64,000 nucleotides of DNA from Desulfatitalea alkaliphila (lineage in GTDB: Bacteria; Desulfobacterota; Desulfobacteria; Desulfobacterales; Desulfosarcinaceae). Both the position numbers and the translations under genes were made by a program. Shown one piece after another: positions 1 through 64,000 of the stretch (the first letter of the stretch is position 1; each line of letters begins with the position of its first letter). The notes under the pieces were generated by a model. The model was not told the origin of the DNA. It saw only the letters and a program-made list of their open reading frames with translations, and searched no databases. The stretch covers positions 1-64,000 of the forward strand of contig NZ_JALJRB010000019.1 of NCBI RefSeq assembly GCF_022968795.1, read 5' to 3'.

Positions 1-2
1 CG

Positions 3-227
3 GTCAGGAGCTATCTTATTCATTTCCCTAATTGCACATGCCAGGATATTACGCCCGAAGTGCTCGATCTGGTGGGAAAAGATCAGAGGGTGAGCTGGCA
101 ATCGTTACGGACCGTGGACAGTCTCATTATCGCTTCCGGGCTTTACGCAGATGTCGATCTGTTTGTTTCCAACGACAGCCATTTCAAGCGATCCCTTCCA
201 TCATCGATGGTGTTGTCTCTGGAGTAA
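3..227 (+). CDS. C-terminal part of a PIN-domain protein (5' end outside window)
   Basis: Frame 3 is open from the window edge to a TAA at 225-227, about 74 residues. Residues 41-61 read T-V-D-S-L-I-I-A-S-G-L-Y-A-D-V-D-L-F-V-S-N-D-S-H-F, which matches the C-terminal half of PIN-domain ribonucleases: the conserved acidic D in 'D-S-L-I-I-A' and the late 'F-V-S-N-D-x-H-F' with its acidic residue. PIN proteins of this size are usually VapC-type toxins that cleave RNA. The N-terminal half and any antitoxin lie outside the window. Being next to a RAYT remnant and two further toxin-antitoxin pairs fits an accessory patch. Toxin status is inferred. Confidence 0.6.
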   Translation, partial: VRSYLIHFPNCTCQDITPEVLDLVGKDQRVSWQSLRTVDSLIIASGLYADVDLFVSNDSHFKRSLPSSMVLSLE

Positions 228-260
228 TGTGAGCAGGGGGGTTCATATATTCAGGAAATT

Positions 261-306
261 GCGTAAATAGGGGACGCGTAAATAGGGGACGGCGTAAATA
301 GGGGAC
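261..306. repeat. Three tandem 15-bp units next to the RAYT remnant
   Basis: Units GCGTAAATAGGGGAC occur at 261-275, 276-290 and 292-306. A related GGGGGACGTTCC string lies at 1162-1173 in front of the intact RAYT gene, and GACGTACCCCCGTCCC follows its stop. Short GGGGAC-type motifs at both ends of a RAYT gene fit the recognition sequences of this transposase family. The assignment as target sequence is inferred. Confidence 0.6.
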
Positions 307-360
307 GTACGTCATATATTCATTTATTGTCCTCAAGTTTCACTTCTGATACAAATTGCA

Positions 361-480
361 TATGCCAAGAAAAGCCCGCATAGATGCGCCCGGCGCTTTG
401 CACCATATTATTGTCAGGGGCATCGCCCGCCAAAAGATATTTGATGATGACGCGGACAGGGACGCCTTTCTGGAGAGACT
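361..480 (+). pseudogene. Truncated 5' copy of the RAYT transposase gene
   Basis: Bases 341-480 match 1203-1342 with few substitutions, and the identity stops abruptly at 480/1342. The copied part holds the last 20 bases before the start and the first 40 codons (M-P-R-K-A-R-I-D-A-P-G...). The HUH motif and catalytic tyrosine are missing, so the fragment cannot be active. The DUF2442 gene begins 8 bp further on, on the other strand. The remnant and the intact gene are direct repeats flanking the DUF4160/DUF2442 pair. Confidence 0.85.
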
Positions 481-487
481 TGTTTCA

Positions 488-763
488 CTACGCCACATGT
501 GACATGGTGTTGCGGGGCGCAGGTGCACCTCGTAGCAACCCCTCGGTGCTTAAATCTTCATCGATGTCCGGCCAGTGGATACCGAAGCCGCCGCCGCAAA
601 CATGCCAGTTTTGGCGCTGCGCCGGAGAAGCGTGCAAAAGTCGGGGGTACCACGCCAACGGCACGCTGATCGTGCGGCCGTCCATTAAATCCACGCTTAA
701 ACTATCTTCGGTAAAATGCACGTCCTTGACCTGTTCGCCAGGTTTAATTTCCGAAGTTGTCAT
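488..763 (-). CDS. DUF2442 family protein
   Basis: A 91-residue protein with the DUF2442 pattern: V-K-D-V-H-F at the start, 'G-R-T-I-S-V-P-L-A-W-Y-P-R-L' in the middle and 'G-I-H-W-P-D-I-D-E-D-L-S-T-E-G-L-L' near the end. DUF2442 genes are frequently found directly after DUF4160 genes, as here, where the two overlap by 20 bp. The pairing is generally treated as a putative toxin-antitoxin or stress module. Which member is the antitoxin and what the toxin does cannot be read from the sequence. The 3' end abuts the truncated RAYT copy, but the protein looks complete. Confidence 0.85.
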   Translation of the reverse strand: MTTSEIKPGEQVKDVHFTEDSLSVDLMDGRTISVPLAWYPRLLHASPAQRQNWHVCGGGFGIHWPDIDEDLSTEGLLRGAPAPRNTMSHVA

Positions 764-980
764 CCCAAGCCTCCAAAAGCCGCTTCTGATTGTCGAGAAC
801 CATTCTTTCTATGTGCCTCAATTCTCTTGCACTGAAACCAAGGTTGCGGGCCAAGCTCACGGGGTTCAGCCAGAACTTGCAGGATTGGTTGTCGCGATCA
901 ATGTGCACATGCGGCGGTTCGTTTGGTTCGTGACTGAAAAAGTATAACCGGTATGGGCCGGATCGTAAAATAACAGGCAT
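744..980 (-). CDS. DUF4160 family protein
   Basis: A 78-residue protein beginning M-P-V-I-L-R-S-G-P-Y-R. It carries the DUF4160 signature 'F-F-S-H-E-P-N-E-P-P-H-V-H-I-D-R-D' followed by 'L-N-P-V-S-L-A-R-N-L-G-F'. I start it at the ATG at 980 because family members begin with this M-P-x-I-L-R motif; an upstream start at 1010 would add ten unrelated residues. It is the upstream partner of the overlapping DUF2442 gene. The module lies between direct repeats formed by a truncated and an intact RAYT gene, which suggests recent mobility. Confidence 0.85.
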   Translation of the reverse strand: MPVILRSGPYRLYFFSHEPNEPPHVHIDRDNQSCKFWLNPVSLARNLGFSARELRHIERMVLDNQKRLLEAWDDNFGN

Positions 981-1223
981 TACTCTATCCGCCTCAACAG
1001 CATACCGCAATAGAGTTGACGGTCCCTACAGATTCTCGTCAATTGCCGGATTGATTTCAATGTCGCTAATTCCATTTTTGCACAAATATTTACACATGGT
1101 TGTGTGCGCGTCAAGATGTAGGTAGAGGGGGGCAACGTTGCGCTGATCTATAGCGGAAATTGGGGGACGTTCCACAGAAATTCAGTTTTTGCCATTGTGC
1201 CCCACTTTTGATACAAATTGCAT

Positions 1224-2228
1224 ATGCCAAGAAAAGCCCGCATAGATGCCCCCGGCGCCTTGCACCATATTATTGTCAGGGGCATCGCCCGCCAAAAAAT
1301 ATTTGATGATGATGCGGACAGGGACGCCTTTCTGGAAAGACTGGGGGCGATTATCCAGGAGAGCCACACCCAGTGCTACGCATGGGCGTTGATTCCGAAT
1401 CATTTCCATTTGCTGTTGAAGACCGGGGCAACGCCCATCGCCACGGTGATGAAGCGTCTGTTGACCGGTTATGCTATGGGGTATAACCGCAGACACAAAC
1501 GGTGCGGTCACCTTTTTCAGAACCGTTACAAATCCATTCTTTGCCAGGAGGACAGTTACCTTCTGGAATTGGTCCGATACATCCATTTGAACCCGCTGCG
1601 AGCGAGACTGGTAGCGGACATGGAGGCTTTGGATCGTTATCCTTATTGCGGCCACAGCGTTCTGATGGGGAAGGTCGAAGCAGAATGGCAGAATACGGAT
1701 TATGTGGCCGGCTTGTTCGATGGGCAATTGTCGACGGCAAGAAGGATGTACCGTGATTTTGTGCAGAAAGGGATTGCCGATGGGAAGCGAGATGATCTGG
1801 TCGGTGGCGGGCTGATTCGAAGCGCCGGGGGATGGGCGACTGTCAAAGCGTTGCGCAAAGCCGATGCTTTGCAGAAGGGGGATGAGCGGATTCTGGGTGA
1901 TGGCGATTTTGTCGAGCGTGTGCTTGCCGAGGCCGAGGAGACTCTCAAAAGAAAATACAAATCAGGGGCAAGCGGACTGAACCTCGATGACCTTGCCGGG
2001 CGGGCCGCGGAAATCATAGGCATCGATACCGATCAGATGTGGTCCGGGGGCAAACAAACCAAAACGGTGCAAGCGCGCCGTCTTTTGTGTTATTGGGCGA
2101 CACATGAGCTTGGTATGTCGCAAGCGGCTTTGAGCAAGCGGTTGCAGTTGTCACCGTCGGCTATCAGCCTTGCCGTTGCGCGTGGGAGGGAGTTGGTCAA
2201 GAAGCACAAGTGGGTATTGCAAACTTGA
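1224..2228 (+). mobile_element. REP-associated tyrosine transposase (RAYT), intact
   Basis: A 334-residue protein in the Y1 (IS200/IS605-like) transposase family. The N-terminal domain (about 1-145) holds 'I-P-N-H-F-H-L-L-L', the HUH metal site, and 'N-R-Y-K-S-I', a likely source of the catalytic tyrosine, followed by 'Y-I-H-L-N-P-L-R-A'. The C-terminal part (about 240-330) resembles a DnaA-type helix-turn-helix ('S-Q-A-A-L-S-K-R-L-Q-L-S-P-S-A-I-S'), common in long RAYTs. I use the ATG at 1224; the upstream TTG at 1218 lacks support. RAYTs are usually single-copy domesticated enzymes tied to REP hairpins; here a second 5' fragment lies 862 bp upstream. Confidence 0.9.
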
Positions 2229-2311
2229 ATGACTGACGTACCCCCGTCCCATAAGCCCTCTAAACCCCTAAACCCTAAGTTAAGGGCGTCCTCACGTCCC
2301 GACTCCGTCAG

Positions 2312-2343
2312 ATGTTGCAATTCGCAACATTATGTTGTATATT
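2312..2343 (+). promoter_or_regulatory. Promoter with operator palindrome for the ParD-like/RelE-like operon
   Basis: A perfect inverted repeat (ATGTTGC at 2312-2318, GCAACAT at 2324-2330) overlaps a -35 element TTGCAA (2315-2320). A 17-bp spacer leads to a -10 element TATATT (2338-2343). The antitoxin ATG lies 27 bp downstream behind GGAGGTG. The geometry suits autorepression by the antitoxin complex. Confidence 0.65.
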
Positions 2344-2369
2344 TGTAGCAAATCATTGGAGGTGCGACT

Positions 2370-2591
2370 ATGACAACAACGGCCGTCAGGGTGTCTGAAG
2401 ATTTGGTCAAAAAGGCTAAAATTTATAGTAAAATTGACAAAAGGTCAGTGACGGGTCAGATTGAATATTGGGCTACGATTGGGAAATGCGCTGAGGAAAA
2501 TCCTGATCTCACATACAGTATGATCAAGGATATACTTGTTGGCCTTTCCGAGTTAGAGCAGGGTGAATTCTCCGAATACGATTTTGGATAA
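2370..2591 (+). CDS. ParD-like antitoxin
   Basis: A 73-residue protein starting T-T-T-A-V-R-V-S-E-D-L-V-K-K-A-K, a ribbon-helix-helix type N-terminus, then 'R-S-V-T-G-Q-I-E-Y-W-A-T-I-G-K' as in ParD-like antitoxins. It is preceded by a strong GGAGGTG ribosome site and followed after 6 bp by a RelE/ParE-type toxin gene. The expected role is neutralising the toxin and repressing the shared promoter at 2312-2343. This part of the window is more AT-rich than the neighbouring operons, consistent with acquisition. Confidence 0.85.
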   Translation: MTTTAVRVSEDLVKKAKIYSKIDKRSVTGQIEYWATIGKCAEENPDLTYSMIKDILVGLSELEQGEFSEYDFG

Positions 2592-2597
2592 TGGCGA

Positions 2598-2879
2598 ATG
2601 AAGGTTATTCAATCTCGATCCTTTGCGCAACAGGTAAAGAAATTAAATCCTGCACAAAAGACGGCGCTTGATAAGCAGGTAAGGATAATATTGGAACGTC
2701 CCAATATGGGTGAAGAGAAAAAGGGGGATCTAAGCGAAGTATATGTGCATAAATTCAAACTGAAAGCCACTCAGTACCTTTTGGCCTACCGTTTTAACGA
2801 AGAACAACTTGAGCTGATCATGATAGGCCCACATCAAAATTATTATAGAGATTTGAAGAAATACCTTAAAATGAGGTAA
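2598..2879 (+). CDS. RelE/ParE superfamily toxin
   Basis: A 93-residue protein with the RelE/ParE fold pattern: 'F-A-Q-Q-V-K-K-L-N-P-A-Q-K' (N-terminal helices), 'V-Y-V-H-K-F-K-L-K-A-T-Q-Y-L-L-A-Y-R-F' (central strands) and 'I-G-P-H-Q-N-Y-Y-R-D-L-K-K-Y-L' near the C-terminus. The family includes ribosome-dependent mRNA interferases (RelE) and gyrase poisons (ParE). The pattern is closer to RelE-type mRNA interferases, but the target is not certain. It is co-transcribed with the ParD-like antitoxin and followed by a long hairpin. Confidence 0.8.
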   Translation: MKVIQSRSFAQQVKKLNPAQKTALDKQVRIILERPNMGEEKKGDLSEVYVHKFKLKATQYLLAYRFNEEQLELIMIGPHQNYYRDLKKYLKMR

Positions 2880-2896
2880 GCGGTATGCGGGGGTGA

Positions 2897-2992
2897 GCGG
2901 GGACGCCCTTAACTTTTTAACTTTCGCAGGCACATAAATAAATGACTGCCAATAAAATAGAGCGAAAGTTTAAAAGTTAAGGGAGTCCCCGC
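2897..2992. repeat. Long inverted repeat after the toxin gene
   Basis: An arm of about 30 bp (2897-2926: GCGGGGACGCCCTTAA... ending TTTCGC) is nearly complementary to 2962-2992 (GCGAAAGTTTAAAAG... ending AGTCCCCGC). The loop is about 35 bp. It could end toxin-antitoxin transcription or be a REP/MITE-like element; 'GGGGACGCCC' echoes the RAYT-associated GGGGAC motifs. The remaining gap to 3355 holds only a promoter candidate. Confidence 0.6.
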
Positions 2993-3008
2993 CTCGTTCA
3001 AATTTTGC

Positions 3009-3037
3009 TTGACCCTTTTTTCAGGTTGTTTTATAGG
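3009..3037 (+). promoter_or_regulatory. Candidate sigma-70 promoter of the first pilin operon
   Basis: TTGACC (3009-3014), a 17-bp spacer and TATAGG (3032-3037) lie 318 bp upstream of the first pilin gene. It is the best -35/-10 pair in the 2993-3355 gap. The long leader is unexplained. Confidence 0.4.
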
Positions 3038-3355
3038 GGTTTCGTTCCAATCGATATCATTTGTGGTTGAATCTGTTTTGGTTCAGATTTCCAAAATGGC
3101 GGTTATTCAGAATGTTTGCGTGACCGCTTGATCAGTTCGGATCTGTATTGCCCCACCTTCCTGAGCGAATCTGTAATTCTCCAATACGATTAATGGTTTG
3201 AATCTATTTGAACGCGGTGGTTCGGTTGATTGCGCCTGTGCGATGCCGCTTTTGTGGTCGGATCGCGGTGGGTGCAGTCGTTGGAGGCATTGGTTCGCCG
3301 CAACGGTAGAAGTAATGGCTTCCTGGTGAAAAAGTGCTTCGGGGGAGAAGGGAAG

Positions 3356-3829
3356 ATGCGTGGGCATCCAGGCTTTACTATACTAGAGGCATTGGTTGTG
3401 ATTGCGATTATGGCGATCATGACATTGTCGGTGCCGGCTTTCCATGGCTGGTTCAAGGGGCAGGGGGTCGGTTTGTCGGTGCGGCAAGTGCGGGTTGATT
3501 TGCAGCAGGCGCGCATGGCGGCCATCAAACAGCGGCAGGTGTGTGCGGTGCGCTTTCATGCACCGGCTGCGGGGCAGTACACCAACATTCTTACCAAGAG
3601 GGTGGGATGCTTGTCGGGGTATCGCGGAGGGGTGCGTTTTCTGGCAAGCGGGCCGGATGGGCGGTCGATGGTGTCGGAGGTGGGGTTCAATCGCCAGGGG
3701 ATGTCCACTGCGGCGGTGGCGCGGGACATTTTTTTGGCGGATGGCGAGATGACTTCCATCTACCGGGTGCGGGTGACGGGGCCGGGGAGTGTGCAGGTGC
3801 ATCGGTGGGTGGATGGGCAGTGGCGGTAG
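3356..3829 (+). CDS. FimT/GspH-family minor pilin
   Basis: A 157-residue prepilin. After a short basic leader (M-R-G-H-P-G) comes the type III signal 'G | F-T-I-L-E-A-L-V-V-I-A-I-M-A-I-M', with the peptidase cleavage glycine and Glu at mature position 5. The helix continues to 'Q-A-R-M-A-A-I-K-Q-R-Q', typical of FimT/GspH, which prime pilus assembly at the inner membrane. I start at 3356, behind GGGGGAGAAGGGA, since the open frame upstream is not prepilin-like. It is the first gene of a FimT-PilW-PilV-PilX-PilY1 operon; the next gene starts 4 bp after its stop. Confidence 0.85.
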   Translation: MRGHPGFTILEALVVIAIMAIMTLSVPAFHGWFKGQGVGLSVRQVRVDLQQARMAAIKQRQVCAVRFHAPAAGQYTNILTKRVGCLSGYRGGVRFLASGPDGRSMVSEVGFNRQGMSTAAVARDIFLADGEMTSIYRVRVTGPGSVQVHRWVDGQWR

Positions 3830-3833
3830 ACGC

Positions 3834-4682
3834 ATGAAGGACGGTTTTAGCCTGGTTGAGGTGCTCATTGCCATGGTGGTGGGCGCGGTGGCGTTGGGGG
3901 CGGTGTACGGCGTGTATGCCACCCAGTTGCGCGGGTATCGGCATCACCAGGTGTTGTTGGATTTGCAGCAGCAGTTGCGGGGGGCTTCGGTGGTGATGGC
4001 GCAGCAGGTGCGCATGGCCGGGTTCGATCCCGAAGGCAGTGGCGCCTTCGGGGTGACCGATGTGCGGCGCTACAGTGTGAAGGGGACCGGTCCGGATCCG
4101 GAGGGGCAGCCGGCATTATTCTACAATTTTGATCTGGATGAGGACGGTGTGCCGGATCCGCGCAATGGCTTTCGCAACCGGGAACACTGCAACTTCAGGG
4201 TGCGCCGGATCGCAGGTGAGGGGCGTTGGGTGCTGGCCTGGGACAACGGCATGGGGCGTCATCCCGTGGCGGAGCGGATTCGCATGCTGGGGTTGGCCTA
4301 TGCGGTGGATGCGGATGGCGACGGGGTGTTGGATCGCTGGCGGGGCGGGCCGCACTTGACCTGGGCGGTGGATACCACCAACGACAATTTTTTGGACACC
4401 CATTTGGACGTGAACAATGACGGTGTGATCGATCGGCGGGATTTTCCCGAGGGTGCGGATCGCATTGACGGTGCGGCGGGCACGGCCATCGAGCCGCCCA
4501 TTCCGGTGGATCGCATCCGCGCGGTGCGCATCTGGCTGCTCGCGGAGAGTGCTGCGCCGGTGAAGGGTCATGTGGACCTTGGTGTTCATGTGGTAGGGGA
4601 TCGCCTGGTGCGCGGGACGGGGGACGGGCATTTGCGACGGGTGGTGGAGAAGACGGTGGTGTGTCGGAATTGGCAGCGGTGA
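3834..4682 (+). CDS. pilW: PilW-like minor pilin with calcium-loop motifs
   Basis: A 282-residue prepilin starting M-K-D-G|F-S-L-V-E-V-L-I-A-M-V with Glu at mature position 5. The size and place between FimT and PilV fit PilW, part of the pilus-tip priming complex. The soluble domain holds at least three Asp-rich loops of DxDxDGxxD type: 'D-L-D-E-D-G-V-P-D', 'D-A-D-G-D-G-V-L-D' and 'D-V-N-N-D-G-V-I-D', which resemble calcium-binding thrombospondin-3/dockerin loops. Calcium binding is an inference. The start at 3834 gives the expected four-residue leader. Confidence 0.85.
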   Translation: MKDGFSLVEVLIAMVVGAVALGAVYGVYATQLRGYRHHQVLLDLQQQLRGASVVMAQQVRMAGFDPEGSGAFGVTDVRRYSVKGTGPDPEGQPALFYNFDLDEDGVPDPRNGFRNREHCNFRVRRIAGEGRWVLAWDNGMGRHPVAERIRMLGLAYAVDADGDGVLDRWRGGPHLTWAVDTTNDNFLDTHLDVNNDGVIDRRDFPEGADRIDGAAGTAIEPPIPVDRIRAVRIWLLAESAAPVKGHVDLGVHVVGDRLVRGTGDGHLRRVVEKTVVCRNWQR

Positions 4683-4737
4683 GTGTGCCGGGGTAATTTT
4701 TTTCACGAAGTACAGGCCTTGATGAGAAGTACTTGCG

Positions 4738-5145
4738 ATGATGATGGATATTCGCGGTGTAACTTTGATCGAGATTATGATCGCCTTGTTTGTGTTCACC
4801 GTGGGTGTGCTGGCGGTGGCTTCCATGCAGGGGGTGGGCATGGCGGGGATTGCCAAGGCACGTCTGGGCCACGCTTACTCCCTTGCGGCAGGGGCGCATA
4901 TCGAAAAGCTGTTGAGCATGCCTTTCGACGATCCTCTGCTGGTTGATGAAGATGACGGCTTCCATCCAGAAACGCCGGATCATGGCCCATTTTCAGTGGC
5001 GGACGGAAACGGTCGCCTTGCCTGGGAGATCGCGGACGATGAGCCGATACCGGGCGGGAAGCGCATCCGAGTCATGGTGACGGCCCAAGGGCGTGGCGGA
5101 GCGCCGCTGGTCTTCACATACGATTACGTGAAGGTGCGGGAATGA
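4738..5145 (+). CDS. pilV: PilV-like minor pilin
   Basis: A 135-residue prepilin with 'R-G|V-T-L-I-E-I-M-I-A-L-F-V-F-T-V-G-V-L-A-V-A', the pattern of PilV, including the G-V-L motif late in the helix. Three consecutive ATG codons (4738-4746) make the exact start ambiguous; the first is used. Its stop overlaps the next gene start (ATGA at 5142-5145), implying translational coupling. It acts with PilW, PilX and PilY1 in the tip complex. Confidence 0.85.
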   Translation: MMMDIRGVTLIEIMIALFVFTVGVLAVASMQGVGMAGIAKARLGHAYSLAAGAHIEKLLSMPFDDPLLVDEDDGFHPETPDHGPFSVADGNGRLAWEIADDEPIPGGKRIRVMVTAQGRGGAPLVFTYDYVKVRE

Positions 5146-5696
5146 GTCTGGATGATCGCCTTTCGGTTGTCGCGCCCGGGACCGATCCCGGGGAGGCGGG
5201 GGTGGTGTTGGTGGTGACGCTGCTGGTGCTGCTGGCCATCACCATTCTCGGGGTTGCGGCGCTTCAGACGACCACGGCGGAACTGCATATCGCACGCAAC
5301 GAGCGTGAGGTGGGGCAGAGTTTCTATACTGCCGAGGCGGCGGTCATGGAAGGGGTGGGGCGGTTGCGCCATATGGCGGCGGAAGCATCCACGCGGATCG
5401 ACTTGGTTGAACAGGTCGCCGATTGGCACCATGGACGACGGGATGTTGCAGTGTCCGGTTTCCGCGATCCGGGTGTATGGAGGTTCGACACAGCCGACAA
5501 GGATGTGCCGATGAACTGTGTGCCGTCGCGGGTCGACCCGGAGAGCTTCGTGGCTGCCGTTGAGTGGCGCGTGGCGCCCGGTGGATCCTTGGTGATGACT
5601 GATGGATCCCGGCTGTACGAGAACCGGGTGTACGGCCTGTCGACCAAATTCGGCGCGCTTCACCTGGTGGAGGTGGGATACTGTCTGCGCTATTAG
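5142..5696 (+). CDS. pilX: PilX-like pilus assembly protein
   Basis: A 184-residue protein. After about 18 residues comes 'G-E-A-G-V-V-L-V-V-T-L-L-V-L-L-A-I-T-I-L-G', the PilX N-terminal hydrophobic segment, then 'T-T-A-E-L-H-I-A-R-N-E-R-E' and 'F-Y-T-A-E-A-A', which match the PilX family region after the membrane helix. PilX has no classic G-F-T-L-x-E cleavage site. Order and ATGA overlap with pilV confirm the assignment. It ends 38 bp before PilY1, its usual partner. Confidence 0.85.
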   Translation: MSLDDRLSVVAPGTDPGEAGVVLVVTLLVLLAITILGVAALQTTTAELHIARNEREVGQSFYTAEAAVMEGVGRLRHMAAEASTRIDLVEQVADWHHGRRDVAVSGFRDPGVWRFDTADKDVPMNCVPSRVDPESFVAAVEWRVAPGGSLVMTDGSRLYENRVYGLSTKFGALHLVEVGYCLRY

Positions 5697-5734
5697 GGGG
5701 GGGCGCGATTGTTTGAGAGAGAGCAGGTGATTGA

Positions 5735-7915
5735 ATGAGGGTTCGGCTTTTTGGGGTTGGTTCGTTCTGGGTTACCGTCGTGCTGTTGTGGGGCCTGCCG
5801 GCGCTTGCGGTGGAACTCAGCGATGTGCCTTTGGATGGGGTGGCAGGGTCGACGGCGACCGAAGGGATGGTGAGCGGGCAGGCCTTGTCCGAAGACGGGG
5901 AGACGGTTTTTCAGACCCGTTACTGGCCCGGGACGTGGCATGGGGATGTGTTGGCATTTGCCGGCAATCCGGTGACGGGCCAGGTAGACACCGATCCGGG
6001 CAAGGCAATCTGGCGGGCATCGGACGGTTTTCAACAGGTGGGTGTCGATTACGAAACCCGGCGAGTGGTGACATATGGCGGGATTTGGCCGACGCCGCAA
6101 GGAGCGCCGTTCCGGTACGATCAATTGTCCGAGGATCAGAAACGTTTGCTGGGGTGGGATGGTGTGGCCGATTCGGAAGCGGCCCAGAACGTTCGAGATC
6201 TGGTGGATTATCTGCGAGGGGCCACCATGGATACCATGGATGGGTGGCGCGACCGTAGGGGCGTTTTGGGCGACATGGTCAATTCTGCCCCGGTGGTGGC
6301 GGGCAACACCCTGTTTGTCGGCGCCAACGACGGTATGCTGCACGCCTTCGATATCCGCACGGGTCATGAGCGCTTCGCCTATGTGCCCCATCAGGTGTTC
6401 GGCCACTTGAAGGCCTTGGCCGCGCCGGACTATGCCGACGATCACCGATTTTACGTGGACGGACCGCTCTCCGTGGGGGAGGTGGTGGTCGATACCGATC
6501 AGCGGATGACCTACCTGGTGGGCGGCCTCGGCAAAGGGGGGCGCGGCTATTTCTGCTTGCGCATCGGCGATCGGCGGCGGCAGGTGACGGAAGACGAATA
6601 CGGCGTCTATGAGCCCGTCTTTCACGTGGACGCCATCGCAAACGATTGGGATGAAGAGCACATTGCCGAGGTGGTTCGTTGGTCGTATCCGCCGCCCCTG
6701 CCGTCGGATCATGGCACCACCGGTGGTGGCCAAGAATGGGTGGCGATACCACCCATGGTGGTGGCCGATGCAGACATGGGCTACAGCTACGGCCAGGCAT
6801 ACGCGGTCAACGCCAATGCACCGGAAGGCCTTCATCGCCCGGTGGTGATTTTCGGCAACGGCTACAACAGCCCAAATGGTCGGGCGGTGCTCTATGTACT
6901 TGATGCCGCAGACGGCACGCTGATCCGCAAGATCGACACCGGCGCGGGTATCGACAACGGGCTCTCCACACCGGCCCTTGTGGATGTCAACCTGGACCGG
7001 CGGGTGGATTATGTCTATGCGGGCGATCTGCGGGGCAATTTGTGGAAGTTCGACCTAACCGACGAGAATCCTGAACACTGGGGGATGGCCCATGGTGCCG
7101 CGGCGAGGGGCGACCAAGGCCGGTCCGTGCCGCTGTTTCGGGCCGTCGGCCAGCCGATAACGGCACGGCCGGACGTGATGGCCGTGCATGGCGGCTGTCT
7201 GCCCGGCGCCTCGGGCGGCTATCTGGTGGTTTTCGGCACCGGCCGCTTCCTTGGCCTGTCCGATCGTAAGGATCGCCGTCAACAGAGCCTCTACGGCATC
7301 TGGGATGCGGGGACGGCCATGGAACCCTTGGGTTGGTTGAGGCGACGCCATGACGGGCGCCTTTCCGGGGGTCGGCAGTTGATCCGCCGCGAGGTAGTGG
7401 CGAACGACGCCACGGATGACGGGGCGGCGCGTCGATTGAGTGGGTGGTCCATGGACATGGCCGCTGCGGCGGCCGCGGGCCGCAGCAATCGCGACAGCGA
7501 TGAAAAACCGACCTTGCCGGTGGTAGCCGGTTGGTTTTTCGACTTTCCCGTACCTACACCCTCACAAGCCTACGCCGCCGAACGGGTGGTTGAGGCGGTC
7601 GCCATTCGAGGCGGCAAGGCCGTGGTGGCCTCTCTCGTTCCGAGCCGATCCCCGGACACCCAACCCGATTACACTTGGCTCAATATTCTGCACATGTGCG
7701 GCGGCGATATGACAGAAAACGAATGCACGGCCGACGCCATGCTATCGTCCCGGCGGTTCGAGGGGCGGCTCAAGCGATTGCCGACCATCCTGAAGACGGC
7801 TGCGGACCCGCGCCTGGATTGGGTCATTCTCCACGACGCCGCCGGACGGTTGATACGGCTGCCGTTTCAGGGGGAGATTTGGGGGCGAACCTTTTGGCGG
7901 CAGGATGGGAGATAG
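5735..7915 (+). CDS. pilY1: PilY1-like pilus tip adhesin / beta-propeller
   Basis: A 726-residue secreted protein with a signal peptide (about 1-26, ...L-W-G-L-P-A-L-A). It contains the PilY1 C-terminal beta-propeller: 'R-R-G-V-L-G-D-M-V-N-S-A-P-V-V', 'G-A-N-D-G-M-L-H-A-F-D', 'Y-L-V-G-G-L-G-K-G-G-R-G-Y' and 'Y-A-G-D-L-R-G-N-L-W-K-F-D-L'. The calcium loop of PilY1 is represented around 417-425 as D-V-N-L-D-R-R-V-D, with Arg replacing the usual Gly, so it may be weakened. It is much shorter than Pseudomonas PilY1 (about 1160) and has no N-terminal von Willebrand A domain visible. The stop codon TAG lies in the AGATAG edge of an intergenic repeat. Confidence 0.85.
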   Translation: MRVRLFGVGSFWVTVVLLWGLPALAVELSDVPLDGVAGSTATEGMVSGQALSEDGETVFQTRYWPGTWHGDVLAFAGNPVTGQVDTDPGKAIWRASDGFQQVGVDYETRRVVTYGGIWPTPQGAPFRYDQLSEDQKRLLGWDGVADSEAAQNVRDLVDYLRGATMDTMDGWRDRRGVLGDMVNSAPVVAGNTLFVGANDGMLHAFDIRTGHERFAYVPHQVFGHLKALAAPDYADDHRFYVDGPLSVGEVVVDTDQRMTYLVGGLGKGGRGYFCLRIGDRRRQVTEDEYGVYEPVFHVDAIANDWDEEHIAEVVRWSYPPPLPSDHGTTGGGQEWVAIPPMVVADADMGYSYGQAYAVNANAPEGLHRPVVIFGNGYNSPNGRAVLYVLDAADGTLIRKIDTGAGIDNGLSTPALVDVNLDRRVDYVYAGDLRGNLWKFDLTDENPEHWGMAHGAAARGDQGRSVPLFRAVGQPITARPDVMAVHGGCLPGASGGYLVVFGTGRFLGLSDRKDRRQQSLYGIWDAGTAMEPLGWLRRRHDGRLSGGRQLIRREVVANDATDDGAARRLSGWSMDMAAAAAAGRSNRDSDEKPTLPVVAGWFFDFPVPTPSQAYAAERVVEAVAIRGGKAVVASLVPSRSPDTQPDYTWLNILHMCGGDMTENECTADAMLSSRRFEGRLKRLPTILKTAADPRLDWVILHDAAGRLIRLPFQGEIWGRTFWRQDGR

Positions 7916-7920
7916 TGTTA

Positions 7921-8151
7921 AGTTTGGGCCCTGGCGGGCCAGTTTTGGGCCCTGGCGGGCCAGTTTAAAGTTTAAAGTTTAAAGTTTTAAGTTAATGAAT
8001 TCTATCTATTTTATACGGGTGGATCAGGTCTGCCTGGGCACGGCACGCCGTGGCCCTACGATGCACGAAAAAACCAATCTGCTTGACAACACCCAAACAT
8101 CTAATATCGATAGAATTCCTTGCTTTAAACTTTAAACTTTCAACTTTAAAC
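7921..8151. repeat. Paired heptad elements with tandem GC repeat and palindrome
   Basis: This region directly follows pilY1. First is a two-copy tandem repeat (AGTTTGGGCCCTGGCGGGCC, 7921-7961). Then a plus-oriented heptad element (7962-8015, AGTTTAAAG repeats ending GAATTCTATCTATTTTATA) and an inverted copy (8102-8151, ATCGATAGAATTCC then TTTAAAC repeats). Between them an imperfect palindrome GGGCACGGCACGCCGTGGCCC begins at 8036. Nothing coding is visible up to the next gene at 8381. Confidence 0.8.
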
Positions 8152-8380
8152 CCAATTTCCCTCCAAACGCCAAAATCTCCCACTGTCGAGTTTTGATCTG
8201 AATTGACACAGCCGGTGCTTTTCATTATAGAAGATAGTGTCGATGGTGGCATGGATCGCACCTTCGAAACGATCTCGAGGCTTTGCGGCAGGGGGGTATT
8301 CCTTTCCATTTTCTGCCGCGACACTGCCCAAACGAACGATACAATCGGATTCAAGGCAAGGTGCTCCGGACGTGACTGCA

Positions 8381-10702
8381 ATGGATGTTCCACCCGCATT
8401 GCCGCCCAAGGAGGCCGATCCGCGGAACAACGGTTCCCAAGGGGTCGGTTTCGATCCGTGGCGGATTCTATTAATGGAATTGGTCCATTTGCTGGGCCTC
8501 TTCTTCACCCACGCCCGTCACGCCCGCAAGGCGCGGGCCACGGCGGTGTTTTTCAATCAAATCATTCACCGCTTACACATTCTGGAGCGGATGCCGGGCC
8601 ATGAAGGCGGGCTGATCATTCGGCGCATCGGACAAAATGTTGACGCACCCATTCAGCGGCCCGACTACCATGTTTTGTTCGGCGACATCGCTTTTTGCGG
8701 CGGTGCGGCTTTGGAGGGACGGTGCAGCGCTGCGGCCAAGGGACCGGCCCATTTGTTGCGGTCCCTGGAGCAAGCCTTTGCCTGTTTGAATGACCAGGGT
8801 ATTCATGCCTTCTATCTGCAGATTCCGCCCAACACACCGGACGCCGTTGACCGACTGCAGCTGGCGCTCAATATCGTGGCGCGTTTCAACCAGGCCGTGG
8901 AAAACGGTGCGTCCATCACCTTCCGCTATTTCGGACGTGCCTTGACCGTGCCCTTGGTCCGCGACAATCATGGGCGTCCGGATCCCAATCTGACCTTGGT
9001 AGCCGGTCTCAATGGTTTGTCGGCCATCAACATGCGTCAATTGATGCAGCAGGCGGAGGCCTTTCGCCGTATGGCCGCCATCGGCGGCCAGGACAAGGCG
9101 AAAGACCCTTACAACACCATCTTCGGCGTGCGCAATTTGCGTTCCCAGCTGATCAAACCGTTGGTGGAAATCAACAACTTGCCGTGGATGCCTTCCGATG
9201 TCGGCGGCTCGGATGCGGTGCAGCGGTTGGCCGAAGGTGGATCAGCGGAGAACGATCAGTCGTCCGGCGGCGATTTGGCGGACGAGAGTGTGATTCAATT
9301 GACGGATCCCGTGGCGTTCGGCGCGGGAGAGGCCTTGGACCCCCTGGGACTCGATCTTTCGCCCCAATACCTTGCCCTGCATCTGGGCGACGCCCTTCCG
9401 GATGTCAAGGCGGCGATGGCCCATCTGTTCGATGATGATTTCGGCGCGCTTGCACCCGATGGAGTGGTCAAGCGCTTGGGCGGCATCAGCCGATTGTTGC
9501 AAGACTTGGCCCGCCACGTGGAAGACCCGCTGCTGATAGAGCGGGTGATCGCCTTTCTCTACCGGCGCTTGGAGCAGTTACCCGAGGCTTTGGTGGCCGG
9601 CATGGTGGTCCAGCGGCAAGGGGTCACGATCGATCACCAAGGCCGCACCCTGATGGTGGGGATGGTGCACCCGAGGGTGTTGGAGTTGATCCTGTCAATC
9701 CGGGAGGCCAGGGCGGTGCGGCGCAAAATGGCCGTCGTCGATGAATGGGCAACAGGGGGAAGGGATCCGGATTCGGAAAAGTTGGCTGATCTTTTTCGAT
9801 TGTCTTCCGCCGATTGTGCAACACTCATTTTGGCCCTCAACGGCTGCTTCGGCGATGATGATCGGTTTGTCAGTTCCCGGTTCGTGCAGCAAATGGACAG
9901 GCTGTCCCCATATTCGATCCAGGCATTTGAAATCCTATGGTGTCTGTTACGGCGCACGCCCGCGTTGCGTGATCGGCTCATCCTGCTAAGTGCCATAGTA
10001 TTGCTGATACAGCGTTTGCATGATTTGAAGGGCGCGACGGGTTTTCTGCTCGCCGATTTTTTACCGACGCAGCCTTTGATTTCCACGTCCCCATATTACG
10101 CCTTCAGGCTGATCAACGGCATGCTCCATGCACGCCAAAACAGGTGGACGGGCAACGACAGTATCACCCCCGAAGAGGTGCTCGATGGGCACGATGGCGT
10201 GGATGATGCATTACAACGGCACATCGTATGGCGTCTGGGCATCGATCGGGTGCGGCTGTCCGGCCATTTTACCGCCATTCGCCGGAAATTGCGTGAACAG
10301 ATTCAGGCCGCAAACCCGATGGCATACAGTGAGGAGATGGACCCTTCCACCCTGCTGGCCCTGGAACGGGAAGGCTTGGTGCTGATGGCCCTGGTGGGCG
10401 GCGAGGCGGCCCGGGCGGTGTTGCACGGCGCGCTGGAATTTTACGGCGACCCCCATGGTCCGATTTACCAATCCCGCATGGACACCCGTTTTCTGGCTGA
10501 TTTAATGGACCATCTGCGCATTGTGCTCAAGGCCATGACCCGTGTGGGGCGTCCCGAGGACTTGACGCGGCTCAAGGCGCTGGAGCAGTCCGCCGCACTT
10601 CTCATGACGTTGGACACCGATCCCGCCCACAAGCGGCGCGTCAAAAAAACACTGGCGTGGGTCGCCCCGGCCATCCGGGCCATCCAGGTTCAAATGCAGT
10701 GA
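8381..10702 (+). CDS. Large unrecognised protein upstream of PilB/GspE-like ATPase
   Basis: About 773 residues if started at ATG 8381. The frame is open back to 8237, but the extra 48 residues look random; no start has a clear ribosome site, so the start is uncertain. I recognise no family. It looks soluble and mostly helical with no signal peptide or membrane segment. It holds runs of Leu/Arg helices (for example 'L-I-R-R-I-G', 'R-R-L-E-Q-L-P-E-A-L') and an acidic/Gly linker near 290-320. Only 24 bp separate it from the downstream ATPase gene, so the two are probably one operon and may act in the same secretion or pilus process. That link is an inference. Confidence 0.7.
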   Translation: MDVPPALPPKEADPRNNGSQGVGFDPWRILLMELVHLLGLFFTHARHARKARATAVFFNQIIHRLHILERMPGHEGGLIIRRIGQNVDAPIQRPDYHVLFGDIAFCGGAALEGRCSAAAKGPAHLLRSLEQAFACLNDQGIHAFYLQIPPNTPDAVDRLQLALNIVARFNQAVENGASITFRYFGRALTVPLVRDNHGRPDPNLTLVAGLNGLSAINMRQLMQQAEAFRRMAAIGGQDKAKDPYNTIFGVRNLRSQLIKPLVEINNLPWMPSDVGGSDAVQRLAEGGSAENDQSSGGDLADESVIQLTDPVAFGAGEALDPLGLDLSPQYLALHLGDALPDVKAAMAHLFDDDFGALAPDGVVKRLGGISRLLQDLARHVEDPLLIERVIAFLYRRLEQLPEALVAGMVVQRQGVTIDHQGRTLMVGMVHPRVLELILSIREARAVRRKMAVVDEWATGGRDPDSEKLADLFRLSSADCATLILALNGCFGDDDRFVSSRFVQQMDRLSPYSIQAFEILWCLLRRTPALRDRLILLSAIVLLIQRLHDLKGATGFLLADFLPTQPLISTSPYYAFRLINGMLHARQNRWTGNDSITPEEVLDGHDGVDDALQRHIVWRLGIDRVRLSGHFTAIRRKLREQIQAANPMAYSEEMDPSTLLALEREGLVLMALVGGEAARAVLHGALEFYGDPHGPIYQSRMDTRFLADLMDHLRIVLKAMTRVGRPEDLTRLKALEQSAALLMTLDTDPAHKRRVKKTLAWVAPAIRAIQVQMQ

Positions 10703-10726
10703 TGGGCTTGAAGGGAATGGACAGCG

Positions 10727-12592
10727 ATGAACCCTGGTCGCAAAGTGAATAACAAACGAGAACCGCAAGGTATGGCGAGTATGGCCGGCAACCCTTTCCA
10801 GGCGGAAGAGGTTTGCCGGATTCTGGTCCGGAACAAGGTGCTGGCGGTGTCCAGCGCCCAGGAGATTTTGCGGAAGCAACACGGATTGGTTCAGAAACTG
10901 GAACGTATTCGTGAGAAGAAGTATGCACAGGTGCCGGCGTCGGAAGCCATCAGCAATCCCGTCACCATTGTCGATGTGATCGCCTCGCTGAAGCTGAGCC
11001 GGCTGGACAACCCCGGGCTGCCGCTGGACGAAGAGACCGTCTTCAAATACCTGGCAGGCCACTGGCAGATGCCCTTTTTCCGGCTCGATCCCTTGAAGCT
11101 GGATTTGAATGTGGTCACCAGCACCATACCCCGCACCTTCGCCATGAAACATCTAGTGGTGCCGGTGGCGGTGGAAGATGGCGTGCTGACCGTTGCCATG
11201 CCCAACCCCTTCGACGAGGAAGTGCTGCACGATATCACCATGGCCAGCAAAATGAGGGTCGAAGCCGTGGTGAGTCCCAAGTCGGACATCATCAAACTGA
11301 TCAACGAGTTTTTCGGGTTTAAGCGCTCCATTGTGGCCGCCCAGGACCAATTCGGTGGGATCGGGGTGGATTTGGGCAACCTGGAGCAGTATGTGCGTTT
11401 GCGCTCCGCCGATGAACTGCCGGCCAATGATCAGCACATCGTCAATGCGGTGGACCACCTGTTCATCTATGCTTTCGATCAGAAGGCCAGCGATATTCAC
11501 ATCGAACCCAAACGGGAACTCACCTTGGTGCGGATGCGCATCGACGGCGTGCTGCACACGGTCTACAAACTGCCGCGGGCGGTCCATTCGGCCATCGTCA
11601 GCCGCATCAAGAATCTGGCGCGAATGGACATGGCCGAAAAGCGCCGTCCGCAGGACGGTCGCATAAAAACGGACAAAGGGGACGTGGAGGTGGAGATTCG
11701 GGTCTCCACCGTGCCGGTGGCCTTCGGCGAGAAGATGGTGATGCGGATCATGGATCCCGACATTCTCTTCCGCGACCTGGCGCAGTTGGGGTTTTCGCCG
11801 TTGGACCTGGAACGCTATCAGAACGTGATTTCCATGCCCCACGGTATATTGCTGGTCTGCGGCCCCACCGGCAGCGGCAAGTCCACCACGCTGTACTCCA
11901 CCCTGAAGCGGATCGACAGTCCGGGGATCAACATCACCACGGTGGAAGAGCCCATCGAGATGGTGCACGAGAGTTTCAACCAGATCGCCGTGCAAACCCA
12001 GATCGGGGTGACCTTCGGATCGGTGCTGCGCAACATCCTGCGCCAGGACCCGGATGTGATCATGATCGGCGAGATGCGCGACCTGGAAACCGCCGAGAAC
12101 GCCACCCAGGCCGCCCTGACCGGTCACCTGGTGCTCTCCACCCTGCACACCAACGATGCGCCGTCCGCCATCATGCGACTGCTGGACCTGGGACTGCCCC
12201 ACTTCCTGATCCAGGCCACCCTGGTGGGCGTACTTTCCCAACGGTTGGTGCGAAAGATCTGCAACTACTGCAAGGTGTCCTATGAGATCAGCGGCGATGA
12301 ACTGCGCACGGCTGGTTTGGACGTGGGGCGTGACGGTTCGTTGACGCTCGCCCGCGGCCGCGGCTGCGAAAAGTGCCGGGGCACCGGCTATTTAGGGCGC
12401 ACCTGCGTCGTGGAGATGATGCCCTTCACCGAATCTCTGCGCCGGATGACCACCGAAGGCGCCGACGTGGCCCTCATCCGCGCCAAAGCACGCGAAGAGG
12501 GCATGCGCACCCTGCGCGAAAGCGCCATCGAAAAACTCCTCGAAGGCATCACCACCCACGAAGAAGTGCTAAGGGTCACCTGGGAGCACTAA
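10727..12592 (+). CDS. PilB/GspE-family assembly ATPase
   Basis: A 621-residue ATPase that powers pilus or type II secretion assembly. An N-terminal T2SSE-N-like domain (about 90-200) precedes the motor domain: Walker A G-P-T-G-S-G-K-S-T (about 379-387), Asp box, Walker B 'D-V-I-M-I-G-E-M-R-D' (about 443-452), and His box 'L-T-G-H-L-V-L-S-T-L-H-T-N'. The CxxC pairs (Cys512/515 and Cys547/550) form the zinc-binding tetracysteine of GspE/PilB. Sequence alone does not separate PilB from GspE. No inner-membrane platform gene (PilC/GspF) is adjacent. Nearby minor pilins make a type IV pilus role reasonable. Confidence 0.85.
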   Translation: MNPGRKVNNKREPQGMASMAGNPFQAEEVCRILVRNKVLAVSSAQEILRKQHGLVQKLERIREKKYAQVPASEAISNPVTIVDVIASLKLSRLDNPGLPLDEETVFKYLAGHWQMPFFRLDPLKLDLNVVTSTIPRTFAMKHLVVPVAVEDGVLTVAMPNPFDEEVLHDITMASKMRVEAVVSPKSDIIKLINEFFGFKRSIVAAQDQFGGIGVDLGNLEQYVRLRSADELPANDQHIVNAVDHLFIYAFDQKASDIHIEPKRELTLVRMRIDGVLHTVYKLPRAVHSAIVSRIKNLARMDMAEKRRPQDGRIKTDKGDVEVEIRVSTVPVAFGEKMVMRIMDPDILFRDLAQLGFSPLDLERYQNVISMPHGILLVCGPTGSGKSTTLYSTLKRIDSPGINITTVEEPIEMVHESFNQIAVQTQIGVTFGSVLRNILRQDPDVIMIGEMRDLETAENATQAALTGHLVLSTLHTNDAPSAIMRLLDLGLPHFLIQATLVGVLSQRLVRKICNYCKVSYEISGDELRTAGLDVGRDGSLTLARGRGCEKCRGTGYLGRTCVVEMMPFTESLRRMTTEGADVALIRAKAREEGMRTLRESAIEKLLEGITTHEEVLRVTWEH

Positions 12593-12610
12593 CTCCAACC
12601 CACCCCAAAT

Positions 12611-12641
12611 AAAAGTGCCGCGGGCAAACCACCCGCGGCAC
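12611..12641 (-). terminator. Hairpin terminator between the ATPase and LysM genes
   Basis: Perfect 10-bp arms GTGCCGCGGG (12615-12624) and CCCGCGGCAC (12632-12641). On the minus strand the stem is followed by TTTTATTT, so it is an intrinsic terminator for the LysM gene. It also lies 22 bp past the ATPase stop and may act in both directions. Confidence 0.75.
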
Positions 12642-12735
12642 CAAACCACAACACAACCAACCCCATCCCAAAAATCCATACCCACAAACAATCAAAACAA
12701 CAACCAAAACCCCAACCGCTCGTGCTCCCAACCCA

Positions 12736-12790
12736 CTAAAATCGATAAAATTCCTTGCTTTAAACTTTAAACTTTCAACTTTAAACTATC
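12736..12790. repeat. Heptad element, inverted orientation
   Basis: ATCGATAAAATTCCTTGC followed by TTTAAAC/TTTCAAC heptads ending in AAACTATC. It is the same family as 8102-8151, here without a facing partner, between two convergent genes. Confidence 0.75.
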
Positions 12791-12859
12791 TTTTTCCAAC
12801 CCCTTACAAAACTCACAAGACGCTATCAACCAACCAAACCTGAATAACGCAATCAAAGT

Positions 12860-13897
12860 TTACGGCGCAAGCACCAAATGCCCCGCTTCTATGGTCCGCT
12901 TGCTCGCGTTGATCAGCACCGTGGCGGTGTTCTTTTCGGCGCGCAATACCACGAGGGATCCGATGTTGACCGGCGCCAGGGTCGCGCCGCGTCCGAGTGC
13001 GCGCGTAGTGGGTTCATCGAAGATATCATAGACTTGTCCGGGCACGATGCGATCATCGGCGCCCTTGTCGATGAAAGCAACGAAGTGATCGCCCATGATG
13101 CGGGTTTGTTCTTCACCGGCGATGATGCGTGCTTCGATACCGGTGGTGCTTTCCACCACGGCCATCTCGGGAGGGAGGGGCTCGTAGGGCATGAGCAAGT
13201 CGCCGACGCCGATGGCACGGAACGACTCCACCACCTTGCCGGTAACATATCCTTCTTCTTGTTTGACAACCTCCACGATGCCCAGCAGGTAGTGCTGTTC
13301 GCCGTAGGCGCGCTGGGCGTCGCGATCATTGTTGGGCCGCTTGGTCTGGTAGACAGTGAAACGGGTGCCGGGCAGGAAGGCGTTTTGTTGCCCGCTTTCC
13401 GGATGGCGGATGTAGACCAGGTCCTCTTCGCCGATCAGCTTGCGGTCGTCAAAGCTCTTGAAGATGACGCCCACGGGCTGCACCGACGGCTTGCGGATGA
13501 AACCGACACGGTCGATGAAGGGGTAAACGAAATCCACGGCCGGCGGGGCGGCGGCTTCTTCGCGGGTTTCCGGCGGTGCCGCAATGGTCGTTTCGGTGTG
13601 ATGCTGGTCTGATTTTCGGAAAAGCCGAATGCGTTCGCCTGGATAAATCCAATGAGGATTGGGTATTTGCTGATTCTCCCGCCACAGGTCGGGCCACTGC
13701 CAGGGGGAGTCGCTGAAGCGTTGCGACAGATCCCACAAGGTGTCCCCTTCTTGGACGGTGTAATAGAAACCGGCTTCGTACTGCACATCCTGACTGATTC
13801 GATTTTCGGCCGCCACGGCTTGGCCGGTGGTCATAAGGGCCCATCCCAAAAAGAGTAACAGGCTTACCAAAACCGGGCGTTGCATCTTGCTTTTCAT
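12860..13897 (-). CDS. LysM domain protein with signal peptide
   Basis: A 345-residue exported protein. From M-K-S-K-M-Q-R at 13897 there is a typical signal peptide ending near A-V-A-A-E. A LysM domain follows at about 40-90 ('Y-T-V-Q-E-G-D-T-L-W-D-L-S-Q-R-F' ... 'I-Y-P-G-E-R-I-R-L-F'), the peptidoglycan-binding module. The rest (about 110-345) is mostly beta-rich with no recognised enzyme motif. I prefer 13897 because GGGGA lies 8 nt upstream; an in-frame ATG at 13933 would give an awkward N-terminus. The likely role is cell-envelope anchoring or organisation. Confidence 0.8.
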   Translation of the reverse strand: MKSKMQRPVLVSLLLFLGWALMTTGQAVAAENRISQDVQYEAGFYYTVQEGDTLWDLSQRFSDSPWQWPDLWRENQQIPNPHWIYPGERIRLFRKSDQHHTETTIAAPPETREEAAAPPAVDFVYPFIDRVGFIRKPSVQPVGVIFKSFDDRKLIGEEDLVYIRHPESGQQNAFLPGTRFTVYQTKRPNNDRDAQRAYGEQHYLLGIVEVVKQEEGYVTGKVVESFRAIGVGDLLMPYEPLPPEMAVVESTTGIEARIIAGEEQTRIMGDHFVAFIDKGADDRIVPGQVYDIFDEPTTRALGRGATLAPVNIGSLVVLRAEKNTATVLINASKRTIEAGHLVLAP

Positions 13898-13956
13898 TGG
13901 CCAGATCCCCATCGATTGGTGTTTACGATTCATGTACGATTACTTTGTTATTGATT

Positions 13957-13986
13957 TCAGTACCCTGGTTCACGGTCCATTGTCAA
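13957..13986 (-). promoter_or_regulatory. Candidate promoter of the LysM gene
   Basis: On the minus strand, a perfect TTGACA (13986-13981) is followed by an 18-bp spacer and TACTGA (13962-13957), a weak -10. Apart from this and the groEL terminator, I see nothing in the 13898-14310 gap. Confidence 0.4.
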
Positions 13987-14218
13987 GTTTTCTATGCCGC
14001 TGAAAACTTATGCAAAATTCGCGCCTGAAAGATTTACGGTGGCCGTTTTTTGTACGGGTCGGGGTATGAAGCAAATGAAGGGCACCCTCAGGATAAACGC
14101 TGCAATGGGCCGAGGACTTTGGGTGGTGTGGGTTGGGCGGCCCGGATTGTCGGATGTCCTTGCCGACTGGACACAGAAGTGTCCAAGTGTATATGCGGCT
14201 GCAATTCCGGGAAAGAAA

Positions 14219-14251
14219 AAACCCCCCGTGTCCCTAAGGACGCGGGGGGTT
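14219..14251 (-). terminator. Intrinsic terminator of groES-groEL
   Basis: On the minus strand, AACCCCCCGCGTCC - TTAG - GGACACGGGGGGTT is followed by TTTTCTTT, 60 bp after the groEL stop. A strong GC stem plus T-run is a textbook rho-independent terminator. Confidence 0.85.
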
Positions 14252-14310
14252 TGGAGTGTCTTGGAACGAATGCGCGGTCGGTACCGCGCGGGCTGGGAAG
14301 CCGGCGGAGA

Positions 14311-16289
<1,979 letters not shown>

Positions 16290-16584
16290 TGTTCTGCGTC
16301 TCCTTTTGAATTACATCGTGATTTCTATAAAGGGCTTTTACGCAAATGCCCTGCTGATTGGCATTGGTTACAGTGCGTCAATCCGTTGTCTGAATCAGGT
16401 CACCTCCCTTCGTCCGGTATCCGGTCGGATCGGCACTGATGGCTTGTGATGGAACCCATCGTGAGAGAAGGTAAGGGCGCTTCATCTTTACAAACGTGCG
16501 TCATCATCTGGCAATTCCCCTACGCAGGTGGTCTGCCGGTTCTCTTTCACCACAGCCTCGCCCATTCCATTGCCTGTTCACAGA

Positions 16585-16872
16585 TCAGGCATCGTTGCCG
16601 CTTTTGGGTGAATCGGCGGATTTGGCTTCGCCGGCGGATTTGCTGCTGGTGGATGTTTCGGTGTCACCGGGCGAGCTGTCCGGTTTTTTCGATTTGCCGG
16701 CATAGTCTGTGACGTACCAGCCGGACCCTTTCAGGTGAAATGCGCTTTGGGAGATGAGTTTGTGCAGTTTTCCCGAACATTGTGTGCATTTGTTCAATGG
16801 TTTTTCAGAGATTTTCTGCAGCACTTCCAACACCGCGCCGCAATGTTCGCATTGGTACTCGTAGATCGGCAT
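16585..16872 (-). CDS. FmdB-family zinc ribbon protein
   Basis: A 95-residue protein starting [12 protein letters not shown] with the FmdB pattern: CxxC at Cys8/11 and CxxC at Cys29/32, a single zinc ribbon. The family's 'G-S-G-W-Y-V-T-D-Y' follows at about 50-58. The last 30 residues are a low-complexity Ser/Lys/Asp tail. FmdB proteins are small putative regulators of unproven function. It is a single gene on the minus strand. Confidence 0.85.
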
Positions 16873-17088
16873 TTTCTAAAAAACCTCCTTGTGCACGATT
16901 TCTATAATCAGCGGGGGCACACACGTTGATCTCAAATGCATTCGGGAAGTGCATTCTCGCCGTTTCCGGTCGTTTCGGCGGATGTTGCATCCTTCCGCCC
17001 GAACCGGCGTTTGAGCCCTCCGTTTCAAAAATTTGGCAAAATATAGGGTGGGTTTTTTTATTGTCAAGCATCGCAATTCAATAAAAAT

Positions 17089-17637
17089 TCAATGGGCGTT
17101 CAGGTCCTCGAGGGGTGTTCGCCAGCGCTCATAATAAGCGATTACAGGTTCGATGCCGTCCATGCGTACCGGGGTCACGATCTGATGGGTGATGGCGTGC
17201 ACGCGGTGCTCTTCGGCCAGTTTTTCGGCGGCCGTGGCGTCGAAGCTTTGCAGAAACTTGCTGAACCGTACGATATGCACCAGCTCATGACAGATGATAT
17301 ACAGTGCGAAGGGCAGGAGAGCCAGATCCGTGTTGCTTTGCAAGGCATTGAGAATGGCGTGATCCTGCAGGCACACCTTGTAGAAGTCGTACACCTCCGA
17401 ACCGAGCTCGGAACCCTTGCGTTGCCCTTCATAGCGAATGATCTGCGCAAAAGGGCCGTCCACGATCTCGTGGGGATTGAGTTCCGCCAGGGTCTTGACA
17501 TCGTAGCGGCGGTGCAACCATTGGCTGGCCGACATCTTATAATGATTGCTGACCAGCTCTTCGGACAAGGTCACCGCCTGATTGATGAGCGGCAATTGAC
17601 CCCTGCCGAAGGTCGGTCTATGATATTTGGAACCCAT
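17089..17637 (-). CDS. Hypothetical protein with HExxH motif
   Basis: A 182-residue protein from ATG 17637. The frame is open to 17754, but that would overlap the divergent small gene, and its extra residues look non-coding. The segment 'I-C-H-E-L-V-H-I-V-R-F' (about 130) is a zincin-type HExxH. 'H-R-V-H-A-I-T-H-Q-I' follows about 30 residues later and may supply a third ligand, so a metallopeptidase-like fold is possible. There is no signal peptide. I do not recognise the family by name, and the activity is an inference from the motif. Confidence 0.65.
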   Translation of the reverse strand: MGSKYHRPTFGRGQLPLINQAVTLSEELVSNHYKMSASQWLHRRYDVKTLAELNPHEIVDGPFAQIIRYEGQRKGSELGSEVYDFYKVCLQDHAILNALQSNTDLALLPFALYIICHELVHIVRFSKFLQSFDATAAEKLAEEHRVHAITHQIVTPVRMDGIEPVIAYYERWRTPLEDLNAH

Positions 17638-17753
17638 GGCGCGCCCATAGCATACAAAGCAGGGCATATCAAATCGAAATAGCTGTGGACATTCCCATGG
17701 GACCGATGATATAGACGCCGGATTGATCTCCGTAAATGAAAGGGGGTGAGCCA

Positions 17754-17852
17754 TTGGGCAGTGTCATCAAAAAACGCCGGAAAAAGATGAGAAAGCACAA
17801 ACATCGCAAGCTGCTGGCGCGCACGCGTCACCAGCGGAGAAAGGGCAAATAA
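17754..17852 (+). CDS. 32-residue AURKAIP1/COX24-type basic protein
   Basis: TTG start with AGGGGGTGAG directly upstream, encoding M-G-S-V-I-K-K-R-R-K-K-M-R-K-H-K-H-R-K-L and ending R-H-Q-R-R-K-G-K. The M-G-S-V-I-K-K-R-R-K-K-M-x-K-H-K pattern is that of the small bacterial proteins with the COX24 (AURKAIP1) domain; mitochondrial homologues (mS38) sit on the small ribosomal subunit. More than half the residues are Lys, Arg or His. It is followed by an intrinsic terminator, so it is a single-gene transcript, probably a ribosome-associated protein. Its size makes it easy to miss. Confidence 0.8.
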   Translation: MGSVIKKRRKKMRKHKHRKLLARTRHQRRKGK

Positions 17853-17885
17853 TGTTTGCCGCGATTTCGCATAACGGCATGCCAT

Positions 17886-17925
17886 AAGCACCTTCGGCGG
17901 GCATTATCCACGGGGGTGCTTTTTT
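17886..17925 (+). terminator. Intrinsic terminator of the COX24-type gene
   Basis: AAGCACC (17886-17892) pairs with GGTGCTT (17915-17921), followed by TTTTC, 33 bp after the stop codon. Confidence 0.75.
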
Positions 17926-17943
17926 CTTGGCGAAAGGGGGCAC

Positions 17944-18261
17944 ATGGCCGCAAAGCGGATTCAGCGCAAACAGTTCGTGCCCATCGGCAACGTGCTCGAA
18001 ACAGTGCTGCGCAAGTACCGTCCGGCTACCGATGCGTCCTTGCTCAAGGTTTGGGAGGTGTGGCCGCAGGCCGTCGGACCGATGATCGTCGACCATGCCA
18101 AACCGGCGGCCTTCAAAGGCGACCTGCTGTTGGTGCACGTTGACGCCTCCACTTGGCTGCACCACCTCTCCATCCATGAACAGGAGTTGTGCCGCAAGAT
18201 CAATCACCTGCTTGGCGGTGACCGCGTCAAGCGGATCAAATTCAAGATCGGTCCCCTCTGA
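17944..18261 (+). CDS. DUF721/DciA-like protein
   Basis: A 105-residue basic protein with the DUF721 pattern: 'I-G-N-V-L-E-T-V-L-R-K-Y', 'V-W-E-V-W-P-Q-A-V-G-P-M-I-V-D-H-A-K-P', 'L-L-V-H-V-D-A-S-T-W-L-H-H-L' and 'I-N-H-L-L-G-G-D-R-V-K-R-I-K-F'. DciA members help load the replicative DnaB helicase in bacteria lacking DnaC. Whether this short form does so is inferred. The methyltransferase gene begins 5 bp after its stop. Confidence 0.8.
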   Translation: MAAKRIQRKQFVPIGNVLETVLRKYRPATDASLLKVWEVWPQAVGPMIVDHAKPAAFKGDLLLVHVDASTWLHHLSIHEQELCRKINHLLGGDRVKRIKFKIGPL

Positions 18262-18265
18262 ATCC

Positions 18266-19006
18266 ATGGTCGAGCAGACCAGCGATACCTTTTTCAACGG
18301 CCGGATGGTCGTACACCAGATGCGCAACGGTTACCGCTTCTCCATCGATGCGGTTCTGCTGGCCGCCACCGTTGTGCCCAAACCGGGCGAACGGCTGCTG
18401 GACCTGGGCACCGGCTGCGGCATCATCCCCTTGATCATCGCTTTTCGCTATCCGACGGTGCATATCAGCGCCGTTGAAGTGCAGGACCAATTGGCAGACC
18501 TGGCACACGCCAACTTCCGTGCCAACCACTTGCAAGAGCGCATTCGGTTGATCCGCGGCGACCTGCGCCGGCTCCGCCCGCCGGCCGACGAAGCCCCCTT
18601 CGACTGGGTGATGTGCAACCCCCCATACCGGCCACCCGGCAGCGGCAGAACCAACCCGAACAGCCAAAAAGCCCTGGCGCGCCACGAAATTCTCGTAGAC
18701 ATCGCCCAGGTAATCAGTACCGCCAAACGCATGCTGCGCAGCGGCGGCCGTTTCGCCGCCATCTTTCCAGCTGTCCGCACCGTGGATCTGTTGCACCGAA
18801 TGCGCCTTGCCCGCATCGAACCCAAGTGGCTGCAAACAGTGCACTCCCGCGAAGGGGAACCGGCAAGGCTGATCCTGGTACACGGCATCAACGCCGCCCG
18901 CCCGGGGATCGAATGGGGGGCACCATTGGTGATCTACGATGAAAAGGGCGATTACACGCCGGTGGTGGCAAGGATGTTTGAATCGACTGCGGAATCACTG
19001 AAATGA
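18266..19006 (+). CDS. TrmN6-like tRNA (adenine-N6) methyltransferase family
   Basis: A 246-residue Rossmann methyltransferase. Visible motifs: 'L-L-D-L-G-T-G-C-G-I-I' (motif I, SAM binding), 'I-S-A-V-E-V-Q' (motif II acidic), and 'W-V-M-C-N-P-P-Y-R-P' (NPPY, the signature of amino-group methyltransferases). The family includes YfiC/TrmN6, which makes m6A37 in tRNA-Val. I start at the ATG 18266; the longer frame upstream overlaps the DciA-like gene. Exact substrate is not proven. The adjoining tRNA-Ser genes may be coincidental. Confidence 0.8.
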   Translation: MVEQTSDTFFNGRMVVHQMRNGYRFSIDAVLLAATVVPKPGERLLDLGTGCGIIPLIIAFRYPTVHISAVEVQDQLADLAHANFRANHLQERIRLIRGDLRRLRPPADEAPFDWVMCNPPYRPPGSGRTNPNSQKALARHEILVDIAQVISTAKRMLRSGGRFAAIFPAVRTVDLLHRMRLARIEPKWLQTVHSREGEPARLILVHGINAARPGIEWGAPLVIYDEKGDYTPVVARMFESTAESLK

Positions 19007-19082
19007 CCGATAAGCGATTGACAGGGTAGACCAAACAAGGTATTGACGCTGTTTTGAAAGCGCATGCGGCCCTTTGGGTTCC

Positions 19083-19174
19083 GGAGAGGTTGCCGAGTGG
19101 CTGAAGGCCCCGCTCTCGAAAAGCGGTATCCCGTTTACCCGGGATCGTGGGTTCGAATCCCACCCTCTCCGCCA
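19083..19174 (+). tRNA. tRNA-Ser (anticodon CGA)
   Basis: Acceptor stem GGAGAGG pairs with CCTCTCC. Anticodon arm CCGCT-CTCGAAA-AGCGG gives CGA, followed by a long variable arm (class II) and the T-arm GTGGG-TTCGAAT-CCCAC. The 3' end G-CCA is encoded. Confidence 0.97.
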
Positions 19175-19252
19175 TTTCACCGGTAACTCGAACCGCGCAC
19201 AAGTACCATCGAGATCCGGACCGCCCCGCATGCGACGCGTCAAAAGACAAAC

Positions 19253-19346
19253 GGAGAGATGTCCGAGCTGGCCGAAGGAGCACGACTGGAAATCGTGTGT
19301 GCTGTTAATAGCGGCACCGAGGGTTCGAATCCCTCTCTCTCCGCCA
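19253..19346 (+). tRNA. tRNA-Ser (anticodon GGA)
   Basis: Acceptor stem GGAGAGA pairs with TCTCTCC. Anticodon arm CACGA-CTGGAAA-TCGTG gives GGA, with a long variable arm and T-arm GAGGG-TTCGAAT-CCCTC. CCA is encoded. It lies 78 bp after the first tRNA-Ser and is probably co-transcribed. Confidence 0.97.
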
Positions 19347-19627
19347 TTTCATGCCTTAAGTACCTGAAAAACATTCAAATAAAAAAGAACCCGCCGCGTA
19401 CCAACAAAAGCACCCACATCATCAAAATGGTAGGCGCCCAGGTCGCCGACCACCCCCATTGTCGCTGCCGCCGGGGTCGGTAGCTTGGTCATGGGGCGGC
19501 ATTGGCGCTCGTTTGCGGGGGGGCTGTACGCCATGGCGCACATTCTCAACAACCACAGCGGCATCCATAAGTTGGTAACTTGTTCGGCGTGCCATATCCC
19601 ACCGATCCCGGCAGTAGGCTATGCCAC

Positions 19628-19659
19628 AAAAAAAGGGCCACCCGGTGATGGGCGGCCCC
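19628..19659 (-). terminator. Intrinsic terminator of the HigBA-type operon
   Basis: On the minus strand, GGGCCGCCC (19658-19650) and GGGTGGCCC (19643-19635) form a stem followed by TTTTTTT, about 20 bp after the antitoxin stop. Confidence 0.8.
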
Positions 19660-19681
19660 TGGTGACGGTCGGTGGTACGTT

Positions 19682-19966
19682 TTACAAAAAAACCTTGTGG
19701 GAAATGTTCAGCGCCATGCCAAGCTTCTTGGCAATGGTCACACCAATCGGCCTTTTGCCGCGTTCCATCTCCGAAATATGTCCTTGCGGAATGTTCGCCC
19801 GTTCAGAAAGCTGTTTTTGCGTCAAACCTTCCTTGGCGCGGGCACCCCTCAAAACCGTTGCCGGAAGTTCAGCATCGTTCACCTGAAGCGCCTTGCGCCA
19901 TTCCAGGCTTCCCCGGCCATCCTCCCCCACCGAATCAATACGGGGCTTTTTCGTGAGTGCCAACAT
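19682..19966 (-). CDS. HigA-like XRE-family antitoxin
   Basis: A 94-residue protein with a Cro/C1-type helix-turn-helix at about 40-90: 'L-R-G-A-R-A-K-E-G-L-T-Q-K-Q-L-S-E-R-A-N-I-P-Q-G-H-I-S-E-M-E-R-G-K-R-P-I'. It lies downstream of, and overlaps by 32 bp, the toxin gene. The toxin-first order is characteristic of HigBA-type systems. It should neutralise the toxin and repress the operon at the palindrome 20223-20242. Confidence 0.85.
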   Translation of the reverse strand: MLALTKKPRIDSVGEDGRGSLEWRKALQVNDAELPATVLRGARAKEGLTQKQLSERANIPQGHISEMERGKRPIGVTIAKKLGMALNISHKVFL

Positions 19967-20213
19967 AAATCACCTCCGCGGTTACGCTATCTTTGTCCAC
20001 CGTCCAAAGGGCAACATAGGTCGGGCTTCCCTTTTTCAAATGGCAATGGAAGCAAGCATTCTGTTTCAACGGTCCATAATTGTGCCAATTGCTTCTATAT
20101 GGCCCCTTCAATTCAATCTCTCGAATTAGGGCAATCAAGGCGTCAAGCACCTTTTTAGGCAGCTTTCCTAAGCGCTTTGCGACGCTTGGCTTAATCTCGA
20201 CGCCCCATTTCAT
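19935..20213 (-). CDS. HigB/RelE-like toxin
   Basis: A 92-residue basic protein starting M-K-W-G-V-E-I-K-P-S-V-A-K-R-L-G-K-L-P. 'W-H-N-Y-G-P-L-K' and 'H-C-H-L-K-K-G-S-P-T-Y-V-A-L-W-T-V' match RelE-superfamily cytotoxic translational repressors. I start at ATG 20213; the upstream TTG at 20231 falls inside the operator palindrome. It should cleave mRNA on the ribosome when the antitoxin is lost. Its terminator and operator make it a compact independent unit between tRNA-Ser and dnaX. Confidence 0.8.
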   Translation of the reverse strand: MKWGVEIKPSVAKRLGKLPKKVLDALIALIREIELKGPYRSNWHNYGPLKQNACFHCHLKKGSPTYVALWTVDKDSVTAEVIYVGTHEKAPY

Positions 20214-20222
20214 TCTTTGAGG

Positions 20223-20242
20223 ATATACCAATAATGGTATAT
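20223..20242 (-). promoter_or_regulatory. Operator palindrome of the HigBA-type operon
   Basis: Perfect inverted repeat ATATACCA - ATAA - TGGTATAT, 9 bp upstream of the toxin ATG. Position and symmetry fit autorepression by the antitoxin dimer, and TATACC/TATAT may double as the -10. Confidence 0.65.
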
Positions 20243-20373
20243 GTCAAGCGAAAACCGCCCCACCAAATGCGCCCCTATCATAACGATGCCGACCCGGCCC
20301 ATGGTCCGGTATACCTTCACTTAACACTGAAAAACGCTCTCCATCATTCCTTGCACCCACCCACCATGTGCGG

Positions 20374-20461
20374 TATAAGAACCGGACAGTTGCGGATCGA
20401 GCGGTAATGAACCCAGATGCACTATAAGATCCGGAAAGCCGCGGATTGAGCGGCAATGAAC
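20374..20461 (+). promoter_or_regulatory. Tandem 39-bp hairpin repeats in the dnaX leader
   Basis: Two 39-bp copies (20374-20412 and 20423-20461) share 33 positions, each running TATAAGA...CCGGA...GCGGAT...GAGCGG...AATGAAC. Each can fold as a 5-bp stem with a GGA-containing loop: GCCGC-GGATTGA-GCGGC in copy 2, and GTTGC-GGATCGA-GCGGT through G-U pairs in copy 1. The second ends 12 bp before the dnaX start. A role in dnaX expression, for example binding of a CsrA-type protein to the GGA loops, is speculative. Confidence 0.5.
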
Positions 20462-20473
20462 AGTGGAAGACCC

Positions 20474-22264
20474 ATGAGCTACCTCGTACTCGCGCGCAAA
20501 TATCGCCCCCAGATCTTCGACGAAGTGGTGGGGCAGGGCCATGTGACCCGTACGCTGGTGAACGCCATCGAGGCCGGCCGTGTGGCCCACGCACTGCTGT
20601 TCACCGGTCCCAGGGGAACGGGTAAAACCACGGTGGCGCGCATTGTGGCCAAGGCCATGAATTGCGAGCAGGGTCCGACGCCGACACCCTGCAACGTTTG
20701 CCGTTCCTGCCTGGAGATCACCGCCGGGCATGCATCCGATGTTTTCGAGATCGATGGCGCATCCAACAACAGCGTCGACCAGGTGCGTGAGCTGCGGGAA
20801 AATCTCAAGTACATGCCGGCCCACAGCCGTTACAAGATCTATATCATCGACGAAGTGCACATGCTGACCCTGGCGGCTTTCAACGCGTTGCTCAAGACGT
20901 TGGAGGAGCCGCCGTCCCATGTGCTGTTCATGTTCGCCACCACCGAGCCGCACAAGATTCCGGTTACGATCCTGTCCAGGTGCCAACGCCATGATTTGCG
21001 GCGCATCGATACGGCGGCCATCATCGCACAGATGCAGTCCCTGTGCGACAGCGAGGAAGTGCCCATCGACCAGGCCGGTCTTGCCTTAATCGCCCAGGAG
21101 GCCGCCGGCAGCATGCGCGACGGGCTCAGCCTGTTGGACCATGTGCTGTCCTGCGCCGAGGGCGAGGTGACCGCCGATTTGGTGGCCGACCTGCTGGGCG
21201 CCGTCGATCACAATCACCTTTTCGAGCTTTCGGAGGCGGTTTTCGCCCGCGATATTCAAGGCGTGTTGGAGAAGATCGATACGATCTGGCGCCTGGGGCT
21301 GGAGATGAAACGGTTTTACGCCGACCTGACGGCCCATTTTCACCGCCTGATGATGGTGGCCATGGGGGATCGCACCGGTCAACTGGTCGATCTTCCCGAT
21401 CAAGCGGTCCGTCACATGCGCCGGCAGGTGGCCTCCGTATCCAATCCCTTTTTACTGCAGGTCCTCGATCTGTTGTTCCAGGCCGAACCGGCCATCAAAT
21501 TTTCCACCCAACCGCGGTTGGCCATGGAGATGGTGTTCCTGAAGCTGTTTCAGACACCGCCGGCCCTGGCCATCGACACCCTGATCGAGCGCTTGGACCA
21601 ATTGCGCACTTCCGGCGCTGCTGCGTCGCCGGTAGCGCCGCAAGGCGGCGGCCAAGTGGTCAAAACGCCGGCGCTACCTGCAAATTCTTCAGCGACGGCG
21701 GCGGGCGGCGGCGCCGGGCCGGCGTCGCAAGCCGCTGCAGCAGAGAACGCCATTCCGCGTCACGAGGCGCCCGAGACGGCCGAGGCGTCCGAGACGCCCG
21801 AGACGCCCGAGGCGCCTGCGGTGGACACCGCCCGCCCATCGGGCACCCTTCCCACGCCGGCCGCAGATGCGCCTGCCCTGGACACGCAAGCCCTGTGGGA
21901 GAATGCCTTGGAGGCGGTCGAACAGGAGAAGCCGTCCCTCGGGGCGCTGCTCAAACGGTGTCGAATCGTGGCGCTTGAGGAAGGCCGCCTGACCATGGAA
22001 GTGGACGGCAATGCGTTCGCCGTTAAGAGCATCCAGAAACACCATGTCTTCCTGGAGGCGTTGTTTTGCCGTCTTGCCCGGCGTACCACGACGCTTGAGG
22101 TGATCGCCAATACGCGGGATGCGGCCGAGAAGCAGAAGGAGCGCGAGGTCGCCGAAAAGCGCAGGCAGGCGGCCTTGGATCATCCCCTGGTGATGGAGGC
22201 GATGGAACTGTTCGGCGGCAAGGTGATCGACGTGAAGGTGGAGAGCGGTCCCCCGGAAAAATGA
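20474..22264 (+). CDS. dnaX: DNA polymerase III subunit gamma/tau
   Basis: A 596-residue clamp-loader ATPase. It starts M-S-Y-L-V-L-A-R-K-Y-R-P, the family's canonical N-terminus, so ATG 20474 is chosen over 20456. Walker A G-P-R-G-T-G-K-T is at 45-52, zinc ligands at Cys64/73/76/79, then 'D-E-V-H-M-L' (Walker B) and the SRC arginine-finger motif 'L-S-R-C-Q-R'. After domain III a Pro/Ala/Glu-rich linker (about 370-470) leads to a DnaX C-terminal domain. I see no A-rich slippery site, so no evidence for a frameshifted gamma form. It heads dnaX-ybaB-recR, a widely conserved gene order. Confidence 0.97.
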   Translation: MSYLVLARKYRPQIFDEVVGQGHVTRTLVNAIEAGRVAHALLFTGPRGTGKTTVARIVAKAMNCEQGPTPTPCNVCRSCLEITAGHASDVFEIDGASNNSVDQVRELRENLKYMPAHSRYKIYIIDEVHMLTLAAFNALLKTLEEPPSHVLFMFATTEPHKIPVTILSRCQRHDLRRIDTAAIIAQMQSLCDSEEVPIDQAGLALIAQEAAGSMRDGLSLLDHVLSCAEGEVTADLVADLLGAVDHNHLFELSEAVFARDIQGVLEKIDTIWRLGLEMKRFYADLTAHFHRLMMVAMGDRTGQLVDLPDQAVRHMRRQVASVSNPFLLQVLDLLFQAEPAIKFSTQPRLAMEMVFLKLFQTPPALAIDTLIERLDQLRTSGAAASPVAPQGGGQVVKTPALPANSSATAAGGGAGPASQAAAAENAIPRHEAPETAEASETPETPEAPAVDTARPSGTLPTPAADAPALDTQALWENALEAVEQEKPSLGALLKRCRIVALEEGRLTMEVDGNAFAVKSIQKHHVFLEALFCRLARRTTTLEVIANTRDAAEKQKEREVAEKRRQAALDHPLVMEAMELFGGKVIDVKVESGPPEK

Positions 22265-22399
22265 GGGGTGCTGTAACGTGAATGAAAATTCCCCCCGGAA
22301 AGCACCGGCCAAGGCGGCCACGCCTGCCGGCCGGTGATGGAAGGGGGCGCGCTTTTAAACAAGGCACAAGGCATTGAGCCGATAAAGGAGGTTGCGGAT

Positions 22400-22711
22400 A
22401 TGAAGGGCATGGGCAACATGATGAAACAGGCGCAGAAGCTGCAGTCAAAGATGATGAAGCTGCAGGAGGAGTTGGCGGACAAGACCGTGGAGACCAGCGC
22501 CGGCGGCGGCATGGTCCGCGTGGTGGCCAACGGACGCCAGCAAGTTGTCTCCATTGCCATCGACAAGGAAGTGGTCGATCCGGAAGATGTGGAGATGCTG
22601 CAGGACCTGGTGCTGGCGGCGGTCAACGATGCTTTGGCCAAGGCCCAGGAGATGGTGGCGGCCGAGATGGGCAAACTGACGGGCGGTTTCACCGTGCCCG
22701 GAATGATGTAG
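22400..22711 (+). CDS. YbaB/EbfC nucleoid-associated protein
   Basis: A 103-residue YbaB/EbfC protein: '[22 protein letters not shown]' (dimerising helix), '[13 protein letters not shown]' and a Met-rich tail 'G-F-T-V-P-G-M-M'. These dimers bind DNA with little sequence preference. Start chosen at ATG 22400, behind AAAGGAGG. It sits between dnaX and recR as in most bacteria. The 135-bp gap before it contains a hairpin (CACCGGCC...GGCCGGTG, 22303-22336) without a T-run. Confidence 0.95.
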
Positions 22712-22723
22712 GCGAAACACACC

Positions 22724-23323
22724 ATGGAGCAATATCCCGATTCCATACGCCGGTTGATCCGCAACCTGGCCAAGTTGCCCGGCGTGGGCGAAAAGACCGC
22801 CGAACGCCTGGCCATCCATATTTTGCGGCGCCCTGTCGCCGAGGCGCGGGACCTGGCCGAAAGCATTACGACGGTCAAGGAAAAGGTGCGCCTGTGCACC
22901 CGCTGTTTCGGTCTCAGTGACGGCGCGCTTTGCCGTTATTGCCAGGACAGCGGGCGCAATGAACGATTGCTGTGCGTGGTGGAACAGCCGGCCGACATGA
23001 TCGCCATCGAAAAATCGGGGGCCTTCAACGGTTTGTACCACATCCTGGGCGGCGCCCTGGCACCCATGGAGGGGGTCGGCCCGGACGATTTGCGCCTGAA
23101 CGAATTGCTGGCGCGGGTCCGCAACCGGGAAGTGGACGAGATCATTCTGGCCACCGGCACCGGCGTGGAAGGCGAGACGACGGCCGGTTACATCGCCCGA
23201 CAGCTGGCCGACACCGGGGTGCGGCTGAGCCGCATCGCCTCCGGCGTGCCGGTGGGCGGCGATCTGAAATATGTGGACAAAAACACCCTCAAATGTGCTT
23301 TGGACGGTCGCCATGCCCTCTGA
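22724..23323 (+). CDS. recR: Recombination protein RecR
   Basis: A 199-residue protein of the RecFOR gap-repair pathway. It has the helix-hairpin-helix 'L-A-K-L-P-G-V-G-E-K-T-A-E-R-L-A' (about 14-29), a zinc finger 'C-T-R-C-F-G-L-S-D-G-A-L-C-R-Y-C' and a Toprim domain beginning 'L-L-C-V-V-E-Q-P-A-D'. It ends 'V-P-V-G-G-D-L-K-Y-V-D-K-N-T-L' as usual. It starts 12 bp after ybaB and overlaps the next gene by 11 bp. Confidence 0.97.
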   Translation: MEQYPDSIRRLIRNLAKLPGVGEKTAERLAIHILRRPVAEARDLAESITTVKEKVRLCTRCFGLSDGALCRYCQDSGRNERLLCVVEQPADMIAIEKSGAFNGLYHILGGALAPMEGVGPDDLRLNELLARVRNREVDEIILATGTGVEGETTAGYIARQLADTGVRLSRIASGVPVGGDLKYVDKNTLKCALDGRHAL

Positions 23324-23717
23324 TGCCACCACTGTCGGCGACCTGTTCGAATGCACCCAATGCGGCGAATGTTGCAAAGGGTACGGCGGCACCTATGTGA
23401 CCGATGCGGACATTCGCAATATCGCCGCCTTTCTCAATATGCCGGCCGAGACGGTGCGACGGCGCTACTGCACCTTGTCAGGCGGCAAACCGCTATTGGC
23501 CCAGGCGGACAACGGATATTGCGTCTTCTGGGATCGGATCTGCACCATCCATCCGGTCAAACCGCGGATGTGCCGCCATTGGCCCTTCATTGCCGGCGTT
23601 TTGATCGATCCGCTCAACTGGCGCACCATGGCCGACAGTTGCCCCGGCATCCATCCCGATGTGGATGAAGCCACCCTGCGGCGATGGGTCGCGAAAATGA
23701 TGCAGGAGCAGAAGTGA
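23313..23717 (+). CDS. YkgJ-family cysteine cluster protein
   Basis: A 134-residue protein with the CxxCxxCC signature 'C-T-Q-C-G-E-C-C-K-G' near residue 16, later 'Y-C-V-F-W-D-R-I-C-T-I-H-P-V-K-P-R-M-C-R-H-W-P' and a final Cys in 'D-S-C-P-G-I-H'. The family (YkgJ, UPF0153) probably binds an iron-sulfur cluster or zinc; its function is not established. The ATG at 23313 lies inside the recR end, so translation is likely coupled. Confidence 0.8.
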   Translation: MPSDATTVGDLFECTQCGECCKGYGGTYVTDADIRNIAAFLNMPAETVRRRYCTLSGGKPLLAQADNGYCVFWDRICTIHPVKPRMCRHWPFIAGVLIDPLNWRTMADSCPGIHPDVDEATLRRWVAKMMQEQK

Positions 23718-23811
23718 AGCGCCAGATGGCGGAAGACAACCGTTTGCCGGCGCCACGGGCGTGCAGGGCCGCCAAAACCCATGGGCGCCTCGTTGCAACG
23801 GGTGGCGTTCG

Positions 23812-24597
23812 ATGATCGGCGTTTTCGACTCCGGCATCGGCGGCTTGACGGTGGTACAGGCCCTGCGGGAACGACTGCCCGGCCACGATATCGTCTATCT
23901 GGGCGACACCGCCCGCACCCCCTACGGCAGTAAAAGTGCGGCCACGATCGTCAATTACTCCCTGAACAACACCGATTTTCTGCGACGCCAAGGCGCGCGG
24001 CGGATCGTCATCGCCTGCAACACCGCATCCAGTTACGCCTTCGCGGCGGTGCGCGATCACTTTGACGGGCCGGTTTTCGAGGTGATCGGTCCCGGCGCCC
24101 GCCTGGCCCTGCAACGATCCCGTTGGGGCCGTGTCGGTGTGATCGGCACCCGCGCCACGGTGGCCAGCGGCGTGTACCCCCGCACCTTCCAGGCATTGCA
24201 ACCCCAAGCCAAAGTGTATGCCGCCGCCTGCCCCCTTCTGGTGCCGCTGGTGGAAGAGGGCTGGATCCGCAAACCGGAGACGGCCATGATCGTGCGCAAA
24301 TATCTCCATCCCTTGAAAGTTAAAAAGATCGACACCCTGATTTTGGGGTGCACCCACTATCCCGTGTTGCGCCAGGTGATTCAACGCAAGATCGGTGCCC
24401 GGGTGGTGTTGGTGGATTCGGCGGCCGCCGTTGCCGAGCAGGTGCGTGACCATTTGGCGGCAATCCCGGAAGGGGAAGCGCGGGGTGAGGGCGGGGGACG
24501 ATTGAAAATTTTTGTCACCGATACAGCCGATCAGTTTCGCAAAACCGCCCGTTTGATTCTCAAACAACCGGTGACCATCGAACAGGCCGATCTGTAG
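23812..24597 (+). CDS. murI: Glutamate racemase
   Basis: A 261-residue racemase providing D-glutamate for peptidoglycan. Motifs: 'F-D-S-G-I-G-G-L-T-V' at the N-terminus, 'A-C-N-T-A-S' with catalytic Cys69 and 'G-C-T-H-Y-P' with catalytic Cys180. Start chosen at ATG 23812, giving the canonical M-I-G-V-F-D-S-G-I-G-G. It converges with the response regulator gene, leaving only 9 bp between stops. Confidence 0.95.
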   Translation: MIGVFDSGIGGLTVVQALRERLPGHDIVYLGDTARTPYGSKSAATIVNYSLNNTDFLRRQGARRIVIACNTASSYAFAAVRDHFDGPVFEVIGPGARLALQRSRWGRVGVIGTRATVASGVYPRTFQALQPQAKVYAAACPLLVPLVEEGWIRKPETAMIVRKYLHPLKVKKIDTLILGCTHYPVLRQVIQRKIGARVVLVDSAAAVAEQVRDHLAAIPEGEARGEGGGRLKIFVTDTADQFRKTARLILKQPVTIEQADL

Positions 24598-24606
24598 ACG
24601 ATCGGT

Positions 24607-25164
24607 TCAGCATTTGAGGGCCATGTCAATGCGCTGGTCGGCGCTCAGGTCGCTGCGCTCAAGGGTGTCGCGCATGGCGCTGATCCGCTCCTGCAGCTCC
24701 GCCACGGCGATCTCCAGGTCTTGGATGGTTTCGCAGGCGGTTTGTTCGGTGATGTCCATGGCCATGCGCAGATCGGCGGCATTTTTCAGCAAGTGGCGCC
24801 AATTCTGGATCTTCTCCAAACGCAGAATCAATTCGTCGAAATTGATGGGTTTTTGCAGATAGTCGGTGGCCCCTTTTTTCATGGCCACGATGGCGTTGCT
24901 GATGGTGCCGTGGGCCGTGATGAGAATCACTTCCGTTTTCAGGTGATGCTCCTTGGCCGCTTCGAGTACGCCGATGCCGTCGATGCCGCCCGGCATCATC
25001 AGGTCGGTCAAGACCACATCGTAACATTGCCGTTGCAGTTTTTCCACGGCCGCCACACCTGTTTCGGCGGTGTCCACCGCATAGGCGGCTTTGCTCAATC
25101 GTTTGCTGAGCAGGGCGCGGGTGACGGGATCATCGTCCACCACCAGAATGTTGATTGCTTCCAT
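24607..25164 (-). CDS. CheY-like response regulator with C-terminal helical extension
   Basis: A 185-residue protein. The receiver domain (1-125) has the acidic pair D10-D11, phospho-acceptor Asp54 ('V-L-T-D-L-M-M-P-G-G'), T/S 'I-T-A-H-G-T' and Lys in 'L-Q-K-P-I-N'. The remaining 60 residues form likely amphipathic helices with no known output domain. It is the last gene of the chemotaxis operon and may be a second phosphate sink or signal to another target. An insert 'G-G-I-D-G-I' follows the phospho-site. Confidence 0.85.
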   Translation of the reverse strand: MEAINILVVDDDPVTRALLSKRLSKAAYAVDTAETGVAAVEKLQRQCYDVVLTDLMMPGGIDGIGVLEAAKEHHLKTEVILITAHGTISNAIVAMKKGATDYLQKPINFDELILRLEKIQNWRHLLKNAADLRMAMDITEQTACETIQDLEIAVAELQERISAMRDTLERSDLSADQRIDMALKC

Positions 25165-25203
25165 TGTTGTTCTCCTCCCGGGGCTGAAGCGATGGGCCCC
25201 TTT

Positions 25204-26142
25204 CTACCGCAACTGGTAGAAGATCGATTTCAAATGGCGCTTGGGTATGAAACGGGGGCAAACGCCGGTCAGCGATTCTGTCGATCCGATGATGAGATAA
25301 CCATCGGGTACCAGGGTGTCGGCGATTTTGTCGAACAGACCCATCCGATCTTCCAGGGTGAAGTAGATGGCCACGTTGCGGCAGAAAATCAGGTCGAATT
25401 TGCCCATGCCGGTGAAAGGGGCCAGCAGGTTGATTTTGCGGAAGGTGGCCATGGATCGGATTTCGTCTTTGATTTTCCAGTTGTCGCCGCTGACGGTGAA
25501 ATAGCGTTGCAGCCGCTCCCGCGGCAGCCCGCGTTCGATTTCGAAGCGATTGTAGATGCCGGAGCTGGCTTGTTTGATGGCCGCGTCGGAAATATCGGTG
25601 CCGAGCAATTGGATGTTGTATTTCGGGTTGTTGCCCAAAAGCTCCCGCAAAACGATGGCGATGCTGAACACTTCCTGGCCGGTGGAACAGGCCGCGCTCC
25701 AAATCCGGAGCGGCACACTCGCCGCGCTTTTATTGGCTGCGCGCTTGTCGATGAGTTCGGGAATGATTTTGAATTTCAGCAGTTCGAACGGGCTGGTGTC
25801 GCGGAAAAACAGGGTCTCGTTGGTGGTGATGGCGTCGATGATCTGGTTCTGCAGTCGCTTGCCGGCGTCCGCCTTTGCTTTTTGTAATAAAGCCGTGAAC
25901 GAGTCGCATCCTTCCTGCTCCAACAGTCTGCCCAAACGGGTTTCCAGCAGGTAGGATTTGGCGGCCTCGATGTGGATCCCGGTCAGGTCGCGAACATATT
26001 TGGCGAAATGAACGATTTCCGCCGGCGTGATTTTCACCTGGCGGCGGATGCCGGGGATGGGTTGGATCCCATTGGCTCCTCCGTTGGCGGAGGTGATGCC
26101 GTCACCGATTCGGGCATTACCGCCGGGCATTGGCAAGTTCAT
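25204..26142 (-). CDS. cheR: Chemoreceptor methyltransferase CheR
   Basis: A 312-residue SAM-dependent enzyme that methylates glutamates of chemoreceptors. After about 35 low-complexity residues comes the CheR N-domain ('Y-L-L-E-T-R-L-G-R-L-L'), the 'T-T-N-E-T-L-F-F-R-D' motif, SAM motif 'I-W-S-A-A-C-S-T-G-Q-E-V-F-S-I-A' and 'D-L-I-F-C-R-N-V-A-I-Y-F'. The start at 26142 is behind AGGAAAG; the frame extends upstream but is not CheR-like. Position directly after cheB is typical. Confidence 0.92.
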   Translation of the reverse strand: MNLPMPGGNARIGDGITSANGGANGIQPIPGIRRQVKITPAEIVHFAKYVRDLTGIHIEAAKSYLLETRLGRLLEQEGCDSFTALLQKAKADAGKRLQNQIIDAITTNETLFFRDTSPFELLKFKIIPELIDKRAANKSAASVPLRIWSAACSTGQEVFSIAIVLRELLGNNPKYNIQLLGTDISDAAIKQASSGIYNRFEIERGLPRERLQRYFTVSGDNWKIKDEIRSMATFRKINLLAPFTGMGKFDLIFCRNVAIYFTLEDRMGLFDKIADTLVPDGYLIIGSTESLTGVCPRFIPKRHLKSIFYQLR

Positions 26143-26186
26143 GGTTGTTCGGCTTTCCTGGTTGGACGCATGGCTGACCTGTTCGC

Positions 26187-27329
26187 TTAAGCCCGCAGGG
26201 GTTGGCGTTGTACAGTGCCGGCGGAGCGGTAGGCGACGGTTTTGAGGATTTCCGAGGCGATACCGTCCAGCGGTACCACCACATCCACCAAACCGCTCTC
26301 GATGGGGGCCTTGGGCATTCCGAAAACGACGCAGGTGGCTTCGTCCTGGGCGATGGTTACGGCGCCGTTGTGCTTCATCAGTTGCAAGCCGACGGTGCCG
26401 TCGGATCCCATGCCGGTCATGATGACGCCGGTGGCGCGTCCCACAAAGTGATCGGCCACGGACCGGAACAGATAGTCCACCGATGGTTTGCAATTATTGA
26501 CCGGGGGCTCGTCGGTGATCTTGATCACCCGCTGCTTGCCGTCGGCGCCGGCCACGATTTTCATCTGCTTGCCGCCGGGGGCGATCAGCGCCACGTTGGG
26601 CCACAACGGCTCGCCGCTTTCGGCCTCCTTGACGGATATGGCGCATTTGTTGTCCAGGCTGGTGGCCAGGGACTTGGTGAACAGGGGCGGCATGTGCTGT
26701 ACGATGACGATGGGCACGCCGATATCGCCGGGCAAGCGGGGCAACATCCGCGCCAGGGCGTTGGGACCGCCAGTGGATATACCGATGGCAACAATGGACG
26801 ATGGGCCGCTGCGCCCGACGGCCGATGCAACGGTGCGCGGGATCGTCACGGTACGTGGTGCGACCTGCGGTCCGGCCTTGGTCAACGGGCGAAGCCGCTT
26901 GCGGATCTGGTGGCTGCGGGCATAGGCGAGGATCATGGGCGTCAGGGCGCTTTGAATGGCCTCGCGGTTCTGGGCCATGGTGCCCGACTGGGGTTTGGGG
27001 ATGAAATCGAAGGCCCCCAATTCCAGCGCCCGCATGGTCATGGCGCCCCCTTCGCGGGTCAAGGTGCTGAGCATGACGGCACCGACGCCGGGGGCGTGTT
27101 GGGACAGTTGCTGCAACACTTCCAGGCCGTTCATCTCGGGCATTTCGATGTCCAGGGTCAACAGGTCGGGTTTCAACGTGTTGACCTTGTACATCGCGGC
27201 CTTTCCGTTGTGGGCCGTCCCGACCACCTCCACCTCGGGCATGGTCGCCAGCACATCACTGACGATCTTGCGGTAGAGTACGGTGTCATCGACGACCAAC
27301 ACGCGCAGTGGTTTGGCAGGCTCGTTCAT
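26187..27329 (-). CDS. cheB: Chemotaxis methylesterase/glutaminase CheB
   Basis: A 380-residue response regulator-methylesterase that demethylates receptors. The receiver domain has D14-D15 and phospho-acceptor Asp60 ('L-T-L-D-I-E-M-P'). A linker of about 45 residues leads to the esterase domain with its Ser-His-Asp triad: Ser in 'G-I-S-T-G-G-P', His in 'V-Q-H-M-P-P' and Asp in 'G-M-G-S-D-G'. It lies between cheW and cheR. Confidence 0.95.
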   Translation of the reverse strand: MNEPAKPLRVLVVDDTVLYRKIVSDVLATMPEVEVVGTAHNGKAAMYKVNTLKPDLLTLDIEMPEMNGLEVLQQLSQHAPGVGAVMLSTLTREGGAMTMRALELGAFDFIPKPQSGTMAQNREAIQSALTPMILAYARSHQIRKRLRPLTKAGPQVAPRTVTIPRTVASAVGRSGPSSIVAIGISTGGPNALARMLPRLPGDIGVPIVIVQHMPPLFTKSLATSLDNKCAISVKEAESGEPLWPNVALIAPGGKQMKIVAGADGKQRVIKITDEPPVNNCKPSVDYLFRSVADHFVGRATGVIMTGMGSDGTVGLQLMKHNGAVTIAQDEATCVVFGMPKAPIESGLVDVVVPLDGIASEILKTVAYRSAGTVQRQPLRA

Positions 27330-27446
27330 TTCATGTCCGTTCTGGTGGCCTTGTTGCGCCGGAGATGGGCAGAGACGTCATCATGGGCCGTGGTGTTGCA
27401 GCAGTACCGGCGGGCCAGCGCGATGCGCGTGCCGGGAGCGGCCGGT

Positions 27447-27905
27447 TCAATTCTCATCTGCCAGCACCCGGTCGGCGTCCAGAATGCCGATCAGGCGATC
27501 TTCCGTCTTGAAGACCCCCTTGAAGAAGGTGCCTTGCAAACCACCGATGTTGGCCGGCGGGCGTTCCACCTTCTGCCAGTCGGCTTGCACCACATCGCCG
27601 ATCTGTGACACCAGCAGGCCGATGTACTCATTTTCCGAATTGACGATGATATTGCGGGAGGATTCGTCCACGTCGATGGAGGAGAGGCCCAACTTTTTTC
27701 CCAAATCGATGATGGTGACGATCTGACCGCGCAGATTCAAGATGCCCATTACATAATCGGGGGCCTGGGGCACCTGGGTCATTTCCATGATCTTGTTGAT
27801 TTCCTGCACCTTTAAGATGTCCATGCCGCAAAGTGCATCGCCCACATAGAAGGTGGCCAGCTCCACCGTACCGCCGGCTCTCGCTTTATCCATACCTGTT
27901 TTCAT
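27447..27905 (-). CDS. cheW: Chemotaxis coupling protein CheW
   Basis: A 152-residue CheW linking receptors to CheA: 'L-A-T-F-Y-V-G-D-A-L-C-G-M-D-I-L-K-V-Q-E-I', 'V-M-G-I-L-N-L-R-G-Q-I-V-T-I-I-D-L' and 'G-L-L-V-S-Q-I-G-D-V'. The ATG at 27905 is preceded by AAAGGAT. It is 49 bp after cheA. Confidence 0.92.
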   Translation of the reverse strand: MKTGMDKARAGGTVELATFYVGDALCGMDILKVQEINKIMEMTQVPQAPDYVMGILNLRGQIVTIIDLGKKLGLSSIDVDESSRNIIVNSENEYIGLLVSQIGDVVQADWQKVERPPANIGGLQGTFFKGVFKTEDRLIGILDADRVLADEN

Positions 27906-27954
27906 CGGATCGTATCCTTTCTGATCAGTGCAACGAGACGACATCCCACGGCCC

Positions 27955-30900
27955 CTAAGCCGCCGCCTGCAGAAAACCGTGAATACTGCGGATCAGCCGT
28001 TCACGATCCAGCTTGATCTGGTAGTCGTCAATACCCACCGCCTTGCCCTTGGCGATGTCCTCTTCTCCCGCCAGGGTGGTCAAGGCGATCACCGGCAGGT
28101 GGGCATAGCGCGCACTCTCCTTGATTTTGCGCGTCAGGGTGAAGCCGTCCATGTTGGGCATTTCGATGTCGGTCACCACCAGGGAGACGGCTTGTTCGCT
28201 TTGATGGAGCAGGTCCCAGGCGATTTGGCCGTCTTCGGCCTCGAGCACCCGGAAGCCCTCTTTTTCCATGGAGCCTTTGACCTGGTTGCGGAAAAAGCTG
28301 GAATCCTCGGCGAACAGAATGGTGGCGGCCTCTTGCGCTGCCGCGGATGTCTTTTCCGGCGCCTTGAACCATTGGGGGTTGAGGTGCTGCACGATTTCGT
28401 AGATATCCACAAGCAAGGTGGTGTGATCGTTGATGATGGCCGAGCCCATGATGCCGGTCTGGCGCAGGGTGGTGCCGTCGATTTCCAAGTTCATTTCAAT
28501 GGCGTCCACCGGACCGATGGCCAGCAGGCCGATCTCCCGGCCGCCCACCACCGACACGATCACCAGCAGTTGCTCCGTATCGGCCAAGGGGCCGACCGAG
28601 GCCACCTGGTCGATGCTGAACAGGGGCAGGCTGCCGCCCCGGTATTTCATCACCCGTTGGCCGCCCACCTTTTCGATGTCGCTGCGCTTGATCTTCTCGA
28701 TGCGTTCGACCAGGCTCAGGGGCGCGGCGAACTGCTCGTTCTCCGCTGCGCGGAACAGCAGCAGGGACTGTTTGTCGCGGGCCGCGCGTTGCGCTTCGGC
28801 TTCGGCCTCGGCCACTTCCGAGGCCCGGGCCGTGGCTTCCACGGTGGTCAATCCGCCCATTTGGGCCAGGTTGGAGACATCCAGGATCAGCGCCACGCGG
28901 CCGTCGCCCATGATGGTCGCACCGGCGTAGCCTTTGCATTTTTTAAGATCGCGCCCCAGGGGCTTGACCACGATCTCTTCCGAGTCGAGCAGGTGGTCGA
29001 CCACTAGGCCGTACTTCATGGCACCCGTGGAGACCACCACGACGTTAAGGGCGCCGGCGGCATGGAAACGGCGATCCTTGCCGTGCCGTGCATCGTCCGT
29101 CGGATTGGAGGGAGCGGCGGCGTCCGCATCGGCAACCGCGGCCATTTCTTCCGCCGGTATGGCGGCACTCTTTTTGGAACGCCGATCCGCCAGGGTTGTG
29201 CGTCGATCCGGTTTTTGTTCCCCGCTTTCGGGATCGGTGTACAGCGGCTGCACGCCGATGATGTCCGCCAGGCGGATCAAGGGCAGCAGGTTGCCGCGCA
29301 GGCGCACTACGTCGGCATTGCCGACCCGTTCGATCCGTTTGCGCACCTGGTTGGCCGGTATGCGCAGCAGCTCTTCCAGATTCACTTGGGGAATGGCGTA
29401 GCGTTCGCCGCCGGTGACCACGATCTGGCAGGGAATGATGGCCAGGGTCAACGGCAGCTTGATGCGGATGGTGGTGCCTTTTCCGGCCTCCGAGTCGATA
29501 TCGATGATACCGCCCAGTTGGTCCAGGTTGGTTTTGACCACATCCATGCCCACGCCGCGGCCCGAAACATCGGTGATGGTTTCGGCCGTGGAGAAGCCGG
29601 GCAGAAAGATCAGGTTGGCCTTTTCCCGCACGGACATCACCTTGGCCTGCTCTTCGCTGATCAACCCCTTTTCCACCGCCTTGGCGGCGATGGCGCGGCC
29701 GTCCAACCCTTTGCCGTTGTCCGATATTTCGATATTGACCTGGCCGGCTTCGTGGTAGGCCCTGAGAAAGATCTGTCCCACGGGGTTCTTGCCGGCCCGT
29801 TGCCGTACCGCCGGTGTTTCGATGCCGTGGTCCACGGCATTGCGCACCAGGTGGGTCAAAGGATCGCCGATGGCCTCGATGATGGTTTTGTCCAGCTCCA
29901 CATCCTGGCCTTCCAGGGAGAGCTCCACCTGCTTGCCCAGGGTGCGGGCCAGGTCGCGTACCACGCGGGGAAACTTGTTGAAAACGTTACCGATGGACTG
30001 CATGCGGGTGAGCATGATGGCTTCCTGCAGCTCGGAGGTGATCAGGTCGATGCGTTGACCGGCCGTTTCAGAACCGCGGGCGTCGGTGGAGGCCATGGAT
30101 TGCAATAATTGGTTTCGGCTGAGCACCAACTCGCCGGCCAGCGTCATGAGTTGGTCCAGCAGACTGACGTGCACCCGCAGACTGGTTTCGTGCTCGAATT
30201 TGGTCGATTTTTTGTCGGCGCCGTTGGCGGCGGCCGTTTCCCGGGCGCTGGCGACTTGTTCCATGGGCATATCTTCCATATCATGGGTGGCAACGATGGC
30301 CGAATTGCCCGATGCCTCGGCGGGGACGGGCGCGGCGGTGGATGGGATCGGATCCGGGGCCACGTCATGTCCGTCCAAGGATGCGGTGTCCGGCCGGTCA
30401 GTCGGTTCTTCCGGCAACGGTTCGCCGTCGATGGGATACAGGCGGTGATCGTTGCGCAGTTCCAGTATGCGGTCCGTTTCGATCTCAAACAATACATTGA
30501 TATCTGAAGGTTTCAAGATGGTGGCGAAGAGAAACAGCAGTGTGGGCATATCCGGTGCCCAACCCTCGTCCAATTCCGCCGAGGGTTGCAAATCGAAATT
30601 GGCGCCGACGATGGCACCGGTCTGTTCCATCTCTTCCAGCAAGCCGCTGCAACTTCTATTCCGAGCGCGCAGGTGCTGCGCCACATCGATGCACACCAGG
30701 TAAACGCTTTTGCCTTGCTCCAAATGGTCGGCAACCAAGTGCTGTGCGACGGACAGTGTCTCCCGGCCATCGGGAAATGCAAGGGACAGGTCCGCGTCGC
30801 TCTTTTTGTCTTGCTCGGGCGGCGATGGCGACGGCTTTTCGGTTTTGGTCTTGACGGCTTTTGCCGCCTTGGCCGGCGGGGACGGTGCTTCGACCTGTTC

Positions 30901-31290
30901 CTGATGGGCATGCAGCACCGCGCGCAATGCTTGCAGCTGGTCGGCGATATCCACGTCGTTGCTGTTGAGGATGTCGTTCATCAAAGCCTTCAGGGCATCG
31001 GCCGCCGTCAACAGCACGTTGATGATATCGGGATTGGGGATGATTTCGCGGTTGCGGATTCTGCCCAGGATATCTTCCATTTCATGGGTCAAATCCTTGA
31101 TGTTGGTCAACCCCATGAAACCGGCCCCTCCCTTGATGGAGTGGGCGGCCCGATACACTTTGTTCACCCGCGCCTCGTTGATATCGGCCCCATCGGCCTC
31201 GATAGCCAACAAGTCGGTCTCGATATCGGCCAGATGCTCCAGGGACTCTTCCAGGTACATCTGCAGGGTTTCATCATCTTGAATCGTCAT
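27955..31290 (-). CDS. cheA: Hybrid chemotaxis histidine kinase CheA with C-terminal receiver
   Basis: A 1111-residue hybrid kinase. HPt domain (1-105) with phospho-His50 in 'A-A-H-S-I-K-G-G-A-G-F'; a charged linker; an unassigned globular stretch about 185-280; dimerisation helices; a HATPase with 'L-V-R-N-A-V-D-H-G-I' (N box), 'D-N-G-K-G-L' (G1) and 'G-R-G-V-G-M-D-V-V' (G2); then two apparent CheW-like regions, the second following a Lys/Asp/Ala-rich linker. The last 120 residues are a receiver with 'V-V-T-D-I-E-M-P'. Start chosen at ATG 31290 behind AAAAGGAG. Such CheA-REC hybrids are common in Frz/Dif-like or surface-motility systems. Confidence 0.92.
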   Translation of the reverse strand: MTIQDDETLQMYLEESLEHLADIETDLLAIEADGADINEARVNKVYRAAHSIKGGAGFMGLTNIKDLTHEMEDILGRIRNREIIPNPDIINVLLTAADALKALMNDILNSNDVDIADQLQALRAVLHAHQEQVEAPSPPAKAAKAVKTKTEKPSPSPPEQDKKSDADLSLAFPDGRETLSVAQHLVADHLEQGKSVYLVCIDVAQHLRARNRSCSGLLEEMEQTGAIVGANFDLQPSAELDEGWAPDMPTLLFLFATILKPSDINVLFEIETDRILELRNDHRLYPIDGEPLPEEPTDRPDTASLDGHDVAPDPIPSTAAPVPAEASGNSAIVATHDMEDMPMEQVASARETAAANGADKKSTKFEHETSLRVHVSLLDQLMTLAGELVLSRNQLLQSMASTDARGSETAGQRIDLITSELQEAIMLTRMQSIGNVFNKFPRVVRDLARTLGKQVELSLEGQDVELDKTIIEAIGDPLTHLVRNAVDHGIETPAVRQRAGKNPVGQIFLRAYHEAGQVNIEISDNGKGLDGRAIAAKAVEKGLISEEQAKVMSVREKANLIFLPGFSTAETITDVSGRGVGMDVVKTNLDQLGGIIDIDSEAGKGTTIRIKLPLTLAIIPCQIVVTGGERYAIPQVNLEELLRIPANQVRKRIERVGNADVVRLRGNLLPLIRLADIIGVQPLYTDPESGEQKPDRRTTLADRRSKKSAAIPAEEMAAVADADAAAPSNPTDDARHGKDRRFHAAGALNVVVVSTGAMKYGLVVDHLLDSEEIVVKPLGRDLKKCKGYAGATIMGDGRVALILDVSNLAQMGGLTTVEATARASEVAEAEAEAQRAARDKQSLLLFRAAENEQFAAPLSLVERIEKIKRSDIEKVGGQRVMKYRGGSLPLFSIDQVASVGPLADTEQLLVIVSVVGGREIGLLAIGPVDAIEMNLEIDGTTLRQTGIMGSAIINDHTTLLVDIYEIVQHLNPQWFKAPEKTSAAAQEAATILFAEDSSFFRNQVKGSMEKEGFRVLEAEDGQIAWDLLHQSEQAVSLVVTDIEMPNMDGFTLTRKIKESARYAHLPVIALTTLAGEEDIAKGKAVGIDDYQIKLDRERLIRSIHGFLQAAA

Positions 31291-31470
31291 GGCGGCAACT
31301 CCTTTTCGTCGCAAAAAATCGGACCCTCGTAACCGGGCGGCACTCATCCGGCCGGAACAGCTCGCCGGCGTCCCGAGACACGCCGGTCCTATCCCTCTTT
31401 ATCCGCGCAATAGCGGAAAACTTTAGCTCTATTGTGGACCACCGACGGCATTCATGGTTCATGTTCAAAC

Positions 31471-32235
31471 CTAAGGGCTCGCGAAAAAATCCGCCACGGC
31501 TGCCGACAACGATGGCTGGGTCACCAGCGTGCCGGTTTCCTGGAAGCCCTGCAGCGAACCTTGCTGAGACGCCGTGGCCACCAGTCGGATGTCCAGCTTG
31601 GCCCGCAGGCAAAGGTTGATCACTGCCAAAAGGGCCTGCATGGCGGTCATGTTCAAGTTGACGATGCCGCTGAGGTCGATGACCAACTTGCGTGCCCCGG
31701 CATCGGTCATTTGGCGCGCTTTGGCTTTCGCCTGCGCCAATACGGTTTCGCTCACATTGCGCGTGATTTTGGTCGGAAGGGTGAGGACCACCACATCGCC
31801 GTCCACGGTGAACAGGGCGTCGTGGGCCTCGGCGGGGGCACCGGCGGAAGCGTCGATGCGCTGTTTGAGGTCCGGCAGCACGAGTTGAACCCGTTCAATC
31901 AGCTGTTCCCCCTTGAAGGGCTTTACCATGTAGTCTTTCACCCCCATTTTGACGATATTCATCACGTTGTCGCGGCCCGATTCCGCCGTCAGCATGATCA
32001 CCGCCGTCTCTTTGAGGGTGTCGTCGGCCATCATTTTGCCCAGCATTTCGATACCGGTCATCACCGGCATGGTGATATCGAGGATGATCAGGTCGGGACG
32101 CACCTCTGCTGCGAGGGCCAAGCCGTCGCGCCCGTTCTCCGCCTCGAATAGCTCGCATTCGTAGGATTTGAACGCATTTTTCACGATGGTTCGGATGGTC
32201 CGACTGTCGTCCACGGTAAGGATCTTGTATGTCAT
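31471..32235 (-). CDS. Response regulator with fused STAS domain
   Basis: A 254-residue fusion, first gene of the chemotaxis operon. Receiver 1-120: D9-D10, phospho-acceptor Asp53 ('I-L-D-I-T-M-P-V-M-T-G'), 'M-L-T-A-E-S' and 'M-V-K-P-F'. STAS-like domain about 145-254 with 'L-V-I-D-L-S-G-I-V-N-L-N-M-T-A-M-Q-A-L-L', where the Ser of anti-anti-sigma factors appears replaced by Asn or Met. The STAS half may bind a partner protein. The ATG 32235 has GGGAG 7 nt upstream and starts with the CheY-like M-T-Y-K-I-L-T-V-D-D. Confidence 0.85.
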   Translation of the reverse strand: MTYKILTVDDSRTIRTIVKNAFKSYECELFEAENGRDGLALAAEVRPDLIILDITMPVMTGIEMLGKMMADDTLKETAVIMLTAESGRDNVMNIVKMGVKDYMVKPFKGEQLIERVQLVLPDLKQRIDASAGAPAEAHDALFTVDGDVVVLTLPTKITRNVSETVLAQAKAKARQMTDAGARKLVIDLSGIVNLNMTAMQALLAVINLCLRAKLDIRLVATASQQGSLQGFQETGTLVTQPSLSAAVADFFASP

Positions 32236-32309
32236 GCCAACACTCCCGCACAGGATTGGATTGGGTGACACCCACGCATCGAAGGTTGGATGGGGGCGTC
32301 ATAGATCCA

Positions 32310-32336
32310 TTATCGGTATGCTGTAGTTAGACTTTA
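32310..32336 (-). promoter_or_regulatory. Sigma-28 (FliA) promoter of the chemotaxis operon
   Basis: On the minus strand: TAAAGTCT (32336-32329), an 11-bp spacer, ACCGATAA (32317-32310). The FliA consensus is TAAAGTTT-N11-GCCGATAA, so 14 of 16 positions match with exact spacing. It lies about 75 bp upstream of the first chemotaxis gene, in the right orientation. Confidence 0.85.
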
Positions 32337-32344
32337 ATAGAGAA

Positions 32345-32399
32345 GATAGTGTTAAGTGTTAAGTGTTAAGTTTTAAGTTAATGAATTCTATCGATTATA
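32345..32399. repeat. Heptad element, plus orientation
   Basis: GATAGTGTTAAGTGTTAAG heptads then TTTTAAGTTAATGAATTC and TATCGATTATA. It lies between the divergent chemotaxis and transporter operons, next to the FliA promoter. A G-run (GGGGGGGTGGGGGGCGGGGG) follows directly at about 32400-32420. The rest up to 32557 holds a GATCCCGATCC string also seen near other elements and no gene. Confidence 0.8.
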
Positions 32400-32557
32400 G
32401 GGGGGGGTGGGGGGCGGGGGTGGGTGCTGTTTCGATCCCGATCCTGCTTCAACCGGGTTGTGGGTTGCGGTTGAATTGTTCGGGGGGTGCGTATATGATT
32501 GGATACGGTTGATGGATATCGACGCTGGCGTTTTCACCATGAAGAAAGGAGGAGCGG

Positions 32558-33079
32558 ATGAAGCAGGATAGCGGTGGTTGGAGCCCTTACATCGCAGGGG
32601 GGCTCAGTGGTGTGGTGGGCATCTTGTCGGTTTGGATCGCCGGCAAATATTTCGGGGCGTCCACCTCGTTCGTACGCACAGCCGGGCTGATCGAGCAGGT
32701 TTTCGGCGCGGATCGTGTGGCCCAAATGGACTATTTCATCAAAGTGGTGCCGCGGATCGACTGGCAGTGGATGTTCGTGGTGGGCATCTTCCTGGGCGCG
32801 ATGATCTCCGCCGTCACCTCCGGATCGTTCAAGCTGCAGGCCGTGCCGGACATGTGGGCCCGGCGGTTCGGCGCCGGCAGCGTCGTGCCGCGGGCCTTGA
32901 CGGCCTTCGTGGGTGGTGTGGTGGCCATGTTCGGCGCCCGTATGGCCGACGGGTGACCCAGCGGTCACGGGTTGAGCGGTTCGCTCCAACTGGCTGTCAG
33001 TGGTTTTATCGCTTTGGTTTGTTTTTTCATCGGTGGCATGATCGTGGCCCGTCTGGTCTACGGAGGAGGTGAACGATGA
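32558..33079 (+). CDS. YeeE/YedE transporter N-terminal half, probable selenoprotein (Sec133)
   Basis: A 173-residue membrane protein read through one in-frame TGA at 32954-32956. Before it: 'A-F-V-G-G-V-V-A-M-F-G-A-R-M-A-D-G'; after it: 'P-S-G-H-G-L-S-G-S-L-Q-L-A-V', then a last membrane helix. The Sulf_transp (YeeE/YedE) family has G-x-x-x-x-x-G-C-T-S-G-H-G here, so TGA replaces the conserved Cys. The frame stays open to TGA 33077-33079, overlapping the next ATG (ATGA). A SECIS-like hairpin follows the internal TGA. The start is behind AAAGGAGGAG. TsuA-type homologues import thiosulfate via conserved Cys residues; substrate here is inferred. Without Sec insertion the product stops at residue 132 and lacks the key motif and last helix. 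Confidence 0.8.
32958..32993 (+). promoter_or_regulatory. Candidate bacterial SECIS element
   Basis: It starts 1 nt after the TGA. The upper stem GAGCG (32974-32978) pairs with CGCUC (32982-32986) around a three-base GUU loop whose first base is G. With one bulged C, GGUU/AACU extends it, and CCAG (32958-32961) can instead pair with CUGG (32990-32993). The loop begins 22 nt after the TGA, inside the usual 16-37 nt range for SelB-recognised hairpins. Confidence 0.65.
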
Positions 33080-33603
33080 AAATGCTCATCTACGGTTTGG
33101 TCACCGGACTCTTTTTCGGTTTTTTACTGCAGAAAGGGCGGGTGCTGCGCTACGACAAGCAGCTCGGCGCCCTGCGCCTGATGGACATGACCATCGTCAA
33201 ATTCATGCTCAGCAGCGTGATTGTCGGCATGGTCGGCATCTATCTGCTCTACGATCTGGGCATGGTGAAACTCTCCATTAAAGCGACCATCCTGGGACCG
33301 GTCATTATCGGTGCGTTGATTTTCGGCATCGGCTGGGGTCTGCTCGGCTATTGTCCCGGCACCTCCATGGGCGCCGTGGGCGAAGGCCGGTGGGATGCTT
33401 TGTGGGGCATTTTGGGGATGGTGGTCGGCGCCGCCTTGTTCGCCGAAGCCTACCCGATGTTACTGAGAACGGTCTACACTTGGGGGGATCTGGGAAAGAT
33501 CACCGTGCCCGAGGTGCTGGGGGTGAGCCACTGGATCATCATTCCCCTTTTCATCGTCGCGGCGGTGTTGATGTTCCGCTGGTTCGAAAAGAAAGGCTTG
33601 TAG
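33076..33603 (+). CDS. YeeE/YedE transporter C-terminal half
   Basis: A 175-residue membrane protein with about five hydrophobic helices. It carries the family's second motif 'G-I-G-W-G-L-L-G-Y-C-P-G-T-S-M-G-A-V-G-E-G-R', with the conserved Cys in G-Y-C-P-G-T. Together with the preceding gene it makes a complete two-repeat YeeE/YedE transporter, as in organisms where the protein is split. GGAGGAGG (33062-33069) serves it from within the end of the first gene. In the assembled transporter, the Cys would face Sec133 of the partner across the pore (inference from the pseudo-symmetric family architecture). Confidence 0.88.
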   Translation: MKMLIYGLVTGLFFGFLLQKGRVLRYDKQLGALRLMDMTIVKFMLSSVIVGMVGIYLLYDLGMVKLSIKATILGPVIIGALIFGIGWGLLGYCPGTSMGAVGEGRWDALWGILGMVVGAALFAEAYPMLLRTVYTWGDLGKITVPEVLGVSHWIIIPLFIVAAVLMFRWFEKKGL

Positions 33604-33630
33604 CAGGTCTGAAGAAAGGCAAAGAAATAA

Positions 33631-34530
33631 ATGGGAAAAAGATCGAAGTTCTTCCCTTCGGCGCGTGAGGATGCCCAGGCCGCCGAACGGAGCGTGAGAA
33701 CACCCCAAACCCTTTCGCCCGCCTATCGGCTGGCGTTCAACGACAACGATTTTCTGGTCAGGGAAGAGCTTCGACCGGTGCGATTGCAGCTCGAGCTGCT
33801 CAAACCGGAACTGCTGCTCAGCGAACGGGGGATCGACGGCACCATCGGGATCTTCGGCAGCGCGCGCATTCCGGAACCGGCGGCCGCCCGCGGCGACCTG
33901 GAAAGGGCCGTAGCGGCCGCCGCCGCGGCGCCCGACGATACGGCGGCGGCCAAGGCCGTGCGGGTGGCCCGTCGGCGCCTGGACACGTCCCGTTATTATG
34001 ACGAGGCGCGCAAGCTGGGCGTGCTCATATCCAACGCCAACAAGAATTCCCAGCGGTTCAACTGCGTGGTGGTGACCGGCGGCGGTCCCGGCATCATGGA
34101 GGCGGCCAATCGGGGCGCGCATGATGCGGGCATGCCAAGCATCGGGCTCAACATCGTGCTGCCCTTCGAGCAGAAACCCAACGACTATATCACCCCCGAA
34201 CTCTGTTTCAATTTTCACTACTTCGCCATTCGCAAGATGCATTTCCTGATGCGGGCCAAGGCGCTGGTGGTCTTTCCCGGCGGTTTCGGCACCCTCGATG
34301 AGCTGTTCGAAAGTTTGACGTTGATCCAGACCCAAAAGGTCAAACCGTTTCCGGTGCTGATTTTCGGTAAGGCTTTCTGGGAGCGCGTGATCCATTTCGA
34401 GGCCCTGGTGGAAGAAGGCACCATTTCGCCCGAAGACCTGAACCTGTTTCACTATGTGGAGACGGCGGAGGAAGCCTGGGAACACATTGCGCGGCAATTG
34501 GGGCACGGGCAAGGGACCGCGCGGGAGTGA
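33631..34530 (+). CDS. LOG-family (lysine decarboxylase-like) protein
   Basis: A 299-residue protein with the LOG signature 'P-G-G-F-G-T-L-D-E' near residue 212, plus 'V-V-V-T-G-G-G-P-G-I-M-E-A-A-N-R-G' and 'F-N-F-H-Y-F-A-I-R-K-M-H-F'. LOG enzymes are nucleoside 5'-monophosphate phosphoribohydrolases, named for cytokinin activation. The first 65 residues and the Ala-rich insert (about 85-115) exceed the usual 190-residue LOG core, as in the longer bacterial TIGR00730-type proteins. It follows the transporter genes by 27 bp on the same strand. Confidence 0.85.
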   Translation: MGKRSKFFPSAREDAQAAERSVRTPQTLSPAYRLAFNDNDFLVREELRPVRLQLELLKPELLLSERGIDGTIGIFGSARIPEPAAARGDLERAVAAAAAAPDDTAAAKAVRVARRRLDTSRYYDEARKLGVLISNANKNSQRFNCVVVTGGGPGIMEAANRGAHDAGMPSIGLNIVLPFEQKPNDYITPELCFNFHYFAIRKMHFLMRAKALVVFPGGFGTLDELFESLTLIQTQKVKPFPVLIFGKAFWERVIHFEALVEEGTISPEDLNLFHYVETAEEAWEHIARQLGHGQGTARE

Positions 34531-34542
34531 AAGAGGCAAAAA

Positions 34543-34589
34543 GGCTCGCAAGCAGTGGTTACTCGCAGAGGGCCACTTGTTTGCAAGCC
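34543..34589. terminator. Imperfect hairpin between convergent genes
   Basis: GGCTCGCAAGCAGTGG and CCACTTGTTTGCAAGCC form a long imperfect stem between the convergent LOG and glgA stops. There is no clear T-run on either side, so a bidirectional terminator is a guess. Confidence 0.4.
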
Positions 34590-34607
34590 ATATTGGGTTG
34601 ACTGGTT

Positions 34608-36179
34608 TTAACTTGCGTAGAGCTCTTCCAGGTAGCGTTCCGCACTGCGGGGCCAGGGAAAACGGGTGGCGGCGGCGTTGCGGCAAATGGTCCGCCACTG
34701 CGCTTTGTCGGTGCTGAAGATCTCCATGGCGCCGGAAAAGGCGTCGATCATGCGGTCCACCTGGTCCGGCAGTCGCTCGCCGTCGAAATGCCAACCGTTG
34801 TGGCCGTGGCGGACGGTGTCGCGCAACCCGCCCACGGCATGCACCAGGCAGGGCTGACCGGCGCGCATGGCCAACATCTGGCTGATGCCGCACGGCTCGT
34901 AGGAACTGGGCATCAGAAACAGGTCGCCGGCGGTGTAAAGGGCCGCGGCGCAGGCATCCGAATAGCCGTTGAGAAAGAGCAAGTTTCCACGTCGGGCGCC
35001 CGTTTGCATGAAGAAGCGTTCGTAATCCCCGTCGCCGGACCCCAGAACCACCAGCAAGCCACCTTCCGGCAAGCGGTCCAACACCCCCTCCAGCCCGCTG
35101 CCGGAACGGGTGCCGGCTTCTTTGAGCAGCATCATTTTTTGAGGTTGCAAGCGCCCGATGCTGGTGCAGAGAATCGTCGGGGGACGAGATGCTTGCGCCA
35201 GGGCGCTGAGCCGGGCGTGGGCCGTGAAATGCACCGTTCGCAGCGTGTCCGTCGCAGCGGACCAGTCGAGCACAGTGGCTTTGAGAAGGGACCACAGTGC
35301 GCCGAAGTCGGGTTCGGTCTGCCGTTTTGTTTCCTCCGGGTAAGCGCAGCCGTTGAGAATGCCATACAGACGGCCTTCGTCCCGCGCCCCGCGCAAATCC
35401 CTCTCCAGCCCTTCACCGCCGTAAAAGTGGGGCACATCACTGGGACGCAGCACCTCTTCGGCATAAGTGGGCGATACCGTGTGCACGCGATCGGCCAGGC
35501 GGATGCCCAGGGCCATGGGGTTGACGGCGTCCCAGCGAGGGTCGGCTACCGCCGAGCGATCATAGGCAATCCCTGGAAACCAGGCGTGCAGGCTGGACGC
35601 ATGGTCCTGAAAGGGGCGGATGCCCTGCAAGCCCAGGTTGTGGATGGTGTACACGGTGGGCAGGTCGCGCAGCGACCTGTAGTCCGGGTGAAAGGCGCGC
35701 AGGAACAGCAGCAGGGCCGCGTGCCAGTCGTGCAGATGCAGATGGGTCAGGTCCGGGAAAAGGCCCTGGCGCACCCCTTGCGCCACCGTGAGACAGAACA
35801 GGGCGAACTTGGTGGCATCGGCGGCGAAAGGCTGGTGGGGCGGGTCGTCCACATAGATGCGATGTGCATTGCGTTCCGCGTCGAAGGCTTCGAAGAGTGG
35901 GTGATCGATGACGAAGTGGGTCACACCGTCATGGGGTTGATCGGCCTGGACCCGATGGCCGTAAGCGGTATGAGCGGTGCCGCCGAAGTGCACCGGTAAG
36001 GTGACCGGTTCGTTCGTCATCCGCCGATGGTGCAGAAAACCATAGGCCGGCAGGACCACCGACACACGGCAGCCCAGGTCGGCCAGCGCCATGGGGATGT
36101 CGCGCACCACATCACCGATGCCGCCCACCTTGGCGCCGTTCAAGGCGCCGTTTTCCGCTGCGACCATTAAAATATGCAT
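34608..36179 (-). CDS. glgA: Glycogen synthase GlgA (GT5)
   Basis: A 523-residue ADP-glucose-type glycogen synthase. It begins 'M-H-I-L-M-V-A-A-E-N-G-A-L-N-G-A-K-V-G-G-I-G-D-V', with the KxGG donor-binding motif; 'T-I-H-N-L-G-L-Q-G' and 'V-S-P-T-Y-A-E-E' follow, and 'P-S-S-Y-E-P-C-G-I-S-Q-M-L-A-M-R' is the C-terminal GT-B nucleotide-sugar site. Start chosen at ATG 36179. It is 10 bp after glk, so one operon. No glgC lies in the window. A second, GT4-type synthase (glgM) sits in the plus-strand cluster. Confidence 0.9.
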   Translation of the reverse strand: MHILMVAAENGALNGAKVGGIGDVVRDIPMALADLGCRVSVVLPAYGFLHHRRMTNEPVTLPVHFGGTAHTAYGHRVQADQPHDGVTHFVIDHPLFEAFDAERNAHRIYVDDPPHQPFAADATKFALFCLTVAQGVRQGLFPDLTHLHLHDWHAALLLFLRAFHPDYRSLRDLPTVYTIHNLGLQGIRPFQDHASSLHAWFPGIAYDRSAVADPRWDAVNPMALGIRLADRVHTVSPTYAEEVLRPSDVPHFYGGEGLERDLRGARDEGRLYGILNGCAYPEETKRQTEPDFGALWSLLKATVLDWSAATDTLRTVHFTAHARLSALAQASRPPTILCTSIGRLQPQKMMLLKEAGTRSGSGLEGVLDRLPEGGLLVVLGSGDGDYERFFMQTGARRGNLLFLNGYSDACAAALYTAGDLFLMPSSYEPCGISQMLAMRAGQPCLVHAVGGLRDTVRHGHNGWHFDGERLPDQVDRMIDAFSGAMEIFSTDKAQWRTICRNAAATRFPWPRSAERYLEELYAS

Positions 36180-36189
36180 GGGCATCACC

Positions 36190-37191
36190 TCACGGGTTTG
36201 AAAAACCGTAGCACGCCGCGCCGAACACCCCCACATCGGGCCGGGTGACCAGGAAGACCGGAATGTTGCGCAGCAAGTCGGTCATGCGCCCCTTGGCGGT
36301 GAAGGCCGCCATGAAACGGGGATCGCGCATCTGCTCTGGCATTCGCGGTGGAATGCCGCCGGTAACATAGACGCCCCCCATGGCCGCCACCTTGAGGGCC
36401 AGATTGCCGGCGGCGGCCCCCAGAATTTCGACAAAGGTGTGCAGCACCTGCACGCAAAGCGGACACGTCGCCGATTGCGCCAGGGCGGCGTCGACAATGA
36501 CCGGTGTCGGATCTTCGGCGCCGGTGATTTGGTCATGGATGGCGGCCGAAACCTTGTATTGGTTCAGGCTGTGGAAAAAGTGATAGAGATGGGGAATGCC
36601 GATCCCCGAACAGACCCGCTCGAAGCTCACATGTTCGAATTGACGGGAAAGATGACGCAGCAATTGGATCTGAATTTCGCCCCGTGGGGCGAAGCTGACA
36701 TGCCCTCCCTCGGTGGGATGGGCCGTGGGGCCTTGGGGGCCGTTGACCAGAAAGGCTTCACCGAGGCCCGTGCCGGGGGCGATCACCGCCCGGGTGCCGT
36801 CCGACTCTGGTCGGCCGGCATTGAGCACGATCCGGTCATCCGGTTCCAGGTGGGGCAGGGCATAGGCCACCGTCTGCAGATCGTTGAGCAAGGCCACCCG
36901 ATCCATGCGCAAACGGCGTGCGAGATTCGATTTCTCAATGACCCAGGGCAGGTTGGTCACCTCGACGCGCCCGCCCACCACCGGACCGGCAATGCCGAAC
37001 ACGGCCCGGTGCAGAGCACCGCCCGATACATGTGAAGCCTCAAGAAACGATTGCAAAATGGCTTCCAGGGAATCGAAATCGCGGCTGGCGTAGGTTTGCG
37101 AAGCGATCGGCGCATCGGGGCCATGGTCACGATCGAACAGGTGGAGGCGGGTTTTGGTGCCGCCGATATCTCCGACGAGAATCTTCTCCAT
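36190..37191 (-). CDS. glk: Glucokinase (Glk family)
   Basis: A 333-residue glucokinase converting glucose to glucose-6-phosphate. 'L-V-G-D-I-G-G-T-K-T-R-L' is the phosphate-binding loop, 'L-L-N-D-L-Q-T-V-A-Y-A-L' holds the catalytic Asp, 'A-P-G-T-G-L-G-E-A-F' and 'H-P-T-E-G-G-H-V-S-F-A' contain the sugar-binding residues. This is the bacterial Glk family, not ROK, because the CxCGxxGCxE zinc motif is absent. With glgA downstream it feeds glucose into polysaccharide metabolism. Confidence 0.9.
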   Translation of the reverse strand: MEKILVGDIGGTKTRLHLFDRDHGPDAPIASQTYASRDFDSLEAILQSFLEASHVSGGALHRAVFGIAGPVVGGRVEVTNLPWVIEKSNLARRLRMDRVALLNDLQTVAYALPHLEPDDRIVLNAGRPESDGTRAVIAPGTGLGEAFLVNGPQGPTAHPTEGGHVSFAPRGEIQIQLLRHLSRQFEHVSFERVCSGIGIPHLYHFFHSLNQYKVSAAIHDQITGAEDPTPVIVDAALAQSATCPLCVQVLHTFVEILGAAAGNLALKVAAMGGVYVTGGIPPRMPEQMRDPRFMAAFTAKGRMTDLLRNIPVFLVTRPDVGVFGAACYGFSNP

Positions 37192-37263
37192 AAACTGTTT
37201 TCCGTAATAGGGGTTTGTTGCGCTGTAGCATAGCGTAGATGGGATGGCGGCGGCAAGATCAGA

Positions 37264-37323
37264 GATAGAATAGTTTTAAGTGTTAAGTGTTAAGTTTTAA
37301 GTTAAGGAATCCTATCGATTATA
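37264..37323. repeat. Heptad element, plus orientation
   Basis: GATAGAATAGTTTTAAGTG, TTAAGTG heptads, then GTTAAGGAATCCTATCGATT. It lies between divergent glk and glgE. Confidence 0.8.
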
Positions 37324-37446
37324 AGGGGTTGTGGGTAAGCAAGCGGATGGGGCCTTCCACAAATCGTAGGGGCGTATGTTGTCCAGCCCGTAGGAGGCCA
37401 TTGCACATCCCGGCCGAGGTCACGTTTGAAGGGGAATAACGGGCTT

Positions 37447-37478
37447 TGATGCGCTTCCTTCGTCAGCGCATCCTATGA
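37447..37478. repeat. GATGCGC hairpin repeat
   Basis: GATGCGC-TTCCTTCGTCA-GCGCATC, a 7-bp-arm hairpin. Close copies lie at 50058-50086 (opposite orientation) and 50165-50197. Each lies near a heptad element, so it may be a module of the same intergenic cassettes. Confidence 0.65.
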
Positions 37479-37647
37479 TCTATGATCCTGACCATACAGG
37501 GTATTTTTCACGGTAAAAGGAACATCGTCTGTTCTCACCCGCCGGCGGTTGTTCAACGCTCCATACTGCGCTCGTTCAAAGCTTCCTTTATATGGGTACC
37601 GAAACAAGTGGTCTATCTCCGGCGTTGGTCGATGTCTGCAGTAATAG

Positions 37648-37675
37648 TTGCAGAGGCGACGGGTGTGGTTATAAT
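37648..37675 (+). promoter_or_regulatory. Sigma-70-like promoter of the glgE operon
   Basis: TTGCAG (37648-37653), 16-bp spacer, perfect TATAAT (37670-37675), 177 bp upstream of the glgE ATG. No other good pair is seen in 37192-37852, which otherwise contains the repeats listed here. Confidence 0.5.
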
Positions 37676-37852
37676 CTAGTGTTGATAGACACCGAAAAAC
37701 TGCGCCGTTCACTGATCTTTCCGTTGCCGTCGTCACAGGTTTCACTGCTGCCGTTCGTGGGTCGAGCTCATCATCCGCCGATGCTTGAAGAATCGGGTTC
37801 GATTGTCATCCAACAAAAGGGTGCGTCTTGTACGTGCCGCGAGGAGCAGGGG

Positions 37853-39838
37853 ATGGATGCCTTTTTCAAACGTGTGATCATCGAGAACGTGCAGCCGGAA
37901 ATCGACCACGGTCGGTTTCCGGTGCGCCGTGCCGCCGGGGAAACGGTGCGGGTGACGGCCGATGTGTTTGCCGACGGTCATGACCGGATTGGCGCCGTTT
38001 TGTGCCATCGGCGCGCCGGGGAAACGCACTGGGTGCAAACGGCCATGACGCCGTTGGGCAATGATCGATGGGAGGGACGGTTTCGCGTCGATGGCCCGGG
38101 CGAGTACGAATACACGGTGCGGGCTTGGGTGGATCGTTTCGCTACCTGGTCGGGCCGGTTGCGGCAACGGATGGCCGCCGGGCAGGATCCGTCGTTGGAT
38201 TTAACGGAAATGGCCGCGCTGGCGGCCGCGGCGGCCGATCAGGCCGACCTCGCTGGTAACGAGCGTCTGGCCTGGTATGCGCGGCAACTGCAAAACGGCG
38301 CACCCGTCGCGGATCGCGTGCAAACGGCGTTATCACCTGAGCTGGCGGATTTGATGGCATCCCGGCCCGACCCAACACAGGAAACGGTCTACGGCAAGCG
38401 ATTGCGCGTTCGTGTGGAGCGTCCACTGGGCCGCTTCAGCACATGGTATGAACTGTTTCCAAGGTCCTGTGCGCCCGAGCCTGGACGCCACGGCACTTTC
38501 CAGGATGTGATCCGGCGCCTGCCTTATATTGCCGGGATGGGTTTCGATGTGCTCTACCTGCCGCCCATCCATCCCATCGGCAGACAACATCGCAAAGGGC
38601 GCAACAACACACCTGCGGCGGGGTCGGCGGATCCGGGCAGCCCCTGGGCCATCGGCGCGGCGGAAGGCGGACACACCGGTGTCCATCCGCAACTGGGAAC
38701 GCTCGCCGACTTTCAGCAACTGATGGCGGCGGCCCGTGACCACGGGATCGAAATCGCCCTGGACCTGGCCTTTCAATGCAGCCCCGACCATCCCTATGTG
38801 TCGGCGCATCCCGAATGGTTTCGCCGCCGGCCGGACGGCACCATTCAGTACGCCGAAAATCCGCCCAAGAAATACCAGGACATCTACCCCCTGGACTTCG
38901 AAGGCACCCAGGCGCCGGAAATGGCCGAGGCGCTGCTGGGCGTGGTCCGTTTCTGGCTCGATCAGGGGGTGCGCATTTTCAGGGTGGACAACCCCCACAC
39001 CAAGCCGTTGCGCTTCTGGGAATGGTTGATCGGCGAGGTGAAGCGGCTGCATCCGGATACCATTTTCCTCGCCGAGGCCTTCACCCGGCCGCGCACCATG
39101 TATCGCCTGGCCAAAGGGGGCTTCACCCAATCCTATACCTATTTTACCTGGCGCAATCTCAAGTGGGAAATCGAGCAATACTTCAAGGTGTTGACCACGC
39201 CGCCGGCAAATGAATTCTTCTGGCCCAATCTTTGGCCCAACACGCCCGATATTCTGCCCGAATACTTGCAGACCGGCGGGCGGGCGGCTTTCATCATCCG
39301 GTTGGTGCTGGCTGCCACGCTGTCGTCCAGTTATGGCATTTACGGCCCCGCCTTCGAGCTGTGCGTGGACCAGCCCCGCGAGTCTTTCAGCGAAGAATAT
39401 CTGGATTCGGAGAAGTATCAGCTGCGGCATTGGGACTGGGACGCCCCCGAGAGTCTCAAGGATTTCATCACGCGGGTCAACCGGATCCGGCGAACCAACC
39501 CCGCCTTGCAGCAAAACAGCAACCTGCAGTTTCATGCAGTGGCGCAAGAGGCGATGCTCTGTTACACTAAGCACACCGACGACCTGACCAACATCGTTCT
39601 GGTGGTGGTGAACCTGGATCCCCACCATGCCCATGCGGCGTCGGTGCGCCTGCCCCTGGAGGCCTTGGGGCTGGCGGCGGAACAGCCGTTTCAGGTCCAC
39701 GATCTGATTCGCGATGCCCGCTACCTTTGGCATGCCGGTGAAAATTACGTGGCCCTGGATCCCCGGTCGGTCCCGGCCCACATCTTTCGCATTCGGCGCA
39801 AGGTGCGCACCGAGCACGATTTCGATTACTACATGTGA
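37853..39838 (+). CDS. glgE: Maltose-1-phosphate maltosyltransferase GlgE
   Basis: A 661-residue GH13 enzyme that transfers maltosyl from alpha-maltose-1-phosphate to glucans. It has the N-terminal Ig-like and helical domains of GlgE, then the barrel with 'Y-L-P-P-I-H-P-I-G', nucleophile Asp379 in 'F-R-V-D-N-P-H-T-K-P', and acid/base Glu408 in 'A-E-A-F-T-R-P'; the 29-residue spacing equals that of characterised GlgE. Start chosen at ATG 37853 behind GAGGAGCAGGGG. It heads glgE, treS-mak, glgB, glgM, the complete GlgE route to alpha-glucan. Confidence 0.93.
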   Translation: MDAFFKRVIIENVQPEIDHGRFPVRRAAGETVRVTADVFADGHDRIGAVLCHRRAGETHWVQTAMTPLGNDRWEGRFRVDGPGEYEYTVRAWVDRFATWSGRLRQRMAAGQDPSLDLTEMAALAAAAADQADLAGNERLAWYARQLQNGAPVADRVQTALSPELADLMASRPDPTQETVYGKRLRVRVERPLGRFSTWYELFPRSCAPEPGRHGTFQDVIRRLPYIAGMGFDVLYLPPIHPIGRQHRKGRNNTPAAGSADPGSPWAIGAAEGGHTGVHPQLGTLADFQQLMAAARDHGIEIALDLAFQCSPDHPYVSAHPEWFRRRPDGTIQYAENPPKKYQDIYPLDFEGTQAPEMAEALLGVVRFWLDQGVRIFRVDNPHTKPLRFWEWLIGEVKRLHPDTIFLAEAFTRPRTMYRLAKGGFTQSYTYFTWRNLKWEIEQYFKVLTTPPANEFFWPNLWPNTPDILPEYLQTGGRAAFIIRLVLAATLSSSYGIYGPAFELCVDQPRESFSEEYLDSEKYQLRHWDWDAPESLKDFITRVNRIRRTNPALQQNSNLQFHAVAQEAMLCYTKHTDDLTNIVLVVVNLDPHHAHAASVRLPLEALGLAAEQPFQVHDLIRDARYLWHAGENYVALDPRSVPAHIFRIRRKVRTEHDFDYYM

Positions 39839-39919
39839 GGGCTTGACCCATCGCCCTGGATGTTGTTCGATTTCATTGACCGCACCCGTAACCGCTTTCC
39901 CAGGCGGAGGAAACGATTC

Positions 39920-42900
39920 ATGCCCAACGACGCCAAACAGAACGTATTGCTGCAAGACGATCCGCTGTGGTTCAAAGACGCCGTCATCTATCAGTTGCAT
40001 GTCAAAACCTACGTCGACAGCAACGGCGACGGCCTGGGCGATTTTCGGGGATTGACCACCAAGCTGGACTATCTGCGCGACCTGGGGGTCAACACCCTGT
40101 GGCTGCTGCCCTTCTATCCTTCGCCCCTCAAGGACGATGGTTACGACATCGCCGACTTCTGTAAAATTCATCCATCCTACGGCACCCTGGCCGATTTTCG
40201 CAAATTTTTGTCCGAAGCGCACCGGCGCGGTTTGCGGGTGATTACCGAGCTGGTCATCAACCACACCTCCGACCAGCATCCCTGGTTTCAGAAGGCGCGG
40301 CGGGACCGACCCGGGGGCAAATGGCGCGATTTCTATGTCTGGAGCGACACATACAACCGCTACACCGAGGCGCGGGTCATCTTCCAGGACTTCGAGAACA
40401 GCAACTGGACCTGGGACCCGGTGGCCAAGGCCTACTTCTGGCATCGGTTCTATTCCCACCAACCCGATTTGAACTACGACAACCCGCGGGTCCACGATGC
40501 GATCTTCAAGGCCCTCGACTTCTGGATGGACATGGGGGTGGACGGTCTTCGGCTGGACGCCATACCCTATCTTTATCAACGCGAAGGCACCAATTGCGAA
40601 AACCTGCCGGAAACCCACCAGTTTCTCAAAAAGCTGCGGGCGCGCATGGACGCCAAATACAAAAACCGCATGTTTCTGGCGGAGGCCAACCAGTGGCCCG
40701 AGGATGCGGTCAAGTATTTCGGCGACGGCGACGAATGTCACATGAGCTTTCACTTCCCTCTCATGCCGCGTCTCTACATGGCGCTGCACATGGAGGACCG
40801 TTTTCCCATCGTCGACATCCTGGACCAGACACCCGCCATTCCCGATAATTGTCAGTGGGCCATCTTCCTGCGCAACCACGATGAATTGACCCTGGAGATG
40901 GTGACCGATGAAGAGCGGGACTACATGTATCGCTTCTACGCCAAGGACCCCCGCATGCGGCTCAACCTCGGTATCCGGCGGCGGCTGACACCGCTGCTGG
41001 GCAACCATCGGCGCCGCATCGAACTGATGAATGCGCTGCTCTTCTCCTTGCCGGGAACGCCGGTGATTTACTACGGCGACGAGATCGGGATGGGGGACAA
41101 CATCTTTCTAGGTGATCGCAACGGCGTGCGCACGCCCATGCAGTGGAGTGCCGATCGCAACGCCGGCTTTTCCCAGGCCAATCCGCACCAGCTTTACTTG
41201 CCGGTGATCATCGATCCCGAATACCACTACGAGGTGTTCAATGTGGCGGCTCAAGAGAACAACCGCCACTCCCTGCTCTGGTGGATGCGGCGCATCATTT
41301 TGCTGCGCAAGCACATTCCGGCCTTCAGTCGAGGCCACCTCACCTTTCTGGAGCCGGACAACCCCAGAATATTGGCCTTCACCCGATGTTACCAAGACCA
41401 ATGCATATTGGTGGTGACCAATTTTTCACGCTATGTGCAGTATGTCGAACTGGATTTGAGTGACCATGAAGGCAAGGTGCCGGTGGAGGTTTTCGGCAAC
41501 ACCGCCTTTCCGGCGATCAAGGCCCATGGGGGATACCCCCTCACGCTGGGCCCCCACTCTTTTTACTGGTTCAGCTTGCAGCATACCGGGATCCTGGACG
41601 CAGACGATGCTCCAACGGCCGATTCGGAGCAACTGCCCTTGTTGGAGACCCGCCGCTCCTGGAGGGAGGTACTGGACGATTCGGCCAAGGCGCTGACGCC
41701 TCTACTGCCGGCGTACATACGCTTGCAGCGCTGGTTCGGCGGCAAGGGACGCCGGATCAAGAAGGCCACGGTTGTTGAAATGCTGCCCGTACAGGGCATC
41801 GATTTGGAGGCATTTCTCCTGCTGGTGCAGCTGGCCTATACCGATGGCAGCGACGAAACCTATCTTCTGCCCCTGGCCCATGTCGATGCAGCACTCGGGG
41901 AAACGTTGCACCAGGACCATCCGCGGGCGGTATTGGCCATGGTGCGCAGCGGAGCGCAAGAGCGGTCGGGGATGCTGGTGGATGCGCTCCTGGTGGCACC
42001 CTTTTGTGAAGCTGTACTGCGCATGGTGGCCCGACGCGGCTCGAGCAAGGGCGGTGGCGGCATAATGGCCGCCGTTGCGACCCGGGCCTTCAAGCCGCTT
42101 TACGAACCTTCTGCGGTTTCATCTTTCGAGAGTCGGCCGCTCAAGGCCGAACAGAGCAACAGCTCTGTTGTCTACGGCAATCGTTTCATTCTCAAATGGT
42201 ACCGCCGGGTGCACGAGGGGCGCAATCCGGATTTGGAAATGGGGCTGCTGCTGACAAACAGGGGTTTTGAACACATTCCGGCGGTGGCCGGACACCTGGA
42301 ATATCGCCGCCCCAATGCAACGCCCGACACCCTGGCGATGCTCCAGGCCTATGTGCCCAATCAGGGCGATGCCTGGGCCTACACGCTGGAAAACCTGCAT
42401 CGCTTTTTCGAGCAAGTGGTTGAAAATGACCGGCGGTGGAAACCGGCACTGCCCACCGCCACCCCGCTGTGCCTGGCGGATGGAACGATTCCGTGCGAGG
42501 CACTCGACCGCATCGGGATGTATGCCGAGGCCGTGCGCCTGCTGGCCCGCCGTACCGCCCGGATGCACATCCTGCTCGCCGGTGCAACCGAGGACGACCG
42601 CTTTGCCCCGGAACCTTTTTCCAAGCTGTACCAGCGCGCGCTCTATCAGTCGATCCGTTCTTTGACCATCACCGTGTTGGCCCGGCTCAAGAAGAAAATG
42701 CCTTCGCTGGCGCCGCAACTGCAAGCCGCATGTCGCCGGGCGGTGGCTTTCAAAGAAATCGTTATCGAGCGCATGGGCGTTTTGCTCACGCAACGTCTGG
42801 AGGCACAGCGACTGCGTTGCCACGGAGATTACCACCTGGGGCAACTCTTGTTCACCGGTAAGGATTTCGTTATCATCGATTTTGAGGGCGAACCGGCGCG

Positions 42901-43282
42901 CACTTTACAAGAACGACGAATCAAACGCTCTCCTCTGCGGGATGTGGCCGGCATGTTGCGCTCCTTTCAATATGCCGCCTACAGCGCCCTCATGGAGGAA
43001 GAACGGCGGGGCCTCTTCCGCCCCGAAGAGCGATCTTTCGCCCATGCCTGGGGCGAGTACTGGCAGCGTTGGATCAGTGCCATTTTTTTGCAGCACTATA
43101 TCGAGGCGGCGGCGCCGGCCGGATTTCTGCCGGCCGATCAGGACCAACGGCAGTTGCTGCTCGATGTGCTGCTGATCGAAAAAGTGATCTACGAATTGGG
43201 CTATGAACTCGACAACCGTCCCGAATGGCTGCCCATTCCCATCCGCGGATTGCGCGATGTGTTGAGAGTGGATGGTTCTTAG
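39920..43282 (+). CDS. treS: Trehalose synthase-maltokinase fusion (TreS-Mak)
   Basis: A 1120-residue fusion. Residues 1 to about 560 are TreS (GH13): '[18 protein letters not shown]', '[10 protein letters not shown]' with the nucleophile Asp, 'L-A-E-A-N-Q-W-P' with Glu, and 'L-R-N-H-D-E-L-T-L' with the stabilising Asp. The C-terminal half is maltokinase (Pep2/Mak), with '[12 protein letters not shown]' as catalytic loop and 'V-I-I-D-F-E-G-E-P' as the metal site. Together: trehalose to maltose to maltose-1-phosphate, substrate for GlgE. Start at ATG 39920 behind GGCGGAGGAAAC, not the open frame upstream. Confidence 0.93.
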
Positions 43283-43319
43283 TGGTTGGGGACGCAGCCT
43301 GAATTCGAAGGGGGGGAAT

Positions 43320-45299
43320 ATGGGATACTCATCCAAAGAAGGGCCGGCGGAAGAAAAGGCGGCCGAAACGGTGCGCTACGATTTCACCTTGTTGAGTGAG
43401 GATGATCTGTACCTGTTCAACGAGGGAAGCCATTTCCGGCTGTATGAAAAGTTGGGCGCCCACCCGGCCTCCCATGACGGCAGGGACGGGGTCCACTTCG
43501 CCGTCTGGGCCCCCAACGCCGAGGCGGTCAGCGTCATCGGCGATTTCAATCAGTGGAATCAGCGCCGTCACCCGTTGCATCCGTTGCAGCAGTCGGGCAT
43601 CTGGACCGGTTTCATTCCGGGCCTGGCACCCGGGGCGGTGTACAAATACCATCTGGTGTCCCGGCACAATCAATACCGGGTGGACAAAACCGACCCTTTT
43701 GCCTTCTACCATGAGCTGGGCCCCCGGCCCGCCTCGGTGGTATGGGATATGCGTTACGAATGGCAGGATCGGGGCTGGATGGCCGGCCGTGGTGCCGTGA
43801 ACCGTTTGGAAGCGCCCATTTCGCTCTATGAAATGCACTTGGGCTCCTGGATGCGGGTGCCCGAGGAAAAGGATCGCCCGCTGACCTACGATGAGCTGGC
43901 GCCCCGCCTGGTGGACTACCTGCGCAAGATGAACTTCACCCACGTGGAATTTCTGCCGGTGATGGAGCACCCCTTTTACGGCAGTTGGGGCTATCAGTGC
44001 CTGGGCTACTTCGCGCCCACCAGCCGTTATGGCCCCCCCGAGGCCTTCATGCGTTTGGTGGATCGACTCCACGGGGCCGGTTTCGGCGTGATCCTGGATT
44101 GGGTGCCTTCCCATTTTCCATCGGACGAACACGGCCTGGGCTACTTCGACGGCACTCACCTTTTTGAACATGCCGATCCCCGCAAAGGGGTCCATCCCGA
44201 TTGGAAGAGTTTGATTTTCAATTACGGTCGCCGCGAGGTGGTCAGTTTTCTGATCAGCAGCGCCCTTTTCTGGCTGGACAAGTACCACATCGACGGATTC
44301 CGGGTCGATGCCGTGGCCTCCATGCTCTACCTGGACTACTCCCGCGCCGAGGGGGAGTGGATGCCCAATGTTCATGGCGGCAACGAAAACCTGGAGGCCA
44401 TCGATTTTCTCAAACGGTTCAATGCCGAGGTCCACAGCGAATACCCCGGCGTGCTGACCGTGGCCGAAGAGTCCACCTCCTGGCCCCAGGTGTCGCGTCC
44501 CATCTATCGCGGCGGCCTGGGGTTCGATATGAAATGGGACATGGGATGGATGCACGACACCCTGCAATACTTCGCCAAGGACCCCGTTCACCGCAGTTAT
44601 CATCACGACAAATTGACTTTCCGCATGCTCTATGCCTGGCATGAAAACTACCTGCTGCCCCTCTCCCACGACGAAGTGGTGCACGGCAAGGGGTCGCTGG
44701 TGGGCAAGATGCCCGGCGACGCTTGGTGCCGCTTCGCCAACCTGCGCCTGTTGTTCGCTTATATGCACGCCCAACCGGGTAAGAAGCTGATGTTCATGGG
44801 CGGCGAGTGGGGTCAGTGGCAAGAGTGGTCCCACGACCGCAGTCTGGATTGGCATCTTTTGGAGGAAGGCCTGCATGCCGGCCTGCAACGCTGGCTGGAA
44901 GACCTGAATCGGTTCTACCGTGACCAAGCCGCCATGCACCAACTGGATTGCCGACCCGAAGGGTTCGCTTGGATCGACTGCAACGACGCCCACCAGTCGG
45001 TGCTCAGTTTGCTGCGCAAAGGCAAAAAGGTCCATGAGCAGATCATCGTGGTGTGCAATTTCAGCGGCACCCCGCTGCACAACTACCAGGTGGGCGCCCC
45101 CCAAGGCGGTTTCTGGGCCGAAGTGCTCAACAGCGACGCGCAGCAGTACGGTGGCAGTAACCAGGGCAACCAGGGTGGTGTGGAGGCGGCCCCCGTGCCG
45201 GCCCACGGCTTGCCCTACAGCTTGACCATTGTGTTGCCGCCGCTTGCGGCGGTGTTTTTCAAAAGGGCGCAACCGCCTGTCAAAGGAGATACGGCATGA
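43320..45299 (+). CDS. glgB: 1,4-alpha-glucan branching enzyme
   Basis: A 659-residue GH13 branching enzyme that makes alpha-1,6 links. CBM48 domain about 40-140 ('F-A-V-W-A-P-N-A-E-A-V-S-V-I-G-D-F-N'), then the barrel with 'G-F-R-V-D-A-V-A-S-M-L-Y' (nucleophile Asp) and 'A-E-E-S-T-S-W-P' (acid Glu), and 'L-P-L-S-H-D-E-V-V-H-G' (stabilising Asp). It is the short form with one N-terminal CBM48. The stop overlaps the next gene start by 4 bp. Confidence 0.95.
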   Translation: MGYSSKEGPAEEKAAETVRYDFTLLSEDDLYLFNEGSHFRLYEKLGAHPASHDGRDGVHFAVWAPNAEAVSVIGDFNQWNQRRHPLHPLQQSGIWTGFIPGLAPGAVYKYHLVSRHNQYRVDKTDPFAFYHELGPRPASVVWDMRYEWQDRGWMAGRGAVNRLEAPISLYEMHLGSWMRVPEEKDRPLTYDELAPRLVDYLRKMNFTHVEFLPVMEHPFYGSWGYQCLGYFAPTSRYGPPEAFMRLVDRLHGAGFGVILDWVPSHFPSDEHGLGYFDGTHLFEHADPRKGVHPDWKSLIFNYGRREVVSFLISSALFWLDKYHIDGFRVDAVASMLYLDYSRAEGEWMPNVHGGNENLEAIDFLKRFNAEVHSEYPGVLTVAEESTSWPQVSRPIYRGGLGFDMKWDMGWMHDTLQYFAKDPVHRSYHHDKLTFRMLYAWHENYLLPLSHDEVVHGKGSLVGKMPGDAWCRFANLRLLFAYMHAQPGKKLMFMGGEWGQWQEWSHDRSLDWHLLEEGLHAGLQRWLEDLNRFYRDQAAMHQLDCRPEGFAWIDCNDAHQSVLSLLRKGKKVHEQIIVVCNFSGTPLHNYQVGAPQGGFWAEVLNSDAQQYGGSNQGNQGGVEAAPVPAHGLPYSLTIVLPPLAAVFFKRAQPPVKGDTA

Positions 45300-46501
45300 A
45301 GATATTGTTTCTGTCCAACGAGTATCCGCCCCACATCTACGGCGGCGCCGGGGTCCATGTGCAACACCTGGGCGATGCGCTGTTGGCGGCCGACAATGGC
45401 GCGCACCGACTGGAGGTGCTCTGTTTCGGGGATCAGGACGTTGACCGGGAACGGTTGCGGGTCAGCGGGATCGGCGGACGGGAGTGGCCCGGATTGCAGC
45501 GCGGCCGCATCCTGGATCCCCTCTATCGCAACCTGGTGATGAGCGGCATGGCGACGGCGGCCGATGTGGTTCACTGCCACACCTGGTACAGCTACCTGGC
45601 GGGCTGCCTGCTCAAGCAGATGCTGCGCATCCCCCTGCTGGTCACCACCCACTCCCTGGAACCCCACCGCCCGTGGAAACAAGAGCAGTTGGGCGAAGGC
45701 TATTACGCCTCCATGTGGTTGGAGCGCACGGCCATGGAGAATGCCGACGGTATCATCGCCGTTTCCAAGGCCATGAGCGAAGATGTGCAAACCCTCTACG
45801 GCGTGGCCCCGGACAGGGTCAGGGTCATCTACAACGGCATCGATACCGACCGTTATCGTCCCACGGAGAATCCCGCCGTGCTGACCGCCTATGGTGTGGA
45901 CCCCCAAAGGCCCTACGTCCTGTTTGTCGGCCGTTTGACCCATCAGAAGGGCATTCTGCACCTGGTCAAGGCCTTGCCCCACTTGCAACCCGGTACCCAG
46001 GTGGTGCTGTGCGCCGGCGCGCCGGACACGGAAGCCATCGCCCGGGAAATGCGCGATCAGGTGGCCGCCGCCCGTGAAACCCACGACGGACCCATCGTGT
46101 GGGTGTCGGACATGGTGCCCGAGAAGGACCTGGTAGTGCTCTACAGCCAGGCGGCGCTGTTTGTCTGCCCGTCGGTGTACGAGCCGTTCGGTATCATCAA
46201 CCTGGAGGCCATGGCCTGCCACACGCCGGTGGTGGCCGCCGCCGTGGGGGGCATCCCCGAAGTGGTGCGCCATGGCGAGACCGGGCTGCTGGTGCCCTTT
46301 GCGCCCGCGGGTCCCGAGGACCCGGAGCCTTTGGATCCCGAAGCCTATGCCAGGGATCTGGCCGCGGCGATCAACGAATTGCTGGCCGCGCCCGAAAAGC
46401 GGCGTTTGATGGGCATCGCCGCCCGCCGTCGGGTGGAAGCGCATTTCAGTTGGCAGCGCATCGCCGCGCAAACGTTGCAATTCTACCGGGATCTGGTTTA
46501 A
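45296..46501 (+). CDS. glgM: GT4 glycogen synthase / maltose-1-phosphate synthase (GlgM-like)
   Basis: A 401-residue GT-B glycosyltransferase beginning 'M-K-I-L-F-L-S-N-E-Y-P-P-H-I-Y-G-G-A-G-V-H'. It has 'V-H-C-H-T-W-Y' and the donor site 'P-S-V-Y-E-P-F-G-I-I-N-L-E-A-M-A', typical of the actinobacterial glycogen synthase type, which in mycobacteria makes maltose-1-phosphate from ADP-glucose and glucose-1-phosphate. Location right after glgB and near glgE supports the M1P role. It would give the cell a second source of M1P beside TreS-Mak. Translation is coupled to glgB by ATGA. Confidence 0.88.
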   Translation: MKILFLSNEYPPHIYGGAGVHVQHLGDALLAADNGAHRLEVLCFGDQDVDRERLRVSGIGGREWPGLQRGRILDPLYRNLVMSGMATAADVVHCHTWYSYLAGCLLKQMLRIPLLVTTHSLEPHRPWKQEQLGEGYYASMWLERTAMENADGIIAVSKAMSEDVQTLYGVAPDRVRVIYNGIDTDRYRPTENPAVLTAYGVDPQRPYVLFVGRLTHQKGILHLVKALPHLQPGTQVVLCAGAPDTEAIAREMRDQVAAARETHDGPIVWVSDMVPEKDLVVLYSQAALFVCPSVYEPFGIINLEAMACHTPVVAAAVGGIPEVVRHGETGLLVPFAPAGPEDPEPLDPEAYARDLAAAINELLAAPEKRRLMGIAARRRVEAHFSWQRIAAQTLQFYRDLV

Positions 46502-46510
46502 GGACCTTTT

Positions 46511-48115
46511 ATGGCACAACATCATCTGGACGGCCTCCGTGCCGCCTTGCAACAACCCGCTTTCTATTCCCATGCGGTGGATTCGGTGGAGATCCGGGAG
46601 ACCCACATCTCCATCGTGGCCATGGCCGGAGCGTTTGTTTATAAAATCAAAAAACCGTTGGATTTGGGGTTTCTCGACTTCACGACCCTGGAAAAGCGGC
46701 GCTACTATTGCGAACAGGAGGTGGCGCTCAACCGTCGCCTGAGCCGGGATGTCTACCTGAATGTCTGCGGCATTTCCAATGACGACGGCTATCGATTGGA
46801 AGGCGACGGACCCGCGGTGGAGTACGCGGTGAAAATGCGCCGGCTGCCGGACGCGGCGGCCATGGATCGCCTGCTGGCGGCGGGCCGGGTCACGCCGGGA
46901 CAGGTGATCGCCTTGGCCCGGCAACTGGCGCGATTCTACGATCAGGCATACCAGGATGAAGCGGTCGCCGCCGTCGGGGCCCGGGAGACGGTGCGCACCA
47001 ACTGTGAGGAGAACTTCACCCAGATCGAACCCCACGCCGGCGCGCTGGTTGATCGCAGAACCTTGGATATTGTGCGGACGGCCACCCGCGCTTTTCTGCA
47101 CCGCCGCCGATCCCTGTTCGACCGGCGCATGGAAGCGGGGTTCATCCGGGACGGCCATGGCGATCTACGCTGCGACCATGTCTATTTCGACCGGGATGCC
47201 ATCCAGATCATCGACTGCATCGAATTCAACGACCGATTTCGTTACGGCGATGTGGCCAACGACCTGGCCTTCCTGGCCATGGATCTCGACGCCCGCGGCT
47301 TTTGTCCCATGGCGGACGCTTTCCTGGCGAGCTATGCGGCCGCCACCGAGGACAGCGACATCTACACCTTGATCGATTTTTATAAATGCTACCGCGCCAT
47401 GGTGCGGTTGAAAGTCAACTGCCTCCGTTGGGACCAGGTTACGGCCGACCAGCGGCCCGCCCTGGAGCGGCAGATCCAGTGCTACCAGCGGTTGGCCTAC
47501 AGCTACGCGCTGCGCTTCACGCGCCCTGTGCTGTGGGTGGTGTGCGGCATGCCGGCCACCGGCAAGAGCACCATCGCCACCGCCCTGGGGCGGCGCCTGG
47601 ATGCGCCGGTGATCCGGACCGACGCGGTGCGCAAGGAGTTGTTTCGATCCAAGGCGCTGGCGTCCGACGGCGCATCCTTCGAAGCGGGGATTTACAGCGC
47701 CCATGCGACCCGCCTGACCTACGGACAAATGCTGCTGCAGGCCCAAGGCTATCTGGAAAGGAGACGCTCGGTTATACTGGATGCCACTTTCGATCAACGG
47801 GACCGGCGGGCGGAGGCAGTGCGGCTGGCCAGGGACACGGATGCCGGATGGATCTTTGTCGAATGTGTCTGCGCCGAGGCCACGGTCCAGGCGCGGCTGG
47901 CGGCGCGGGAGAAGAAACCCGGGATTTCCGACGCACGACTGCACCATTTCGAGCAGTTTAAAGCACGGTTCGAAGCCTTGGACGAGATGCCGCCCGCCCG
48001 CCGCCTGCGCGTCGATACGGAGCAGCCCATTGCAAACAACCTGCGGGACATCCTGGCGGCGGCCGAGCACAACGGTCATATTTGTGCTTGCCGGGATGAT
48101 GAACAGCAGTGTTGA
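46511..48115 (+). CDS. Bifunctional APH-like kinase / P-loop ATP-binding protein
   Basis: A 534-residue two-domain protein. The N-terminal half resembles aminoglycoside phosphotransferase-type kinases, with 'D-G-H-G-D-L-R-C-D-H-V-Y-F' (catalytic loop) and 'I-I-D-C-I-E-F-N' (metal site). The C-terminal third begins 'V-V-C-G-M-P-A-T-G-K-S-T-I-A', a Walker A loop as in zeta-toxin-like small-molecule kinases. The substrate is unknown, and an antibiotic-resistance role is not implied. Place inside the glycogen operon, 9 bp after glgM, suggests a sugar-linked function; this is inference. Confidence 0.8.
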   Translation: MAQHHLDGLRAALQQPAFYSHAVDSVEIRETHISIVAMAGAFVYKIKKPLDLGFLDFTTLEKRRYYCEQEVALNRRLSRDVYLNVCGISNDDGYRLEGDGPAVEYAVKMRRLPDAAAMDRLLAAGRVTPGQVIALARQLARFYDQAYQDEAVAAVGARETVRTNCEENFTQIEPHAGALVDRRTLDIVRTATRAFLHRRRSLFDRRMEAGFIRDGHGDLRCDHVYFDRDAIQIIDCIEFNDRFRYGDVANDLAFLAMDLDARGFCPMADAFLASYAAATEDSDIYTLIDFYKCYRAMVRLKVNCLRWDQVTADQRPALERQIQCYQRLAYSYALRFTRPVLWVVCGMPATGKSTIATALGRRLDAPVIRTDAVRKELFRSKALASDGASFEAGIYSAHATRLTYGQMLLQAQGYLERRRSVILDATFDQRDRRAEAVRLARDTDAGWIFVECVCAEATVQARLAAREKKPGISDARLHHFEQFKARFEALDEMPPARRLRVDTEQPIANNLRDILAAAEHNGHICACRDDEQQC

Positions 48116-48241
48116 GCAATCGCCCAGAGGTGGAAAACGCCCGTATGCGATGAGGACCGTTGCGCCCCATTGTTGCTTTTCGGGAGTGATCTGCTTTTTT
48201 TTCAACTGCCACATTTCACCTATGTCAAGGAGATCGGCCAT

Positions 48242-49891
48242 ATGACGTCCTTTCGCTTGGACCAAACAACCGTCCATCAACCGCTGCTGCAGGAAGCCCA
48301 ACGCATGCAACGGCCGGAAAACCATCTGCGCCGGCTGATCGAGACCCCTGACCGCTTGAAGCGCTATTCGATCGAGGGGTGTGGTATGTTGCTGGACTAT
48401 TCGCGCCAGCGGTTGGATGACGCGGCGCGCCGATTGCTCTTCACCCTGGAAGACGCACTGCGACTGCGGCAACGGTTCGGCGCCATGTGTGCCGGGGAGA
48501 AGATCAACGTCACCGAGAATCGGGCCGTGCTGCACACGGCCGCCCGAGCCTTCGGCGACGACCCCATCCGGGTGGATGGCCGGGACGTGATGCCGGAAAT
48601 CCGCCGCGTGCGCGATCAGATGAAACAGTTCAGCGAACAGGTGCGCAGCGGCGCCATCACCGGCAGCACCGGCAAACCGTTTCGCCACGTGGTGGTGATC
48701 GGCATCGGCGGCTCCTATCTGGGCACTGAGTTCGTCTCCACCGCCCTGGCCGCCCTGAGCGACCGTCGACTAACGCTGCACTACCTCGCCAACGTGGACA
48801 TCCACAACTTCGGCGCCGTGGCCGCGGCCATCGACCCGGAAACCACCCTCTGGGTGGTGATTTCCAAAAGCTACACCACGGCCGAAACCTCGGCCAACAC
48901 CCACCAGGCGGAACAGTTCATGCGGGACAAGGGCCTCGATCCGGCCCGCCACACGGTGACCGTCACCAGCAAGGGCAGCCCCGGCGACGATCCCGCCCGA
49001 CCGGTGCTGCAGACCTTTCACATGTTCGATTTCATCGGCGGGCGCTACAGCGTCACCTCGGCCGTGGGCGGCGTGCCGCTGAGCCTGCTGCTGGGCTACG
49101 ACCGCTTCGAGGCCTTCCTGCTAGGGGCCGCGGAGATGGACCGCCACGCCCTGGAAGCGCCGGTGGCGAAGAACTTACCGCTGATTGCCGCCTTGATCTC
49201 CATCTGGAACACCTCATTGCTGGGGTATGGTCAGCAGGCCATCATCCCCTATGCTTCGCCCCTGGCCAAACTGGCGCCCCATGTGCAACAACTCAACATG
49301 GAAAGCAACGGCAAGGCGGCGGACATCCAGGGTGACTCCCTGGAACCGCCGGCGGGGGTGGTGATCTTCGGCGAGCCGGGCACCAACGCCCAGCACTCCT
49401 TCTTCCAACTCGCCCACCAGGGGCACCCCTTCCCGATCGAATTCATCGGCGTGCGCACACCCCAATACACCCAGTACACCGCCCGTTCCAAGGGAGTGAC
49501 CAACCATCAGGAACTGTGGGCCAACCTGGTGGCCCAGGCCAACGCCCTGGCCGCCGGGCGGCCCAGCGAGGACCGGACGCGCCATTTCGAGGGCAACCGG
49601 CCATCCAGCACCCTGGTGCTGGAAGATTTGCAACCAATCAACGTGGGCCGCCTGCTCAGCTTCTACGAAGCGCGCACGGTCTATGAAGGATTTATCTGGG
49701 GCATCAACTCCTTCGACCAGTTCGGCGTGGAGTTGGGCAAGGTGTTGGCCGATGATTTGCGCATGCGCATCGCCCGTCGGAATTCCGAACCGGATTACGA
49801 TTTCGGAGATATGGATGATATCGGTCGGGGGTATTTGAGGTTGTTGTTTGGGGAGAGTTTTAGGGGGAGAGTTTTAAGTGTTAAGTTTTAA
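48242..49891 (+). CDS. pgi: Glucose-6-phosphate isomerase
   Basis: A 549-residue isomerase linking glucose-6-P and fructose-6-P. 'V-V-V-I-G-I-G-G-S-Y-L-G-T-E' and 'V-I-S-K-S-Y-T-T-A-E-T' form the phosphate-binding SIS region, 'V-G-G-R-Y-S-V-T-S-A-V-G' matches the PGI 'G-G-R-x-S' signature, and 'I-N-S-F-D-Q-F-G-V-E-L-G-K' is the C-terminal signature. Start chosen at ATG 48242 behind AAGGAGAT. The last codons and the TAA lie inside a heptad repeat (49868-49922), so the C-terminus has been rewritten by the element. Confidence 0.95.
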   Translation: MTSFRLDQTTVHQPLLQEAQRMQRPENHLRRLIETPDRLKRYSIEGCGMLLDYSRQRLDDAARRLLFTLEDALRLRQRFGAMCAGEKINVTENRAVLHTAARAFGDDPIRVDGRDVMPEIRRVRDQMKQFSEQVRSGAITGSTGKPFRHVVVIGIGGSYLGTEFVSTALAALSDRRLTLHYLANVDIHNFGAVAAAIDPETTLWVVISKSYTTAETSANTHQAEQFMRDKGLDPARHTVTVTSKGSPGDDPARPVLQTFHMFDFIGGRYSVTSAVGGVPLSLLLGYDRFEAFLLGAAEMDRHALEAPVAKNLPLIAALISIWNTSLLGYGQQAIIPYASPLAKLAPHVQQLNMESNGKAADIQGDSLEPPAGVVIFGEPGTNAQHSFFQLAHQGHPFPIEFIGVRTPQYTQYTARSKGVTNHQELWANLVAQANALAAGRPSEDRTRHFEGNRPSSTLVLEDLQPINVGRLLSFYEARTVYEGFIWGINSFDQFGVELGKVLADDLRMRIARRNSEPDYDFGDMDDIGRGYLRLLFGESFRGRVLSVKF

Positions 49892-50356
49892 GTTTTAAGT
49901 TAAGGTATTCTATCTATTATATATTTTGGGGTTGGGAGTGATGGCCTGGGGGTGAGAACTTTTGAGTCATAAGAGTTGAACATTGGTTTTTCCAAATCGA
50001 GATCGGGATCTAAAATATGGAGTGACGCCGCCATCTGCTAATTAGGCTGCAATTGAATAGGATGCGCTGACGAAGGAAGCGCATCGTTTGAATTTGAAGG
50101 ACAAAACACATTTCCTTACGGGGATATCGATTTTTCGACCCTCCGGAAGGCAAATGTTGGGTTTTGATGCACTTCCTACGTCAGCACATCCCATGATCCT
50201 TCAAAGGATTCACGAATCGCAGCGGAATGCCATGGTTTCGATCCCGATAGCGATCCCGATTTCGATTTCGATGAAAGGCATCTTTCAACCCCCACCCCCC
50301 TATAATCGATAGAATTCATTAACTTAAAACTTAACACTTAAAACTTAAAACTATCT
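49868..50356. repeat. Facing pair of heptad elements with palindromic filling
   Basis: A plus element (49868-49922, starts inside pgi) and an inverted element (50301-50356, ends over the lipoprotein stop) flank about 380 bp. The filling has GATGCGC-type hairpins at 50058-50086 and 50165-50197, and GATCCCGAT/TTTCGATTTCG hexamer runs at about 50237-50270. No gene is supported in this stretch. Confidence 0.8.
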
Positions 50357-51001
50357 TTCCACCAATACCCCAAGGACATCGTCTCTTATCTGAATCATAA
50401 CTTGCGACGCCGCCAAACTCATCGCCCGAGATAGCGCGGCGGGATTGCGTTCCGCCAAGGGGGCTCGGGCGTGGTATGTGCCCTGGTGCAGAACGCGGGC
50501 CACGGGATCGGATTGGTCGGCATCCAGCAGCGTGATATTGACACGGATGGCGGCCTGCGCCGGGGCGGTCGTGCCTTCTTCGAGGAATTCCTCCACCCAT
50601 CCTTTGACCACGTGGGTGGGGGTCATCACGTCGTCAGGGGCGATGACGGCTTGCAGGGCGTTGGCACGCTGCAGGTCTCTGGCCAGTAGATAGGCCAGCA
50701 TGTCACCCGGCGGCGCCACCCAGCGGGAGGAGGCATAGGCATTGCGATGCAGATCCTTGTCGGCGTAAATGATGCGCTGGGTGTCGAAGGGGGGCGCGGC
50801 GGAAAAGCGCTCGATGCGCAGCGCATAGGGCAGGGGGGTGGCCGCTTGGGTGATCGGTGGGGGGTAGTCCAGGGTGTAGTAGTACATCGGGCGCGCCGGG
50901 TCCGAGCGTCCGCCGCAACCGATCAGCAGCAGGGCCGGCAGCGCCATGAGTAGCAGCCGGTAAAAGCGATGGCCCGTCTTGTCGTGTGTCGCACTTGTCA
51001 A
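50351..51001 (-). CDS. ABC-type transport auxiliary lipoprotein (Mla/PqiC-like)
   Basis: A 216-residue lipoprotein. TTG start at 51001 with AGGAGG 8 nt upstream, a signal peptide with lipobox 'L-L-L-I-G|C-G-G', then 'M-Y-Y-Y-T-L-D-Y-P-P-P' and 'Q-R-I-I-Y-A-D-K-D-L-H-R-N-A-Y-A-S-S-R-W', the ABC_trans_aux pattern. These lipoproteins partner MlaFE-type permeases and MCE proteins in moving lipids between the envelope membranes. It is the last gene of the operon. Its TAG stop lies in the AAGATAG edge of a repeat element. Confidence 0.85.
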   Translation of the reverse strand: MTSATHDKTGHRFYRLLLMALPALLLIGCGGRSDPARPMYYYTLDYPPPITQAATPLPYALRIERFSAAPPFDTQRIIYADKDLHRNAYASSRWVAPPGDMLAYLLARDLQRANALQAVIAPDDVMTPTHVVKGWVEEFLEEGTTAPAQAAIRVNITLLDADQSDPVARVLHQGTYHARAPLAERNPAALSRAMSLAASQVMIQIRDDVLGVLVER

Positions 51002-51085
51002 TTTCTCTTCCTCCTCTTCAATGGCCTGTGTTGGCGGCCATTGTCAGGCAAGGCATGGCGGGCCTATCGCCCGCGATTGCATCCA

Positions 51086-52096
51086 TCAGGGGGCCGCCGG
51101 CTTTTCCACCTGCGGAGTGCTGAACAGCAGTTGCGAGGGGTCGCCGGAGAGGCGGTCCAGAAAGCGGTTCAGGTTGTCGCCGGCGCGGTCGATGCGGTAC
51201 AGGGTCTGGATGGCCTGTCGCCGGACCATGTCCACGCTCTGATCGGTGGTCTCCATCACTGCGGCCAGGTGCTCCATGGCCCTTTTGACTTCTGCGGCCG
51301 ATGCCCTCAGGTCGGCCGTGACTTCCTGTACATCGGGGCCGCTGCTATCCAGAATGTGTTCCAGGCGGTTCACCGCGCTTCGGATATCGTCGATGCCGCT
51401 GTCCGCGTTGACCGCCATCCGGCTCAAATTGTCGGAGGTCTGCTGGAAGGAGCGGACCAGGCGCTCGATCTTTTCGGGTTGCACAAGGCGCTGGAGATTG
51501 TGGACGGTTTGTTGTATTTCGGCAAGCAGCGCGTCCAGGCGAAGCGATTCCATGGCATGGTTGACCTTGCGAATCGCCAACACCAGTTCGTCGGAGATGG
51601 CTTGGGTGTCCAGGGCGCGCAGGGTGTCGAACACGTCGTCGATGCCTTGGAAGAACTTGGTGATGTCCGACGGCCGGGTGGCAATCACCGGGTAGGGAGG
51701 GGTTACGCCATCGGGTGGGTAGGTCAGCTGATCCCCATCGGTGCGGCGGTCCAGCTCGATGAACATCAATCCGGTGATACCCACCGATTTGAGCTGACCG
51801 ACAATATCGTGCAGGACTTCTTCAAGATCGACATCCGCCTCGATCAGGATCATCACTTCTATCAGGTTGCCGTCCGCACCGATGTCGATGCTGTGGACCC
51901 GGCCGACATTGACGCCACGGTATTTGACCGCTGAATCCCGGTCCAGACCTTGCACCGATTCATCGAAATAAGCGAGGCAAAGCTGACCCTTTTTCAGGTA
52001 GTTGGACATGCCCAGCCACACCACGCCGACAATCACGATGGTTATGCCGACGATCATGAAAAGCCCGACGCTGAATTTGGTTTTTAAGGTTGCCAT
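51086..52096 (-). CDS. MlaD/MCE-family substrate-binding protein
   Basis: A 336-residue protein with one N-terminal membrane helix ('F-M-I-V-G-I-T-I-V-I-V-G-V-V-W-L-G-M'). The MCE domain (about 40-125) holds 'F-D-E-S-V-Q-G-L-D-R-D-S-A-V-K-Y-R-G-V-N-V-G-R-V'. A long, mostly helical coiled-coil-prone tail (about 165-320) follows, as in single-MCE proteins that form periplasmic hexamer rings with a needle. Its start overlaps the ATPase gene by 13 bp; I chose ATG 52096 since the longer frame upstream is not MCE-like. Confidence 0.9.
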   Translation of the reverse strand: MATLKTKFSVGLFMIVGITIVIVGVVWLGMSNYLKKGQLCLAYFDESVQGLDRDSAVKYRGVNVGRVHSIDIGADGNLIEVMILIEADVDLEEVLHDIVGQLKSVGITGLMFIELDRRTDGDQLTYPPDGVTPPYPVIATRPSDITKFFQGIDDVFDTLRALDTQAISDELVLAIRKVNHAMESLRLDALLAEIQQTVHNLQRLVQPEKIERLVRSFQQTSDNLSRMAVNADSGIDDIRSAVNRLEHILDSSGPDVQEVTADLRASAAEVKRAMEHLAAVMETTDQSVDMVRRQAIQTLYRIDRAGDNLNRFLDRLSGDPSQLLFSTPQVEKPAAP

Positions 52097-52869
52097 GTGC
52101 TCCGCTTGGATAGGTTGGCTTGACGGTTGAAGAATTGGCGTACCACCGCATTGGGGCTGCTGCGGCGCAACTCTTTCGGGTCGCCCTGGGCGATGATCCC
52201 CTTGGCCGATTTGTCGAGCATCACCACCCGGTGGGCCACCTCGTAGATGATGTCGAGGGAGTGGGTGATGATGATCATGGTGGTGCGGAACTGGTGGTTG
52301 ATGCGCATGATCAACGCTTCGATTTCCGCCGAAATCACCGGGTCGAGGCCGGCGGTGGGTTCGTCCAGGAAAAGAATTTCGGGATTCAACGCCAAGGACC
52401 TTGCCAGAGCCGCCCGCTTGATCATGCCGCCGCTCAATTCCGACGGCAAATGGTGCTCGTATCCGCCCAGATCGACGCTGCACAGTTTCATTCGCACCAG
52501 GGTGCCGACGGCGTCCGGCGGCAGGTCGGTGAAGGCCCGCAAGGGCAGGGCCACATTCTCGGCGATGGTCATCGAGCTGAACAGAGCGCCGCCCTGAAAC
52601 AAGATGCCGATTTTGCGCAGTGCTCTGGCAAAGCTCTTTTCATCGCCGTTGGTGATGTCGATGCCGTCGATGGTTATGTGCCCGCCGTAGGGTCGGCTTA
52701 GTCCCACCATGTGTTTTAGCAGCGTTGTTTTGCCGCAGCCGCTGCCGCCGATGACGGCCAGGATTTCGCCGGCCCGTACATCGATGTTCACATCCTTGAG
52801 GATGGTCGTTTCGCCGTAGCGCGCCTCCAGATCGCGGACTTCGATGATGGTTCGGTCGTTGTTTTCCAT
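52084..52869 (-). CDS. MlaF-like ABC transporter ATPase
   Basis: A 261-residue ATPase: Walker A 'G-G-S-G-C-G-K-T-T', Q-loop 'L-F-Q-G-G-A-L-F-S-S-M-T-I-A-E-N-V', signature 'L-P-S-E-L-S-G-G-M-I-K-R-A', Walker B 'I-L-F-L-D-E-P-T-A-G-L-D-P' and the H-loop 'I-I-I-T-H-S'. The Q-loop context (F-Q-x-G-A-L-F) and the G-M-x-K-R-x-A signature are typical of MlaF. It sits between the MlaE-like permease and the MCE protein. Confidence 0.93.
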   Translation of the reverse strand: MENNDRTIIEVRDLEARYGETTILKDVNIDVRAGEILAVIGGSGCGKTTLLKHMVGLSRPYGGHITIDGIDITNGDEKSFARALRKIGILFQGGALFSSMTIAENVALPLRAFTDLPPDAVGTLVRMKLCSVDLGGYEHHLPSELSGGMIKRAALARSLALNPEILFLDEPTAGLDPVISAEIEALIMRINHQFRTTMIIITHSLDIIYEVAHRVVMLDKSAKGIIAQGDPKELRRSSPNAVVRQFFNRQANLSKRSTWQP

Positions 52870-52872
52870 CGT

Positions 52873-53994
52873 TTACCAGTAGCTGCGGATGACGGCGAAT
52901 ATGGAATCGAACAAAATGATCAGGAAAATACCGCTGACGACGGCCGATGTGGCCGCGTTGCCCACCTCGGAGGAACCGCCACGGACCTGAAAGCCCCGCA
53001 GGCAGCCGACCCAGGCGATCAGGGCGGCGAATACAACGCTTTTCATCAACCCCCACATCAATTCGAACAAGGTCAGGGCCTTGAGAGTCTGGTCGATGTA
53101 TGTGGCCACGGTGAGGTTCATCATGCTGACGCTGATCACCATGCCGCCGGCGATGGCGAAAATGTCGGAAAAGAGGGTCAGTAAGGGAACCATGATCATG
53201 GCGGCCAGAATGCGGGGAACGGCCAAAAACAGGGTGGGGGAGAAGCCCATGGTGAACAGGGCGTCGATTTCGTCCGAGATGCGCATGGTGCCGATCTCGG
53301 CGGCGAAGGCCGAACCGGAACGGCCCGCCACCACGATGGCCGTCATGATGGGGCCCAGTTCGGAGACCATGGCCAGAGCTACCAGCCGGGCCACGAAGAT
53401 GCTGGCGCCGAACTGCTCCAACTGCATGCTGGAGACGAAGGCCATGATCAAACCGAGCAAGAAACTGATCATGGCCACGATGGGCAGGGCGTCCACCCCC
53501 ACCTTCTGCATCAGCACGATGGTGTCGCCCACCCGCAGGTCGCGGGGATGGCGAATGACGTGCAACATTGCCAATATGACCGAACCTAAAAAAGAAATTA
53601 CGAAATTCAAGCTATTGTAGAATTGAATGGTAGCCGCCCCCAACCGCACGACGGTATTGTCGCGGTGCGCATGAGGTAGGGGGGAGCACATGTCCGGATC
53701 GTCGAAGCTGGTGCGGGCCAGGATTTCAGCCACTTTTGGCGGTGGTTGGACCAAGCGGAAGGGCACTTCTTGCTTATTGAGGTGATCCCGCAGTTGGAAC
53801 AGCACCAGTAGGCCGAAATCGTCGAAAAAGGTGACCCGGTTGAGATCGACAGTCACCTGTTTCGGTTCGCGCTGCTTGACTTCACCCTGCAACTGCTTGA
53901 GCAGACGTGCAGCGCCGTGGTGATCGATGCGGCCGATCAACTGGATGGCAACGGTGCCGTTGTCGCCGGTTTTCAGAGCATAGGATTCGGACAT
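52873..53994 (-). CDS. MlaE-like permease with N-terminal STAS domain
   Basis: A 373-residue inner-membrane permease. The first 110 residues form a STAS-like domain ('T-V-D-L-N-R-V-T-F-F-D-D-F-G-L-L'), fused as in many MlaE proteins. The rest is the MlaE/YrbE permease, with 'E-L-G-P-I-M-T-A-I-V-V-A-G-R-S-G-S-A-F-A-A-E-I-G-T-M' as its hallmark. Only 3 bp separate it from the ATPase. In canonical Mla the STAS protein (MlaB) is separate. Confidence 0.92.
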   Translation of the reverse strand: MSESYALKTGDNGTVAIQLIGRIDHHGAARLLKQLQGEVKQREPKQVTVDLNRVTFFDDFGLLVLFQLRDHLNKQEVPFRLVQPPPKVAEILARTSFDDPDMCSPLPHAHRDNTVVRLGAATIQFYNSLNFVISFLGSVILAMLHVIRHPRDLRVGDTIVLMQKVGVDALPIVAMISFLLGLIMAFVSSMQLEQFGASIFVARLVALAMVSELGPIMTAIVVAGRSGSAFAAEIGTMRISDEIDALFTMGFSPTLFLAVPRILAAMIMVPLLTLFSDIFAIAGGMVISVSMMNLTVATYIDQTLKALTLFELMWGLMKSVVFAALIAWVGCLRGFQVRGGSSEVGNAATSAVVSGIFLIILFDSIFAVIRSYW

Positions 53995-54024
53995 CGATGC
54001 CCTTTCGGGATTGTGTCCAAGAAA

Positions 54025-54255
54025 TTACTTGTTGCGGCGACTTTCCAAATCCACCCGAAACGCTTCCATCGGCGAGTGAGAGCGGCAACTGGAAATAGCG
54101 CCGGCCAATCGGGTTTGGATCAGGTCCAGGGTGTCGCATTGCGCCATACAACCCGGGAAATCGAATCGCATGAGGCAATTTCGGCAAGGACTTTTAATGA
54201 GATAGCCGATTTCAAAGTCGAATTGGTGCCGTATAGGGGTCTTACCATGGTTCAT
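54025..54255 (-). CDS. Small cysteine-rich hypothetical protein
   Basis: A 76-residue protein starting at ATG 54255 (a GTG at 54258 is also possible). Four cysteines cluster as 'S-P-C-R-N-C-L-M-R-F-D-F-P-G-C-M-A-Q-C-D-T-L', a CxxC-x8-CxxxC pattern that could bind zinc or an iron-sulfur cluster. A fifth Cys and 'S-P-M-E-A-F' follow. It lies 30 bp upstream of the Mla-like operon on the same strand, so it may be its first gene. I recognise no named family and see no strong ribosome site. Confidence 0.5.
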   Translation of the reverse strand: MNHGKTPIRHQFDFEIGYLIKSPCRNCLMRFDFPGCMAQCDTLDLIQTRLAGAISSCRSHSPMEAFRVDLESRRNK

Positions 54256-54408
54256 CACAAAGAATCGTCCTGCAAGATTTTTGTATTTTCCAAAATTATC
54301 GTCGTTTATCCTTCATACCAGATTCGACCCGGCAACTCAACAATGCCAAGCATCTTTGAACCCCCGGTATCCCCTATAGGTCCTTTGGTGCGACATAATT
54401 TGAATTGA

Positions 54409-54456
54409 ATCGACAGCATTCCTTGCTTTAAACTTTACACTTTAAACTTTAAACTA
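54409..54456. repeat. Heptad element, inverted orientation
   Basis: A degenerate form: AATCGACAGCATTCCTTGC then TTTAAAC heptads. It lies between the divergent small gene and the acyl-CoA synthetase 3' end, 38 bp from that stop. Nothing else is seen in 54259-54493. Confidence 0.7.
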
Positions 54457-54493
54457 AATATTTACGAATACTTAAAAAAAACGTCCCATCCAC

Positions 54494-56668
54494 CTACTCT
54501 TTTTGCGCAAGAAAAGTTTCATAATCAAGCATCTTCGACAACGCGAGAACCGCTCTTTCCGGCGTTTGGTAAGTCACGCCTTTGTAGCGGTGGCCGGGCA
54601 GGTGCAGGATGGTTTTGGTGTTGTGGTCGGTACGCAGGTTGACGCCGAGGATCGGTTTGTTCAGCTCGTCCATCAATTCCAGGCAGCGACGGGCAAAGGC
54701 ATCTTCGAACTGCTCTGCAAGGGTTTTGATTTCGTCGAAGGTTCCGGGGGCCACGCTGGGGTCGGCGGCCAGGACCGAGGCCGAAAGCCGTTCGATCAGG
54801 ATGCGGCGGCCCATGATGCCCATGTGGAGTACGGCGTCGCAACCGCTCCAGCGCATGAGCAATTCCTGGACCCGGAAAGTCATATCGGGATTGAAATCGC
54901 CCACCAGGTCCACGGGGTTGGCGCGGCTCCAATAAGGGGGCAGCATGGTGTCGATTTCCGCCAGGATGTCCGCGTCCAGCTCCGGCAGCACCAAGCCGAG
55001 GCGTTGGCACAGGTCGGCGGTCACCACCCCCCAGCCGCCGCCGAAGGTCATGATGGCCACCCGGGGACCGCGGGGCAGGGGCAGGGCGTCGAAGGCCGCC
55101 GCAAGGTCCAGCAGATCCATGGGGCGGTGGACGTTGACGATGCCCGCCTGCCGGCAAAGGGCTTCGAACACCCGGTTGTCCGATGCCATGGCGCCGCTGT
55201 GGCTTGCGGCCGCTTTCTGGCCGGCGGCCGTTTGCCCACCTTTGAGCAGCACGATGGGTTTGCGGCGACTGACGCGGCGGGCGCTTTCGAAAAAACGCCG
55301 CCCGTCTTTGAACCCTTCCACATAAATCAACACCGTGCGGGTGGTGTCATCCACCTCGAAACCTTCCAGGTAGTCGGCCATGGTGATCATTGCTTCGTTG
55401 CCGCTGCCGGAAAAACCTCGCATGCCGATGCCCTGATGCTCGGCGAAAGCCAGCAGTTGGGTGCCCATGTTGCCCGACTGAGCCACCATGGCCGTGCTGC
55501 CCGCCAGGGACTGCACCGTGGTGCCGGTGCTGAAAAGGCGGATGTGGGGATTGGCGATGCCCATGGTGTTGGGTCCCAGGATCAGCAGTCCGGCTTCGCG
55601 TGCCGCCTTGACCAGCTCGGCTTCCAGGGCCTTGCCTTCATCGCCTGCCTCGGAAAATCCCGAGGTGATCAACACCATGTAGCGAATGCCCTTTTGGCGG
55701 CATTCGTCCACCAATGGCTGCACATGCCGGGCCGGCACGGTCACCACCACCAGGTCCACGGGATCGGGGATGTCCAGCAGGCTGCGGTAAACCGGTCGTC
55801 CCGCAATGGTACCGCCTTTGGGGTTGACCAGCAAAATCCGGCCTTCATAGCCGCCGCTGATGGTGTTGACCACCAGCATGTTGCCCCATTTGCCCGGCTG
55901 GGCCGACGCCCCCACAAAGGCGATGGAACGGGGGTGGAAAATGGCGCCGATCTCCTTGGCCGGCACCGGGGTGAGCGACGGCGCCGACTCGGTCGGCGGA
56001 CGGAGGGCGATCAAGGCATCCACCGCCACCAGCCGGCCATCGGGGGTGACCCGCAGCGGGTTGATGTCGATTTCGGCAATTTCAGGGTGTTCCACGGCCA
56101 TCCGCGACACCCCGTCCAGTACTTTGAGCAAGGTTTTCCGATCCACCGCCGCTTCGCCCCGGAAGGGGGAAAGCAATTTTTGAGCCCGGATTTCAGCGAT
56201 CATTTGCGTTGCGTCCCAACGACTCAGGGGGGCCAGCCGCATGGCCACATCGGCCAACGCCTCGGTCAGCGTCCCGCCCAGTCCGAACAACACCACGGGG
56301 CCGAACTGGGGATCGCGGAACATGCCGGTCATCAACTCCCGTTGCCCCGTGATTTGGGGCTGCACCAGCAACCCTTCCAGGTCCGCCCCAGCGCCTTCGG
56401 CGATCTTGGCGGCCGCGCGGCGTAACGCTTCGGCATCGAAGAGGTTCAGGTGGACCAGTCCCCTTTCCGTCTTGTGCTGCAGAGCGGCGCCCAACCCTTT
56501 GAGCACCACCGGATATCCCAACTCGGCGGCGGCGGCCACGGCGGCGGCGGCATCCCGCACCACCGTTTCGGACACCACCGGAATGCCGTACTGTTGCAAT
56601 ATGTTTTTGGCCGCATGTTCATCGAGGGCGGTCGGACCGGACACCATCAAGGAAGATTTCGTATTCAC
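54494..56668 (-). CDS. ADP-forming acyl-CoA synthetase, fused subunits
   Basis: A 724-residue fusion of beta (ATP-grasp, 1 to about 230: 'G-Y-P-V-V-L-K-G-L-G', 'E-I-D-I-N-P-L-R-V') and alpha (about 240-724) subunits. The alpha part has a CoA-binding Rossmann domain ('I-A-F-V-G-A-S-A-Q-P-G-K-W-G-N') and the phosphorylatable His in 'A-A-S-H-S-G-A-M-A-S'. Such enzymes convert acyl-CoA, ADP and phosphate to acid, CoA and ATP, a substrate-level ATP source in anaerobes; acetyl-CoA specificity is not certain. GTG start with AAGGAG upstream. The beta-alpha domain order is the reverse of the commoner alpha-beta fusion. Confidence 0.88.
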   Translation of the reverse strand: MNTKSSLMVSGPTALDEHAAKNILQQYGIPVVSETVVRDAAAAVAAAAELGYPVVLKGLGAALQHKTERGLVHLNLFDAEALRRAAAKIAEGAGADLEGLLVQPQITGQRELMTGMFRDPQFGPVVLFGLGGTLTEALADVAMRLAPLSRWDATQMIAEIRAQKLLSPFRGEAAVDRKTLLKVLDGVSRMAVEHPEIAEIDINPLRVTPDGRLVAVDALIALRPPTESAPSLTPVPAKEIGAIFHPRSIAFVGASAQPGKWGNMLVVNTISGGYEGRILLVNPKGGTIAGRPVYRSLLDIPDPVDLVVVTVPARHVQPLVDECRQKGIRYMVLITSGFSEAGDEGKALEAELVKAAREAGLLILGPNTMGIANPHIRLFSTGTTVQSLAGSTAMVAQSGNMGTQLLAFAEHQGIGMRGFSGSGNEAMITMADYLEGFEVDDTTRTVLIYVEGFKDGRRFFESARRVSRRKPIVLLKGGQTAAGQKAAASHSGAMASDNRVFEALCRQAGIVNVHRPMDLLDLAAAFDALPLPRGPRVAIMTFGGGWGVVTADLCQRLGLVLPELDADILAEIDTMLPPYWSRANPVDLVGDFNPDMTFRVQELLMRWSGCDAVLHMGIMGRRILIERLSASVLAADPSVAPGTFDEIKTLAEQFEDAFARRCLELMDELNKPILGVNLRTDHNTKTILHLPGHRYKGVTYQTPERAVLALSKMLDYETFLAQKE

Positions 56669-56798
56669 TGGAACTCCTTTTTACACTGTTGCATGCATTG
56701 ATCTTCAGGCACCGGAAAACAAGGCCCCGAGGACCATTCGCGAGCCCTTCGCGGAAGCATATCTCTTTACCACAAATGGTTCATCGAATAAACGGGAT

Positions 56799-58913
56799 TT
56801 ATTGTTGCAGGGGTGAGGGAAAAGCTTCGCGCACTGGATAAGTCAATCGAAACCCGAAGTCATCGAAAAAGATGTCGCCGGCCCCATCACCGAAGGCGTG
56901 CAATCCTAATTCGGCAACGGGGGAGGCGCTAAGGGGCTTTGAGATGAGGTTTGGGTGATAGGTGCGCAGAATGCTGTCGGGGGTGTTGGAAGAGGGCACG
57001 GCGTACAGCTCGGACGGCGCATTGATGGTATCGTTGATTGCGTCCCAGTGAATCAATCGGAAAGGGGAGGTGTGCGCCTCTTCATCCGCCCCATCGTCCG
57101 GCGGCCACTGGAGCTTTTGATTGCCGGCGATGCGCGGGTAATCGGCCAAATCGGCACGATATATTCTGATTATGTTTTCTTTTTTATCCATCGTGACATC
57201 GTTCGACACTTTGGCTGCGCTATTGGATCGGCCGACCACCAGCAGGGTTTCATTTCGCTGAAAGGTGCTTCCCTTTGTGACCTTGTTGAGCAAGAGGGTG
57301 CCTGCGGCCGATCCATCATTCCAAGCGCCTGTTGATAGAATGGGAGATGACAAAACAGTACCCATTGCGCCATGGTTCTCGCCGAAAATTCGTTCACCCG
57401 CTTGGATAGCTGCAGCTTCACCATTCGTGAAATTCAGCAACACCGCTTCATGCAAGCGGACCAGTAACGCCACGCCTCCGGCAGGGAAATCGATGGCGCT
57501 GTAAGCCAGCCAAGTCCTGGTATCGATGCCGCCTGTTTGTTGCCACAAAACGACCAGCGGGCCGGCTTCAAGCGCGGTGCCGGGAAGTTGAAACCCGGTT
57601 TGGCCGAGAACGATGGAAAGGCCGTAACCGTTGAAGGCCGTGAGTGAAAGAGATGGATTATCGTCAGTGGTCCTCAGGCGAAAAGAAAGACCGCCGGCAA
57701 AGGACGGGGCGGCATCCGAATCAGAATCGTCGCCCTCCGTTTCAGGATAAAGCGAATTCAGAAATCCCAATTTGACTTGCACATCGTAGCTGAGAAACCC
57801 GCCGGTTAAGCCTCGGTAGCCGGTGAAACGGTCACCGGCCGCTGCGGCCGATGTTGCCAATCCTCCATTCGAACTCAATTCTTCAAAAAAGAGTGCCCGG
57901 TTGCCGTCCGCCGCGCTGATCGCGACACTCCCGTCCACCGTTTCCCAATTCGCAATTGCCGAAGTTTCGGAGAAGGTTTCTTCCGTCACCTCTTCCCAGA
58001 GAAAGGGCTCTTGCGGAAAGGCGCCATCAAAGATCAACTCCCGGTGCGTCGTTAATGCTCCCTGGCCGACAATCCCGGTGCTGTGCAAGCGTGAAAAGTT
58101 GGTTAGTATGATCGGGGCGCCTGACAATATTTCAAGATTAGAGTCCTGGGAAGAGGCGCTCGGGTCGCGAATTCCTTCGAATCGGTTTTCGTCGCGGTTG
58201 TTGTAGTTGTAATTCACAATGCGGCCGCCGACGATGATGCGGCCATGGGTCGACGGAAAGAGGCCGCCACCGCCGTTTTCATAGGATAAAAAACCGGTGG
58301 TGGGATCGAAACCGTTACTGCGAACAAATGGGTAGACGATGGTGTGTTGCGGCAGTGGCGTAGCAAACCCCTCACCATCTTCCAAAATGATGGTAATTTC
58401 CTGGTTGTTATCTTCTATCGATAGGTTTACCTCGAAGTCCTGGTTACCAATGAACAAACGTTGCGTTTGCCCGATTGCATTTTCAAGCAATTCCGGTGGC
58501 AAAGTGCCTGCAACGACCGCTTTCCAACTATTGACCCCGGGCTCGGCACCATTGGTCAGCACGAAATAGTAGGAGAAGATGCGAATTTCGAAGGAGCCCA
58601 CCCCTTCCAGTTGAAACCGTCGGCCGTCCATGTTCTCAAGCGCCGCCACCTTCTGCTGCATGGTTTGTGCCTGTCGATACTGGTGCAGGGCCATGCGATA
58701 ACCCGATTCCGCCAGAAAATAGGCTTGGTCGGCCAGATGGTGGAACGCTGTCTGCTGTCTGGAGGAACTCACCAGGGGCAACAGGGTGGCCGCCAGGACG
58801 GAAAAGAGCAAAATAGCCGCAATAATGGCGATCAACGCACTGCCGTGATGCCTTTTGCACACCATTGTTGGAGGACTGATTGTGGTTTTTGATGTCAAAG
58901 ACATTGCATACAT
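56799..58913 (-). CDS. Giant PilX-like pilus protein with extra beta-rich domain
   Basis: A 704-residue protein. One N-terminal helix ('H-G-S-A-L-I-A-I-I-A-A-I-L-L-F-S-V-L-A-A-T-L-L-P-L') followed by 'Q-A-Y-F-L-A-E-S-G-Y-R-M-A', the pattern seen after PilX/GspK helices, but it is about four times PilX length. The remainder is beta-rich and looks like a lectin or jelly-roll-like fold (for example 'G-G-L-S-F-R-L-R-T-T-D-D-N-P-S-L-S-L-T'), possibly inserted in a pilus-tip protein. It is the last gene of the second pilin operon and takes the place PilY1 holds in the first. The start (58913, 58904 or 58865) is uncertain. Confidence 0.75.
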   Translation of the reverse strand: MYAMSLTSKTTISPPTMVCKRHHGSALIAIIAAILLFSVLAATLLPLVSSSRQQTAFHHLADQAYFLAESGYRMALHQYRQAQTMQQKVAALENMDGRRFQLEGVGSFEIRIFSYYFVLTNGAEPGVNSWKAVVAGTLPPELLENAIGQTQRLFIGNQDFEVNLSIEDNNQEITIILEDGEGFATPLPQHTIVYPFVRSNGFDPTTGFLSYENGGGGLFPSTHGRIIVGGRIVNYNYNNRDENRFEGIRDPSASSQDSNLEILSGAPIILTNFSRLHSTGIVGQGALTTHRELIFDGAFPQEPFLWEEVTEETFSETSAIANWETVDGSVAISAADGNRALFFEELSSNGGLATSAAAAGDRFTGYRGLTGGFLSYDVQVKLGFLNSLYPETEGDDSDSDAAPSFAGGLSFRLRTTDDNPSLSLTAFNGYGLSIVLGQTGFQLPGTALEAGPLVVLWQQTGGIDTRTWLAYSAIDFPAGGVALLVRLHEAVLLNFTNGEAAAIQAGERIFGENHGAMGTVLSSPILSTGAWNDGSAAGTLLLNKVTKGSTFQRNETLLVVGRSNSAAKVSNDVTMDKKENIIRIYRADLADYPRIAGNQKLQWPPDDGADEEAHTSPFRLIHWDAINDTINAPSELYAVPSSNTPDSILRTYHPNLISKPLSASPVAELGLHAFGDGAGDIFFDDFGFRLTYPVREAFPSPLQQ

Positions 58914-58952
58914 ATAGGGATCCCGTTCAACAGGGTATTTTTCACAGCAACG

Positions 58953-59597
58953 CTAATACACCCCACCACCCACATTATCTGTATTGCGCGGATGCACTAG
59001 TGTGGTGAAGCTGTGTGACTGGGTAGGGGCATCGGGGCGTTGCAAATCCAAGCGGATTAGAATGGCCGTCAGCAACCGGATATCGTAGCCCGGTAGCCAA
59101 GGGTCGGCCCCGCGGAAAAAGGTGAGGGCGAAATCGGTCACCCCGTCCACCAGGATGTGTCCGTTTTGGTTTGTATCGGCGGAATCCGCCTGGTTCGGGT
59201 CACTTGTGTATAGGTAAACCGCCCCGGTATCGTTTCCAGACGCCTCAACGAATCGCAATTCCATGCGGCGGATGTGTGGAATGCCGCCAGGATCTTTCTG
59301 GATGCGCTCATAAACCACAAACACATCGTCGGAGGACACCGGGCCGGTATCCCGGACATCTATCAACTCTGTCAGTTCACGCACAATGCGCGCCATGGCC
59401 AAGTGCCCTTTTTGCGTTACTTGAGCGTTGGCCCGACTGAAATCATAACCCTGGACGGCGGCAACCAAACCGGAACCGAAAAGGCCGGCGAGAATCGCCA
59501 TCAACACCATGGTCGCGATGAGCTCGAGGAAAGTGAACCCCAATTTGTTCGAAATGCATACGCGGATATGTTTGTTGATCCAGGAAAGTGTGCCCAT
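58953..59597 (-). CDS. PilW/GspJ-like minor pilin
   Basis: A 214-residue prepilin with a long 18-residue basic leader, then 'L-G|F-T-F-L-E-L-I-A-T-M-V-L-M-A-I-L' (Glu at mature position 5). It also has an Asp-rich stretch 'D-S-A-D-T-N-Q-N-G-H-I-L-V-D-G'. Size and position after a PilV-like gene suggest the PilW/GspJ role. Seven bp separate it from the preceding gene. Confidence 0.8.
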   Translation of the reverse strand: MGTLSWINKHIRVCISNKLGFTFLELIATMVLMAILAGLFGSGLVAAVQGYDFSRANAQVTQKGHLAMARIVRELTELIDVRDTGPVSSDDVFVVYERIQKDPGGIPHIRRMELRFVEASGNDTGAVYLYTSDPNQADSADTNQNGHILVDGVTDFALTFFRGADPWLPGYDIRLLTAILIRLDLQRPDAPTQSHSFTTLVHPRNTDNVGGGVY

Positions 59598-59604
59598 GGC
59601 TGCC

Positions 59605-60075
59605 TTACCGACCGAAAAGGGCGGTCAAATTTTGGGAAGTGTCCGGGATGGACACGATGACTTGCAGCAGGCCTTGTAATGATTCGCAGTTGTCAATATC
59701 GTCGGCCCTGATCCCTGAGGGTTCTAATGCCACATTGCGCGGGTTAAACACTATCTTGGTACGAGACGGAACAACATGGTCGTTCTGCCAGTAAACGCCG
59801 CTATTCAGCTTCTTGCACAAGGTGATCAAAGGGTTTTTTTGAACCGGATCCCGTTGCAGATGACGATAATCCGCCACTACGTTGTTCATGACGGCGTTGA
59901 GTAACAAGGAATCGTCCAGGGTTTGCACGGGTTGATAGCTGCGCCAGGTTTGCTCGCTGATCACCTGCGCCAAGATGACCGTCAAAATGGCGGAAATGAT
60001 GATGGTGAAGAGGATTTCGATCAGGGTGAAGCCCCGCTGATCGCACCACTCTTTTGCTGGTGCGGGTGCCGTCAT
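59605..60075 (-). CDS. PilV/GspI-like minor pilin
   Basis: A 156-residue prepilin: 'Q-R-G|F-T-L-I-E-I-L-F-T-I-I-I-S-A-I-L'. Cysteines in 'I-T-L-C-K-K' and 'D-N-C-E-S-L' may form a disulfide. The start overlaps the stop of the preceding prepilin gene (ATGA), showing translational coupling. The family assignment within minor pilins is approximate. Confidence 0.8.
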   Translation of the reverse strand: MTAPAPAKEWCDQRGFTLIEILFTIIISAILTVILAQVISEQTWRSYQPVQTLDDSLLLNAVMNNVVADYRHLQRDPVQKNPLITLCKKLNSGVYWQNDHVVPSRTKIVFNPRNVALEPSGIRADDIDNCESLQGLLQVIVSIPDTSQNLTALFGR

Positions 60076-60575
60076 GGTATGAATCCGGTCTCCGGATGAA
60101 TGATAAAACTTTCAGTTTCACCGTTTTTGGTCAGAATGTAATGCAGGTCGCTTGCCTCGGTCAATGGGGTGCAATGGTCCTGTTCGGCTTGGGTCGCCAA
60201 CGCCCCGGGACGGCCCCAAGTGTCAAAACAGAGCGTAAACCCGGCAGGAGTGATGGTCACGCCGCCGGCCAACTCGGTGGTGTTTTCCGTTTCTCCTGGA
60301 AGCGGCCTGCGGTTGTTCGAATCATTGCCGGCGAACAACCAGAAACGGCGGTCGTCGCTGTCGTAGTGGATGCCCCAAGGGGTGCCGGTGTTGATAGCCC
60401 GGCTTTGGGCATAACGAACATAGGATTTGAGAGTGGCTATTTGGGCCTTGAGGGTCACATCGGTGGGGGGTTGGCGCAACACCGCGACCGTTGCGAAGAT
60501 GCTGATGAAAACCAGTACCAGCACGACCTCGAGAACGGTGAAACCTGTACTGCGGTTGCCGGCCTGGAGCCGCAT
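60072..60575 (-). CDS. GspH/FimT-like minor pilin
   Basis: A 167-residue prepilin: 'S-T-G|F-T-V-L-E-V-V-L-V-L-V-F-I-S-I-F', followed by 'Y-V-R-Y-A-Q-S-R-A-I-N-T-G-T-P-W-G-I', the 'Q-x-x-A-x' helix end and beta start found in GspH/FimT. ATG 60575 lies behind AAAAAAGGCAG. Cys residues in 'L-C-F-D-T-W' and 'D-H-C-T-P-L' may be paired. Confidence 0.8.
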   Translation of the reverse strand: MRLQAGNRSTGFTVLEVVLVLVFISIFATVAVLRQPPTDVTLKAQIATLKSYVRYAQSRAINTGTPWGIHYDSDDRRFWLFAGNDSNNRRPLPGETENTTELAGGVTITPAGFTLCFDTWGRPGALATQAEQDHCTPLTEASDLHYILTKNGETESFIIHPETGFIP

Positions 60576-60604
60576 GGCTGCCTTTTTTGATATTATTAAT
60601 AAAA

Positions 60605-61081
60605 TCAAATTCCTGGGCGAGGTATGCTTTTGATCTCGTCATCAGCTCCCGCGATTGCTGTACCATCTTTTGGCGATACGACCAGCTTGATACAACCGTC
60701 CAAGGCGTCATCATTGTCAGCCTTATCGCTAAAGCATGCAGACGGATCGAAATCCTCATCTTCACTGTGGCCGCCGTCGAAAACAGACAATTCGAAATCG
60801 CCAAGATCTGTCCCCAACGGTTCGCCATCTTGGTAATTTATTTCGCTTGGAAGCGACCCCCTCAACACCTGCTGGGCGAAATACCCGTTGACCCGGCCGA
60901 TGGCTTCGGCCATGGCTGTTTCCATGGCTTTCTTCCTGGCTTCGCCCTGGAGGTCGAAATAGCGCGGCACGGCGACAACTGCCAGGATGCTCATGATAAC
61001 GATGACAGCGATGATTTCGAGAAGGGTGAAACCGGCGTTGCCGACAACTGGCGCGTTTTTACCGGGAGAGGGTGGTTGCAT
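60605..61081 (-). CDS. Type IV prepilin, first gene of second pilin operon
   Basis: A 158-residue prepilin: 'N-A-G|F-T-L-L-E-I-I-A-V-I-V-I-M-S-I-L-A-V-V-A-V-P-R-Y-F-D-L', the most pilin-like N-terminus in the cluster. The globular domain has an acidic run 'D-G-G-H-S-E-D-E-D-F-D' and two Cys near the C-terminus. Start at ATG 61081 behind GAAGGGA. It may be a pseudopilin core subunit. The AT-rich gap upstream (61082-61339) has a small hairpin (TACATTTT...AAAATGTA, 61271-61293) and no clear promoter. Confidence 0.85.
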   Translation of the reverse strand: MQPPSPGKNAPVVGNAGFTLLEIIAVIVIMSILAVVAVPRYFDLQGEARKKAMETAMAEAIGRVNGYFAQQVLRGSLPSEINYQDGEPLGTDLGDFELSVFDGGHSEDEDFDPSACFSDKADNDDALDGCIKLVVSPKDGTAIAGADDEIKSIPRPGI

Positions 61082-61339
61082 TAGGTTCAATCCCTTCGAA
61101 GGAAAAAAAATAAATATGAAGATGGACAGTTCTGCTATTTTATGAGTGCACTATATATGCCATAGGAAGAGATTGATGACAACAAAATCTTGATTCATTT
61201 AACAATATGAATTAATTATAAAATAGAATCTAAATCCGCTCCGTGCAAGGGGCGCGGAATGGCTCGCGAATACATTTTGCATCAAAAAATGTAGTTGATT
61301 ATCCATTAAATGATGGAAGAAAGTGCCGATTGCATGGCC

Positions 61340-62584
61340 TCATTCATATATTTTTTCATCCGCTGCGTGGGCCTCGGCCGCATCGTTTTCGAAATCCCGT
61401 TCGGTCTTGCGGCCTTTGCCGGCAAGATACTCCTTGTACCACTCATGGGCGATGATCATGCTCATCACCTCGTTGGAGCCGGTCCATATGGAGGCCAGGC
61501 GCAGGTCGCGGGCGATGCGTTCGACGGGAAACACGTTGGTGTAGCCGATGCCGCCCATGACCTGCATGGCGTTGTGGGCCACTTTCTGGCACGATTCGGT
61601 GACGAATTTCTTGGCCTGGCTAACCATGCGGCGGGTCTGTTTGGCCGGTACGCCCGAATCGACCATGCGGGCGGTGGTGTAGATCATGCTGCGGGCGGCA
61701 TCCAGCAGCATGGCGGCTTCAGCCACCTGGAAGCCGACCCCTTGGAACTGGGCGATGGGTTGACCGAAGGCCTTGCGTCGCGTTGTGTAGCCGGTGGCCA
61801 CGGTCAGGGCGGGTCGGGCGGCGCCGATGGTCATGGCCGCGGTGCCCAGCCGCTCGGGAATCATCATGGTGTTGAAAACGGCATAGCCGTTGTGCAGCTG
61901 ACCCACGATGTTCTCTTTGGGCACCCGCACATCCTTGAACACCACCCGTCCGGCACCGCCGCCGCGGCTGCCCATCAGGCCATAAATATAGTCAACGCGG
62001 ACCCCTTCACCCCGATCAACGATGAAACAGGTGAGCGCCTTGTGGGGTTCGGCGTCGGGATCGGTTCGGGCATAGACCAGAAAATAGTCGGCGCCTTCTG
62101 CTCCCACGATGAACCGTTTCTGGCCGTTGAGGACAAAATGGTCCCCATGATCCACGGCTGCGGTGGTGGTGCCGAAAAAGTCCGAGCCGCCCCGGGGTTC
62201 GGTGAGGCACTCGGCGGCAAAAAGATCACCCCGCAACAACGGCTTGACATATTTTTCCTTCTGTTCGTCGGTGCCGTGTAAAATGATGGCGTCGCACACC
62301 AACTCCGCGCCGACACCGAAGACGCAGGCGAAAATGTAGCCGAGTGTGCCGACCTCCTCCATGACCATGCAGGTGGAGACCCAGTCCATGCCCCGTCCGC
62401 CCCACTCCACGGGATACCGCACGCCGAAAAGGTTGCGACGGCCGGCCTCCTTGAGAAACGCCTTGGGAAACTGGATTTTGTCCTGGTCCATGTCCAGGAT
62501 CATCTGTCGGGGCACCCAGCGCACCAGGTCCCGAACCTCTTCACGCAGTTGCTTCTGTGCGTCGCTCATCATGAAATCGAACAT
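61340..62584 (-). CDS. Acyl-CoA dehydrogenase
   Basis: A 414-residue FAD enzyme of fatty-acid or aromatic-acid breakdown. 'C-L-T-E-P-R-G-G-S-D' and 'K-R-F-I-V-G-A-E-G-A-D-Y-F-L-V' are the first family signature, 'R-R-K-A-F-G-Q-P-I-A-Q-F-Q-G-V' the second, and 'G-G-I-G-Y-T-N-V-F-P-V-E-R' the late FAD-binding region. The general-base Glu position reads 'T-G-S-N-E-V'. Start chosen at ATG 62584 behind AGGAGGT. Substrate chain length cannot be read here. No electron-transfer flavoprotein gene is adjacent. Confidence 0.9.
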   Translation of the reverse strand: MFDFMMSDAQKQLREEVRDLVRWVPRQMILDMDQDKIQFPKAFLKEAGRRNLFGVRYPVEWGGRGMDWVSTCMVMEEVGTLGYIFACVFGVGAELVCDAIILHGTDEQKEKYVKPLLRGDLFAAECLTEPRGGSDFFGTTTAAVDHGDHFVLNGQKRFIVGAEGADYFLVYARTDPDAEPHKALTCFIVDRGEGVRVDYIYGLMGSRGGGAGRVVFKDVRVPKENIVGQLHNGYAVFNTMMIPERLGTAAMTIGAARPALTVATGYTTRRKAFGQPIAQFQGVGFQVAEAAMLLDAARSMIYTTARMVDSGVPAKQTRRMVSQAKKFVTESCQKVAHNAMQVMGGIGYTNVFPVERIARDLRLASIWTGSNEVMSMIIAHEWYKEYLAGKGRKTERDFENDAAEAHAADEKIYE

Positions 62585-62669
62585 CAGGGGACCTCCTTTT
62601 TTCAAAATGGTGTTTTACCGAATATGCTCCAACTTGGAAGTTTCGAGTTGGCCGGGTCGGAAAAGGGGA

Positions 62670-63112
62670 CAGTTTAAAGTTTAAAGTTTAAAGTTTCAAG
62701 CAAGGAATGCTATCGATTATAGATGGTTGGGGTGGGCGCACGCCACAGTTGATTGAATTCCCATAATTTTCCATCGAAATCGAAATCGCTATCGGGATCG
62801 AAAGCGAATGCTTTTCGTCCATAACACCCGGCGACTTTTGTATTTTCGGCATCTCTTGAAGTCAAATGCGCTGTGCTCAGGCATTTCATAGGATGTGCGG
62901 GAGGATCAGTGATACCCGGGCATGGCGTGCCGAGCCCGTGCGGGAGGATCGGGGATACCGGGGCACGGCGTGCCATAGGATCGGATCTTATTGGGCACGG
63001 CATGCCGTGCCCCAACGGGTTGGTGAACGGCTCCATCTGCTCGACTACCCTCAAACCCATATAATCGATAGAATTCATTAACTTAAAACTTAACACGTAA
63101 CACTTAAAACTC
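62670..63112. repeat. Facing heptad elements, tandem 37-mers and 20-bp palindrome
   Basis: A plus element (62670-62722) and an inverted one (63060-63112, 3 bp from the next stop) flank a gene-free stretch. Inside: a hexamer run (ATCGAAATCGAAATCGC, about 62773), two 37-bp tandem units with 4 differences (62895-62931, 62938-62974, each GTGCGGGAGGATC...GGCGTGCC), and a perfect palindrome GGGCACGGCATGCCGTGCCC (62993-63012). Confidence 0.8.
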
Positions 63113-63114
63113 CC

Positions 63115-64000
63115 TTATCGCTTAAACACTCCCGCATCAATCTCATACTTTTTCAACCGATGCCACAAACTGCGTTCCTTGATACCCAGGATTTCCGCGG
63201 CTTGTTTTTGGACACCGCGGGTTTGGGAGAGGGCGTTTACGATCATCTGCTTTTCGATGGTGCGCAGGCGTTCGTCCAGGGCCGCGGCGCCGTTGGGTAG
63301 GGGTGGGGCGGGGGTTTGCAGGGGGGTGGTTATGTTTTGCAGGATGGCGGACGGCAGGTGATTGGGTTCGATGGTGGCGCCCGCGAGAACGGCGGCCGAC
63401 TGGATGGCGTTTTGCAATTCGCGGACGTTGCCGGGCCAGGCGTGGGCCGTCAGCAGGTGCATGGTGGCGGGGGCGAAATGTTTTTCCGGGGCGACCTGGT
63501 CCAGCAGGTGTTCGGCCAGCAGGGGGATGTCCTCGCGGCGCTCCCGCAGCGGGGGCAGTTGGATCACGAACACGTTGAGTCGATAGAACAGGTCCTGGCG
63601 AAACAGCTCCTGTTGCACCATTTCAGGCAGATTCTTGTTGGTGGCGGCGATGAAGCGGGCCGCCACGGTGATGGGATGAATGCCGCCCACCCGGACGATG
63701 CGCTTTTCCTCCAGGGCGCGCAGCATCTTGGCCTGGGTCTCCAAGGGCATGTCCCCGATTTCGTCAAGAAAAAGGGTGCCCGCGCCGGCCAGCTCCATCT
63801 TGCCCGGTTTGCGATTGACGGCGCCGGTGAAGGCGCCTTTTTCGTGGCCGAAGAGTTCGCTTTCCAGAAGGCCTTCAGGGATGGCGGCGCAATTCATGGC
63901 CACGAAGGGGTGGGACTGGTGGCGACTGTGGCGGTGGATGCTGTGGGCCACCAGCTCTTTGCCGGTGCCGGTTTCACCGGCGATCAAAACGATGGCGTCG
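63115..64000 (-). CDS. Sigma-54-dependent transcriptional regulator (5' end outside window)
   Basis: About 295 C-terminal residues of an NtrC-type activator; the frame is open past 64000. Visible: Walker A 'G-E-T-G-T-G-K-E', '[15 protein letters not shown]' with the sigma-54 contact loop GAFTGA, Walker B 'L-F-L-D-E-I-G-D', and 'A-W-P-G-N-V-R-E-L'. A Fis-type helix-turn-helix ends it ('[22 protein letters not shown]'). The sensory or receiver domain, and so the signal, is not in the window. The inverted repeat element sits 2 bp after its stop. Confidence 0.93.

Follow-up and report, generated by a model that had tools for sequence, protein, structure and literature searches.

A probable selenocysteine in one half of a split YeeE/YedE-type sulfur transporter, encoded by an in-frame TGA in Desulfatitalea alkaliphila

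INTRODUCTION

Many selenoproteins are redox enzymes. The YeeE/YedE transporter family has a place in the selenoprotein catalogues too: it has an entry among the predicted selenoproteins in two reviews, of which one gives the motif GUxSG and the other (PMC9312934) gives the same accession (WP_012471001.1) and no motif. Both entries cite PMC2398784 and PMC5029168. By word search, YeeE is absent from the main texts of these two papers, and its description may be in their supplements. In the literature searched, which included few subscription journals, the YeeE/YedE accession occurred only in the two reviews, and no experimental study of the selenocysteine (Sec) form was found.

The closest described systems are TsuA/YeeE of Spirochaeta thermophila (PDB 6leo, 6lep, 8j4c, and 8k1r), for which a hydrogen-bond relay has been proposed, and the split transporter PmpAB. 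According to the passage on PmpAB in PMC11582611, a PmpA cysteine matches Cys293 of TsuA, a PmpB cysteine matches Cys91, and a PmpA/PmpB heterodimer is proposed; that study found no evidence for a role of PmpAB in the oxidative sulfur metabolism of Hyphomicrobium denitrificans. For a cable-bacterial YeeE, a polysulfide role is proposed in a passage of PMC13293266. The locus described here, located in a window of 64,000 nucleotides (the whole stretch of DNA analyzed), resembles PmpAB in its two-gene build and has an in-frame TGA in place of one of the two cysteine codons.

RESULTS

Gene 1 (32558..33079, plus strand) was assigned as the PmpA-like C-terminal half of a YeeE/YedE transporter on the basis of its Pfam match and its relatives. 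It starts with the ATG at 32558, preceded by a likely ribosome-binding site read from the sequence (AAAGGAGG, 32545..32552, plus strand), and encodes 173 amino acids if the TGA at codon 133 (32954..32956, plus strand) is read as Sec. A plain table 11 translation stops at residue 132. After this TGA, 40 more sense codons follow before the next in-frame stop (TGA, 33077-33079), and the motif around the codon is GUPSGHG. Pfam Sulf_transp (PF04143) aligns residues 6-162 with profile positions 175-310 (77.2 bits; E = 2.1e-21), well over the gathering cutoff of 27 bits, which gene 2 (below) also exceeds. Since this match spans the TGA, the part of gene 1 beyond it is family sequence. The structure prediction of gene 1 (40 sequences; mean pLDDT, 66.8; pTM, 0.39) was too poor for a fold search and was not used. 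Protein alignment A3 comprised 39 of the 73 listed proteins plus P0001.

Gene 2 (33076..33603, plus strand; 175 amino acids) is, by Pfam and by comparison with 6leo_A, the PmpB-like N-terminal half of the transporter with a Cys91-type cysteine, C93. PF04143 aligns residues 37-169 with profile positions 18-151 (52.6 bits; E = 6.8e-14), and DUF6691 gives a weaker match (E = 2e-7). The start codon at 33076 overlaps the stop codon of gene 1 as ATGA, and the likely ribosome-binding site of gene 2, likewise read from the sequence (GGAGGAGG, 33062..33069, plus strand), lies within the post-TGA coding part of gene 1. The predicted transporter is thus encoded by two genes, and the order of its halves is reversed. 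These readings agree with an earlier note on this DNA, which had placed the TGA at codon 133, at the conserved cysteine of a YeeE/YedE half, had the frame running on for 40 family-like residues, and had described an ATGA overlap with the second half of the transporter whose ribosome site falls inside the extension. Coordinates and alignments bear out the first claim, the Sulf_transp match that crosses the TGA the second, and direct reading of the sequence the third.

To place the two positions on a solved structure, we compared both genes with TsuA/YeeE of S. thermophila (6leo). U133 of gene 1 aligned with the cysteine of the second GGC motif, which the 6leo numbering together with the PmpAB passage of PMC11582611 identifies as Cys293. 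Gene 2 aligned with residues 2-118 of 6leo_A (E = 3e-4), with C93 at C91 and Leu24 at C22.

We then asked which codon relatives carry at the aligned site. The gene was found in 8 of the 11 genomes of the genus, with one TGA in all eight. Of the 30 genomes searched for the family, 17 had a match of any kind, as did 153 of the 335 for the class. Loci were taken from the genus, family, and class searches (at most 30 matches each) and from a contig scan, in which the best 80 of 160 confirmed relatives were kept. At 123 places in relatives, the aligned codon was TGA (88), TGC (20), or TGT (15) and nothing else, so that the alternation of TGA with cysteine codons foreseen for this site was found, and none of the 88 stop codons was TAA or TAG. 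The 123 places, and likewise the 119 examined for the partner gene, include genomes present in duplicate (once as a genome locus and once under a contig name) as well as some distant Cys paralogues, among them L018, L026, L034, L035, and L039. With identical or edge-cut contexts removed, 111 places remained (TGA, 76; TGC, 20; TGT, 15); with identical proteins and the short rows L033 and L129 removed as well, the set came to 109 rows (75 Sec and 34 Cys).

By record name, TGA forms occur in Desulfatitalea, Desulfonatronum, Malonomonas rubra, Nitrospirota, a Negativicutes bacterium, and a Riflebacteria bacterium, and Cys forms include Geobacteraceae and Sporomusa ovata; most relatives are metagenome bins, so individual taxon assignments may be in error. 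A quick tree of the 109 proteins requires at least 13 changes of the Sec/Cys label, compared with 29.4 for shuffled labels, and its well-supported branches alone force 3 changes. Sec and Cys forms have thus replaced each other repeatedly and still group by lineage. Two loci, L146 (G146:C142) and L148 (G051:C140), keep the TGA site and have further stops or broken frames, and they look decayed or badly assembled. Genome G051 has another copy with the TGA as its sole stop, and in G142 the TGA is the sole stop within residues 1-168. G228, G265, and G292, for which the class search reported stops, have Cys at the site.

The sequence beyond the TGA is conserved as protein. Among the Sec rows (2,775 pairs), difference rates over the 33 codons after the TGA were 0.228, 0.081, and 0.516 at codon positions 1, 2, and 3, and those over the 33 codons before it were 0.316, 0.272, and 0.582, the latter being somewhat inflated because indels are ignored. 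The low rates at codon positions 1 and 2 after the TGA point to constraint at the protein level beyond the stop. A pseudogene or a sequencing error at gene 1 was considered and rejected in view of this conservation and of TGA being the only type of stop at the site.

The partner gene is the only steady neighbor. It starts at most 60 nt downstream in 108 of the 109 rows, and the stop/start overlap is present in 93 (67 of 75 Sec and 26 of 34 Cys rows). As the overlap also occurs in Cys forms, translational coupling is not special to Sec. The codon for the partner cysteine was TGC at 68 and TGT at 51 of the 119 aligned places and TGA at none of them; among these relatives, selenium is therefore limited to the first position.

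Downstream of the TGA, folding and comparison of relatives indicated a SECIS-like hairpin (32970..32991, plus strand; loop GGTTC, 32978-32982), whose stem begins 14 nt and whose loop begins 22 to 23 nt after the TGA. The folding test used the region 13 to 36 nt after the TGA, which was picked from the window's own hairpin, and Cys rows were treated alike as a control. In the Sec rows (n = 75), the mean folding energy was −9.9, versus −3.9 for synonymous re-coding, and 68 rows scored below 0.05 (51 at or below 0.01). The Cys rows (n = 34) averaged −4.2, versus −3.5 for synonymous re-coding, with six below 0.05 and two at or below 0.01. Thus, 7 of 75 Sec rows failed the test and 6 of 34 Cys rows passed it. 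The window's own hairpin, at 0.043, was only modestly better than synonymous re-coding; the strength of the result lies in the whole set.

In 74 of the 75 Sec rows, the predicted loop opened with G, 22 or 23 nt past the TGA, in line with the claim of the earlier note that a hairpin with a G-first apical loop lies 22 nt past the TGA. Stem cells were paired in 94.1% of cases in alignment A1 (64 of the 75 Sec rows, plus strand only, with the window standing for L017) and in 70.8% in alignment A2 (24 of the 34 Cys rows, plus strand only, with the distant L018, L035, and L039 left out). By these comparisons, the hairpin belongs mainly to TGA forms. Covariation was rejected as an independent proof of the hairpin. 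In two stem pairs, both bases vary, at synonymous sites (11 and 17 rows), and the independent pairs number only 1 and 2 on well-supported branches and 9 and 3 on the whole tree; despite strong cell counts, the variation is clade structured and not significant as independent events.

The machinery for Sec insertion is present in the genome of the window (G000; 5.07 Mb in 98 contigs; 99.68% complete). selA (605.2 bits), selB (379.6 bits), selD (367.2 bits), and the tRNA-Sec gene selC (score, 73.5), the four genes by which the Sec reading could be checked, all exceed their curated cutoffs. They are needed for the Sec claim but are a weak test of it: in the class, 291 of 335 genomes have selB over the cutoff, so that finding the gene says little, and we discarded it as a discriminating test at this level. 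The selD gene of G000 (L151, G000:C16:32576-33502) has one in-frame TGA of its own and probably encodes a selenoprotein as well.

In the window, the pair is followed by a LOG/lysine-decarboxylase-like gene, which is uninformative, no sulfur context was found among the pair's own neighbors, and no TsuB/YeeD-like gene was recognized among the adjacent ORFs. Gene order was set aside as a functional guide, gene 2 being the only constant neighbor. The region that separates a divergent response-regulator-like gene from the transporter (32340-32430) contains a few successive TTAAGTG-like repeats and a G-rich tract, possibly a quadruplex former. Elsewhere in the window, two tRNA-Ser genes with anticodons cga and gga adjoin each other (19083-19346).

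Across relatives, a pyridine nucleotide-disulphide oxidoreductase (Pfam Pyr_redox), which we take to resemble the coenzyme A-disulfide or persulfide reductase type, lies in the flanks of 12 of the 109 loci (10 Sec and 2 Cys), a count that includes the query's own locus, L119. In 11 genomes of the class (∼56 Mb), the same query gave 36 matches, some of which are pieces of one gene; this density corresponds to ∼0.3 expected in the 485 kb of loci, compared with the 12 seen. The cutoffs were 1e-15 for the loci and 1e-30 for the genomes, and 11 of the 12 loci pass 1e-30. Seven of the 12 oxidoreductases are close copies (at least 68% identity), so there are perhaps a handful of independent cases.

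Further neighbors were seen at single loci. A two-domain rhodanese stands beside three Cys-form loci, and a metallo-beta-lactamase/rhodanese protein adjoins L026. Upstream of the Cys-form pair of L065 (Geobacteraceae), the oxidoreductase carries additional rhodanese, TusA, and DsrE-like domains in a fusion. The genome of the window has a second, Cys-type pair of transporter halves behind a two-domain rhodanese (L018, G000:C1:99067-99522). At L077, an ArsR-type regulator of unassigned ligand adjoins a Cys-form pair.

Two oxidoreductase genes away from the transporter also have in-frame TGAs. L153 (G000:C23:319329-320666), in the genome of the window, encodes a pyridine nucleotide-disulphide oxidoreductase that shares 42% identity with the L119 neighbor. 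Its TGA stands at the N-terminal cysteine of that neighbor (SYGAC; here SYSA-TGA), with full-length homology after it, and L153 is likely another selenoprotein, as judged from this alignment. A table in PMC2398784 gives "NADH oxidase PRK09564" as a selenoprotein family, which may be that of L153. L154 (G225:C172:42420-43757), a more distant oxidoreductase of this kind (31% identity), has one in-frame TGA near the same place, beside an alignment gap.

DISCUSSION

Gene 1 looks truncated but most likely encodes a complete transporter half, for sulfur, in which a stop codon is read as Sec. Sec at codon 133 is strongly supported by the comparisons above, and the claim of the earlier note that gene 1 encodes a selenoprotein YeeE/YedE half has the sel genes, the codon alternation, and the downstream hairpin all in its favor. 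We consider it highly probable that the two genes encode a two-subunit transporter of the PmpAB type for sulfane sulfur or thiosulfate, with SelB-read Sec133 at the entry and C93 as the second residue of the path.

A selenoprotein might instead carry selenium, with selenite, selenide, or seleno-sulfur species as the cargo of a YedE-type importer that itself uses Sec. A Methanococcus maripaludis YedE-like protein is described in a passage of PMC11582611 as involved in selenium transport, and the NCBIfam selenium YedE models do match the pair, albeit weakly: NF033796 gives 31.7 and 33.9 bits and TIGR04112 gives 28.5 bits, far below the respective cutoffs of 350 and 200 bits. Furthermore, SelA, SelB, and SelD of G000, the three proteins used as queries, had no match up to an E value of 1e-10 in the 109 loci (average, 4.4 kb). 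Selenium as the cargo is therefore improbable. In the same NCBIfam scan, the TsuA equivalog NF052577 gave 50.0 and 44.4 bits, below its cutoff of 400 bits, and no model specific to this selenoprotein was returned.

It is highly improbable that Sec serves to bind or export soft metals or metalloids, such as mercury or arsenic, instead of moving sulfur. A passage of PMC13188914 connects most predicted Sec transporters and their associated proteins with resistance to metals or metalloids; here, no metal-resistance gene was recognized among the neighbors, which were inspected mostly by eye and, for nine neighboring or paralogous proteins (the ArsR-type regulator at L077 among them), with Pfam, and the studied relatives, as portrayed in the passages cited above, handle sulfur. 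That the TGA is an ordinary stop, leaving a 132-residue truncated protein or pseudogene remnant with gene 2 working alone, is hardly credible: it would suit the table 11 reading and the decayed-looking copies in two other genomes, but the only alternatives to TGA at the site are Cys codons, never TAA or TAG, codon positions 1 and 2 are conserved past the TGA, and the hairpin goes largely with the TGA forms.

In the preferred reading, a PmpAB-type sulfur transporter with Sec at its entry, SelB and Sec-tRNA would read UGA 133 with the help of the downstream hairpin, giving one selenoprotein of 173 residues. By alignment, Sec133 stands where TsuA has Cys293, the path's first cysteine, and C93 of the partner stands where it has Cys91, the second. 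The pair would then move thiosulfate or other sulfane sulfur across the membrane, by analogy with TsuA, with SoxT as treated in PMC11582611, and with the role suggested for the cable-bacterial YeeE in PMC13293266. The sulfane-sulfur-type reductase genes, more frequent in the flanks of related loci than expected, favor this reading; their restriction to a minority of those loci and the lack of sulfur context in the window weigh against it. Given the overlap of the partner's start with the gene 1 stop, complete read-through probably also promotes translation of the partner.

Sec would make the relay residue more reactive, and the selenolate may assist by forming a short-lived Se-S contact with the incoming sulfur or by exchanging with it. 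A selenol is largely ionized at neutral pH. It should for this reason be a poorer hydrogen-bond donor than a thiol, and we therefore find a short-lived Se-S bond more plausible than a relay by hydrogen bonds alone, as a matter of argument rather than data. One may go further and speculate that Sec on the translocation path forms a covalent Se-S entry relay and that selenium supply sets the amount of the partner via the overlap; we regard this extension as rather doubtful. A covalent Se-S relay, if true, would distinguish this branch from TsuA with its proposed hydrogen-bond relay.

As YeeE/YedE is already catalogued as a selenoprotein, gene 1 adds a member to a known family. Its interest lies in the interchange of Sec and Cys at one transporter position, which in the relative of solved structure is the first to encounter the substrate; the two forms offer a natural comparison for hydrogen-bond versus covalent passage of sulfur in YeeE-type transporters. 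The locus is also a practical trap, as table 11 ends gene 1 at residue 132 and the NCBIfam scan gave no specific model.

Like the catalogued YeeE/YedE selenoprotein, gene 1 belongs to this Pfam family, and its GUPSG fits the GUxSG of the review entry, the comparison covering these two features. As in TsuA/YeeE of S. thermophila, there are homologous halves, and the first and second cysteine positions of the path are conserved. Unlike that transporter, which is one chain, the halves lie in two genes and in swapped order, and the third cysteine (C22) corresponds to Leu24 of the partner, leaving the set of three (22, 91, and 293) incomplete. The likeness to PmpA/PmpB is that two short genes each encode one TsuA half with one conserved Cys position; the pair has the split build given in PMC11582611, the comparison being with the description there rather than with PmpA and PmpB sequences. 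Unlike PmpA/PmpB as described in that passage, the proteins here are 173 and 175 amino acids long, compared with ∼130 there, and Sec replaces the cysteine of PmpA.
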